From contig JAAELY010000348.1 in the NCBI GenBank assembly GCA_024226335.1, positions 1-45,113 on the forward strand: DNA of 45,113 bases, read 5' to 3'. Numbering within the stretch: position 1 is the stretch's first letter; the number at the start of each line of letters is the position of its first letter. The notes beneath the pieces were generated by a model. That model saw only the letters and a program-made list of their open reading frames with translations, searched no databases and was not told the origin of the DNA. Shown here one piece after another: positions 1 to 45,113 of the stretch. The stretch comes from a bacterium. GTDB taxonomy: Bacteria; Myxococcota_A; UBA9160; SZUA-336. Position numbers and translations under genes: made by a program.

Positions 1-120
1 CCCCGTCTCCCACTTCCGCGCCGTCCGAACGCTCATCCCCGCCGCCGCAGCCGACGACTCCTGGCTCTTCCCATCCATGCGCTTCCGCCTTAGCAACCGA
101 ACCTGCTCGTCTGTGACCAC
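1..120 (-). CDS. istA: IS21-family transposase IstA, N-terminal fragment (partial at window edge)
   Basis: Forty codons are visible before the gene leaves the window. The product begins MVTDEQVRLLRRKRM and contains an alanine-rich stretch followed by GMSVRTARKW, the N-terminal helix-turn-helix expected of IS21-family transposases, which bind the terminal repeats before strand transfer. The start is GTG at 120, chosen because a strong purine-rich ribosome site (GGGAGGGAGGG) lies 7 nt upstream. The catalytic DDE domain would be off the left edge. The two 22-bp repeats at 171..216 lie directly upstream, as expected for IstA binding sites. Confidence is moderate because only 40 residues can be read. 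Confidence 0.6.
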   Translation of the reverse strand, partial: MVTDEQVRLLRRKRMDGKSQESSAAAAGMSVRTARKWETG

Positions 121-170
121 CCGCCGACCCTCCCTCCCCGATGGGTGGCAGGGGCATCTACGGCCAGGGG

Positions 171-216
171 ACCGGCAGTTCTAGTTGTCGTTGTACCGGC
201 AGAAGTAATTGTCGTT
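171..216. repeat. Tandem imperfect direct repeats at the IS21 end
   Basis: Two 22-bp copies with a 24-bp period (171..192 and 195..216) share ACCGGCAG at one end and TTGTCGTT at the other and differ only in the six central bases. Repeats of this kind at an IS21-family terminus are known transposase-binding sites. Confidence 0.65.
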
Positions 217-221
217 GATCA

Positions 222-360
222 GCCAGGTGTAGATTGTCTGCTCGCTCACTTCGAGCTTTACTGCGACTTCTGCGACCTTCCGAGGCGATCGCGATGATCA
301 CTGCGCAGACCCACGAAACTCTGATCCGAGGCGATGAACTTGCCCAACGAACCTCGCGGG
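222..360 (-). pseudogene. Degenerate helix-turn-helix (transposase OrfA-like) remnant interrupted by the IS21 end
   Basis: On the minus strand, one frame reads SPRKVAEVAVKLEVSEQTIY followed by TW, a textbook helix-turn-helix resembling the N-terminal part of IS3-type OrfA proteins. The frame has an in-frame TGA at 298-300, no plausible start, and is cut off at about 221 by the IS21 terminus. Upstream of the stop the same frame gives weakly transposase-like sequence. I read this as a decayed mobile-element gene into which the IS21 element inserted. It could also be an excisionase or resolvase fragment. Positions 361-433 show nothing recognisable. Confidence 0.4.
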
Positions 361-433
361 AGCGGATTGCGACGGGAACCGCTCTGCGCATAGTAGCTAT
401 CTCGAGTCCGCGTCCTACAGGGTACGGCGCGAC

Positions 434-2380
434 CTACTCATGCAACCGCCAAGAGATCCATTGAGTTGTCTCCGCGGTCGACTCGAGAATGAAGGACTCG
501 AACTGCGTGATTTCTTCAGGCGGGATGACTGTCGTCGGAATCTCGAAGACGGTCTTTATAGTGAGGTTCCCGTCGATGATCTCGGAGCTTCGCTGAAGGC
601 TTCCGAATTTGGACTCGAAGGTGAGATCGGGCCCCGCAAAATCGATATTGCCACAACAATGAGCGAACGTTTCTTCCGAGGAGTAACGAAACCCGAGCAA
701 GACATAGGGGTGATGCTTGTTCGTCGAGATCATCCCGCGCGCGTAGAAGATGAGCCACGGATCGAATCTGTAGAACTCTCCCTCCGCCAACTGGAACTCG
801 GCTGGCGATTGCGTGGAGAATTCAATCTCAAAGGGTGTCGCCGCATCCGTCAGTGACCGAAAGGTGAAGTTCGGTGCGGAAGAGCCGCCATGTGACTCTC
901 TGTATTCGCGCCCGACCCGAGCGTCACGGTCTGCTCGCGAGAGAGCGAGAATCTGGGTTCGGTAGAGTGCTGAACCGGGCCCCGAATAGCGGCGCACGTC
1001 GCGCAGGCTGAGGCTTCCATCGGCCTGGAGGGTCAAGTCTCGCTGTAGGTGAATCTGCCAGCCGAAGGCCTGTCTGGTCAGATTGTCCAGTTTAGGTTCG
1101 AGCGACCTTCCGATTGGCAGCGAGATCGCGTCGAATAGATGGGGGGGCAGCTCGAGTCCCGAATACGCCTGAGTCGGATCGACGCATACTCGCTCTCCCT
1201 GCTCGTCGAACATGCACGCAATCATGTGATCGAAATAGTTGCTGGAAGGTCTGAGTACCTTCGCCCGATCTTTTCGATCGGAACTCGTCAGTACAGGAAA
1301 GATGTCGAGACCGGCTGCGCGGCCCATGGCGACGAGCATCGTGACCTTATCCTTGCAGTCTCCGTACCGTCGGGAAAGAGTGAGCGAAGCAGGGTGCGGA
1401 ACGACCGTCGCGTCGCCGTGAGATAGACTGACATAGCGGATCTCGTCGGCCGCGAATCGAAACAGCTTCCAGAGTTTTCTCTTGTGACTATCCGCTGGAT
1501 CGAGTCCGAGTTCCTGGACCTTTTCGCGCAGTGCAGGAGTGAGCGCGGCAGACGATTCGATCATCGCGGCAACCTTCTCCTGCAGCCCGCTCCATGTCAG
1601 TGCCGCTCCGACGAAGAAATGAGGCATCAGGTCGACGTAGCTCATCACGTTTGGATCGGGTTGAATGGCAGGGATGTTGGATCGGGAGCAAGACAGGTGG
1701 CGATCATCCCCTGTGCACTCGAGCTCCTCGTCGTTCGATTGCCACATGAACTCGGGTGCGTCGGCTTCACGAGAGACCTCGAGTTCGATTCGTTTGATCG
1801 GAACATTGCTCCTGAGCACCGTAATCGATGACCAGTCTAGAGGGAGATCCGCAGACTGGAATCGTCGGCTCCCAATGACGGTTGCGTTACTCCCAACCTG
1901 TAGGCCGGGAATGGGGAGTATTACCTGCTGGATGTCGGAGAAGACGTTGTTCGTATTGCCGGTTACGACCTCGATCGTGGCCGGGTCAACGAGCACCGGT
2001 TGCGAATCGGGCGAGATGGAATAGCCAGCCTCGACCGTTAACTGGTCACGCCAAGCATCCCCCCAGAGATTCATGTTTCCACCCTGGGAGATCCCAGATT
2101 CCGAAACAAAATGACGAATGAGTTCGATACGTGATTCGATCATGCCGGAATTCTCGATGCGAATGCGAATGCGCCACAGGAGGTCGACGTAACCATTCCC
2201 TTCTTCTCGCCATACTGCGCGATCCTCGTCGCTAGGAATTTCATTCGCCCGGGCATGGCCTGCTCCGGAAGAGAACGTTGGCGAAACTGAAATCCACACA
2301 GGGAGACGCGGCTCGCCCGCTTGCGCGACGGTGGAGACCACCAAGGTTGCGATAGAGAAACTGATGAGCCGTGAAAACAT
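434..2380 (-). CDS. Secreted DUF3857/transglutaminase-like domain protein
   Basis: A 648-residue exported protein. The ATG at 2380 is preferred because it opens directly on a Sec signal peptide (MFSRLISFSIATLVVSTVAQAG) and overlaps the upstream stop as ATGA. Residues about 60-260 look like the beta-rich DUF3857 domain. The transglutaminase-like core follows: Cys342 in RRYGDCKDKVTML, His385 in YFDHMI and Asp401 in CVDPTQ form the papain-type Cys-His-Asp triad. A beta-rich C-terminal part completes the usual DUF3857-transglutaminase architecture. The substrate is unknown; such enzymes act on peptide or amide bonds in the periplasm. It is translationally coupled to the lipoprotein gene upstream, so the two probably work together at the envelope. 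Confidence 0.85.
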   Translation of the reverse strand: MFSRLISFSIATLVVSTVAQAGEPRLPVWISVSPTFSSGAGHARANEIPSDEDRAVWREEGNGYVDLLWRIRIRIENSGMIESRIELIRHFVSESGISQGGNMNLWGDAWRDQLTVEAGYSISPDSQPVLVDPATIEVVTGNTNNVFSDIQQVILPIPGLQVGSNATVIGSRRFQSADLPLDWSSITVLRSNVPIKRIELEVSREADAPEFMWQSNDEELECTGDDRHLSCSRSNIPAIQPDPNVMSYVDLMPHFFVGAALTWSGLQEKVAAMIESSAALTPALREKVQELGLDPADSHKRKLWKLFRFAADEIRYVSLSHGDATVVPHPASLTLSRRYGDCKDKVTMLVAMGRAAGLDIFPVLTSSDRKDRAKVLRPSSNYFDHMIACMFDEQGERVCVDPTQAYSGLELPPHLFDAISLPIGRSLEPKLDNLTRQAFGWQIHLQRDLTLQADGSLSLRDVRRYSGPGSALYRTQILALSRADRDARVGREYRESHGGSSAPNFTFRSLTDAATPFEIEFSTQSPAEFQLAEGEFYRFDPWLIFYARGMISTNKHHPYVLLGFRYSSEETFAHCCGNIDFAGPDLTFESKFGSLQRSSEIIDGNLTIKTVFEIPTTVIPPEEITQFESFILESTAETTQWISWRLHE

Positions 2381-3018
2381 CAGCGCTGACTCTTGCCGCG
2401 CTCTAAGAAGCGTAACCCGCCGATCAGGTCTTCCGTCATCGTCATATCCAGCGGATACGTACCACCAGTAACGAAGACTTCGACGATCGCGGTCGGACCA
2501 CGAATCACTGCCGAAATGACCGGGCGCCAACCCCGAAGCCCACCGTACTCGACACGAAAGAACGAAACAGAAACGGGAGTGAAGTCACTGTGCGCCTGAA
2601 AACGTCGCTCTTCTTCGAGCGAAACAATCGTGGAGGATTGCATGATCTGGGTACGCCGCCGGGCCACATAGTCGTCAAGAGAATTTGCTGCGCCGCGCTC
2701 CAAATACAGGAGTGCGTTCACGCCTGACTCTTCGTGCACCAAGACGAGTTCTGCGTCGGGATGAGATGGGTGCCCCTCCGGATACGTCCTCCAGCCGTGG
2801 AGCAACGGCCGCAGTGTGTAGATGGTGGAAGGGCTCGTGATCTGCGAGAGCGCCACGTGAGGCGTGGAAGCAGGTGTCGTGGCACATCCAAAGACGGATG
2901 CGGTACACGACATGACCATGGCGTAGAAGAGCCATCTACCTGATTGGCTCGCCTTGGAGATCTGTCGCGTGAAGCGAAACCTGATAGTGTCCGGAAATCG
3001 AGATCCAAGTACCTGCAT
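2380..3018 (-). CDS. Putative outer-membrane lipoprotein, function unknown
   Basis: About 212 residues. The N-terminus contains a hydrophobic stretch ending in a lipobox-like VFGC, with the lipidated cysteine near residue 45 if the ATG at 3018 is used. The n-region is long, so a later ATG near the hydrophobic stretch is possible. The mature part is a compact alpha/beta sequence (for example VEYGGLRGWRPVISAVIRG) without a family I recognise. Its stop overlaps the start of the transglutaminase-like gene as ATGA, indicating a two-gene operon. It is divergent from the MORN-repeat gene with a 108-bp gap that must hold both promoters. No function should be inferred beyond an envelope partner of the transglutaminase-like protein. 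Confidence 0.75.
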   Translation of the reverse strand: MQVLGSRFPDTIRFRFTRQISKASQSGRWLFYAMVMSCTASVFGCATTPASTPHVALSQITSPSTIYTLRPLLHGWRTYPEGHPSHPDAELVLVHEESGVNALLYLERGAANSLDDYVARRRTQIMQSSTIVSLEEERRFQAHSDFTPVSVSFFRVEYGGLRGWRPVISAVIRGPTAIVEVFVTGGTYPLDMTMTEDLIGGLRFLERGKSQR

Positions 3019-3126
3019 CAAGCTGAGATACTACAGCAAATCGTCTGCGCGACGGGACCATTTCGTCCCCTCCCGTAGGTTCAACGCAATCCGCCCTCGT
3101 AATGCTTAGAGGAATCCACACGGAAG

Positions 3127-4497
3127 ATGATGAATAGACTTGCGGTACTGGTTCTCATCCTGCTGACTTCGGGGGTAGCGCGGCATAGTCGCGCTGCTGA
3201 CGTTGAAGACGAGGTTGTCTTCGAGTATTGGACCAAAGCGCATCGGTTGGGCATGGATGTTACGCGGGGCGAAGACCTAGCCCAAGCGCTTGGTGAAATG
3301 AGTACCGCATGTGGCCGGGCTCGAACCGATAGCTGGCTCGAGTCTCTGTACGCTGCCGAATGTAAGCGATGGATTGGTGAGAGATGGATCGTGATAGGTC
3401 GGTTCGACGCGGCTCAGAAGGAACTGGAGCACGCATACGCACTGTACGGGAGGGTCCTGGGCTCGGTGAACCCGTTGTCAGGTGAAGTCCTGCATCTCCT
3501 CGCCCGAGTGTACCTTGAGCAAGGAGCCTGGCCTGAGGCCGGCCTGGCGATGGATCGAGCGTTGGCGCTCCTTCCGCCCGTCGACCAGATCGACATCGAA
3601 CGATGTCAGGCAGTCTATGGAGCGACCAAGCCTGGTCCGGCGTCGGACTCCTGCACCGCGGGGCTTGCGACTCACGAGAGGGCCGCCAGGGTCGTTCGAG
3701 TCGAGACGTCCGAGCACGAGCCGGAATTTCTCGAGTTCGGAGAACTCGTGCTGGCCGACAATAGGCTGTATCGGGGCTTTCATCGCGATGGAATACGCTC
3801 GGGTTATGGCGTCGAGATGGACGCTGGCCGACAGAACTTCTGGCGTGGCACGTATCGTAATGGGAGCATCAACGGGCGGGCTGTTTGGCAGAGGTTGACC
3901 GACGGCAAGACCAATAGCTACTACGCAGGAACCTGGAAGGACGGTCGGCATCATGGATACGGAACCCTGCTCTATGAGAACGGGGACCGTTATGCCGGCG
4001 ATTTTCGCAGAGGATTCCCCTACGGCCTTGGTGAGTTTCAATGGCTCGCCACGGGTTCCTATTACGTAGGTGGGTTCGCAAGAGAGAAATTCAATGGGAA
4101 GGGCACACTCGTCGTTCCGGGATTGCTCCGGTATTGGGGAGGCTGGAAGGATGGCGAGCGGGACGGGATGGGGAGCGAGACGTTCTTCGGCGGGCTGCTG
4201 GAGTACCGTGGAATCTACGCAGCTGGGCAACCGAGCGGAGAGGGTCGACTGATCGTCAATGAACGCGAGATCTTCTCAGGCGAATTTCATCCCAAGACCG
4301 GAACTGGGTTCGGTCTTCTCAGAGTCGGACAGACAGAGACCTTTATCGGTCAGCTCATGGATGGCGTTCCGCACGGTTTTGGAGTTCAGAAGGCCGGGCT
4401 CGCCGTCACCACCGGGATTTGGCGGGACGGTCAACGCGAGCGTGGCTGGAACGATCAGGACTTCGAAGGCTTCGAAGTGCGAGTTCACGAGGAGTAG
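3127..4497 (+). CDS. Exported TPR/MORN-repeat protein
   Basis: 456 residues with a Sec signal peptide (MMNRLAVLVLILLTSGVA). Residues about 85-150 form TPR-like helices (a KELEHAYALYGRVLG segment and a LLARVYLEQG segment). From about 200 to 430 there is a run of MORN motifs, seen as Y-x-G-x-W/F-x-x-G-x-x-x-G-x-G patterns such as YYAGTWKDGRHHGYGTLLY. MORN arrays form extended beta ribbons and often mediate membrane or protein contacts; bacterial exported examples are mostly uncharacterised. AGAGGAA at 3108-3113 can serve as the ribosome site; a second ATG lies at 3130. It is divergent from the transglutaminase pair and convergent with the Sel1 gene. Confidence 0.8.
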   Translation: MMNRLAVLVLILLTSGVARHSRAADVEDEVVFEYWTKAHRLGMDVTRGEDLAQALGEMSTACGRARTDSWLESLYAAECKRWIGERWIVIGRFDAAQKELEHAYALYGRVLGSVNPLSGEVLHLLARVYLEQGAWPEAGLAMDRALALLPPVDQIDIERCQAVYGATKPGPASDSCTAGLATHERAARVVRVETSEHEPEFLEFGELVLADNRLYRGFHRDGIRSGYGVEMDAGRQNFWRGTYRNGSINGRAVWQRLTDGKTNSYYAGTWKDGRHHGYGTLLYENGDRYAGDFRRGFPYGLGEFQWLATGSYYVGGFAREKFNGKGTLVVPGLLRYWGGWKDGERDGMGSETFFGGLLEYRGIYAAGQPSGEGRLIVNEREIFSGEFHPKTGTGFGLLRVGQTETFIGQLMDGVPHGFGVQKAGLAVTTGIWRDGQRERGWNDQDFEGFEVRVHEE

Positions 4498-4506
4498 CCC
4501 GTCCTT

Positions 4507-4552
4507 CGAAACCCCATCGCAGGTCTACGATGCGGAGGAGGGGTCGGTTTCG
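4507..4552. terminator. Hairpin between convergent genes
   Basis: CGAAACC at 4507-4513 pairs with GGTTTCG at 4546-4552, and an inner CATCG/CGATG pair (4515-4519 with 4528-4532) adds a second stem. The element sits in the 89-bp gap between two convergent genes. There is no T-run, so this is a candidate bidirectional terminator only. Confidence 0.4.
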
Positions 4553-4586
4553 GTACAATACGGGATCGCCGGGTTAGGCCAAGCGA

Positions 4587-6308
4587 CTAGCGAGTGATCG
4601 CAGGTACTAGCTTGCGCGCCAGGCTGTCGGCAGCTGCACGCTGATCGGCAGTTAGCTTTGGGTCGATTTCGGCCCGAGCGCGCACTGCCTTCGGAAGTCC
4701 TTGATTCGCACAGAGGTTCAGCCACGCGTAGCCGCGAACGAGATCTCGTTCGCGACCTTTTCCCAGCAAGTAGACGACTGCCAGCGAGAACTGCGCATTT
4801 ACCTGTCCCTGCTTCGCTGCGCGCTCGAACCACGTCGCGGCTGCAGCCAGATCGCGCTCTGCACCTTCCCCCGTGAGCAATGCCATGCCGAGGTTGTTCT
4901 GAGCCATTGCATCGCCTTGTTCTGCGGCTCGGCGGGTCCACATCGTTGCTTTTTCGAGGTCGGTCGGAACCCCCTGCCCGGTCCGGTAGAGCGTCCCGAG
5001 CATGCGCTGGGCTGCAGCCACGCCTTGCTCCGCCGCCTTGCGCGACCACTGGCTGCATTCGTCGAACCTCCTCTGCTTGCAGTAGAGCATGGAGAGATTG
5101 AGTTGCCCTTCTAGCTCGCCTTGTTTGGCGGATGCCAGAAGCCAACGCTCTCCCTCATTCTCGTCGCGCTCGACTCCGCGGCCTACGAGGTAGCATTTGC
5201 CCACCCGTGTCTGTGCGGCAGGGTGCCCTTGTTCCGCGGCCTTTCGGAACCACGGATAGGCTTTACTCGCGTTGACTTTGCCCCCACGCCCTTGCATATA
5301 CGAGTCTCCCAAGGCCAGCTGTGCATTGACGAAGCCACTCTCGGCAGATCTCTTGAGCCACTTCAGATGCTCTGCCATGCTCTTTTCGACTCCCAGGCCT
5401 TCGAGGTACATGCGGGCAAGGCGCATCTGCGCAGAAGCGAGCCCCTGTTCAGCGGCCTGCCTCATCCAGAAGGCTGCCTCTACTGGATCCTTATCTACTC
5501 CTTTTCCCGTGATGTACATGATTCCCAGGGCTTCCTTCGAACCGTGATCTCCCGCTTCAGCACCCTTGCGTGCCCATTCCACTGCTGCAGCGTAGTCGGC
5601 CCCGACTTCATCCCCTTGCCTAAAAAGGAGCTTGGCAAGGTTCCCGATCGCGAGGCCGTAACCCTGCTCTGCAGCCTTGCGATACAAGCGTGCAGCCTCT
5701 GGCTTGTCTTGCTCCACACCCGATCCCTGCTCGAGCATGATGGCGTAACCGGTTTGCGCCTCGGCGCTACCTGCATCGGCGGCCTTGGCATACCAGTGGG
5801 CGGCCTCGCCGGGGTCTGCTCGCACCCCAAGGCCCTTCTTGTATACGCCTCCCAGCGCGAGCTGAGCAGCTGCATGGCCCTGCTCCGCCGCCGCACGCAG
5901 CCAGCGAATGCCCTCTCCCTTGTCTTCATCGACTCCCATTCCGTTGAACAGTGTCGAACCCACAACGTACTGGGCACGGGGCACTCCCTGTTCTGCCGCG
6001 AGCATCATCCAGTGCAGAGCCTGCTCGGGATCTTGCGGCACTCCACTGCCATGGTGATGCAACTGGGCCAGGAGGGTCTGCGCGTCGGGTCGCCCTTGCT
6101 CGGCGGATTGTCTTATCCACTTAGCTGCGAGGGCTTCATCGCGATCGACACCATCGCCTGTCAGGTAGAGATTACCGAGAAGAAGCTGGGCCAGCGCATC
6201 TCCGCGATCGGCTGCCAGCTGGAGAGACTCGATCCGAGTCGGTGAGGGGGGCGTCGCGCAAGCGAAGGTCAAGAGGAGAAGGACGAAGCACGAGGACCAA
6301 CGAAACAT
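4587..6308 (-). CDS. Sel1-repeat lipoprotein
   Basis: 573 residues. The N-terminus MFRWSSCFVLLLLTFAC is a lipoprotein signal with Cys17 as the modified residue. Nearly the whole mature protein consists of about 14 Sel1-like repeats of roughly 36 residues, with the recurring consensus A-x-x-W-x-R-K-A-A-E-Q-G followed by A-Q-x-x-L-G-x-x-Y-x-x-G-x-G-V. These solenoids bind partner proteins and are common in envelope stress, cell-wall and host-interaction settings; the partner here is unknown. The last repeat changes to a YAWLNLCANQG form, typical of the C-cap. GGAGG lies 8 nt upstream of the ATG. The gene stands alone and ends against the MORN gene. Confidence 0.9.
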   Translation of the reverse strand: MFRWSSCFVLLLLTFACATPPSPTRIESLQLAADRGDALAQLLLGNLYLTGDGVDRDEALAAKWIRQSAEQGRPDAQTLLAQLHHHGSGVPQDPEQALHWMMLAAEQGVPRAQYVVGSTLFNGMGVDEDKGEGIRWLRAAAEQGHAAAQLALGGVYKKGLGVRADPGEAAHWYAKAADAGSAEAQTGYAIMLEQGSGVEQDKPEAARLYRKAAEQGYGLAIGNLAKLLFRQGDEVGADYAAAVEWARKGAEAGDHGSKEALGIMYITGKGVDKDPVEAAFWMRQAAEQGLASAQMRLARMYLEGLGVEKSMAEHLKWLKRSAESGFVNAQLALGDSYMQGRGGKVNASKAYPWFRKAAEQGHPAAQTRVGKCYLVGRGVERDENEGERWLLASAKQGELEGQLNLSMLYCKQRRFDECSQWSRKAAEQGVAAAQRMLGTLYRTGQGVPTDLEKATMWTRRAAEQGDAMAQNNLGMALLTGEGAERDLAAAATWFERAAKQGQVNAQFSLAVVYLLGKGRERDLVRGYAWLNLCANQGLPKAVRARAEIDPKLTADQRAAADSLARKLVPAITR

Positions 6309-6682
6309 CAGTATTGCCTCCGCAAATCGCAGGGTGACCTGACCCCGATTGCGATACCAGCTCCTATGTTAGAGCAAGATCGATGTTCGTCGTGAAACTC
6401 TTGCGGATCGGTGGCAGGGTTCTCCCCTGGTTTCACGGACACATCCAAGAAACCTTTGGACTTCCCCCGAAACCGTGTGTGAAGCGGATGATGTTGCTTT
6501 CACCGTTTGAATCCGCGCGACGATCCGGAGCCAGCATTCTACTGCACTGTCTTCTCCCTGCTGCATCCGGTCGCATGCGGGCGCCGTGCGCTGCGCCCGA
6601 TGATCGGGCGCGCGTGGCATGGCGATTGCACCGCCAGGGGCGAGGCCCGGAGCATCCCGGACTACCGGGCCAGGAGGAAGAG
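6309..6682. other. Intergenic stretch, 374 bp, no gene recognised
   Basis: This must contain the promoters of the Sel1 gene (minus) and the small lipoprotein gene (plus). Open frames here have no ribosome site, no signal and no recognisable motif. The segment is more AT-rich between about 6340 and 6540 than the genes beside it, and some short stretches resemble insertion-sequence ends, but I could not pair any inverted repeats. Confidence 0.5.
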
Positions 6683-6922
6683 ATGAACCGACTCGCGATC
6701 GCGCTGCTCGCCGCCACCGGACTCACCGGCTGTTTGGTGGTCCATGCGACGTTACCCGACAAGCTGATGGAGGACGTGTCCGTCTCGATCGACGACGTGA
6801 GCCTGAGCGCTCTCTGCACGCAACATGGTCAGGCTTACTCCGTTGGGGCGACCCACTGCATGGACAGCCAGAAGATGCGCTGCGACGAGGATGGTCGCTG
6901 GGTCGACGAAGGAGCCTGCTGA
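6683..6922 (+). CDS. Small cysteine-rich lipoprotein
   Basis: 79 residues with a clear lipoprotein signal (MNRLAIALLAATGLTGC, modified Cys17). A strong AGGAGG at 6672-6677 fixes the ATG at 6683; longer in-frame versions upstream lack a ribosome site. The mature protein has four more cysteines (45, 59, 67, 79), enough for two disulfides. The segment CTQHGQAYSVGATHC followed by MRCDEDGRW is reminiscent of the small DUF1496-type secreted domain, but the match is by eye and weak. It is monocistronic, and convergent with pckG across a strong hairpin. Confidence 0.7.
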   Translation: MNRLAIALLAATGLTGCLVVHATLPDKLMEDVSVSIDDVSLSALCTQHGQAYSVGATHCMDSQKMRCDEDGRWVDEGAC

Positions 6923-6985
6923 ACACGCCTCCGTCGTCCGCCACTACTCAGGCGTGCCCTTGCGGGCGATGAGGATAGAAAGCTT

Positions 6986-7017
6986 GAACGCCCTTGGGGA
7001 GATGTCCCCAGGCGTTC
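6986..7017. terminator. Strong hairpin between convergent genes
   Basis: GAACGCC (6986-6992) pairs with GGCGTTC (7011-7017), and TGGGGA (6995-7000) pairs with TCCCCA (7005-7010), giving a 13-bp stem with a 2-nt bulge and a GATG loop. It lies between the small lipoprotein gene and pckG, and can serve both strands. Confidence 0.7.
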
Positions 7018-7072
7018 TTCCCTCGTCACCTATGCCGAGAACTGTCGAGAACGAGAACGACGGGAAGTACCG

Positions 7073-8866
7073 TCAGCCCGCGTCCATGCCCTCCAGTCGC
7101 TCGCAGAGCGCGTCGAGTTCGTCGAGCAGCGCCTGCGGGACACCGTCGCTGAACTGTGCGTAGTAGTCGCGGGTACTCGCGGCCTCGGCCAGCCAGGCGT
7201 CGCGATCTACTTTGAGCAGCTCGTGCAGATCCTCGGGACCGACGTCGAGGCCAGACACGTCGATCGCGTCGGGCGTCGGCAGGCTGCCGATCGGCGTATC
7301 CACGGACTTGGCCGTACCCTCGCAACGCCCGACGATCCATGCGAGCACACGGCTGTTGTCGCCAAAGCCGGGCCAGATGAAATCGCCGCCGTCGCTCTTG
7401 CGGAACCAGTTCACGCAGAAGATGCGCGGCAGGCGCGCGCCTTCGCGTGCGCCGATGGAGAGCCAGTGCGCCCAGTAGTCGGCCATGTTGTAACCGCAGA
7501 ACGGCAGCATCGCCATCGGGTCGCGTCGCAACTCGCCAAGGCCGCCGGAGGCCGCGGCCGTCTTCTCGCTGCCGACGGTCGAGCCCACGAAGACGCCGTG
7601 CTGCCAGTCGCGGGCCTCGTACACCAGCGGCACCGCCGAGGCGCGTCGGCCGCCGAACAGGATTGCGCTGATCGGCACGCCCTGCGGGTCCTCCCACTCG
7701 GGCGCGATCACCGGGCACTGGTGCGCCGGCGCCGTAAAGCGCGCATTGGGGTGCGCAGCGGGCGTCTTTGAGTCGGGTGTCCAGGGCTGGCCGTGCCAGT
7801 CGGTCAGCTGCGCGGGCGCCGTCTCGGTCATGCCCTCCCACCATACGTCGCCCTCGGGAGTGAGCGCGCAGTTCGTGAACAGGCTGTTGCGGTCGAGCGT
7901 GCGCATGGCGTTGGGGTTCGAGCGGTCGCTGGTGCCGGGCGCCACGCCGAAGAAGCCGGCCTCCGGGTTGATTGCATACAGACGACCGTCGGCACCGAAC
8001 TTCATCCACGCGATGTCGTCGCCGACGCACTCGACCTTCCAGCCCGGGGTCGTCGGCGTGACCATAGCCAGATTGGTCTTGCCGCAGGCGCTCGGGAAGG
8101 CGGCGCATACGTAGTTGACGCCGCCCTCGGGCGAGGTGATCTTGAGAATCAGCATGTGCTCCGCGAGCCAGCCCTCGTCGCGCGCCATGACCGAGGCAAT
8201 GCGCAACGCGAAGCACTTCTTGCCAAGCAGCGCGTTGCCTCCGTAGCCAGAGCCGAACGACCAGATCTCGCGGGTCTCGGGGAAGTGGACGATGTATTTG
8301 TTGTCGGCGTTACAGGGCCAGGGCACGTCATCCTGGCCCGGCGAGAGTGGCGCACCGACGGAGTGCATGCAGGGAACGAAATCGCCGTCGCCCAGGGTAT
8401 CGAGCACGGCGCTGCCCACACGCGTCATGGTGTGCATGCAGGCCACGACATACGGGGAGTCGCTGATCTGCACACCGATGTGCGCGATCGGTGAGCCGAC
8501 GGGCCCCATGCTGAAGGGAATCACGTACATCACGCGGCCCTTCATGCAGCCCTCGAAAAGGCCGCTGAGTCGCTCGCGCATCTCTGCGGGGTCGCACCAG
8601 TTGTTGGTAGGACCGGCGTCGGCCTCCTTTGCCGAGCAGATGAAGGTGCGGTCCTCGACCCGTGCCACGTCGGCGGGATCGGACCAGACCAGATGGCTAT
8701 TCGGGCGCCGCACGGGATCCAACGGCTGGGCCGTGCCGCCCTCGACCATGATCCGGATCATCTCGTCGTACTCGTCCTGCGATCCATCACACCAGCGGAC
8801 GCTGTCCGGACTGCAGTGTCGCTGCATCTCCTCGACCCAGACGCGCAGTTTCTCATTGGTGGTCAT
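7073..8866 (-). CDS. pckG: Phosphoenolpyruvate carboxykinase (GTP)
   Basis: 597 residues, the usual size for the GTP-dependent family. It converts oxaloacetate and GTP to phosphoenolpyruvate, CO2 and GDP, the entry to gluconeogenesis. The P-loop/kinase-1a motif FPSACGKTN is present with the characteristic reactive Cys261. [16 protein letters not shown] and [14 protein letters not shown] are further family hallmarks, and DDIAWMKFG supplies the metal-binding aspartates. The start ATG at 8866 follows a perfect GGAGGTGA ribosome site 6 nt upstream. The gene is single, with its own leader, and ends at the strong hairpin at 6986-7017. The long overlapping open frames in the same region are shadows caused by GC-rich codon use. 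Confidence 0.97.
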
Positions 8867-9284
8867 GGTGGCTCACCTCCCCCTCGAATGTCCTCGGCGG
8901 AGCCCGTGCTCCGCAAACCGGCGCCAGTATAACCCTAAATGTGGCGAGCTTTCTTCGACTCTCCGAGCCGAATCGATGGACACATCGCCTGCGCGCTGCA
9001 CCGGCCGTGGTCCTACGGTCAGACCCACCGCCGGCCTCAGACTGAGCCGTTTTCCAGGGATTGTTGATCCGGAGAAACCAGGCAGGTCACGTCCTCATCG
9101 CTCCCTGCAGTTGTCCTCAGCCATTCGCTCATTCCACCCATCTTCACTGGCCCAAGCAGGTCAGTGGATCAAGAAGACGGCGGGCAAACTCAACGACGTG
9201 AGCCATTAAGTCGCGGACAACTGTCCCTTCTACGGGTTCGGGATCTGATCAGGTGGAGCTCGAGGAGAGCGAGCAGACGGTCTT
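8867..9284. other. Intergenic region with pckG leader, 418 bp
   Basis: The part next to pckG holds the ribosome site (about 8871-8880), a small GGAGC/GCTCC hairpin at 8899-8912 and a TATACT on the minus strand at 8926-8931 that could be the -10 of the pckG promoter; I see no convincing -35. The remainder (8940-9284) shows no gene or repeat that I can support. Confidence 0.4.
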
Positions 9285-9896
9285 CTACTGGCGCCGCCTC
9301 GACGCGATTCCGAGGGATGCGAGAGAAGCCAGGAGGAGGAAGGCCGATCCAGGTTCGGGAGCGACGACGGTACTCGGGTCTTCATCCCACTCCACCAGGA
9401 AGCCGTGGACGGCGCTCGTGGATTCGGAGATATCGTTCCAGGCGCCCGGAACATAGGAGACCGGTCCGTGGAAGTGCAGCATTTCCGCGCCGCTTCCGTT
9501 CGGTTCTCCAGGCCCCCAATGGGTGAAACTCCAGGTTTCGCCGGTAACCCACTGCCAGCCGGCCGCGCCGCTGGAACTCGCATCGCGAAATCCGCCAAGC
9601 CAGGGACCGTGCAGTTCTGGCTGAAGGATGCTCGGAGACGCGAGGGTGAGGTTGTAAAGGAAATCGTTTTCGGCGGCCGTCGTGGGTGTGGCCAGGTAGC
9701 CTCCCATCCCTTCGGCTACAGCCTTCGCAGCCGTCCAGGTCAGGTCTGCCTCGATGACTTCATACCAGTGCTGATTTCCGGCTGTCCACTTGACGGGAAC
9801 TGCGAGTGCTTCGCTGCTCATTCCCACGCACAAAACCGCCGCTGCCGCGATCGCGGTGAACGCGGACCTCCAACTATTGCTGATCTTGGTCAACAT
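9285..9896 (-). CDS. PEP-CTERM protein with C-type lectin-like domain
   Basis: 203 residues. Residues 1-32 form a Sec signal ending in SSEALA. Residues about 42-170 match a C-type lectin-like fold: HWYEVIEADLTWTAAKAVAE at the start, then WLGGFRD, WSFTHWGPGEPNG (the EPN carbohydrate-type motif region) and a GFLVEW end. The C-terminus carries PEP (180-182), a hydrophobic helix and the basic tail SRRRQ, the exosortase-recognised PEP-CTERM sorting signal. The protein is therefore expected to be exported, processed at the inner membrane and released to the surface or matrix. No exosortase gene is present in this window. GAGGGTGAGAG precedes the ATG at 9896. Confidence 0.9.
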   Translation of the reverse strand: MLTKISNSWRSAFTAIAAAAVLCVGMSSEALAVPVKWTAGNQHWYEVIEADLTWTAAKAVAEGMGGYLATPTTAAENDFLYNLTLASPSILQPELHGPWLGGFRDASSSGAAGWQWVTGETWSFTHWGPGEPNGSGAEMLHFHGPVSYVPGAWNDISESTSAVHGFLVEWDEDPSTVVAPEPGSAFLLLASLASLGIASRRRQ

Positions 9897-10270
9897 GATC
9901 TCTCACCCTCTTTGCGTGCGCCTCTGCAGCAGAAACCCAGACTCGCAACTAACGTGCAGCTTCGATCAAGCCACGTTGCGTGTCTTCTGCTGGAATAGCG
10001 CTGAATGACCTCGTCCAGGAGATGCATTCATGAAAGTAGTAGCTCCACCGAGAGAAAAGGTGTCGCCTCCGTCTCCGCGGGGAAGCCCACTCTCCAGCAA
10101 GTATTCCCGTGAGTCCGGGATTTATGAAGCGAAACAAGATTCTGCAAACTCCCACTATGGGCAGTCCGGCAGAGCAGCGCTTCCAGCTCCAGGCTCAGGT
10201 CGCGCTATGCATATGGATCAACACAACGGCGCGTCGCGACTCGATCCGATCCCGCCTTCCGGATGCAGCC
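9897..10270. other. Intergenic stretch, 374 bp, no gene recognised
   Basis: It contains the leader of the lectin-domain gene on the minus strand and the sequence downstream of the metallopeptidase gene. Open frames here lack start signals and recognisable motifs. I see no clear terminator hairpin with a T-run. Confidence 0.4.
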
Positions 10271-11416
10271 TCAGGAACCGGAATCGCGCGATTCAGCCAG
10301 ATGACGATCTCGGGCAAAGAACTGAAAGGCTTCCGCCGAGACACGTTGCAATGCCAGAGGATCGAGATGATACAGCGCAAAGGATTCAGCGAACGACTCT
10401 CCAGGCGTCGTACTACCATATCGAGTCGGCCCATCTAGAACACCGGGGATCGCTGAATACTCGCGCAGTACGGCACTTCTTTGGGCACCGGAATTGAGTT
10501 CCAGGGTTACGGCATTCAGATTGACCCCGGTCTTCGCAATCGTTCCCTTGAGCGCCTCGAATGCAGGGAACTCTTTCACCGTCAGGCGGCGGCCTAGATT
10601 GTTGAATTCCGCCATCGCGTCTTTGAGCTGTTCTAGTGATTCTTGCAACTGGAGTGTCAACTCGGAAACCCCGAACAGCGCGATCGCGTGCCCGATTTCG
10701 TGAAGGATCATCTGCGGCGCGGCGGGAAGCGGGTTCGAGACCTCACCGATAAAGCGCAACTCGGTGTCTTTGAAGACTCCGTCGGCAATCTCGATCCACC
10801 TTCCTTCAGCGCTGAAATGGTACAAACCAGCGGGTTCGAAACTAGCGGGAAGTCCGGCGGGCCTTAGCGACACATGATGCACACGTCGGAACGGAAGGCC
10901 CCGAATCTTCTCGAGTTCTCCGGGTGAGAGCCGCGCCAGGGCCTGCTCCAGGGCAAAAACCTCTTGGGCTTCCCAGGCCGCATCACCGTTCTGGATCGGA
11001 CCGATACCGTAACGAGTTTGCAGATCACTCCGCACAAGAGGGCTGGAAGCGGCAACCCGGGGCAGCGAATCCGCTGCGGAGGCTTCGAGAATGAGGTGTC
11101 TACGCGATTCGTAAACAGCGCTCACGAACCATCTGCGTTTCTCGACATCGACTAGCGATGCATCTATCTCAATCCCGCGTTGGTTGGGTGCAACGGCGAA
11201 GGACGCAACCATGAGCGCCGCGGGAGGCAATGCTTCGAGTGTCGTCTCGTCGACGAACGGTTTCGAGATCTCGATGGGGCCTCCGGGACCCGAGTAGCTC
11301 AGTGACTCGAGTGAAGCTTCCTTGAACCGATCCGCCAACCACGACCCCATCCCTTCGCTGCTGGCCATGAGCTTTTGCCAGCGAACGCCGGTGCCCGAGT
11401 AGAAGGCGCCAGCCAT
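10271..11416 (-). CDS. HExxH zinc metallopeptidase-like protein (main body; N-terminus probably in another frame)
   Basis: 381 residues from the first available Met at 11416. The catalytic motif HEIGH (His239, Glu240, His243) lies in MILHEIGHAIALFG, and a second motif ESFAESFALYHLDP about 100 residues later could supply the third, glutamate ligand as in gluzincin-type (ATLF-like) metallopeptidases. No signal peptide or ribosome site precedes Met 11416, and the frame is closed by a stop a short way upstream. The gene overlaps by 118 bp the lipoprotein-signal frame at 11299..11718, which loses coding character exactly where this frame gains it. I infer one lipoprotein metallopeptidase split by a -1 shift or a one-base deletion near 11436. 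Substrate unknown. Confidence 0.7.
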   Translation of the reverse strand: MAGAFYSGTGVRWQKLMASSEGMGSWLADRFKEASLESLSYSGPGGPIEISKPFVDETTLEALPPAALMVASFAVAPNQRGIEIDASLVDVEKRRWFVSAVYESRRHLILEASAADSLPRVAASSPLVRSDLQTRYGIGPIQNGDAAWEAQEVFALEQALARLSPGELEKIRGLPFRRVHHVSLRPAGLPASFEPAGLYHFSAEGRWIEIADGVFKDTELRFIGEVSNPLPAAPQMILHEIGHAIALFGVSELTLQLQESLEQLKDAMAEFNNLGRRLTVKEFPAFEALKGTIAKTGVNLNAVTLELNSGAQRSAVLREYSAIPGVLDGPTRYGSTTPGESFAESFALYHLDPLALQRVSAEAFQFFARDRHLAESRDSGS

Positions 11417-11718
11417 CGGTCGCGTGAAGTCGAGTCCCCGTATGACTCGACGAGCGGTGCACCGAGCGCAGCCACTGCCCCTTCGAACTCATCCGATTTC
11501 TCGGCCAGAAAATGAAGCTCACCCTCTAGTCTGGCGATTCGCTCCGTCCGCGAACCTGTTCGCTCCGGCCGCGCGCCGCCCTGCTCCATCCGCGAGGCGC
11601 TCGTGCACCCCTGCGTAGCGAACATCAGCAGCGTCAGAGCAAGAATCGGCAGGCGCCGTCGCCGGACCAGGCGGATCACCTTGCTGCTCCAGCCGCCGTT
11701 GCGGATCACTCTTCTCAT
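11299..11718 (-). CDS. Lipoprotein N-terminal segment, probably the start of the metallopeptidase
   Basis: 139 residues. Residues 1-38 are a basic n-region, a hydrophobic core and a lipobox ending TQGC, followed by a polar linker and a short coiled coil (TERIARLEGELHFLAEKSDE). After about residue 94 (ALGAPLVESYGDS) the sequence becomes Arg/Ser/Trp-rich and looks like out-of-frame translation of the metallopeptidase gene. Adding one base to the GGGG run on the minus strand (11436-11439) would read ESYGGLDFTRPMAGAFY, joining the lipoprotein signal to the peptidase. As drawn, the real gene probably ends in the other frame at 10271. Confidence 0.55.
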   Translation of the reverse strand: MRRVIRNGGWSSKVIRLVRRRRLPILALTLLMFATQGCTSASRMEQGGARPERTGSRTERIARLEGELHFLAEKSDEFEGAVAALGAPLVESYGDSTSRDRWLAPSTRAPAFAGKSSWPAAKGWGRGWRIGSRKLHSSH

Positions 11719-12114
11719 CGATTCACCTGCATCATCTCGTTTTCACGAGCCAGAAGGAGCTCTTGTCGCTGTAGACCTTCTGCCGGGAAGACCGGAAAAG
11801 GCGGGACAGGATCGGGATCGCGCAGACTCGGAGGTTCCGAGCTCCCTCCTCCAGAATACCTCAGTTCGATCAGAGAGTTTCGATGGCGGGAAGAACTGGC
11901 GAAGGATACGAGCCCGTGCGGCTGAAGCCTCGAAACCGCTCTCGGGCAATCCCATCCCTATGAGCTTCTTTGCTACGCTGGGACGGACCTGATCCCAAAA
12001 CGGACCGTGCCCTGCCGAGAAACGATTCATCAGGCGATCGTCCGGCCGATTGAACAAACCTGGATTCCGTAGAATACTCCCGAGCGAAAACGCTAGAAGA
12101 GGCGAGAAAACGAC
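11719..12114. other. Intergenic stretch, 396 bp, with an uncertain minus-strand open frame
   Basis: A minus-strand frame is open from the opposite gene down to a stop at 11743. The part between about 12110 and 11860 has protein-like composition (for example RPSVAKKLIGMGLPESGFEA), and an ATG exists near 12030, but there is no ribosome site, no family match by eye and a Ser/Arg-rich end. I do not call a gene here. The region must also hold promoters for the genes on both sides. Confidence 0.3.
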
Positions 12115-12411
12115 GTGTTGAAGTACTGGATCCTGATGTTTGTGGTCCTGGGAATTGCCCTGTACTACGTCTTCCTTCAAGACCCTTGCAATAGACTGGT
12201 CAAACAGAATTTTTCCGCCCAGTATCCGAGCTATACGATTCTGGGTTCCGGTGCAGAGCAGGGATCTCCCGAGACGGTCCGCTGCAGAGTGACCTACAGG
12301 AAGCCCGACAGCCCACAGGTATTCGAAGACCTCTGGCTGTATCAGAACATCGATCGCCGCTGGAAGTTCTTTCGCGTCATTGAGACACGCGAGCAAAAAG
12401 CAACTCAGTGA
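12115..12411 (+). CDS. Small membrane-anchored protein, function unknown
   Basis: 98 residues. Residues 4-20 (YWILMFVVLGIALYYVF) form a single N-terminal transmembrane anchor. The remaining ~75 residues form a small soluble domain containing two cysteines and ending WLYQNIDRRWKFFRVIETRE, which resembles the compact alpha+beta domains of periplasmic accessory proteins. The start is GTG at 12115 (a TTG is next to it), with GAGG about 11 nt upstream. A Rho-independent terminator follows 48 bp after the stop, which supports a real monocistronic gene. A long minus-strand frame across the same bases is a shadow. I do not recognise the family. Confidence 0.65.
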   Translation: MLKYWILMFVVLGIALYYVFLQDPCNRLVKQNFSAQYPSYTILGSGAEQGSPETVRCRVTYRKPDSPQVFEDLWLYQNIDRRWKFFRVIETREQKATQ

Positions 12412-12458
12412 CAATGGTTCGCTGAATGCGGTTCACTGACAGCCGATCCATGACGAGG

Positions 12459-12487
12459 CTCCGACCGAGAGTCTGATCGGAGTTTTT
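12459..12487 (+). terminator. Rho-independent terminator
   Basis: CTCCGA (12459-12464) pairs with TCGGAG (12477-12482) and is followed at once by TTTTT (12483-12487). It lies downstream of the small membrane protein gene on the plus strand. Confidence 0.7.
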
Positions 12488-12510
12488 CGGTCTGGCGAAA
12501 TCCGAATCAC

Positions 12511-13965
12511 CTAGCAACTGACCAGATCGAAATCGGATATCTTCAGTGTTCGCATTTCCGTGTGGAAGCGTTTGGCGCTCCAGGGCCACGTGATCGGAAC
12601 GCCGTCCTCATCGAGATACCAGCTCTTGCAGCCCGTCGTCCAGACGGTATCCGCCATTGCGCCGAGCACCGATTCGTGAAAGGCGCGCGTTGCTTCGGCG
12701 CTCGGGGCCAGGGCGCTCGCCTTGCCTTCGCGTAGCAGTGCGATGCACTGCATGACGTAGTTGGTCTGGACTTCAGAGACATCGATCAGTGAAACATTGC
12801 CGACAGGGCTATTGGGTCCGACCAGCATGAAGAAGTTGGGGAATCCGGGCATGCCGATCGAGCGATACGTCCGCGTGCCTTCGGCCCAGGCCTGCTTCAG
12901 GCTCAGCCCCTTTTCTCCTACGACCTGATCGATACCCCAGGCATGCGCTTCGAAGCCCGTCGCCAGAACCAGAATATCGAGTTCGTGCAGCTTGCCTGCT
13001 TTGGTCACGATTCCCCTGGCTTCGATGTGATCGATGCCATCGGCTTCCAGTTCGACGTTCGGCTTCGCCAGGGTCGGGTAGAAGTCACCGGAAACGACCA
13101 GGCGCTTGCACATCGGCTCGTAGTCGGGCGTCAGCTTGCGGCGCAGATCTGGATCCTCGACCGAAGCCAGATTTGCCCGGCACTGCTTGGCGATAATCCG
13201 TCGCCAGATCCCGTTCTCGGTAACGGCAACCGAGAACGTCTCGTACATCTGCTGGTAGTACTTGCGGGTTAGTTTCCCGAGCAATGGAAACATGCGCTTC
13301 ATCTTCCGCTGGCGAGGGGAGTACTCCATATTGTCGATCGGAACGATCCACTGCGCCGTGCGTTGAAACATGGTCAGTTTGCTCGCGACTTTGGAGAGCG
13401 GAGCCATCATCTGGACTGCGGAAGAGCCGGTGCCAATCACACCGATCCGTTTGGATTTCAGTTCCACGTCGTGCTCCCACGCAGCCGAATGGAACATGGC
13501 GCCTTCGAAGCTCTCCATGCCTTCGATCTGCGCGTAGTGCCGCTTGTGGAGCGGACCGCAACCGGCGATCAGGATATCCGCAGTCATCTTCTCGCCGCTC
13601 GTCGTCTCGATGGCCCAGGTACCTTCTTCATAGCGCGCGCTTGCGATCTCCTGATTGAAGGAGATGTACTCGAGAAGGCCGTACTTCTCGGCCACGCGCT
13701 GGAAGTACTCCAGGATCTCTGGGCCGGGCGGGAAGCGGTGGCTCCAGTCCGGATTCGGCTCGAAGCTATAGGAGTAGAAGAACGACGGAACGTCACAGGT
13801 AAGGCCGGGATAGGTGTTCTCCCGCCAGGTCCCTCCGACGGAATCCGCCTTCTCGTAGATGTGGAAGTTCTCGATCCCGGCCTCTTTCAGGCGGATCGCC
13901 ATCAGAAGGCCAGACATACCGGCACCGACGATGCAGATCCTGGGGTCTCGAGCGCTCATCTTCAT
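12511..13965 (-). CDS. Flavin-containing (Baeyer-Villiger type) monooxygenase
   Basis: 484 residues. An FAD Rossmann motif (VGAGMSGLLMA) lies at about residue 14 and an NADPH Rossmann motif (IGTGSSAVQ) near residue 178. Between them sits FEGAMFHSAAW, which fits the Baeyer-Villiger fingerprint F-x-G-x-x-x-H-x-x-x-W. Such enzymes use NADPH and O2 to insert oxygen next to a carbonyl, making esters or lactones. YPGLTCDVPSFFYSYSFEPN and the ATGFEAHAW segment are typical of the family. The substrate cannot be read from sequence. The ATG at 13965 is followed by a second in-frame ATG two codons later. The gene is monocistronic; a fragment of an esterase, a natural partner for a BVMO, lies just upstream on the other strand. 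Confidence 0.92.
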   Translation of the reverse strand: MKMSARDPRICIVGAGMSGLLMAIRLKEAGIENFHIYEKADSVGGTWRENTYPGLTCDVPSFFYSYSFEPNPDWSHRFPPGPEILEYFQRVAEKYGLLEYISFNQEIASARYEEGTWAIETTSGEKMTADILIAGCGPLHKRHYAQIEGMESFEGAMFHSAAWEHDVELKSKRIGVIGTGSSAVQMMAPLSKVASKLTMFQRTAQWIVPIDNMEYSPRQRKMKRMFPLLGKLTRKYYQQMYETFSVAVTENGIWRRIIAKQCRANLASVEDPDLRRKLTPDYEPMCKRLVVSGDFYPTLAKPNVELEADGIDHIEARGIVTKAGKLHELDILVLATGFEAHAWGIDQVVGEKGLSLKQAWAEGTRTYRSIGMPGFPNFFMLVGPNSPVGNVSLIDVSEVQTNYVMQCIALLREGKASALAPSAEATRAFHESVLGAMADTVWTTGCKSWYLDEDGVPITWPWSAKRFHTEMRTLKISDFDLVSC

Positions 13966-14104
13966 CTCCTCGTCGGAGTCCTGTCCGTCCGGGATCCGGA
14001 CTCCCCGCTACTCGGTGTTCCTGATACGCGCAGACGCATGATACGCGGAACGACCTCGTTCGGGTGGCATGCGGGTTCGTTCCTGGACCGGAGATGGAGG
14101 ACCC

Positions 14105-14359
14105 GTGCCGAAGCTTCCCGAAGTTCGCATTCCCGCAACGGAACAACGCCTGATCGAGGCGAAAGACATCCGTTCGCCTTTCGAGATCTCAATCGCTCTA
14201 CCGGCCTTCTATACCCGATCGGAGAAGCATTACCCGGTCATCTACACGCTCGATTCAAATGGCATGTTCGGTCTCGTCAGCGATTCCGTGCGCTTGCTGC
14301 GACTTGGGCAGGAGCCGCGGCCTGCGCGTCGTACTGAACGAAACCTAGGAAGCCTCTGA
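14105..14359 (+). pseudogene. Truncated esterase (alpha/beta-hydrolase) N-terminal remnant
   Basis: The start is GTG at 14105 with GAGGA just upstream. About 70 residues match the N-terminal part of Esterase-D-like hydrolases: IRSPFEISIALPAFYTRSEK, then YPVIYTLDSNGMFGLV and SVRLLRLGQE. The recognisable sequence stops near 14315, the last codons are Arg-rich, and the frame ends at 14359 inside the 3' end of acnB on the opposite strand. The nucleophile elbow and the rest of the fold are missing. This looks like the leftover of a gene removed by a deletion or rearrangement next to acnB. It is unlikely to be functional. Confidence 0.65.
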
Positions 14360-16912
14360 TACGGTCTCGGCAGCTCGCACGTAACTTTCGAGCTTGTCGA
14401 ACTCGAGATAGCGATAGATTTCGTCCGAATTCCCGGCCAGATCTGCGGCCAGCGTCATGTACTGCTCGACCGTAGGCAGTTTGCCGAGAGTCGCCGTCAC
14501 GGCCGCGACTTCGGCAGAGGAAAGGTAGACGTTGGCACCCTGCCCCAGACGATTGGGAAAGTTGCGGGTCGAAGTCGAAACTACCGTGCAACCGGGCGCC
14601 ACCCGCGCCTGATTGCCCATGCACAACGAGCAACCTGGGATTTCCGTACGCGCACCGGCGGCTGCATACACGCTGTAGATGCCCTCACTCATCAAACAGC
14701 GCTCATCCATTCGGGTTGGCGGAGTGACCCACAAGCGTGTCGGAATCGCGCCTTCGTGTTTCTCGATCAGGGAGGCCGCGGCGCGAAAATGCCCGATGTT
14801 GGTCATGCAAGAGCCGAGAAAGACCTCGTCCACGTGGGTTCCCGCAAGCTCGCTCAGGGGTTTCACATCGTCGGGATCGTTGGGACAGGCGAGTAGCGGT
14901 TCTTTGACGTCGGCCAGATCGATCTCGAAGACCTTGGCGTAGTCGGCATCGCCATCCGGCTGCAGGAGTTGCGGATCTTCGAGCCATACCTCCATGGCCT
15001 TCGCCCTGCGTTCGAGGGCCGCGGCATCGCCATAACCTTCGGAAATCATCCAGCGCAAGAGCGTGACGTTGGAGCGCAGATAGTTGCTGATTGAGTGTTC
15101 TCCGAGTCGGATGCTGCAGCCGGCCGCTGAGCGCTCGGCCGTTGCGTCCGATAACTCGAACGCCTGCTCAACGGTGAGATCGGGCAGACCTTCGATCTCG
15201 AGGATGCGTCCGGAGAAGATGTTCTTCTTGCCTTCCTTGGACACGGTGAGATCGCCGCTCTGGATCGCTGCATAGGGGATCGCATTGACCAGGTCCCGCA
15301 GGGTGATGCCTTTCTGGAGCTCACCCTTGAAACGCACCAGTACCGATTCGGGCATATCGAGTGGCATCACTCCGAGCGCCGCCGCAAACGCGACCAGCCC
15401 GGAGCCCGCGGGGAAGGAAACTCCCAGCGGAAAGCGAGTGTGCGAATCTCCGCCGGTTCCGACCTGGTCGGGCAGCAACATGCGATTGAGCCAGGAGTGG
15501 ATGATCCCATCCCCGGGCCGCAACGCGATCCCTCCCCGTTCGGTGAAGAAGCCGGGCAGGGTCTGGTGGGTTCCGACGTCCACGAGCTTTGGATAGGCCG
15601 CGGTATGACAGAAGGACTGCAGTACCAGATCGGCCTGAAAGCCCAGGCAGGCGAGTTCCTTGAGTTCGTCTCGGGTCATCGGGCCGGTCGTATCCTGTGA
15701 ACCCACAGTCGACATGCGGGGCTCACAATAGGCACCCGGTCGCACGCCATCAGCACCACAGGCGCGACCCACGATCTTCTGCGCAAGAGTGAATCCCTTG
15801 CCCGTGTCCAGAGGTTGCTCAGGCGTTCGGAAGACCTCGGAGGGAGCGAGGCCGAGTTCCTCGCGCGCCTTCTGCGTCAGACTTCGTCCAATGATCAGGG
15901 GGATGCGCCCACCGGCCCGAACCTCGTCGAGCAGCACTTCGGTCTTGAGCGAGAACTCCGAAATCGTCTTCCCCTGCTCGTCTTCGACCTTGCCCTGATA
16001 GGGGTAGAGCGTGACGACGTCGCCCATGTGCATCTCGCTCACATCGCATTCGATCGGCAGAGCACCAGAGTCTTCCATCGTATTGAAGAAGATCGGGGCG
16101 ATCTTCCCGCCGATGCAGACGCCGCCACTGCGCTTGTTGGGAATGTTCGGGATATCATCCCCGATGTGCCATAGCACCGAGTTGGTTGCGGACTTGCGCG
16201 ACGATCCGGTCCCCACCACGTCGCCCACGTACGCGACCGGGTGGCCCTTCTTCTCGAGTTCGACGATCTGCTGCGGCGCGTTGCTTATGCCCTCGCGCGG
16301 ATTGACCAACATGGCCCGCGCGTGCAGTGGGATGTCCGGACGAGACCAGGCTTCCGTGGCCGGAGAAAGATCATCGGTATTCGTCTCACCGACGACTTCG
16401 AAAACGGTGACCGTCATGGTCTCGGGAACCTCCGGCCGCCGGGTAAACCACTCCGCGTCGGCCCACGACTGAAGCACGGCCTTGGCGTTCTCGCCTCCAT
16501 CTCTGGCCCGAGCGGCCACACTCTCGAAAGCATCGAAAACGAGCAGCGTTCGCGAGAGTTGATCGGCGGCCAACTGGCCGAGTTCGGAGTCTTCGAGCAA
16601 CTCGACGAGAGGCGCCACATTGTAGCCGCCTAGCATCGTACCCAGGAGGCGCACCGTCTCCGGCTTATCGAATAGCGGTGAACGGAGTTCACCCCTGGCC
16701 ACCGCAGAGAGGAAACCCGCCTTGACCTCGGCGGCCGGATCGACTCCCGCGGGAACCCGATCGCTCAAGAGTTCCATCAGGAATTCGCCTTCGCCCGAAG
16801 GTGGGGCTTGCAGCAACTCGACCAGGGCTCGGGTCTGTTCGGTATTCAGAGGCAGGGCCGGGATGCCCTGGGCGGCGCGTTCTTCGGCGTGTCGTCTATA
16901 CGCTTCAAGCAT
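14345..16912 (-). CDS. acnB: Aconitate hydratase B (bifunctional aconitase / 2-methylisocitrate dehydratase)
   Basis: 855 residues, close to the 865 of the E. coli enzyme. It interconverts citrate and isocitrate through cis-aconitate in the TCA cycle; family members also hydrate 2-methylaconitate. The N-terminal HEAT-like domain (1-160) and the swivel domain precede the catalytic domains, the order that distinguishes AcnB from AcnA. The [4Fe-4S] cluster cysteines are Cys702 in [11 protein letters not shown] and Cys761/Cys764 in GCSLCMGNQ, each offset by eight from the E. coli positions as I recall them. GGGAGAAG lies just upstream of the ATG. It is divergent from a LysR-type gene 121 bp away, so LysR control is possible, though unusual for acnB. 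Confidence 0.97.
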
Positions 16913-17007
16913 CGTCTTCTCCCGAGAGGTGGGTGATGGGATTCGGGGCCCGTGCCGCCGCCCAGGGGCAAGCTAGTACGCTCGCTGCCATGCGTAAAGT
17001 GAACTCT

Positions 17008-17035
17008 TTGCATAGTATTCATGCTATTCTTGCAT
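17008..17035. promoter_or_regulatory. Phased GCAT/ATGC half-sites, candidate LysR operator
   Basis: GCAT at 17010-17013, ATGC at 17021-17024 and GCAT at 17032-17035 are spaced exactly 11 bp apart, forming two overlapping dyads with 7-bp spacers; TTGCAT is repeated at 17008 and 17030. The array abuts and overlaps the start of the LysR gene in the region shared with acnB, as expected for an autoregulatory LysR site. Confidence 0.45.
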
Positions 17036-17921
17036 GATGGAATTACTTCGCATCCGCTCGTTGATCAGCGTTGCCCAGCACGGGGCAATCACCGAAGCCG
17101 CCGCAGCCTTGGGCCTGTCTCAACCCGCTCTTTCGCGGCGCATCAAGCAACTCGAAAATGAATTCGGCGCAGAACTTTTGGAACGAAGCCAGCGCGGGGT
17201 GGCCCTGACGGAGATGGGGCGACTGGTCGAGAGCGAAGGCCGGGCGCTGGTCGAGCGTTACCAACGCCTTCAGGAGAGCGTCGAGGCTCATCAGCGACTG
17301 GACGTGGGAATGGTCCGCATCGGCGGGGGAGCAACGGCGGTCGCATTCGTGGTCCCGCCGACAATCGTCAGCTTCCAGGCCAGTCATCCCGGGATCGTTT
17401 TCAAGCTCAAGGAAGCGGGCAGTCGCGAGGTCGAAGAGGATGTGGTCGCTGAACGACTCGAACTGGGCGTCGTCACCCTGCCCGTTCACTCACCCGAACT
17501 CGAGGTTCAACACCTTTGTGACGATCGGATCGTCCTGGTGGCGGCGGCGGAACACTCGCTGGCCCAGCGCAAACGGCTTCCCGTGCGCGCATTGCACGGC
17601 CAGGCTCTGGTGGGTTTCGAGGCGGGCAGTGCCATCCGTCATCTCATCGACGGTGATCTGCGCGAAGCGGCAGTTGAAATGAACGTCGTCATGGAATTGC
17701 GTTCGGTCGCCGCGATCCTGCAGATGGTTGCCACGACCCGGAGCCTGGCGTTCGTCAGCGAACTGGGCGTCGCAGGCGCAGATCCGCGCGTTCGCGTGTT
17801 ACGCGTTCAAGGTCTGAACATCATCCGCCAGCTGGCGGTGATCCGAAAACGCGGTCGCCCACTTTCGAGTGCCGGGGAAGCCTTTGCCCGGGCCTTGCGA
17901 GCGAGTATCGCGAAACGCTGA
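17034..17921 (+). CDS. LysR-family transcriptional regulator
   Basis: 295 residues. The N-terminal winged helix-turn-helix is clear (ITEAAAALGLSQPALSRRIK, then LENEFGAELLER), followed by the linker helix and a type-2 periplasmic-binding-fold effector domain from about residue 90 (VRIGGGATAVAFVVPPTIVS onward). The ATG at 17034 is followed immediately by another at 17037; no strong ribosome site separates them. It is divergent from acnB with a phased dyad in between. The effector is unknown; the position suggests it senses a metabolite of central metabolism or regulates itself. Its 3' end converges with hpaB across only 22 bp. Confidence 0.92.
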   Translation: MMELLRIRSLISVAQHGAITEAAAALGLSQPALSRRIKQLENEFGAELLERSQRGVALTEMGRLVESEGRALVERYQRLQESVEAHQRLDVGMVRIGGGATAVAFVVPPTIVSFQASHPGIVFKLKEAGSREVEEDVVAERLELGVVTLPVHSPELEVQHLCDDRIVLVAAAEHSLAQRKRLPVRALHGQALVGFEAGSAIRHLIDGDLREAAVEMNVVMELRSVAAILQMVATTRSLAFVSELGVAGADPRVRVLRVQGLNIIRQLAVIRKRGRPLSSAGEAFARALRASIAKR

Positions 17922-17943
17922 GAGTTCGATGTCCATCGATCCT

Positions 17944-19389
17944 TCAGCTCGGGCGACGGAGCATCTCCTCGACCAGCGAGTCGGCTCGCGTGCGGTCTCC
18001 CGCCAGATGCGCCATCCCCATGTGCCGGGAACCCGAGCCGAAGTAGTAGCGTTCGTAGAGTTCGTTGCGATTGCCGAGCTCCGAACCGACAAAGTCCCAG
18101 GCCATCCGGAACACCGCGGATCTCTCTTCCGCATCGATTCCGTTGGCGCCGTGCAGGTAGGAATCGAGCAGCTTGCGCGTCTCCGGGTGGTCGAGTTGAG
18201 CGCGCGATGGCGTCGCCAGTAGATTGTGGCTTCCGATCAAGTGGAATATCTCATTGACGCGCGGGAACCACTGCGGCGCGAGCGCGCGCAACGGCACGAA
18301 GGGACGTCCATCGGGGAACCAGTAGCCCTCGCCCCAGTCGTAGGCATTGGCTTCGGCGAGGCGTAGCGCGCTGTACACGAGTTCGGAGTAGCAGTGAATC
18401 TCTCCCAGCAATCGCTGAGTTGCGGGTCCCGTATCATTGATGGCTTCAGCCATGCGCGAAGCCAGTCCCCAGGCAAACTCCAGCTTGGTCTGGGCGCGAA
18501 TCATGGTCTGCTGCATGACGTTGGCCGCCCAGGTGCCGAAGAGTATGGAATTGTAGACCTCGAGGTTGCCGTCGATGAAGACGCGCTCGCGCGGAATCTC
18601 GACGTCGTCGAAGATCGCGAAGGCGTCCTGTTCGTCGAACCGACTCGAGAGCGGTCGGTCGAAGTGGTCTGCGCCGGGTGCCGAAGCGCTGTCGCGGCAC
18701 AGGAAGACCAGACCCGGCGTGTTCATCGGAATCGAGAACGCGACGCAGTACTCCTCTGCACCCGCGGGGGCCGGGTGGCTCGGGTAGACGGCCAGTTCGT
18801 CGGAAAACGGGGCCAGTGTTGCGAGGATTCGCGCACCTCGAACCACGATTCCGTTCTCCGTCTCGCCCACCTTGTGAAGCGGCACGGGATCTCCGGCCGC
18901 GGCGAAGTCGCGATCGCGCATCTTGTCGATCGTCGGGTGAACGATCGTGTGTGTGAGCGAGAGGTCCCGGCGCGCGATTTCGCGCTGGTAACGGATCAGG
19001 TTTTCCGCACCTTCGTCGTTGCCATTGGCCACCCAACGCTCGCGACCCGCCGCGAAGCCGGCAAAGGTGACGTTGATGTAGTCGGGGCTTCGGCCCATAT
19101 GTCCGACGGAAGCTTCCGCGAAGGTTTCGAGACAGCGACGGCGTCGTTGCAGATCGTCCTTCGAACGCGGCAAAGTGTGACTGATATTGACGGGCTCTCC
19201 GGTCTCGGGATCCGCCTCCAGACAAAGATCGGCACGCTCGTGTTGCAAGTCGAAGAGACGGGCAATCGCCTGCGCGGCTCCGGCCAGTTCCGGGTGTTGC
19301 GTCACATCTTCGACGCGTTCATCTCGCAACCAGAGAACGCGTTCGTCCTTCAGTCCCTCGAGGAATTCCTTCCCGGTTCGAGCGCCCAT
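17944..19389 (-). CDS. hpaB: 4-hydroxyphenylacetate 3-monooxygenase-type flavin oxygenase component (HpaB family)
   Basis: 481 residues. HpaB-family enzymes use reduced FAD delivered by a reductase (HpaC) to ortho-hydroxylate phenols, here most likely 4-hydroxyphenylacetate to homoprotocatechuate. The start ATG at 19389 follows GGAG and opens with MGARTGKEFLEGLKDERVLW, the typical family N-terminus. GRSPDYINVTFAGFAAG, DRPLSSRFDEQDAFAIFDDV and the RVFIDGNLEVYN segment are family features; IPRERVF marks the C-terminal helical domain. It is the last gene of the operon, 11 bp behind hpaG. No HpaC reductase is seen in the window, so a distant one must serve. The exact phenolic substrate is inferred from context. 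Confidence 0.85.
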   Translation of the reverse strand: MGARTGKEFLEGLKDERVLWLRDERVEDVTQHPELAGAAQAIARLFDLQHERADLCLEADPETGEPVNISHTLPRSKDDLQRRRRCLETFAEASVGHMGRSPDYINVTFAGFAAGRERWVANGNDEGAENLIRYQREIARRDLSLTHTIVHPTIDKMRDRDFAAAGDPVPLHKVGETENGIVVRGARILATLAPFSDELAVYPSHPAPAGAEEYCVAFSIPMNTPGLVFLCRDSASAPGADHFDRPLSSRFDEQDAFAIFDDVEIPRERVFIDGNLEVYNSILFGTWAANVMQQTMIRAQTKLEFAWGLASRMAEAINDTGPATQRLLGEIHCYSELVYSALRLAEANAYDWGEGYWFPDGRPFVPLRALAPQWFPRVNEIFHLIGSHNLLATPSRAQLDHPETRKLLDSYLHGANGIDAEERSAVFRMAWDFVGSELGNRNELYERYYFGSGSRHMGMAHLAGDRTRADSLVEEMLRRPS

Positions 19390-19400
19390 GTCCAGTTCTC

Positions 19401-20276
19401 CTATTTCGCGCCATCGCGGCGCGTTCGGGCATCCGAGCCCAGCGCGACACCGCGTACGATTGGCGTATCCGTGGGTTGATGGCCGAGTTTGTGGATCGGG
19501 GCCGGAATCTCGACCACGCGATTGCTCAAGCGGCCCAGACCGCTCACTTCGACCTCGACGACATCGTCGAGTTGCATCGGCCGAGAGAAAGCCGGAGTGC
19601 CGGTCAGAATCACATCGCCCGGCAGAAGAGTGATGTGCCGGCACAGATCGGCGAGCAGATAGTCGATCCCGAAAGCCATCTCCGAGACCTTGGCTTCCTG
19701 GACGATCTTTCCGTTGATCCAGGTACGCAGAGTGGACTCCCGCACATCGACACCGCGTACGACGCCTGGACCCACCGGACAGAAGCCGTCCATACCCTTG
19801 ACTCGCGTCATGCCACCGCGATCCGTATCTCGGTAGTCGTGGCAACCGACGTCATTCGCAGGCGCAAAGCCCGCCAGATACTCCCAGGTATCGGCAGGAG
19901 CGATATTGCGCATGGGCTTGCCGACGATCGCGGCGATCTCGCCTTCGTAGTTCAGGTACTGACAGTCCGCGGGGCGGTGAAGCTTGCCGCGATGCGAGTT
20001 CATTGCGGTCGTCGGTTTGTGAAAGTAGGTCGGTGTGTCGAGCGGTGCTCCGCCGAACTCGGCGACGCGCGAGTCGTAGTTGAGATGTACGCAAAGGATC
20101 TTCGTAGGAACACACGGAGCCAGGTAGTGCGCGTCGGCATCGGCGATCCGTCGGCCATCGCCCAGGACGAGTTCCTCGCCGTCCGGTCGCACCCACTGCT
20201 CGACGCCTTCATAGAGGATCCGCCGCCACTCCTCGCGCTCGCCTTCGAGCGCACTCCTCGGATTCTCGGCTGCCAT
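19401..20276 (-). CDS. hpaG: Fumarylacetoacetate-hydrolase family enzyme, probable HpaG-type isomerase/decarboxylase
   Basis: 291 residues from the ATG at 20276 (GGGAGGGCG just upstream). The FAH fold is shown by the metal-binding YEGEIAAIVG (Glu-x-Glu), then ANDVGCHDYRDTDRGG, KGMDGFCPVGPGV, and LLPGDVILTGTP near the C-terminus. In homoprotocatechuate meta-cleavage this family decarboxylates 5-carboxymethyl-2-oxo-hex-3-ene-1,7-dioate and isomerises the product. The first ~60 residues form the N-terminal extension common in single-domain members, whereas E. coli HpaG is a two-domain duplication. Related hydratases share the fold, so the exact step is inferred from the operon, not from residues. 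Gaps are 11 bp on both sides. Confidence 0.75.
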   Translation of the reverse strand: MAAENPRSALEGEREEWRRILYEGVEQWVRPDGEELVLGDGRRIADADAHYLAPCVPTKILCVHLNYDSRVAEFGGAPLDTPTYFHKPTTAMNSHRGKLHRPADCQYLNYEGEIAAIVGKPMRNIAPADTWEYLAGFAPANDVGCHDYRDTDRGGMTRVKGMDGFCPVGPGVVRGVDVRESTLRTWINGKIVQEAKVSEMAFGIDYLLADLCRHITLLPGDVILTGTPAFSRPMQLDDVVEVEVSGLGRLSNRVVEIPAPIHKLGHQPTDTPIVRGVALGSDARTRRDGAK

Positions 20277-20287
20277 TCGCCCTCCCC

Positions 20288-21145
20288 CTATTCCTGAAGA
20301 TCGAACCAGACGTGCACCTGTCCGGTTCCCAGTGCGTTCTCGTAGTCCGACATGCGACGGCCCTTCGCCGTCCAGTCCCGACTGCCCAGCGCCCCGGCAA
20401 TCGCAAGGTAGTGCCCGAAGAAGCCCTCCGGCTTGAAGGCCTGATACTCCGGATACAGATCGATCACGGCCGCATGATCGCCCCGGCTCCAGAGATCCAG
20501 GATTCGCTCGTCGATCGCTCGAGCTTCCTCCGAGATCACACACTCGGCCCCAAAGGCCATGTGATCGTCACTTCGATCCATCGCCGGGAATCGGTGGCTC
20601 ATGCCACCCGCTCCGAGCAATGCCGCGCGCGACCCGCTGCGCGCAATCGCCTCGCCCAGGACTTCACCCAATTCGATGAAGTTATGGCGTTCCGCTTGCT
20701 GGCAGATCCCGACGCGCAATACGCCCTCGCCCCGGTGCAGGAAATGCAGCAGGTTGAGCGGCGGGTATTGCATGGCGATGTTCGGATTCTCGGTATTGTT
20801 CAGGCGAATCCCGCGCTCTGCAGCCACTTCACCGGCCAGCGCGCCCAGCGCCGGCGCTCCGGCGAAGTCGTACTCGAAGTCACTGATGAGTCGCGGCAGT
20901 TCGTCCGAGGTATAGACCCCCTTGTAACGCTCGGCCCCGGCGACCACGTGTTCCAGCGTCGTGAACCAATGAGTGTCGAAGATGATCAGCGTGTCTGCGC
21001 GCGCAGCGTCGAGCGCGGCGCGCAGATCTGCGAAACCCGCGACCAGGGTCGTGTCTTTCCCGTTCGACAATGCCTTGCGGGCGGCCTCGGGCACCATGAT
21101 GCCGGGCTGGTGACTCACGACCGCGGCGGCAACGATCTGTCCCAT
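20288..21145 (-). CDS. hpaD: Class III extradiol ring-cleavage dioxygenase, probable homoprotocatechuate 2,3-dioxygenase
   Basis: 285 residues from the ATG at 21145, after AGGAGA. This is the LigB-type class III extradiol fold: an early AVVSHQPGIM histidine for Fe(II), IIFDTHWFTTLEHVVAG, then KGVYTSDELPRLI, closely resembling E. coli HpaD (which has FDTHW and GVYTSNELP segments). It would open 3,4-dihydroxyphenylacetate between C2 and C3 using O2. A second metal or acid-base histidine is likely in GAGGMSHRFPAMD. It lies between hpaE (11 bp) and hpaG (11 bp), matching the pathway order. A related catechol substrate cannot be excluded. Confidence 0.87.
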   Translation of the reverse strand: MGQIVAAAVVSHQPGIMVPEAARKALSNGKDTTLVAGFADLRAALDAARADTLIIFDTHWFTTLEHVVAGAERYKGVYTSDELPRLISDFEYDFAGAPALGALAGEVAAERGIRLNNTENPNIAMQYPPLNLLHFLHRGEGVLRVGICQQAERHNFIELGEVLGEAIARSGSRAALLGAGGMSHRFPAMDRSDDHMAFGAECVISEEARAIDERILDLWSRGDHAAVIDLYPEYQAFKPEGFFGHYLAIAGALGSRDWTAKGRRMSDYENALGTGQVHVWFDLQE

Positions 21146-21156
21146 GCTGTCTCTCC

Positions 21157-22614
21157 TCATTGGAATGAGTTCTTGCGGATCGCGATGTTCTTCACATCGC
21201 AGAAGAAATCGAAACTCCAGTCTCCGCCTTCGCGGCCGATCCCCGAGTTCCGCGAGCCTCCGAACGGTGCGGCGAGATCGCGGATGAAGTAGCAATTCAC
21301 CCAGACGGTTCCGGCGACCACGCGCTCTGCGACGCGACGCGCGCGCTCCTCGCTACCACTGAAGAGCGTCGCAGCGAGCCCGTACTCCTGGTCGTTGGCG
21401 AGGTCGACGGCTTCCTCTTCATTCTCGAAGGTGTGCCAGCTCAACACCGGGCCGAAGACCTCCTTGCGGAAGAGTTCGGAGTCGCGCTCGACATCTTCGA
21501 GCAGTGTGGGCTCGAAGTAGAGCTCGCCTGCAGTGTGTCGGTCCCCGCCCCACACGGCTCGGGCTCCGGCCGCCTTCGCGCGTTCCACGAAACCCGAAAC
21601 CCGTGCGAAGTGATCCGCGTGAATCAGCGGCCCCACGCGGGTTCCCAGTTCTCGCGGATCGCCAACTCGCATGCCCGCGACCGCGGCCGCGACCTTCTCG
21701 CGCAGAGCCTCGGAGATGCTCGCCTCGACCAGAATGCGCGTCCCGGCCAGGCACACCTGGCCCGCGTTCATGTACTGCGCGACCACCGTCTGCGCCGCAG
21801 CGTCGAGGTCCGCATCGCCAAAGACCAGTAGCGGCGACTTGCCTCCGAGTTCGAAACTCACCGGGCAGAGGTTTTCCGCCGCCGATTTTCCAACCAGGCG
21901 CGCAGTATCGGTCGAACCGGTGAAACTGATCCGCGCCACACCCGGATGCCGCGCGAGTGCCGCACCGGCGTCCTCTCCGATGCCTTGGACGACATTGAAG
22001 ACCCCCGCGGGAAGTCCCGCCTGCGCGGCGAGATCGGCGAGAAGCGAGCAGGAGAGCGGTGCCCACTCGGGCGGTTTGAGCACAACGGCCGAACCGGAAG
22101 CGAGCGCCGGGCCGAGCTTCCAGGTCGTCAGCATGAACGGCGCATTCCACGGAGTGATCAGAGCGGCCACGCCACTTGGTTCGTAGCGCACGCAGTTCTC
22201 GACCGGCTCCGAATCAATGACTTCACCGAGTTTCTTCGCTCGCTCCGCGAAGAACGAGATATTGTGCGCCGAGCGCGGAACCACGGCCTTCTGATTTCCG
22301 ATCAGGAGCGAGCCCACATCCGCAGTTTCGACGGGAGCGATCTCGTCGACTCGTTCGACGATGGCTTCCGCAAAGCGTTGCAAGATCGGCGCGCGCCCCT
22401 CCGGCCCGAGCTCGGCCCAGGCCGGGAAAGCGCGGCGTGCAGCCTCGACCGCCGCGTCGACCTCAGCAGCCCCGCCCGCCGACACTTCCGCGAGCTTCAT
22501 TCCGTCGATGGGAGAGCGCACCTCGAAGCGTTCCTGCGATGCGACTCGCTCTCCGCCGATCCAGTGGTCAGCCGATACTTCGACACCTTCAACCTTGACG
22601 ACGTGAGGGGCCAT
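21157..22614 (-). CDS. hpaE: Aldehyde dehydrogenase, probable 5-carboxymethyl-2-hydroxymuconate semialdehyde dehydrogenase
   Basis: 485 residues. NAD-dependent aldehyde dehydrogenase fold with the catalytic Cys288 in NAGQVCLAGTRI and the general base Glu255 in FELGGKSPLL. TPWNAPFMLTTWKLGPAL and the GSTDTARLVG region bind the cofactor. The ATG at 22614 follows AAGGAG. In the hpa pathway this enzyme oxidises the ring-fission semialdehyde to 5-carboxymethyl-2-hydroxymuconate. It sits between the TetR gene (10 bp) and the extradiol dioxygenase (11 bp). The assignment within the large ALDH superfamily rests on this context and on the residue pattern GQVCLAGTR typical of muconic-semialdehyde dehydrogenases. 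Confidence 0.85.
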   Translation of the reverse strand: MAPHVVKVEGVEVSADHWIGGERVASQERFEVRSPIDGMKLAEVSAGGAAEVDAAVEAARRAFPAWAELGPEGRAPILQRFAEAIVERVDEIAPVETADVGSLLIGNQKAVVPRSAHNISFFAERAKKLGEVIDSEPVENCVRYEPSGVAALITPWNAPFMLTTWKLGPALASGSAVVLKPPEWAPLSCSLLADLAAQAGLPAGVFNVVQGIGEDAGAALARHPGVARISFTGSTDTARLVGKSAAENLCPVSFELGGKSPLLVFGDADLDAAAQTVVAQYMNAGQVCLAGTRILVEASISEALREKVAAAVAGMRVGDPRELGTRVGPLIHADHFARVSGFVERAKAAGARAVWGGDRHTAGELYFEPTLLEDVERDSELFRKEVFGPVLSWHTFENEEEAVDLANDQEYGLAATLFSGSEERARRVAERVVAGTVWVNCYFIRDLAAPFGGSRNSGIGREGGDWSFDFFCDVKNIAIRKNSFQ

Positions 22615-22624
22615 CGAAACTCCT

Positions 22625-23293
22625 TCAGGAAGACTGCCTTCTCGGTCGCGCACGGGTTCGAGTGCTCGACGCCGGTGATTGCGATCGCTCGACGAGTTCC
22701 TGTGCCGCCGCGCGAATCGCAACCTCCATCAATTCGATCAGGGACTCGACATCCGTCGTCTGGGGATGGAGTTGGGATGCGATGAAGATTCCGTCCATCT
22801 GGGCGATGACGAGTTCGGACAGAAGCCCCGCAGCCTTCTTGCGCTTCCGCGAATCCTCGATTCCGGTGAGAAATTGCTCCAACGTCGCACTCCAGGCCTG
22901 CTTTGCGCGTTGCCGGATGCGCTCGACAGCGCCGCGAACCTCATCGGCGGGATCGCGGCGTTCGAGTGCGAGCAGAAGGAGCAGACGCAAGAACTCGGGC
23001 CGATCGCGGAACAACGCACCCAGCACGCCGGAACGCCCCGCTTCGGCGACTCCCTCGTCCTGAACGAATTCCTCGAACCAGCGTTCGGCAGCGCGCTCCA
23101 TGACCGCGGCGACGAGGCCCTCTTTGTCCCCGAAATGCCAGTAGAGAGTCGGCGGCCGCACCTTGGCCCGCTCGCAGATCGCCGCAATCGTGGCACCGGC
23201 GAACCCCCGCTCGCTCATCAGAGCGGAACCGGCATCCAGGATCCTCTCCCGGTTCCGCTGGCCGTTCTCGATGTGAGTGACAGGGGAAGCCAA
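22625..23293 (-). CDS. TetR-family transcriptional repressor of the hpa operon
   Basis: 222 residues. An N-terminal TetR helix-turn-helix is clear: RERILDAGSALMSERGFAG, then TIAAICERAKVRPPTLYWHF. The C-terminal helical ligand domain is variable and the last ~15 residues are basic and Ser-rich. The only usable start is TTG at 23293; an in-frame TAG lies four codons upstream and no ATG precedes the HTH. A perfect inverted repeat (23296..23315) sits immediately upstream, so the repressor probably binds its own promoter and controls the four catabolic genes behind it. An aromatic intermediate is the likely inducer, by inference. Confidence 0.88.
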   Translation of the reverse strand: MASPVTHIENGQRNRERILDAGSALMSERGFAGATIAAICERAKVRPPTLYWHFGDKEGLVAAVMERAAERWFEEFVQDEGVAEAGRSGVLGALFRDRPEFLRLLLLLALERRDPADEVRGAVERIRQRAKQAWSATLEQFLTGIEDSRKRKKAAGLLSELVIAQMDGIFIASQLHPQTTDVESLIELMEVAIRAAAQELVERSQSPASSTRTRARPRRQSS

Positions 23294-23295
23294 GG

Positions 23296-23315
23296 CCTTT
23301 AGCTATCACTAAAGG
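23296..23315. promoter_or_regulatory. TetR operator: perfect 7-bp inverted repeat
   Basis: CCTTTAG (23296-23302), a 6-bp spacer CTATCA, and CTAAAGG (23309-23315) form a perfect 20-bp palindromic site two bases upstream of the TTG start of the TetR gene. Its size and location match TetR-family operators. Binding there would also block ribosome access, or mark a near-leaderless promoter. Confidence 0.7.
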
Positions 23316-23345
23316 AGCATGGGGTCAAGCAGAATAGGCCTCCGA

Positions 23346-23370
23346 GAGTTCACTCATTTCACGAGTTCAC
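23346..23370. repeat. Short direct repeat between the glycyl radical enzyme and TetR genes
   Basis: GAGTTCAC occurs at 23346-23353 and 23363-23370 (17-bp period) in the 85-bp gap downstream of the glycyl radical enzyme gene and upstream of the hpa operon promoter. It could be an activator site for the hpa operon; nothing else supports this. Confidence 0.25.
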
Positions 23371-23378
23371 CCAAAGGA

Positions 23379-26300
23379 TCAGAGTGCGAATTCGGTCCGT
23401 CCGATGATTTCCATCTGAAGATCTTGCTGCATGCGCGTGTAGTAGCCGGTATAGCCGGAGACGCGCACGATCAGATCGGGATAGTGCTCTGGATTCGCCA
23501 TGGCATCTTTGAGAGTGTCGGAATCGACCATATTGAATTGGAGTTGCATTCCGCCGCTGTCGAAATAGCTGTCCACGTAGTGGGCGATCATGGCGATGTT
23601 ATTCGCATGGCTGCGATTGCTCGAGAACGCCAGGCGCACGTTCAGCGTATAGCTATTGTCGGCGGTGCGAGGGTCGATGCTTCCCACATCGATCAGATTG
23701 TCGAGCAGGTTCTTGCTCGCGATGGGACTGGGGGTGAGCCCCGAAGTAAACGGCGTGTTCGCAAGCCTTCCCGATGGGGAGGCCCCGGAGACCCGGCCGA
23801 AGACCGTGTGGTTGTTATTGGTCCGATAACCCGTCGTGTACGGACCCCCGCGATTGTTGCTGTGCCGATTGAAGAACTCGCGAATCATCCGGGTCACGCG
23901 ATGGGCCATCTCCCGAGCCTCTGGATCCCCGGAACCGAATTTCGCCGCTGAGAACCGAGCAGAGGCGTAGATCCGCTTGTAGCGTCTGTCCTCGTCACTC
24001 CCGGGCACCTCGCCTCTGAAATCGTGGTCAACCGCATCCATCAGTTCGCGAAACCCGATTGTCTTGCCGTCCTGACAATGGGTGCCGTCGAAAACCAGCT
24101 TCTTGATCGCCAATAGCGAATCGACGACATCGGAAAGGCCAATGAACGAGGTCCCCGAAGAGTTGTACCTGGCCCCTCCCTGGGTCATCCCCCGGCCTGA
24201 CTCGATGCACCCCTCCAGCAGGGCGGAATAGAGAGGCGCCGGTATGACTTCGGGATGGATCTTCACCAGTTCATGGGAGATCTCATCGATCAGCGGCTCG
24301 TAGATGAAGTAGAACTGTCGCTCGAAAGCCGCAAAGAAGGCTTCAAAGTCGTTGAAGCTCTCCACCTCACCGGTGGTCGGAGTTCCCAGAGGTTCATCCG
24401 CGGGCGACCGGTTCCACTTCGAGTGGCGACCGTTGTTCAGAGCCACCTCCAGCGGCACCATCAGATTGGAATCGATGTCACCGGTGGCGGCGAAGTGCTT
24501 ACCGGAGATGACCGGCTCCACGCAGCCGCAGGGAACCCAGTCGCGGACATCCTCCAGAGCCCAGCCGTGCTGGCACAGCCCCTCGATTACCTGTCGGTCA
24601 TTGTGGATCGCCGGGGTGCCAGAGGTGATGTAGTTCACCTCACAGACTCGCCTCAGATAGGTCTCGCTATTCACCCCCTTCATGTAGCGAGCATCCATAT
24701 CCGGATCGTCCAGCGATAGCATCTCGGTTAGTTTGAGGATGATGTAGGTCATGTCGTTGACCGCATCCTCCCCGGAAGGTGTAACGCCGCCGACGGTGAT
24801 GGAGGCCACGCCCGGCGCACCTGAGTTCTGCCAGGAGGCGATGGTGGCTGCCGCGAGACGGTGACTGGTCAGTCGCAAGAAGAAACAGCCCACCAGTTCC
24901 AGGGCTCGCTCGAGATAGGCTTCCCGCTCCTTCTCGCCACTTATCCGCTGCATGTCCGCTTCGAAATAGGGTTGCAGGATCTGATCCAGTCGACCGACGC
25001 CGATGTCATCGTCCATGCTGTCCAGTCCGATACCAATGAACAGAATCCAGATCGCCTGGAGAGCTTCGTGGAGAGTCGCGGCCGGCTCGTTGCACAGCTT
25101 GCGCAGAATGCGTTCGATCTCTTTCAGTTCCGCCCTTCTCGAATCCGATCCGGCTTCCGCGCGAGCCTCCAGGCCGACCTGGTCGGCCAGTCGGCGGGTA
25201 TAGAGCGAAACGCCTTCCAGTGCGGTGTCCATCGCGTCGAGAGCTTTCAGCTTCTCGTCTCGAGTGGCGTCGTCGAGAACGGCATCCTTTTCGAACTCCG
25301 TCTTCTGCCGCTGGATCTGCTCGCGAAACCCCGGCAGGCCCTTGCGCACCGCCGTGCCGAAACCCGGGCTACCCGGGTTCAGCGAAACCAGCCCCCAGGG
25401 AATGAGGAAGAACATCCGGTCGTAGATCCGGTCCGCGCGCACTGATTCACCCCGCTCTCGCCTGGCGCGCAACCTCTGCTGCCAGACGTAAGGCAGGTGA
25501 CGATTCATCCAGAACGGGAGGACTTTCTTGTGCAGGGTCCGGGCGGTCTCTGGCGTGATCGCAAAAGGATCCAACTCTCGCTGGTCAAGGGTGTTGAGCT
25601 CGCCCCAGATGGACCAGCCGATGGTGAAAGGATGGTTCACCGCGCCACATATGGGGTTGGGCGTCAAGGTCCCAGCCAGCAGATCTCCGTTGCGCAGTAG
25701 AGGCTCCCGGTGGCGCATCACGTGACAGAACGCTTCGGCCGTGCGCTGGGCGGGATCCCAGGGCGTACCATCGTTGCGGTTTTCGTAGCCGTTCTCCTGA
25801 AAGAAGTCGGTCAAGAGTTCGCCGTACTCGGCGGTGACCTCGGGAAGCTCTTCGAGGTGTTCCTGCTTGAATCGCGCCAGGCGTGGAAAATCCCCGAGGG
25901 AGGAGTCGGCCAGATAGGCCTCTTTCAGCCAGTGCACGCCCGAATCGACCGGCTCGGCCCTGAGACGGTCGGCGGTACGGGCTTCGCGCATACGCCGCTC
26001 CGGTTTACCGGCCTTCGCGGCGACTTCGAAAGCGACGGCGCGGTTCTTTCTCTTCTGCTCCTCAATGGCAGAGAGGCCTCCCCCCGGATCGACGAGGCTC
26101 ATCAGATAGCTGTAGTAGCCGAAAACGGCAGGGTTCCCTTCGAGCCGTACATCGGACGCGAGGAATTTTCGCACTTCGTCATCCGGTCCGAGCTGTTCCA
26201 TGGCCGCAATTTCGTCCTCAGAAGCGAAGACTAACGTCGCCTCGGCCTCTTCAGCGGATCCCTCGCCTCTTTGGACCCGGATCTGTCCATTGCGGATCAC

Positions 26301-26501
26301 GACGACGATGTTCACTGACCCGTCTTCGGTCCGAAGACAGACGACAGCATCGATCGGACAAGGCCTGGCGGCGGCAGACTCCGGCTCCCCGAATAACGCA
26401 TCGCGTAACTCGGGAACCGAATCGAATAACCCGGCGACACCCGTGAGATTCAGAAACAGCCGCTCTCCCGGGGTAGCTATGTCCTCTGCCTCGCATTCCA
26501 T
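23379..26501 (-). CDS. Glycyl radical enzyme (PFL-like) with an N-terminal SCP2-like domain
   Basis: 1040 residues, some 150-250 longer than usual glycyl radical enzymes. Residues about 10-140 look like an SCP2/sterol-carrier-type domain: a VVVIRNGQIRVQRG strand pair, ATLVFASEDEIAAM, then ASDVRLEGNPAVFGYYSYL. The PFL-like barrel follows from about 190. The active-site cysteine is Cys660 in CGCVEP, with Glu662 two residues on, the Cys-x-Glu arrangement of lyase/dehydratase/decarboxylase members such as CutC. The C-terminal radical motif RVSGYTGYYTRMQQDLQ places the glycyl radical at Gly1016. A radical-SAM activase is required, but none is in the window. Substrate unknown; the SCP2-like part suggests a hydrophobic or CoA-linked ligand (inference). 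It lies 85 bp upstream of the hpa operon, on the same strand. Confidence 0.9.
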   Translation of the reverse strand: MECEAEDIATPGERLFLNLTGVAGLFDSVPELRDALFGEPESAAARPCPIDAVVCLRTEDGSVNIVVVIRNGQIRVQRGEGSAEEAEATLVFASEDEIAAMEQLGPDDEVRKFLASDVRLEGNPAVFGYYSYLMSLVDPGGGLSAIEEQKRKNRAVAFEVAAKAGKPERRMREARTADRLRAEPVDSGVHWLKEAYLADSSLGDFPRLARFKQEHLEELPEVTAEYGELLTDFFQENGYENRNDGTPWDPAQRTAEAFCHVMRHREPLLRNGDLLAGTLTPNPICGAVNHPFTIGWSIWGELNTLDQRELDPFAITPETARTLHKKVLPFWMNRHLPYVWQQRLRARRERGESVRADRIYDRMFFLIPWGLVSLNPGSPGFGTAVRKGLPGFREQIQRQKTEFEKDAVLDDATRDEKLKALDAMDTALEGVSLYTRRLADQVGLEARAEAGSDSRRAELKEIERILRKLCNEPAATLHEALQAIWILFIGIGLDSMDDDIGVGRLDQILQPYFEADMQRISGEKEREAYLERALELVGCFFLRLTSHRLAAATIASWQNSGAPGVASITVGGVTPSGEDAVNDMTYIILKLTEMLSLDDPDMDARYMKGVNSETYLRRVCEVNYITSGTPAIHNDRQVIEGLCQHGWALEDVRDWVPCGCVEPVISGKHFAATGDIDSNLMVPLEVALNNGRHSKWNRSPADEPLGTPTTGEVESFNDFEAFFAAFERQFYFIYEPLIDEISHELVKIHPEVIPAPLYSALLEGCIESGRGMTQGGARYNSSGTSFIGLSDVVDSLLAIKKLVFDGTHCQDGKTIGFRELMDAVDHDFRGEVPGSDEDRRYKRIYASARFSAAKFGSGDPEAREMAHRVTRMIREFFNRHSNNRGGPYTTGYRTNNNHTVFGRVSGASPSGRLANTPFTSGLTPSPIASKNLLDNLIDVGSIDPRTADNSYTLNVRLAFSSNRSHANNIAMIAHYVDSYFDSGGMQLQFNMVDSDTLKDAMANPEHYPDLIVRVSGYTGYYTRMQQDLQMEIIGRTEFAL

Positions 26502-26579
26502 GGCGTATTGATGCCTCGATTCGGTGTATAGTATTCGAACGCACTCATCGCGCCAGGCTCGGCAGGAAAGTCACCACTC

Positions 26580-27161
26580 ATGAATCTTGCTCGAGTATTC
26601 TGTCTCGCGATAATTCTCATTCTCGTCCTGGTCGCGTCCGATTCTCGAGCCAAAACGGTGACCTATACACTCGACGATGTCGTTCTGGCGGAAAATAGCT
26701 CCCAGATGACGGGCAGCTTCACCTGGACTTTCGATGTCGGCGATTTCGAGAATGGCAGCGAGCAATTCATCTCCCTGGAAGTCCCCTTTACCCTGCATGA
26801 TCACACAAACCTGAAAAGCACCGTTGACGTCGGCAACTCCATCGAAATCACACTCGAAGGCAATGCTCACGACGACGGGGTCGATATTACACTCTTCCTG
26901 CTAGCGCCCCTGACGCCCTCGGCCTCTTCATCGCTCGATCTGGCCCGAAGCGAGTACGACATCGGCGGCAATGGGTTTCACGCTGGCTCGTTCCTCTCCG
27001 GAAGTATCTCGCCGATGGTCTCGGCCCCATCGCTCTCGGGGCCTGCCCTTTTGGCCCTCGCCGGACTGCTGCTGGCCATCAACGGGTACAACGCGCGGCG
27101 ATTTCACCTTGCCGGTGGAAGCGGGAACCGAACTGGGCCGATCGCTCCATCTCGAGGATGA
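26580..27161 (+). CDS. Exported protein with a C-terminal membrane-anchor/sorting-type tail
   Basis: 193 residues. Residues 1-24 form a Sec signal (MNLARVFCLAIILILVLVAS). The middle is a beta-rich domain of about 120 residues (TVTYTLDDVVLAENSSQMTG, later LKSTVDVGNSIEITLEGN) like many PEP-CTERM-associated secreted proteins. The C-terminus has PSLSGPALLALAGLLLAI, then NGYNARR, resembling the tripartite IPTL/PEP-CTERM type (polar-Pro motif, hydrophobic helix, basic end) but without a PEP, and with ~20 extra residues after the arginines. A TATAGT at 26527-26532 could be its -10. It is divergent from the glycyl radical enzyme gene by 78 bp. Function unknown. Confidence 0.7.
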   Translation: MNLARVFCLAIILILVLVASDSRAKTVTYTLDDVVLAENSSQMTGSFTWTFDVGDFENGSEQFISLEVPFTLHDHTNLKSTVDVGNSIEITLEGNAHDDGVDITLFLLAPLTPSASSSLDLARSEYDIGGNGFHAGSFLSGSISPMVSAPSLSGPALLALAGLLLAINGYNARRFHLAGGSGNRTGPIAPSRG

Positions 27162-27223
27162 GCATCAGCCGAACTCGGCTGGCGGATCGTTGCGCTTCCC
27201 ATCCGATGTAGGTTCACTTGGCC

Positions 27224-28183
27224 TCAGTCGAGGGATTTCAGGAAGTCGATCATGGCGCGGTTCACCGCGTCGGGCGCCTCCTGCTGGGTCCAGTGCCCGA
27301 TGCCGGGCAGGATGACCGGATCCTGCAATCCCGTACAGACCGCGCGCATGTTCTGCTCCCAGAACGGGTTACCGGCGATCAGGTCGCGATCCCCGCTGAT
27401 GAACAGAGACGGCTGCTCGATCTTCTTGCCCTGAAAAGCCGCCGAATACTCCCAGGTGCGATCCATATTGCGGTACCAGTTGAGGCCACCGCGGAAACCG
27501 TTGCGCTCAAACTCGCCGACGAAGAAGTCGAGATCCGCTTCGGAAAGCCAGTCGGGCAGCTTCTCGCTACTGGGCATCTGGTCGAGGAAGGCCGCACGCT
27601 TGCTCTGTGTGCGGAAAATCCCGTCGTCCTCGGGCCGGTCGCCGGAGGCGGCGTACATGAAGTCGCGAACGCTCCTGCGCACATCCCTGCGAAGTTCGTG
27701 CTCAGCCACGCCCGGAGTCTGGAAGTAGAGGATGTAGAAGAAGGTGTCGCCGAACATATTCTTGAACAGTTGAATCGGCGTAATCGGTGTGCGTTCCGAC
27801 ATGGGCACCGACAAACCGATCACTGCGCGGAAAACATCGGGACGCCACTGCGCTGCGTTCCAGGCGACGGGCGCGCCCCAGTCGTGGCCGGCGATCACGG
27901 CCTGCTCTTCTCCGAGAGCAGCGACGAGGCCGACGATATCGCCGACGAGGTGGAACTGCGTGTACTGCTCGACCGCTTCAGGTGCCGTCGTCTGACCGTA
28001 TCCGCGTTGGTCGGGAGCGACCACGTGATACCCGGCCTCGGCCAGAGCCGAGAGTTGGTGACGCCACGAGTACCAGGATTCGGGAAAGCCGTGACAAAGG
28101 ACCAGGAGGGGACCCTCCCCCGCCTCGGCGATGTGCATCTGGATGCCGTTGGTCTCTACTGTGCGGTGTTGGATTTCGTGCAT
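27224..28183 (-). CDS. Epoxide hydrolase-like alpha/beta hydrolase
   Basis: 319 residues from the ATG at 28183 (AGGA just upstream); a longer version would start at a TTG with no ribosome site. The fold is alpha/beta hydrolase: oxyanion motif HGFPESWYSWRHQ, nucleophile aspartate in AGHDWGAPVAWNA, acid in ISGDRDLIAG, and the general-base histidine in PGIGHWTQQEAP. An Asp nucleophile with HGFP and a cap-domain tyrosine region (NWYRNMDRTWEY) is the pattern of soluble epoxide hydrolases, which open epoxides to diols; haloalkane dehalogenases and fluoroacetate dehalogenases share it. The gene is single and convergent with the anchored surface protein gene. Substrate not determinable. Confidence 0.88.
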   Translation of the reverse strand: MHEIQHRTVETNGIQMHIAEAGEGPLLVLCHGFPESWYSWRHQLSALAEAGYHVVAPDQRGYGQTTAPEAVEQYTQFHLVGDIVGLVAALGEEQAVIAGHDWGAPVAWNAAQWRPDVFRAVIGLSVPMSERTPITPIQLFKNMFGDTFFYILYFQTPGVAEHELRRDVRRSVRDFMYAASGDRPEDDGIFRTQSKRAAFLDQMPSSEKLPDWLSEADLDFFVGEFERNGFRGGLNWYRNMDRTWEYSAAFQGKKIEQPSLFISGDRDLIAGNPFWEQNMRAVCTGLQDPVILPGIGHWTQQEAPDAVNRAMIDFLKSLD

Positions 28184-28254
28184 GAGTCCTAGTCTGCCAG
28201 AAACATACGGGTGCAACCTGAAACGGGTAGAGTGGCACCTCGACGGAGGCTTCG

Positions 28255-28959
28255 ATGACAGCGAAAACGCCTGGTGAATTCACGCGCTATCGGGAGAGTG
28301 CGATCGAGTTTCTGGCCGAACTCAGCGTGAACAACGATCGCGACTGGTTCAAGGCGAACCAGACGCGCTACGAGGAACAGGTGCGCGAGCCTACCCTGGC
28401 CTTCATTCGAGCGATGGAGCCACGCCTGCGAAAGCTGTCGAAACACCTGGTCGCCTGCAATAAGAAGGTGGGCGGTTCGATGATGCGACCGCAGAGGGAC
28501 ACGCGCTTCGCAAAGGACAAGACCCCCTACAAGACCAATGTGGGCGTGCAGTTCCGTCACGAGGCGGGCAAAGACGTACACGCTCCAGGGCTCTACGTGC
28601 ACTTCGATCTCGACGAGGTGTTCATCGGCGTGGGTATGTGGCATCCCGATGGGCCCACGCTCGCAGCCATGCGCGAGTACCTGGACGAGCAGCCGAGGAA
28701 GTGGCTCAAAGTCCGGGACGAGAAGACTTTCAACCAGTACTTCAGTCTTGGCGGGGAAAGCCTGAAACGACCTCCGAAAGGCTACGACGCGGACCACCCA
28801 CTGATCGACGATCTCAAGCGCAAGGACTTCATCGCGGTCGCGGACCTGACCTTGACAGACCTGTTCAAGCCCCGATTCACCGACAAGGTGGAGACTCACT
28901 TCAAAGCGGCCCGGCCGTTCATGAAGTTGATCTGCGAAGCGCTCGACCTCCCCTTCTGA
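28255..28959 (+). CDS. DUF2461-family protein
   Basis: 234 residues, the usual length of this family. Characteristic stretches are FLAELSVNNDRDWFKANQTR near the N-terminus, MMRPQRDTRFAKDKTPYKTN in the middle, and GLYVHFDLDEVFIGVGMWHP. The biochemical role of the family is not known. GGAGG at about 28245-28249 precedes the ATG. It is divergent from the epoxide hydrolase gene with a 71-bp gap and convergent with the DUF3604 gene. A small 6-bp stem (CGAATC at 28983, GATTCG at 28996) lies after its stop and may end transcription. Confidence 0.88.
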   Translation: MTAKTPGEFTRYRESAIEFLAELSVNNDRDWFKANQTRYEEQVREPTLAFIRAMEPRLRKLSKHLVACNKKVGGSMMRPQRDTRFAKDKTPYKTNVGVQFRHEAGKDVHAPGLYVHFDLDEVFIGVGMWHPDGPTLAAMREYLDEQPRKWLKVRDEKTFNQYFSLGGESLKRPPKGYDADHPLIDDLKRKDFIAVADLTLTDLFKPRFTDKVETHFKAARPFMKLICEALDLPF

Positions 28960-29020
28960 GGAAGTCGACTCCAACACGTACACGCGAATCCGGCAGCGAT
29001 TCGAGTTGCGGACTCCCGAG

Positions 29021-31258
29021 CTAGTTCGACGCTTGCGTCAAGAAGATCGGCGATGACCAGGCTCGTGGCTCTACCTCGTCCAGGCATTCGTCGCCCGGAT
29101 CGAACTTCGGCCCGTTCGCGTAACACGGCCTCGGTCGGATGCACTGGCCTCGCTCGTCGCGATCACAGCGAAGCGGATCTCCGGCCACCATCGGTTTCGC
29201 TTCCTGAATCGCGCGAACGTAATAGATCGTTTCGCGCCCACTGTGGGAGAAGTCGGGATCTTCGAACTCGACCCGACAACCGCCACCAGTATCGCTACAG
29301 GGCAGAATCCGCCACGGGTCTTCGATCAGGGGAGCCACCGGCTCATCGGGACTTTTCTGCGGACGGATGCGCACGACTTCGATGCGCGTGATTTCGTTTC
29401 TCGTGTCGCTGGGGAAGTAGCATTCGCCCAGGCAAAGACGTTCGGTTCGCTCCCTACCGAGGCTGGACACCACGTCTTGCGGACACCCGGGCTTCTGCTC
29501 GAAAGAGCCGACTGCACGAACTTCGAAACGCGGATTCTCGGATAGCTCGAATTCGCTTCCCATGGGTTTCGATGTGCCGTCGGGCAGCAGGAGATCAAAC
29601 CAGAGGAGAATTCGATCACCCGAGGTTCCATAGACCTCGCGCCGAACGAGCGAGTCGAACAGAGCATCGCGTCCGCGCCCCTCGGCGTGTGCCGCAACGA
29701 GACCTCCGGTGTAATAAAAGGACGCCCCCCGTTCCGGCATGAAACCCGTCAACGGGCGAACTTCGTCGAGCGCGAGCGTTCCCTTCTCGCGTTCGGCAGC
29801 GAGCACCTCGGGATCGGGTTCGAGGCGCTCGAGTACGGCGCCATCGATACCCCATGCGTCCGTCATCGCCTTGCGCCCGAACTCTTTGTAACCGGTACCC
29901 GCCCGAGCCTTGTGATTGTCACTCGAGCCAATCAGCCCGTAGCGATAGCGACCGGGTTCCCGGCCCTCTCCGAATGCACCCAGCGCCAGTCCGTACTGCG
30001 CACTCATCATCGGCCGGTACATGAAAGCGGGCATGAAGCCGCCGGGCAATTGACCGCATTCACCCCAATCCTCCGGCGTTGCACCGGGAATCAAGTGAAA
30101 ACGGGAACTGCCGTATGACCCCGCAATGAAATCGTCGCGCACACGCCGGACTCTGTCCGCGCATTCCTCGGATTCCGGATCCGCACAGGTCCGACGCGCG
30201 AGGATTCCAGCGCGATGACAGCACGGTTCGTAGCCGTCGCTGGGCTCCGGGCACACGAGTTCGCCATTCTGATCTCTGGTAAGGGCTGCAAACGGACCGT
30301 AGCGTTCCGAATTTCCATGACCGGAGAAGACCTCGAACAGAGGTTGCCTCTCGGACAGTTCGCCACCCGTTCCCATCTGTGAGGCGAGCGAGGACAGCGC
30401 GGGTGAGTGGATGCCCCAGCTCGTGCCGTGCGGGATCACGAGGTTGTCAAAACCCCAGTCGTCGAGCTTTGCGAACAGAGTCCCGGGCGTCCGTGCCGTC
30501 TCGATACAGTTCTCCGGAAGTTCGCGCACGGGGACGCCTTCTTCACACAATGGCGTGGCCATGGCCTCGGTTACCCAGCGGTTGAAATCCATGTAGTAGC
30601 TGAAGTTCTCGCGATCCAGAACCGGCAGGGCCACGCGCATCGGACCCATTCCGGCAATGGCGTCGTTGAGCAGATTCTGACCGGCACCGATCGGGCGCGT
30701 CGGGACTTCGCCTGCACCAATCCCCCGCAGAATGACGTTCTTGTGGCCGTAGTGGTTCTCCGGTTCGCTTCCCATCTGGGTCCACTCCCAGCCGAGCAGC
30801 GATACGAGATCCGGATCCGACCCTCCGCCGGAAACCTCGTTGCACTCGCGAATCGAAGCGATCGTCTCCCGCCATTGTTCGGGCGTCAGCATCTCGGCGT
30901 GGTCGTTGATCGACCAGAAATCGAGCGCGGAACAATGGCGGGCGAAGTCGCAGGCATCCGCGGGCGGATGGGCACCCTCGCCCTGAATGAGCGGCAGACT
31001 GAACAGAAAAGCGTCGGAAGACCACGTCGTGTGCACGTGAAGATCGCCGAACAGAATCTGTCTGTCGGCGGACGCTCCCGCATGGACCTGAGTGGCTCGA
31101 GACCGGGATACGGAAAGCGGATCACGCGCGGTCCGGGAGATCTGAGGTTGGCTGATGTAGTCGCCACCGGTTCCGCGCAGGAGCATTGCGTAGGCCGCCG
31201 CCACGATCAGAACGGCGCCGACCGTGAAGTACACAACACCCAACAAGATCTTCTTCAA
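29021..31258 (-). CDS. DUF3604-domain protein, membrane-anchored
   Basis: 745 residues. An N-terminal hydrophobic segment (VVYFTVGAVLIVAAAYAM) acts as an uncleaved anchor or signal. The DUF3604 domain begins with QILFGDLHVHTTWSSDAF, a PHP-like metal-binding start, and continues with DFWSINDHAEMLTPEQW, GWEWTQMGSE and a GLIGSSDNHKARAG segment, all carrying conserved His/Asp ligands. This suggests a metal-dependent phosphoesterase or related hydrolase facing the periplasm, but the family has no settled activity. The start is TTG at 31258 with GGGGAG 6 nt upstream. It lies 24 bp behind a sulfatase gene, so the two are probably co-transcribed and may act on the same substrate. Confidence 0.88.
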   Translation of the reverse strand: MKKILLGVVYFTVGAVLIVAAAYAMLLRGTGGDYISQPQISRTARDPLSVSRSRATQVHAGASADRQILFGDLHVHTTWSSDAFLFSLPLIQGEGAHPPADACDFARHCSALDFWSINDHAEMLTPEQWRETIASIRECNEVSGGGSDPDLVSLLGWEWTQMGSEPENHYGHKNVILRGIGAGEVPTRPIGAGQNLLNDAIAGMGPMRVALPVLDRENFSYYMDFNRWVTEAMATPLCEEGVPVRELPENCIETARTPGTLFAKLDDWGFDNLVIPHGTSWGIHSPALSSLASQMGTGGELSERQPLFEVFSGHGNSERYGPFAALTRDQNGELVCPEPSDGYEPCCHRAGILARRTCADPESEECADRVRRVRDDFIAGSYGSSRFHLIPGATPEDWGECGQLPGGFMPAFMYRPMMSAQYGLALGAFGEGREPGRYRYGLIGSSDNHKARAGTGYKEFGRKAMTDAWGIDGAVLERLEPDPEVLAAEREKGTLALDEVRPLTGFMPERGASFYYTGGLVAAHAEGRGRDALFDSLVRREVYGTSGDRILLWFDLLLPDGTSKPMGSEFELSENPRFEVRAVGSFEQKPGCPQDVVSSLGRERTERLCLGECYFPSDTRNEITRIEVVRIRPQKSPDEPVAPLIEDPWRILPCSDTGGGCRVEFEDPDFSHSGRETIYYVRAIQEAKPMVAGDPLRCDRDERGQCIRPRPCYANGPKFDPGDECLDEVEPRAWSSPIFLTQASN

Positions 31259-31282
31259 TCGGGACTCCCCGGATTCGCGAAA

Positions 31283-32722
31283 TCAGGCCCTGGGCCGAAT
31301 CGCGCCAATCGTATCGAAGCGCGCATCCTCTTTCCACGGAATTACGTCACCACTCATGCACATCCAATCGAGTAACTGGGCGCGCAGATCCGCGACGACC
31401 GCAGCGTGCTTCGGATCGCCGGCCAGATTCTGGCACTCACCGGGATCCTGTGTGCGATCGTAGAGTTCGTCCGCCTCGTAGAGCCGATGACAGTAGGTAA
31501 AGCGATCGGTGCGAATCGTCAGCACTCGGCCGTTCGTGAGCGGTTCTTCGTTCTGGAGTGCACCTTTCAGGTCGTAGGGATAGTCCGGCTGCTCCAATAG
31601 ATGTTTCTCGTTCTTGCCGAAACCACCCTCGCTGAAGGCGGCGTCTCTGTGGACCAGAGAGGCATCTCCCAGCAGGGGAACCAGGCTCCTGCCGAAATGC
31701 GAGTAGTCCGCTTCGAGTTGCGCCATTTCGAGCAAGGTCGGAACGATGTCGATGAGTTCGGCAAAACTGTCCGTGACCGCTCCTTCCGCTGCGTCCGGGG
31801 ACGCGATGACGAGCGGATTGTGGAGCAGGCTCTCGTGCTGCCCGGCCGGCCATTTCTCGATCAGGCCGAAGTCGCCCAGATACTCGCCGTGATCGCTGAA
31901 GAAGAACGTCGTTGTATTGTGAGCGAACCCGGCGACGTCGACGGCGCGATTGATCCGTCCCAACTGATCGTCGATACGGCTGACCATCCCCGCGTAGGTC
32001 GCGCGAATCTCCGCCCAATCGTCGGCACCGAGACGATTGGTTCCGTAGCGGTCCACGATCGCCTGCATATAACTCGGCTTGTCGGCGAGGTCGGCCGCAA
32101 GAGGAGGCGGTGTCGCCGCGCGGTCGTGCATTGAAAACCAGGGTTCTTCGACCTCAAAAGGAGGGTGAGGAAACATGAGCGGCAAGTACAAAACAAAGGG
32201 TTCGGGAATTCCTTCCTGCAACCACAGTTCAGCCGTTCGTATCACCGCCTCGTCGAAATCGAGCGACACTCCGGAGCGCTCGCGAAGTCCGTGATAGAAC
32301 GCACGGGAGAGCGGATGTTCTCTTTCATAGGGCGAAGGCGAATAGAGCATCTCGGGCGACACTTCGAAGCCGAAGCGACTCGTACTCTCCTCCGTCATTC
32401 CCTTTGCAAAGGTATCGCCGCGCAACCCCGCATGAGCGACGTGATAGCCGGCGTTCTTCAGGATCCGCAGGATATTCGGCTCTTCGGGCTGGAGAAGATG
32501 ACCCAGTGTGCGATGACCGCGCACGTGCGGATACCAGCCCGTCAGAAACGAAACTCGACTCGGAGAGCAGACGGAATGCTGTCCGTAGGCGCGAGTGAAG
32601 CGCGTACCGCGAGCCGCGAGCGCATCGATATGCGGGGTGCGTGCGAGTTCGTTTCCGAAGCAGCCCACCGCATCGAAGCGCAATTGATCCGGGATGAAGA
32701 GTACGAAGTTCGGTCGTGTCAC
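31283..32722 (-). CDS. Sulfatase (type I, formylglycine-dependent)
   Basis: 479 residues from a GTG at 32722 (GGAG upstream, product beginning with TRPNFVLFIPDQLRFD); this start is preferred to longer non-signal extensions. The sulfatase signature is SVCSPSRVSFLTGWYPHVRG, with Cys52 in C-x-P-S-R as the residue converted to formylglycine. Metal ligands are the N-terminal Asp residues and the FFFSDHGEYLGD motif later on. No signal peptide is seen, so it is probably cytoplasmic or exported by other means. Substrates in this family are sulfate esters, and some members are phosphonate or phosphodiester hydrolases. Because a cysteine-type motif is present, an FGE or anaerobic maturase is needed; none is in the window. 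Operon partner: DUF3604 gene. Confidence 0.93.
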   Translation of the reverse strand: MTRPNFVLFIPDQLRFDAVGCFGNELARTPHIDALAARGTRFTRAYGQHSVCSPSRVSFLTGWYPHVRGHRTLGHLLQPEEPNILRILKNAGYHVAHAGLRGDTFAKGMTEESTSRFGFEVSPEMLYSPSPYEREHPLSRAFYHGLRERSGVSLDFDEAVIRTAELWLQEGIPEPFVLYLPLMFPHPPFEVEEPWFSMHDRAATPPPLAADLADKPSYMQAIVDRYGTNRLGADDWAEIRATYAGMVSRIDDQLGRINRAVDVAGFAHNTTTFFFSDHGEYLGDFGLIEKWPAGQHESLLHNPLVIASPDAAEGAVTDSFAELIDIVPTLLEMAQLEADYSHFGRSLVPLLGDASLVHRDAAFSEGGFGKNEKHLLEQPDYPYDLKGALQNEEPLTNGRVLTIRTDRFTYCHRLYEADELYDRTQDPGECQNLAGDPKHAAVVADLRAQLLDWMCMSGDVIPWKEDARFDTIGAIRPRA

Positions 32723-32936
32723 GAGGGTCTCCGTCACGAGTGCGGTTGCATCGGCCCACCTGGTCCGAGCAATTGTGCCTGACCCGAGTCTCGTTGTCAG
32801 AAAAGGACGGAACTGCGATAGCCCGATGCGTGCCAATCAGACGATTGCGAAAGCGGTAGAGACGGTCCAGAATGCGCCCGGACGGAGCAGGAAATCTGCT
32901 TGCGGGAAGCCTACAGCGATCTAGATGAGAGGGATC

Positions 32937-33557
32937 ATGATCAAACTCTACGGCCTGCGCATGAGCAACTACTACAGCCTGACCAAGGCCCTGCTGATCG
33001 AGAAGGGGCTCGACTTCGAAGAGGTCAAAGCGCCACCTTCCCAGGACGAAGACTATCTGCAGCGTTCACCGATGGGCAAGATGCCCTCGATCGAGGTCGA
33101 CGGCCGGTTTATGTCCGAGTCGCTGGCGATCTTCAACTATCTAGAACGCCTGAAGCCTGAGCCTGCGCTACTGCCGAGCGATCCGTTCGCGGCGGGCAAA
33201 GTCATTGAGCTGGTCTGCCATCTCAAATTGGACATCGAACTCGTCGCCCGGCGCTGCCTCCCTGAACTCTTGTTTGGCAAGCCGGTTAGTGATGAGACCA
33301 AAGAGCAGGTCAAAAAGGATCTGGCGACGGGGATGAAGGCGGTGGCTCGCTTGTGCGTATGCGACCCCCACGCTGCGGGAGCGGATTTCACGCTGGCAGA
33401 CCTCTACATCTTCTACACGTTTGGCCTGGCCGGCACCCTGGCCAAGAAGGTCGCCGACGTAGACTTGCTGGCCGACCATCCGCAGATCACTGAATTGATC
33501 GGGCAGCTCGCGAAACGTCCGAGTATCGCTCAGGTTGCTGCAGAGATGGCCGGATGA
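32937..33557 (+). CDS. Glutathione S-transferase family protein
   Basis: 206 residues from the ATG at 32937, which gives the usual GST beginning MIKLYGLRMSNYYSLTKALL; GAGAGGG lies 4 nt upstream. The thioredoxin-like domain has MGKMPSIEVDGRFMSESLAI (cis-Pro and the glutathione-contacting Glu-Ser). The helical domain follows to the C-terminus (SIAQVAAEMAG). The subclass and substrate are not evident. It is divergent from the sulfatase gene (214-bp gap) and ends at a strong hairpin shared with the convergent nitronate monooxygenase-like gene. Confidence 0.9.
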   Translation: MIKLYGLRMSNYYSLTKALLIEKGLDFEEVKAPPSQDEDYLQRSPMGKMPSIEVDGRFMSESLAIFNYLERLKPEPALLPSDPFAAGKVIELVCHLKLDIELVARRCLPELLFGKPVSDETKEQVKKDLATGMKAVARLCVCDPHAAGADFTLADLYIFYTFGLAGTLAKKVADVDLLADHPQITELIGQLAKRPSIAQVAAEMAG

Positions 33558-33559
33558 AG

Positions 33560-33589
33560 CGAAGCGCTGGACTGACCTCCAGCGCTTCG
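33560..33589. terminator. Perfect 12-bp hairpin between convergent genes
   Basis: CGAAGCGCTGGA (33560-33571) and TCCAGCGCTTCG (33578-33589) are perfect complements around a 6-nt loop, starting 3 bp after the GST stop codon. There is no T-run on either side, but the stem is long enough to act as a bidirectional terminator. Confidence 0.7.
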
Positions 33590-33623
33590 ACAAAACCATC
33601 CTCTCGGAGCACTGACTCCCGAC

Positions 33624-34787
33624 TCAGACGGCCGCTTCTACTCGCTTGCCCAGACCCGACGCCAGGATCTCGGCCGCCTCGGCCACCATCTCGTCGAGGA
33701 TTTCCGCAGCCGGGCGCTTCTTGTGCAGCATGCCCGACGTCTGCCCCGCGGCGTTCATCAGCAGGTCTTCGCGACCCGCTTTCTGAATCGAGTAGCTGAG
33801 ATCGCGAATCAAGATGGCCTGCGCGCCCATCGGAAGGGCATGGATGTTCTGGCGTTCCCAGGCTTCGATCAGTGGATTGGAGATATTGCGCATGGTCTTG
33901 CCGCTGTAGAGGCGCGTCACGATGGTCTGCTCGGCCGCAGCTTCGATGATGCGCTGTTTCTGCAGATCGGGCTGGTTGGCCTCTTCAGAAACCAGGAAGG
34001 CGGTGCCACACCAGGCGGCGACGGCCCCGACGGCGAGCACGCCTGCCAACGCGCGGCCACTCGCGATCCCGCCGGCCGCGATGACCGGCAGTGGCGCGAC
34101 CGCGTCCATGACCTGCGGCAGCAAGGCCAACGTACCGATGCGACCGGTGTGCCCGCCCGCCTCGGTACCCTGAGCGACCACATAGTGCGCACCGTCGCGG
34201 GCGACCTGTTCGGCGGCACGGACGTTGCCCACCAGTGAGAGGATCGTCGTGCCGTTCGCCTCGAGAGCCTCCACGAAAGGACCGGGCGTTCCCAGACCGG
34301 ACGCGAACACGGGAACTCCTTCCTCCAGGATCACCTCCATCTGCGAACCCGCCCAACTCTTGCCCTCGGGTATCCACGAACCCATCTGGTCTTGTTCGGG
34401 TGGAGCTTTCTCCAGGACGATTTCGAGTTCGTCGGCGACGCGCTGCACGGCATCGCGGTGTTCCTGAGGGAGCTTGTCAGCGGACGGAGCTGAAAGTGTC
34501 GGACCAGCGGAACGCGAAATCAGAAACGTTTGAGCCAAAAGCAGGTCGATACCGAAAGGCTTGTCGGTGAGCGAGCGGATCTTGCGGATCTCGGCGCGCA
34601 GTTCATCGGGGGAGTAGGCCACCCCGCCAAGCACGCCCAGGCCGCCTGCATTCGAGACAGCCGCGACGAGTTCGGCAGAGGCCACCGGGGCTCCGGTCCC
34701 CGCAACGGGCCCCATGCCCGCAAGCACCACCGGGTATTCGATCCCGACTCGTTGACAGAACTCCGTTCGAAGCATGGGTCTGGACAC
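33624..34787 (-). CDS. Nitronate monooxygenase-like FMN enzyme
   Basis: About 387 residues. TIM-barrel FMN enzyme of the nitronate monooxygenase / 2-nitropropane dioxygenase family: VVLAGMGPVAGTGAPVAS at the start, SNAGGLGVLGG, the catalytic-histidine motif GTEAGGHTGRIGTLALLPQV, and the phosphate-binding AAGGIASGRALAGVL. The start chosen is GTG at 34787, which has AGGAGG 9 nt upstream; an ATG follows at 34775. Members oxidise nitronates, but many paralogues next to CoA-metabolism genes are thought to be flavin oxidoreductases of other substrates. It follows the enoyl-CoA hydratase gene by 37 bp, suggesting shared transcription and perhaps a role in acyl-CoA degradation. Confidence 0.85.
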   Translation of the reverse strand: MSRPMLRTEFCQRVGIEYPVVLAGMGPVAGTGAPVASAELVAAVSNAGGLGVLGGVAYSPDELRAEIRKIRSLTDKPFGIDLLLAQTFLISRSAGPTLSAPSADKLPQEHRDAVQRVADELEIVLEKAPPEQDQMGSWIPEGKSWAGSQMEVILEEGVPVFASGLGTPGPFVEALEANGTTILSLVGNVRAAEQVARDGAHYVVAQGTEAGGHTGRIGTLALLPQVMDAVAPLPVIAAGGIASGRALAGVLAVGAVAAWCGTAFLVSEEANQPDLQKQRIIEAAAEQTIVTRLYSGKTMRNISNPLIEAWERQNIHALPMGAQAILIRDLSYSIQKAGREDLLMNAAGQTSGMLHKKRPAAEILDEMVAEAAEILASGLGKRVEAAV

Positions 34788-34824
34788 TTGCGATGGCCTC
34801 CTGTTCTTCACTTGTGGTCTTCGA

Positions 34825-35598
34825 CTAACGTCCTCTGTAGACCGGCTTGCGCTTCTCTACGAACGCCGCCACGCCCTCGAGCGTATCCTTGGTAGAGAAG
34901 TTCACGGTCTGTGAGACGCCTTCCCGACCGAGCGCCTCCGAAAGGCTCAGCGACAGAGAGTTCGCGAGCATCTTCTTCGTCATCTGCAACGCCAGAGGCG
35001 GACCCGCGGCCAGACGCTCCGCCCAATTGGCCACGAAAGCGTCCAACTGGTCATCGGGAAGAACGCGGTTCACGATGCCCATCTCTCGCGCTTCCTCAGC
35101 GGAAATGATGTCTCCGAAAAGCGCCAACTCCTTGGCCTTGTGAAGGCCGACCAGGCGCGGCAGCAACCAGGTCCCTCCGAAATCAACCGAGAGCCCGCGC
35201 TGCGCGAATATCTGCGAGAAGCGCGCGTTCTCGGACGCGACGATCAAGTCGCATCCCAGCGCCAGGTTCATGCCCGCTCCGACAGCCGGGCCACGTACCT
35301 TTGCAATCGTCGGTTTCGAAACTTCGTGCAGCGCCATGGCCGCGGCGTTCACCGAGTGCATGGAATTGAGCGGGTGGGTTCCCGCTCCCATCTTGTTGCT
35401 CAGTTCGGCCCCCGCACAAAAGGCTCCGCCGGCCCCGGTGATGACCAGGACGCGATCGCTCTCGGTGCGCGTCACCTCCTCGAAGACGTGCTGCAACTCC
35501 TCCCACATCTCACCCGCAACCGCATTCTTCACCTGCGGTCGATTGAGCGTGAGGGTCACGACGCCGTTTTCTTCGCGATCTACGAGGATCTCGTCCAT
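34825..35598 (-). CDS. Enoyl-CoA hydratase/isomerase family protein
   Basis: 257 residues, standard crotonase size. The oxyanion-hole motifs are GGAFCAGAELS and GPAVGAGMNLALGCDLIVAS; FSQIFAQRGLSVDFGGTWLL carries the region of the catalytic acid, with Asp in place of the classical hydratase Glu, as in isomerase or PaaG-type members. KKPVYRGR-like basic residues close the C-terminus. It would act on enoyl-CoA thioesters in fatty-acid or aromatic-acid breakdown. GAGGAGGGTGC leads directly into the ATG at 35598. It heads a two-gene unit with the nitronate monooxygenase-like gene. Confidence 0.92.
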   Translation of the reverse strand: MDEILVDREENGVVTLTLNRPQVKNAVAGEMWEELQHVFEEVTRTESDRVLVITGAGGAFCAGAELSNKMGAGTHPLNSMHSVNAAAMALHEVSKPTIAKVRGPAVGAGMNLALGCDLIVASENARFSQIFAQRGLSVDFGGTWLLPRLVGLHKAKELALFGDIISAEEAREMGIVNRVLPDDQLDAFVANWAERLAAGPPLALQMTKKMLANSLSLSLSEALGREGVSQTVNFSTKDTLEGVAAFVEKRKPVYRGR

Positions 35599-35861
35599 GC
35601 ACCCTCCTCTTCCCGGCTTCTACGGTACCGGGTCGGGTCTGTGGTGGTAATTCGCGCACATCGTGCTTACCTCAGAGACCGACACTTTGTCAATCTTCCC
35701 CTTCGTGTCCCGCAAACCTGGCCAGTTGAGTATTCGAAAAAGGGCTGCATTCACTCGATTGCGATGTCGTTCGGAACTTGCACCGAGATCGCGGAGAGCC
35801 TCTCCAAAGGTCCCCTAACAGCCAGCCATTCGGGGCACGCTTCTTGCGGTAGCCTATTCCC

Positions 35862-37142
35862 ATGTCCCCACAAATCGACCCTGGACGACGTTCTCTCCTC
35901 CGACTTTTCCTGGCGAGCCCGCTCCTGCTCTGCCCACAACCGGTCGCCGCATTCGAGCATCTGCTTACAAAACTGGGAGAAACCTCTGCAAGTCCGGAGG
36001 AAACCCGCGAGATCATCACGGCCGCTGCGGATGCAATCAACGTTTTTGACTTCGAGGCCGTAGCCGAACGGAATTTGTCCCCAGCGCACTACACCTATCT
36101 GTCGATGGGCGTTCAGCACGAGGTCACTCTTCGAGCTAACCGATCCGCATTCGACGACTTCCAGTTGCTGCCGCGGCGTCTGGTCGATGTTCGCGAACTG
36201 GACACCTCGACGGAACTCTTCGGAACCAGGTTCTCCAGCCCAATCGTCCTGGCTCCGATGGGCACTCAGAAGGCATTCCATCCACAGGGGGAACTCGCCG
36301 TTGCGCGAGCCGCCCGGCGCACGGACCAACTGCAGATCCTGTCGACGGGTACATCCGTGCCGATCGAAGAGGTGGTCGAGGCGCGAGGCACCCCGGTCTG
36401 GTTCCAACTCTACACACCCGGCATCTGGCCCGCGACGCGCATGCAATTGAAAAAGGCCGAAGAGGTAGGCTGCCCCGCCGTCGTTCTGACCGTAGACATG
36501 ACGGCCACCCCCTTTGGACAGAACCGGGATCGGATTCGCCGCTTTCGCAGATCGAGCAATGAGGAGTGCCAGGCGTGTCACAAGTCCTTCGGCGACGACA
36601 TCCTTCGCGGAGCGATTGGCGCAGCCGATGCGGTTGGATTCGATCTGGGAAGACGCCTCGAGAATCTCATGCTCCTGGACTGGGACTACGTGGACAGGAT
36701 TCGCGATGCGACGTCGATGAAGTTGCTGCTCAAAGGGATCCTCACACGCGAGGACGCGCGCCTGTGTATCGAGCACGGAGTCGACGGGATCGTGGTTTCC
36801 AACCACGGGGGTCGAGCTGAAGACAGCGGATTGTCCACGATCGAAGTCCTTCCGGGAATCGTCGAAGAAGTTGGCGGACGCATCCCGATCCTGATCGATA
36901 GTGGCTTCCGCCGGGGGACCGACATCTTCAAAGCCCTGGCGCTGGGTGCCGATGCCGTGTGCGTCGGCCGGCCCTATGCCTGGGGGTTGGCGGCCTTCGG
37001 TCAACCTGGCGTCGAAGCCGTGCTCGAGATCCTGCGAAGTGAACTCGCGACGACCATGAAGGGAGTCGGAACGCCAGACCTGAAGTCGATCACCCGCGCA
37101 CACGTGACCAGGCGAAGTTCGGCCTGCGAGGTCCCGGGTTAG
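35862..37142 (+). CDS. Exported FMN-dependent alpha-hydroxyacid oxidase/dehydrogenase with a CxxCH motif
   Basis: 426 residues. The N-terminus has RRSLLRLFLASPLLL, a twin-arginine/Sec-type signal, followed by ~80 residues and then the FMN barrel. Family signatures are PIVLAPMGTQKAFHP, LTVDM, LLLKGILTREDA, and the catalytic VSNHGGR with His315 and Arg318; IDSGFRRGTDIFKALALGA binds the FMN phosphate. Enzymes of this family oxidise lactate, glycolate or mandelate. In the flexible loop before the active-site lid there is CQACHKSFGDD (Cys236, Cys239, His240), a classical c-type haem attachment motif. An exported enzyme with that motif could pass electrons to periplasmic cytochromes. Substrate unknown. 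The gene is monocistronic or leads into the GST gene 82 bp on. Confidence 0.85.
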   Translation: MSPQIDPGRRSLLRLFLASPLLLCPQPVAAFEHLLTKLGETSASPEETREIITAAADAINVFDFEAVAERNLSPAHYTYLSMGVQHEVTLRANRSAFDDFQLLPRRLVDVRELDTSTELFGTRFSSPIVLAPMGTQKAFHPQGELAVARAARRTDQLQILSTGTSVPIEEVVEARGTPVWFQLYTPGIWPATRMQLKKAEEVGCPAVVLTVDMTATPFGQNRDRIRRFRRSSNEECQACHKSFGDDILRGAIGAADAVGFDLGRRLENLMLLDWDYVDRIRDATSMKLLLKGILTREDARLCIEHGVDGIVVSNHGGRAEDSGLSTIEVLPGIVEEVGGRIPILIDSGFRRGTDIFKALALGADAVCVGRPYAWGLAAFGQPGVEAVLEILRSELATTMKGVGTPDLKSITRAHVTRRSSACEVPG

Positions 37143-37224
37143 CGGGAAGCCCTTCGTTCGTTTGCCGGTATGGCTTCGGCTCACGTATCCTCAGGGGAAC
37201 AGATCACCTGAGAGCAGCCGCATC

Positions 37225-37857
37225 GTGAAGCTCTACGTTTTCATCATCGCCCCGAATCCCACCCGCGTTCGCCTCTATCTGGCCGAAAAGGCCGCCATGG
37301 GAGGGAAGATCGACGTCGAAGAGATCATGGTCAATCTGCGCGAGGGCGAGCAGAAGAAAGCCGAGCACTTGAGTCGCAATCCGCTGGGAAAGCTACCCGT
37401 TCTCGAATTCGAAGACGGGAGCTTCCTGACGGAGTCGGCGGCGATCATGGAGTACTTCGAAGAGGTCTGTCCGGAACCGCCGATGATCGGAGTCGGGATT
37501 CGCGAGCGTGCGCGAGTCCGCGAACTCGCACGCATCGCGGATTTCGGCGTTCTGTTTCCGATCGCACGCGTCGTTCACTCGACCAACTCGCCCCTCGGTC
37601 TTCCGCCCTCACCCGAGATGGCGGCCCATTTTCGCGGTCTGCTTCCAGATGCCCTCAACATCCTGGACCGATTGCTCGCAGATGGCCGTCCGTTCCTGGC
37701 CGGAGATCGCCCCACGATCGCCGACTGCAACCTGGCGGCGGGATTCCAGTTCGCCCGCGTCGGAAAGGTCGAAATCGATCCGTCCTTCGAGCACCTGGCT
37801 CGTTGGGACCGCGACTACCGGGACCGGGATGCGGTGCGCTCGGTGCTCATTCAGTAA
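37225..37857 (+). CDS. Glutathione S-transferase family protein
   Basis: 210 residues from a GTG at 37225, giving VKLYVFIIAPNPTRVRLYLA as the typical beta-alpha start; the ribosome site is weak. The GSH-site region reads NPLGKLPVLEFEDGSFLTES, and the helical C-terminal domain runs to the stop. The class is not obvious, and the sequence differs strongly from the other GST at 32937. A P450 gene follows after 23 bp, so the two are probably co-expressed; GST-P450 pairs are common in detoxification or degradation of hydrophobic compounds. Confidence 0.88.
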   Translation: MKLYVFIIAPNPTRVRLYLAEKAAMGGKIDVEEIMVNLREGEQKKAEHLSRNPLGKLPVLEFEDGSFLTESAAIMEYFEEVCPEPPMIGVGIRERARVRELARIADFGVLFPIARVVHSTNSPLGLPPSPEMAAHFRGLLPDALNILDRLLADGRPFLAGDRPTIADCNLAAGFQFARVGKVEIDPSFEHLARWDRDYRDRDAVRSVLIQ

Positions 37858-37880
37858 CCGATGAATTCAGGGAGAGCAGT

Positions 37881-39101
37881 TTGACGAATCCGGCCTCAAG
37901 CGATCCAGCTCCGCTCGTCGACATGACCGATCCCGAACTCTGGCGTCAGCCCGGAGCCCACTTTACGCCCTGGTTTGGCGATGGGATTCGAGCGGGACGC
38001 GTCCCGGCCATGGACTCGATCATGCTCTTCCACCACGCCGACGTGCGCGATGCGTTGTGTGATTCGCGTCTCGGCGCCATGGGTACCCGAGCCTTTGAAT
38101 CCATGGGATGGGAGTCCGGCCCCTTCGTCGACTGGATGCGAAACAACGTCGTCGCACTGGACCCACCGGCACACACTCGCTTGCGTTCTCTGGTGAGTCA
38201 CGCCTTCACGCCGCGGCGCGTCGCCAAGATGGATGCAATGGCAAGAGGCGTCGCCCACGAACTCGCCGATGCGATGGCCGAAGCGGGCGAAGTCGATTTC
38301 TACGCCGCCTTCGCACAGCGCTTCCCCCTCAACATCATCTGCTCGTTGCTCGGCATTCCCGATGTCGATCACGCACAGATGCAGCGCTGGACCGAAGCGA
38401 TCAATGTGGCCACGGGAATTCCGCGGCCCTCGGCTCGCGCCGCCGCAGACGAAGCAGTCGCGGGCATCGTCGACTACGTGAACCGCTTGATCAACGAGCG
38501 GCGCAAGAAACCCGCCGAAGACCTCCTGAGCGGATTGATCCGCTCGAGAGACGATGGCGAGAAAATGAGTGCCGAAGAACTCCCGGCAATGGTGATCCAG
38601 CTACTGGTCGCGGGACACGAGACCACGCGCAATCTGATCGGCAACGGGCTGTACACCCTGCTTCGCAACCCCGCTCAACTGGCGCGCCTGCGACAGAATC
38701 CGGAAAGGGTTGGCAATGCCGTCGAGGAAACGATTCGCTTCGAGCCCTCGCTGATCTGGGTCGCTCGCACGGCCCGCGAGGACCTGGAACTCGCAGGCTT
38801 CGAGGTCAAGCGGGACCGACTCGTCCTGTTGAACCTCGCCGCCGCCAATCGCGATCCCCTGGTTCATCCCGAACCCGAGAAATTCGACATCGATCGAGAG
38901 AACATCCAGGTGCTGTCGTTCGGAATGGGCACGCACTACTGCATCGGAGCCAACCTCGCCCGCCTCGAAGGCCAGATCGCCTTCGAAGTCTTGCTGGAGC
39001 GTTTCTCGAAAATCGAGTTCATCGGCGATCCGCCAGAGTTCGCGGCCTACACCGCATTGCGAACGCTCGAATCACTGAATCTGCGCGTCACCCCGTCCTG
39101 A
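37881..39101 (+). CDS. Cytochrome P450
   Basis: 406 residues from TTG at 37881, preceded by AGGGAGAG; this gives a standard soluble bacterial P450. The I-helix oxygen-activation motif is VAGHETTRNLIGNG, the K-helix ExxR is EETIRFEPSL, and the haem-binding loop is FGMGTHYCIGANLARLE with Cys354 as thiolate ligand. No membrane anchor. It would need a ferredoxin and reductase from elsewhere, since none is encoded here. Family-level resemblance (VVALDPPAHTRLRSLVSHAF) is to class I degradative P450s; substrate not predictable. It is the second gene behind a GST gene, and convergent with xsc across 40 bp. Confidence 0.95.
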   Translation: MTNPASSDPAPLVDMTDPELWRQPGAHFTPWFGDGIRAGRVPAMDSIMLFHHADVRDALCDSRLGAMGTRAFESMGWESGPFVDWMRNNVVALDPPAHTRLRSLVSHAFTPRRVAKMDAMARGVAHELADAMAEAGEVDFYAAFAQRFPLNIICSLLGIPDVDHAQMQRWTEAINVATGIPRPSARAAADEAVAGIVDYVNRLINERRKKPAEDLLSGLIRSRDDGEKMSAEELPAMVIQLLVAGHETTRNLIGNGLYTLLRNPAQLARLRQNPERVGNAVEETIRFEPSLIWVARTAREDLELAGFEVKRDRLVLLNLAAANRDPLVHPEPEKFDIDRENIQVLSFGMGTHYCIGANLARLEGQIAFEVLLERFSKIEFIGDPPEFAAYTALRTLESLNLRVTPS

Positions 39102-39115
39102 CCCGCCGGATCTCG

Positions 39116-39139
39116 ACCCGCTCGATCGTGTGCGCGGGT
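39116..39139. terminator. Weak hairpin between P450 and xsc
   Basis: ACCCGC (39116-39121) pairs with GCGGGT (39134-39139) and is followed by TCCTATTTCTT on the plus strand. It fits in the 40-bp convergent gap and may end P450 transcription. Confidence 0.4.
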
Positions 39140-39141
39140 TC

Positions 39142-40863
39142 CTATTTCTTGGCTCCGAAATCCTTGTACTTCTCGAGCAAGCGCTTGGGCTGTTTCAATG
39201 CGTCGCGCCGGAAGGGATCGCCGAGTTCCTGGGTGACCATGATTTCCAGAACCGTCGCCCGATCGGACGAAGTCGCTTCGCGCAGCGCGTCGCCGATCTG
39301 ATCGGGAGAATCGACGCGGACGCCCTGCGCACCCATCGCGCGTGCGATCTCGGCAAAACTCGGATTCTCGAGGTTCACACCGAGGTATCGGTCGTCGTAG
39401 AAGTCGATCTGGTTGCGCTTTTCCGCGCCCCACTGGCCGTTGTTGAAGACCACCGCGGTCACCGGAATGTTCTCGCGCACACAGGTCATCACCTCGGTGA
39501 GGCTCATGCCCCAAGCACCGTCTCCCACATACGCAACACACGGACGCTCCGGAGCAGCGACCTTCGCACCCATGGCGGTGGGAAAGGCGTATCCGCAATT
39601 GCCGAAACTCATCGCGGCCAGGAAGCTATTGGGACGTTCAAAACGCAGATAGCTATTGGATACCGAGCAGATATTGCCGATGTCGGTGGCCACGATGGCG
39701 TCTGCAGGCATCGCCTTTTCGAGTTCGCGCAGACAGCGCCGGGGCGGGATCGGAGATCCGTCTCCGGAAGACATCTGATCGAGTTCCTTTTCCCAGCTCT
39801 GCTTCTGAGCTTCGACTTCCTTGCGCCGGGCCTCCGCACCGTCGAGCACAGGAGCCTTGCGGTCGGGGGAAGTCAGACGAAGGAGCAGATCGGCAGCCGC
39901 AGCCCTGGCATCGCCACAGATTCCCACCTCGAAGGGGCGAACGAGACCCAGCGATCGCGGATCGCTATCGACCTGGATGATCTTCGCGTTCTGCGGCCAG
40001 TACTCCATGCCGTACTGGGGCAGAGTTCCGAAGGGGCCGAGCCGGGAACCGAGCGCCAGAACCACATCCGCCTTCTCGACGATACGCATGGCAGCTTTCG
40101 AACCCTGGTAACCGATCGGGCCGCACAGGAGCGGATGGCTGGCGGGAAACGCGTCGTTGTGGAGATAGCTCGTGATCACCGGAGCCGAGAGGAATTCGGC
40201 AAGGGCCACCGCTTCCGCACACCCCCCGGACATGACCACGCCACCTCCCGCCAGCAAGACCGGGAACTTCGCGTTCGCGAGAAGTTCGGCAGCGGCCTCG
40301 AGACTCTCGGCACCACCGGCGGAACGCTCGATGGGCTTGGGTGTCTGAATCTCTGAGTCGAATTCCCCGTAGAAGTGATCGCGGGGGATATTGACCTGCG
40401 TCGGCCCCCGCTCGAGCTGCGCAATCGAAAACGCGCGATGAGTGAGTTCCGCGATCCGCTCGGGCCGACTCACGTGCGCCTGATACTTGGTGATCTTGGA
40501 GAAGATCGGCATCTGGTCGGTTTCCTGGAAACCGCCCAGTCCCATGCCCATGCTGCCGGTCTCGGGCGTGATCGCAACCACCGGGGAATGGGCCCAGTAG
40601 GCCGCCGCGATGGCGGTCACGAAGTTGGTGATACCCGGTCCGTTCTGCCCGATGCAGACTCCGTGGCGATCCGAAACGCGGGAGTAGCCATCGGCCATAT
40701 GGGCCGCATTCTGTTCGTGGGCGACGGAGATGAAGCGGATGCCCGCTCCGGGAAACAGATCGAGCGCATCCATGTAGGCCGAGCCCACGATGCCAAATAC
40801 ATCCTTCACACCATGCGCCACGAGTGTTTCGACAAAGGCTTCGCTCGCACTTATCCGGGGCAT
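39142..40863 (-). CDS. xsc: Sulfoacetaldehyde acetyltransferase
   Basis: 573 residues. This thiamine-diphosphate enzyme converts sulfoacetaldehyde and phosphate to acetyl phosphate and sulfite. The N-terminus (SEAFVETLVAHGVKDVFGIV, then GSAYMDALDLFPGAGIRFI) and VAHEQNAAHMADGYSRV, which carries the ThDP-activating Glu, match Xsc much more closely than other members of the family. The ThDP/Mg motif is VGDGAWGMSLTEVMT, ending in VVFNNGQWGAEK. The ATG at 40863 follows AGGAGGGTGA. It is divergent from tpa-ackA, which supply its substrate and use its product. No phosphate acetyltransferase gene is visible. Confidence 0.93.
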   Translation of the reverse strand: MPRISASEAFVETLVAHGVKDVFGIVGSAYMDALDLFPGAGIRFISVAHEQNAAHMADGYSRVSDRHGVCIGQNGPGITNFVTAIAAAYWAHSPVVAITPETGSMGMGLGGFQETDQMPIFSKITKYQAHVSRPERIAELTHRAFSIAQLERGPTQVNIPRDHFYGEFDSEIQTPKPIERSAGGAESLEAAAELLANAKFPVLLAGGGVVMSGGCAEAVALAEFLSAPVITSYLHNDAFPASHPLLCGPIGYQGSKAAMRIVEKADVVLALGSRLGPFGTLPQYGMEYWPQNAKIIQVDSDPRSLGLVRPFEVGICGDARAAAADLLLRLTSPDRKAPVLDGAEARRKEVEAQKQSWEKELDQMSSGDGSPIPPRRCLRELEKAMPADAIVATDIGNICSVSNSYLRFERPNSFLAAMSFGNCGYAFPTAMGAKVAAPERPCVAYVGDGAWGMSLTEVMTCVRENIPVTAVVFNNGQWGAEKRNQIDFYDDRYLGVNLENPSFAEIARAMGAQGVRVDSPDQIGDALREATSSDRATVLEIMVTQELGDPFRRDALKQPKRLLEKYKDFGAKK

Positions 40864-40924
40864 CGTCACCCTCCTGTATTCCGGTCTATTCTTGGTTTCG
40901 GGTGCTGGTTTCCGGTCTTGTCCT

Positions 40925-40947
40925 GGACCGTGCAGAATCAGCGGTCC
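40925..40947. promoter_or_regulatory. Inverted repeat in the xsc/tpa divergent region
   Basis: GGACCG (40925-40930) and CGGTCC (40942-40947) form a perfect 6-bp dyad with an 11-bp spacer inside the 219-bp divergent promoter region of xsc and tpa. It may bind a taurine-responsive regulator, but no regulator gene is adjacent. Confidence 0.35.
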
Positions 40948-40999
40948 CGGCTCCGAGCGGACCCGGGACATCCCGGCACTCGGATCGACGAGTTCGTCT

Positions 41000-41015
41000 A
41001 TGATGCTGGCATCGT
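41000..41015. promoter_or_regulatory. Imperfect palindrome upstream of tpa
   Basis: ATGATGCTGGCATCGT is a 16-bp near-palindrome with a perfect GATGC/GCATC core, located about 68 bp before the tpa start and 137 bp before the xsc start. A second candidate operator in this divergent region. Confidence 0.35.
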
Positions 41016-41082
41016 ACAACAACGAGGCTCGTCCGTTGGACGATAGCTTGCCCCGATGCCAGGCGAAGCCAGGAGTAGGCCC

Positions 41083-42440
41083 ATGACCGATCGCGAAGCC
41101 GAGCTGAACGCACTCGACGTGGAATGTCTCTGGCATCCTCTCACCCAGCACAGGGACATCGAGTCCGCCCCGCCCAGGCTCATCGAACGCGCTCAGGGAT
41201 CGCTCCTTTTCGATGCCAGTGGGAATCAGTGCTTGGATGGGGTCTCGGGACTTTGGTGCGTCAATATTGGCCACGGACGCGAAGAACTGGCGGATGTCGC
41301 ACGGGAGCAGATGGCCGCACTCGCCTACGTCCCGATGACCATGAGCCACGAACCCGCCGTCCGCCTGGCTGCGAAACTAGTCGAACTGCTCGGCTATCCC
41401 GGCAAGGTCTACTTTTCGAATAGCGGATCCGAAGCCAACGAAGCGGCGTTCAAGATCGCGCGTCAGTATCAAGCCCAACGCAGCGGCGGTACTTCCGATC
41501 GCTTCAAGATTATCGCCCGCACCCGCGGCTATCATGGAAACACCCTGGGGGCCCTCAGCGCCACCGGTCAGCAGCAACGCCGAGCCGGTTACGAACCCCT
41601 GGCTCCCGGATTCGTCTTCACCGACGCACCCGATCCGTATCGCGACACGGGCGACTGCGCGGAGAAACTCGAACAGACCATCCTGCAAGAAGGTGCGGAT
41701 AGCGTCGCCGCATTCATCATGGAGCCCATCATCGCCGGAGGCGGCATCCTCGTTCCGCCCGACGACTATCTGCCGCGAGTTCGCGAGATCTGCGATCGCC
41801 ACGGAGTCCTGCTCATCCTCGACGAGGTGGTGACGGGTTTCGGCCGAACGGGAAAGATGTTCGCCCACCAGCACTGGGGCGTGGAAGCCGACATCATCAC
41901 CTTCGCCAAGGGTATAGCCAGCGGTTACATGCCACTGGCCGCGACCGTCGTGCGTCAAGAGATATTCCAGGCCTTTGAGGGAGAAGTCGAGAGCGGTCGG
42001 CACTTCCGCCACGTGAATACCTACGGCGGACATCCCGTCGCCACGGCGGTGGGTTTGCGCAACCTCGAGATCATCGAGCGCGAACAGCTCGTCGAACGGG
42101 CGAGTGTGATGGGCAAATCCATCTTGTCGAAACTGCAACGACTCGCGAAACACCCCTGCATCGGAGACATTCGCGGCAAGGGTCTTTTGATCGGGATCGA
42201 ACTCGTCACCGACCAACAGAGCAAGCAACCGGCGGAAAGCAGCACAATCGCCGCGATCCTCTCCTTCTGCGCTGAAAGAGGTCTGATCATCGGACGAACG
42301 GCGCAGACGACCCCGGGATTGATGAACGTACTGATCCTGGCACCGCCCTTCGTTCTGAGCGAATCGGAAGCGGACTTCCTGGTGGACACCGCGGAAGCGG
42401 CGATTGAACACGTGTGCGGTGCCCGCGATCGAGCCGGCGA

Positions 42441-42444
<4 letters not shown>
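41083..42444 (+). CDS. tpa: Taurine-pyruvate aminotransferase
   Basis: 453 residues, class III PLP aminotransferase. The ATG at 41083 has AGGAG 7 nt upstream. WHPLTQHRDIESAPPRLIER, then DGVSGLWCVNIGHGREELAD, match taurine/omega-amino-acid transaminases. FSNSGSEANEAAFKIARQY, LILDEVVTGFGRTGKMF and the PLP lysine Lys276 in FAKGIASGYMPLAA complete the fold. Tpa moves the amino group of taurine to pyruvate, giving sulfoacetaldehyde and alanine. Assignment to taurine rests on the divergent xsc neighbour and N-terminal similarity; a related omega-amino acid is possible. The stop overlaps the TTG of ackA, so the two are translationally coupled. Confidence 0.88.
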
Positions 42445-43642
<1,198 letters not shown>

Positions 43643-43646
<4 letters not shown>

Positions 43647-43984
43647 AACCCGAACAGGTCGCGGAGGCCTACTTCTCCCGCATGCGCGAACAGGATATTG
43701 GCGTGGTCGAACTCTTTCACGAAGACGCCGTGCTCCTGGGCCTTGGCATGCGTGTCTCGGGTCATGAAGCCATCCGGAAATTCTATTCGACAGCCATCAA
43801 AGGCGGCGGACCGAGCCCTCGAATGGCCGGACCGCTGGTCAGCGATGGCCAGCGGGTGTTTGCCGAGGTCTTCATCGACCTATCCATCGGGTCGACCGTG
43901 CACGCCGTAGATGTGTTTCACATCGAAGACGATCGCATCCGAATGCTCAACTACTTCATTTCCGATGAACCCGCAGAGCAATAG
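43643..43984 (+). CDS. NTF2/SnoaL-like small protein
   Basis: 113 residues. MKPEQVAEAYFSRMREQDIG, then VELFHEDAVLLGLGMRVSGH, followed by EAIRKFY and a VDVFHIEDDRIRMLNYF end, is the pattern of the NTF2-like/SnoaL cone fold found in small isomerases, dehydratases and binding proteins. The ATG overlaps the ackA stop (ATGA at 43643-43646), so it is translated with the taurine genes. No catalytic residues can be named with certainty. Its role with taurine or acetyl phosphate is unclear; it may belong instead with the flavin/F420-fold gene that follows 22 bp later. Confidence 0.82.
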
Positions 43985-44006
43985 AACAGGACTGAGGAAG
44001 CGTTCA

Positions 44007-44426
44007 ATGGGAAATCCGATCGAAGAACTCGAGAAACACCGCGACCTGCTCGAGAGTCCCATCCTCGCCCAGGTGGCGTTTCGCCTGCCCGACGGTCTTC
44101 TCGCCAATAACGTGGTGTCGTTTCTCTGGGATGGTGAACGAGTCGGATTCAGTACGCTGAAATCCTATTTCAAGTATCGCTGCCTGCTGGCCGACGACCT
44201 GCTCACCATGCTGCTGATCGACCCGAAGGACCCTCGTCGCTATCTCGAAATCCGCGGGCATGCCGAACTCAGCGACGACGCGGACCACCGGTTCATCAAT
44301 CGCATCGCCATGAAGTACTTCAGCCTCGAAGAGTATCCCTACCACCAGCCTGGGGACGAGCGGGTCACCGTGATGCTCAACACCCAGCGCTGTCGAGCGG
44401 CACAGGTTCAGCACGGGGAGAGTTGA
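44007..44426 (+). CDS. PPOX-fold (pyridoxamine 5'-phosphate oxidase-like / F420-type) oxidoreductase
   Basis: 139 residues from the ATG at 44007 with GAGGAAG upstream. The split-barrel FMN/F420-binding fold is suggested by LESPILAQVAFRLPDGLLAN, followed by VVSFLWDGERVGFSTL, then KYRCLLADDLLTMLLIDPKD and YLEIRGHAELSDDADHRFIN. These features match the short PPOX class used for flavin or F420 cofactors and not PdxH itself, which is longer. It follows the NTF2-like gene by 22 bp at the end of the tpa-ackA transcription unit. Substrate and cofactor are not determined by what I can see. Confidence 0.82.
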   Translation: MGNPIEELEKHRDLLESPILAQVAFRLPDGLLANNVVSFLWDGERVGFSTLKSYFKYRCLLADDLLTMLLIDPKDPRRYLEIRGHAELSDDADHRFINRIAMKYFSLEEYPYHQPGDERVTVMLNTQRCRAAQVQHGES

Positions 44427-44448
44427 GCCTCCGGCAAAGGGCTTCCGG

Positions 44449-44979
44449 ATGTCCAATCGACTCCCTTCTGCTACTGTCGGCCCGGCAATGCTCTCGATTC
44501 ACCTCCTAAGAAAGAGCTGCGGGCTCGTTCTGTCGATGCTTCTGCTCGCCGTATTCGTTGGCGGAGCAGCCAACCCCTGTAGCGTGGCCAATGCCTGGGC
44601 TGTTGCGGACCGGAACGCATCACTGCGCGGCCCGGCACACGATGGTCCAGCAGCCGCGCACGAGCACTCCAGAACTTCCCATGAGAATCACTCCTCTCAT
44701 GAGAATCCCTCCTCCCACAAACACTGTGGCGAGGCCGATGGAGCCCCTGGGGAGATTCAAGAGACCTCGAACGAGGATCCCAAAAAGAAATCCTCGAATA
44801 CCTGTCATTGCATCGAAGTTCCCGGCTACGGCAGCGCCGGAATGCAACTCGACTTCATCACTCCAACGAGCAACCCCATTGGGCTTGCATGCTGGCGCAT
44901 AGACGAAGACCCGGAAACACCCGGAGAGCTTCCGAACCCGCCCCTTCTTCCGATCGACCACGTTCCGGAGTTCGCCTAG
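44449..44979 (+). CDS. Exported histidine-rich protein, function unknown
   Basis: 176 residues from 44449, or 163 from an in-frame ATG at 44488 that opens directly on the hydrophobic signal (LVLSMLLLAVFVGGAANPC). The mature part has a His-rich stretch with repeated SHEN units (HENHSSHENPSSHKHCG) and later TCHCIEV, giving many His and Cys residues suited to binding Zn, Cu or Ni. The C-terminal ~50 residues are Pro-rich and end VPEFA. Such sequences are seen in exported metal-binding or metal-responsive proteins, but I do not recognise a family. The 22-bp gap to the PPOX gene allows co-transcription. Confidence 0.6.
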   Translation: MSNRLPSATVGPAMLSIHLLRKSCGLVLSMLLLAVFVGGAANPCSVANAWAVADRNASLRGPAHDGPAAAHEHSRTSHENHSSHENPSSHKHCGEADGAPGEIQETSNEDPKKKSSNTCHCIEVPGYGSAGMQLDFITPTSNPIGLACWRIDEDPETPGELPNPPLLPIDHVPEFA

Positions 44980-45113
44980 GGAATCTCTGCACAGGGAGGA
45001 TTCGAGCGAGAAGCGGGAGTCGCCGCCTGAGCAAGAAGCGTGATCCGATCGCAGATCCGTAGATCTGCAGAGGGTCGCGCGACGCAGCGCAGGCGGATGC
45101 ATCGCGCTTCGCA
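44980..45113. other. Right-edge intergenic sequence with a small hairpin
   Basis: 134 bp without a gene. GCAGATC (45051-45057) pairs perfectly with GATCTGC (45062-45068) around a 4-nt loop; no T-run follows, so it is at best a weak terminator of the taurine operon. Confidence 0.4.

Follow-up and report, generated by a model that had tools for sequence, protein, structure and literature searches.

The window, a 45,113-nucleotide stretch of bacterial DNA, encodes a glycyl radical enzyme (GRE), here called P0001, that carries a domain of predicted SCP2 fold in front of its catalytic barrel. Among GREs this fusion is a genuine and new architectural variant, it is widespread, and the missing neighbouring activase has an ordinary explanation. 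In GREs, the glycyl radical is made by an activase, and the eliminases are the group of GREs containing CutC and HypD (PMC11574389). A literature search, with subscription journals mostly out of reach, found no paper describing a fusion of GRE and SCP2 domains, and the clade of SCP2-GREs, widespread among bacteria, is apparently undescribed. To our knowledge, the GRE eliminases characterised so far use small polar substrates, and the exceptions with hydrophobic substrates are the distant X-succinate synthases. A clade that may have hundreds of members, each a GRE fused to a lipid-carrier domain, points to new anaerobic radical chemistry on lipids, steroids or similar compounds, which would take place in sulfate reducers, syntrophs and related organisms. 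A further question is how a radical enzyme persists in a genome with aerobic oxidases, where it apparently relies on an activase encoded at another locus.

Architecture of the fused enzyme

The reading frame of P0001 begins with an ATG start and runs for 1040 codons on the minus strand with zero internal stops (Table 1). According to its Pfam matches, the product is a PFL-like GRE; it is an oxygen-sensitive radical enzyme. The Cys/Glu/Gly catalytic set is intact: the Cys660-Val-Glu662 motif and Gly1016 lie exactly where the original prediction had placed them and do not vary among 29 aligned relatives. The barrel begins after about 206 residues, and the DFPRL motif, into which the linker helices lead, was found in ten of ten SCP2-GRE members aligned. 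That P0001 is an artefact or a chance ORF was ruled out by its conservation and by dN/dS. In the comparison with its orthologue from genome G012 (82% identity reported for the pair, 68% in the N-terminal domain and 86% in the barrel), dN/dS was about 0.09 for the GRE part and 0.10 for the N-terminus; these values are approximate with dS near saturation, and at the sequence level they indicate purifying selection on P0001.

Table 1. Position of the SCP2-fused GRE gene, its parts and the adjoining regulator gene in the window.
Feature	Position	Strand	Size or evidence
SCP2-fused GRE gene P0001	23379..26501	(-)	1040 aa
SCP2-fold domain (predicted), residues ~11-137	26091..26471	(-)	weak Pfam, profile vs PDB, AF2 + Foldseek
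Linker helices, residues 138-206, into DFPRL motif (204-208)	25884..26090	(-)	AF2 model
PFL-like barrel domain, residues 207-902	23796..25883	(-)	PF02901, E 4e-121; TMt 0.93-0.94 to glycerol/propanediol dehydratases
Catalytic Cys660-Val661-Glu662	24516..24524	(-)	family-invariant; aligns with eliminase GRE Cys-x-Glu
Gly_radical domain, residues 919-1021	23439..23747	(-)	PF01228, E 7e-20
Radical-bearing Gly1016 (RVSGYTGYY loop)	23454..23456	(-)	invariant R1013, S1015, G1016, Y1017
TetR-type regulator directly downstream of GRE	22628..23293	(-)	PF00440

An SCP2-like N-terminus had been proposed from strand pattern and motif, and the sequence evidence for it is marginal. PF02036 (SCP2) covered residues 43-126 of P0001 at an E value of no better than 0.025 and reached 15.3 bits against a gathering threshold of 21.3; on the N-terminus of the paralogue P0002, it likewise remained below the threshold (E = 0.0017, 19.1 bits). 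A profile built from 37 N-terminal sequences matched just three chains in the PDB, all SCP2, with E values of about 0.1, and a phmmer search of the PDB with the lone P0001 N-terminus gave zero matches. As the Pfam SCP2 scores are below the cutoff for the full protein and for each N-terminus, sequence alone cannot prove an SCP2 domain, and the proof needed structure. AF2 predicted the N-terminal domain alone with a pLDDT of 84.9 and the whole protein with a pLDDT of 86.9 and a pTM of 0.91; the order of elements in the modelled domain is a-a-b-b-b-b-a-a-b-a. In a Foldseek search against the PDB, 34 of 34 matches at E ≤ 0.001 were SCP2 proteins or alkylsulfatases. They included UbiJ, archaeal AF1534, human MFE-2 SCP2, SCP-2L, rabbit and insect SCP2, and alkylsulfatases, in which the relevant part is the C-terminal SCP2-like domain that they bear. 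Thus, the first approx. 140 residues of P0001 adopt an SCP2 fold in the predicted structure, as originally proposed, and an ordinary helical extension of a GRE is excluded.

The domain reached TMt values of 0.6-0.7 against free-standing SCP2 domains. Its fold is common to UbiJ, the SCP2 parts of the alkylsulfatase SdsA1/Pisa1 and of MFE-2, and SCP2 itself at 12-24% identity, but none of these lipid binders is joined to a radical enzyme. In characterised proteins, domains of this fold bind lipids or other hydrophobes, and in MFE-2 and the alkylsulfatases SCP2 is fused to a catalytic domain whose substrates are lipophilic. In an alignment of 37 members, many core positions of the N-terminal domain hold a hydrophobic residue in 90% or more of the sequences, as they would in any folded domain.

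The barrel of P0001 is nearest to those of glycerol/propanediol dehydratases, CutC and HypD. The dehydratases (PDB 1r8w, 5i2g and 9rcp) share the barrel (TMt 0.91-0.94, 26-28% identity), the Cys-Val-Glu motif and the glycyl loop with P0001 but are devoid of the N-terminal SCP2 domain. HypD has the barrel fold and Cys-Val-Glu in common with P0001 and also lacks SCP2. The choline TMA-lyase CutC, an eliminase, occurs in a long form (PDB 9f3w, 1150 aa) that is N-terminally extended as well, but in this extension the profile matches GRE sequence itself and not SCP2. P0001 fell far below every cutoff of the NCBIfam GRE equivalogs for HypD (326 bits, cutoff 1100), CutC (324 bits, cutoff 1050), HpfG/HpsG, PflD-type enzymes and the indoleacetate and HPA decarboxylases. 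The 4-hydroxyphenylacetate and indoleacetate decarboxylase models yielded 184 and 226 bits, respectively, below their cutoffs, compared with 376 bits for the dehydratase type. The X-succinate synthases (benzylsuccinate synthase TutD/BssA, MasD), GREs that act on hydrophobic substrates in the same kinds of anaerobes as the SCP2-GREs, have no SCP2 domain and are much more distant, with scores of 123-135 bits as opposed to about 299 for the best dehydratase. Pyruvate formate-lyase (PflB) was rejected as an assignment; P0001 has a single Cys followed by Val-Glu in place of the Cys-Cys pair of the PflB active site. At the positions aligned to His164, His281/Ser282 and Asp447, on which glycerol dehydratase (GDH) relies, P0001 has Pro376, Asp/Asp and Gly674, and the main clade of SCP2-GREs has kept the His164 equivalent alone. 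As these residues are not conserved in P0001, its reaction need not be dehydration.

Distribution and phylogeny

When 84,980 genomes of named species were scanned, 424 related stretches came up. These are pattern-derived candidates, of which only the best 80 were kept for inspection; the N-terminal domain was present in all 80. Their taxa are mainly Desulfobacterota and syntrophs, accompanied by Spirochaetota, Actinomycetota, Myxococcota, SAR324, Eremiobacterota and others, and most SCP2-GRE relatives are metagenome-assembled. Within the phylum, nine of 379 genomes, the host included, bear SCP2-GREs. The host genome encodes a second one, P0002 on contig C4, which is 39% identical to P0001 including the N-terminus, and an ordinary GRE on contig C227. 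In a tree of the GRE domain, all fused proteins (88/88) fell into one clade with a FastTree support of 0.993, and the 14 unfused GREs were all placed outside it. The fusion is a monophyletic family and not a one-off. The fused clade envisaged in the original prediction thus exists, and the close homologues all have the N-terminal domain.

The nearest unfused relative of the clade is a GRE from genome G356 (L052:8928-11525, minus strand). It lacks the catalytic Cys (VVNGSP for GCVEP) and has PVSGH for RVSGY, and zero activases were found within the 20 kb examined. Judged by these motifs, it is possibly a GRE pseudo-enzyme.

P0001 belongs to a long-branched subclade of five members (support 1.0) together with its G012 orthologue and the proteins of loci L053, L054 and L055, which are 55-59% identical to it. 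The subclade differs from the main clade at 35 type-specific positions in all. Pro376 replaces the His aligned with GDH His164, an NAG motif has become an acidic DDD (498-500), and WSMSNH has become RTNNNH (893-898), giving Arg893. These exchanges indicate that the pocket of the subclade is probably remodelled and more acidic. Different pockets suggest different substrates, and the subclade probably acts on another substrate than the main clade. At the L053 locus (L053:90-4038), an SCP2-GRE and an activase share a contig of 4.1 kb that is recorded as Mycobacterium pinniadriaticum; a gene GC content of about 60% hints that this contig may be a contaminant.

The missing activase

No activase is adjacent to P0001, and tblastn with six activases produced just a frame-overlap artefact. 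This 47-aa match at 23380-23520 is not a remnant of an activase gene but an alternative frame of the GRE 3′ end, which matched because of an overlapping ORF in the query. The stop codon of P0001 is followed by about 85 bp and then the TetR gene, at the place where its closest relatives carry an activase. The activase directly adjoins the GRE in L053 and L054 and is one gene away in L055. An activase gene lies no more than 1.4 kb away at 56 of the 80 loci of relatives. Lone copies are nevertheless fairly common: 14 of the 70 informative loci have no activase although their sequence extends at least 3 kb to both sides. The host genome contains exactly two activases above the cutoff, each beside one of its other two GREs on C4 and C227. 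The description of the enzyme as one without an activase therefore applies to this locus but neither to most relatives nor to the genome.

Since most relatives have an adjacent activase and the genome has two, P0001 appears to have lost or been separated from its partner rather than to be activase-independent. The C4 activase and its orthologue from genome G281 are together sister to the activases of the subclade itself, with a support of 0.82. The simplest reading of this relationship is trans-activation, and P0001 is likely to be activated in trans, most probably by the C4 activase. Both same-class members of the subclade, P0001 and G012, are without an intact adjacent activase, so the enzyme could be rarely activated.

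The G012 activase (L035:11234-11973) starts in place, but its match ends at about profile position 197 of 293, and approx. 120 bp of unmatched sequence extend from there to the contig end. This may reflect a truncation, an insertion or an assembly error. In a Desulfosudis MAG (L074:4977-11841), two tandem SCP2-GREs flank one activase, a layout consistent with a single activase serving both.

Genomic context and host

Neighbours of P0001 in the window include genes for an HpaB-type hydroxylase, a LigB dioxygenase, an aldehyde dehydrogenase, a nitronate monooxygenase and an FMO-like protein, which bears out the oxygenase-rich neighbourhood noted at the outset. None of the genes of this aerobic aromatic-type cluster was found beside any relative examined. 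Because no relative shares the HpaB/LigB neighbours, we treat their link to the GRE as incidental. The TetR of the window is not a member of the TetR cluster whose genes lie upstream of other SCP2-GREs. Just upstream of its start, a perfect 7-bp inverted repeat (CCTTTAG-N6-CTAAAGG, 23296-23315) was read by eye; it is a candidate operator that would part the TetR/aldehyde dehydrogenase/LigB/HpaB unit from the GRE gene. On the other side, upstream of the GRE, a divergent gene (26580-27161) encodes a protein of 193 aa with no Pfam match, which ends in a hydrophobic segment and a basic tail resembling a PEP-CTERM-type sorting signal.

Recurrent neighbours in the main clade are TetR genes (36 loci) and activases (54 in one cluster). 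They are joined by 3beta-HSD/OleD/HpnA-like and classical SDRs (17 loci, in tandem in several), long-chain-fatty-acid-CoA-ligase-like genes (nine loci) and aldehyde ferredoxin oxidoreductase (six loci). These surroundings are suggestive of lipid-like chemistry and constitute the main support for a lipophilic substrate. The lipid-type genes are not universal among SCP2-GREs, and the window locus is without them. At L126:11846-13687, an epimerase/3beta-HSD-like protein and a classical SDR are fused into one protein of 614 aa, and the product of the following gene bears weak likeness to PigE and to long-chain acyl-ACP reductase.

The host genome encodes five COX1-superfamily proteins, and a search of it for class III ribonucleotide reductase found none. 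From this gene content, the host can probably use oxygen or nitrogen oxides for respiration.

Proposed function and alternative explanations

With architecture and clade established, we infer the chemistry and the substrate. We hold with moderate confidence that P0001 is a radical eliminase of a dehydratase-like kind whose SCP2 domain binds or presents a lipophilic substrate. A radical-SAM activase acting in trans, likely the one of the C4 locus, would make the radical on Gly1016, which would then pass to Cys660. The resulting thiyl radical would abstract hydrogen from a substrate that bears a hydroxyl group or a similar substituent, and Glu662 would serve as the base, leading to a 1,2-elimination. 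The substrate would have a hydrophobic tail or ring system; the SCP2 domain would bind this greasy part and supply or orient the molecule at the barrel. A broader reading, which we offer tentatively, extends this to all SCP2-GREs as a functional class, in which a fused carrier presents membrane-derived, long-chain or polycyclic lipids, possibly in acyl-CoA- or glycerol-linked form, for radical elimination, with the window subclade as a second, specialised substrate class. Equally tentative is the corollary that such a radical lipid-processing route occurs widely among sulfate reducers, syntrophs and bacteria related to them.

Alternatively, the SCP2-fold domain might be structural or regulatory, promoting oligomerisation, docking of the activase or tethering to a membrane or partner, while the GRE itself turns over a small, polar substrate. 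Such substrates are used by its nearest characterised relatives, the window-type pocket has gained acidic and arginine residues, CutC 9f3w already provides another N-terminal extension, and the N-terminal domain has evolved more quickly than the barrel (68% versus 86% identity between P0001 and G012). Nevertheless, we consider this explanation rather unlikely, as characterised SCP2 folds bind lipids or hydrophobes and the fusion is kept in every clade member examined; the hydrophobic core positions of the 37 N-termini argue weakly in the same direction.

Placing the GRE in an anaerobic branch of the adjacent aromatic-degradation genes, as a decarboxylase or C-S/C-N/C-C lyase of an aromatic or hydrophobic acid, would account for its HpaB, LigB and aldehyde dehydrogenase neighbours and for the Cys-x-Glu motif, which occurs in GRE decarboxylases and lyases too. 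This seems improbable given that the decarboxylase models score well under the dehydratase type and that the neighbour cluster was found beside no relative examined; moreover, a TetR gene with its own upstream palindrome looks like part of a separate transcription unit. We give just as little credence to P0001 being a decaying relic that has lost its activase, lies in aerobic surroundings and has ceased to be activated, even though the locus lacks an adjacent activase and the activase match of the closest orthologue is incomplete. The frame is intact over all 1040 codons, the catalytic residues are invariant, dN/dS is low against an orthologue from another family of the class, and lone SCP2-GRE genes recur at one in five of the informative loci.
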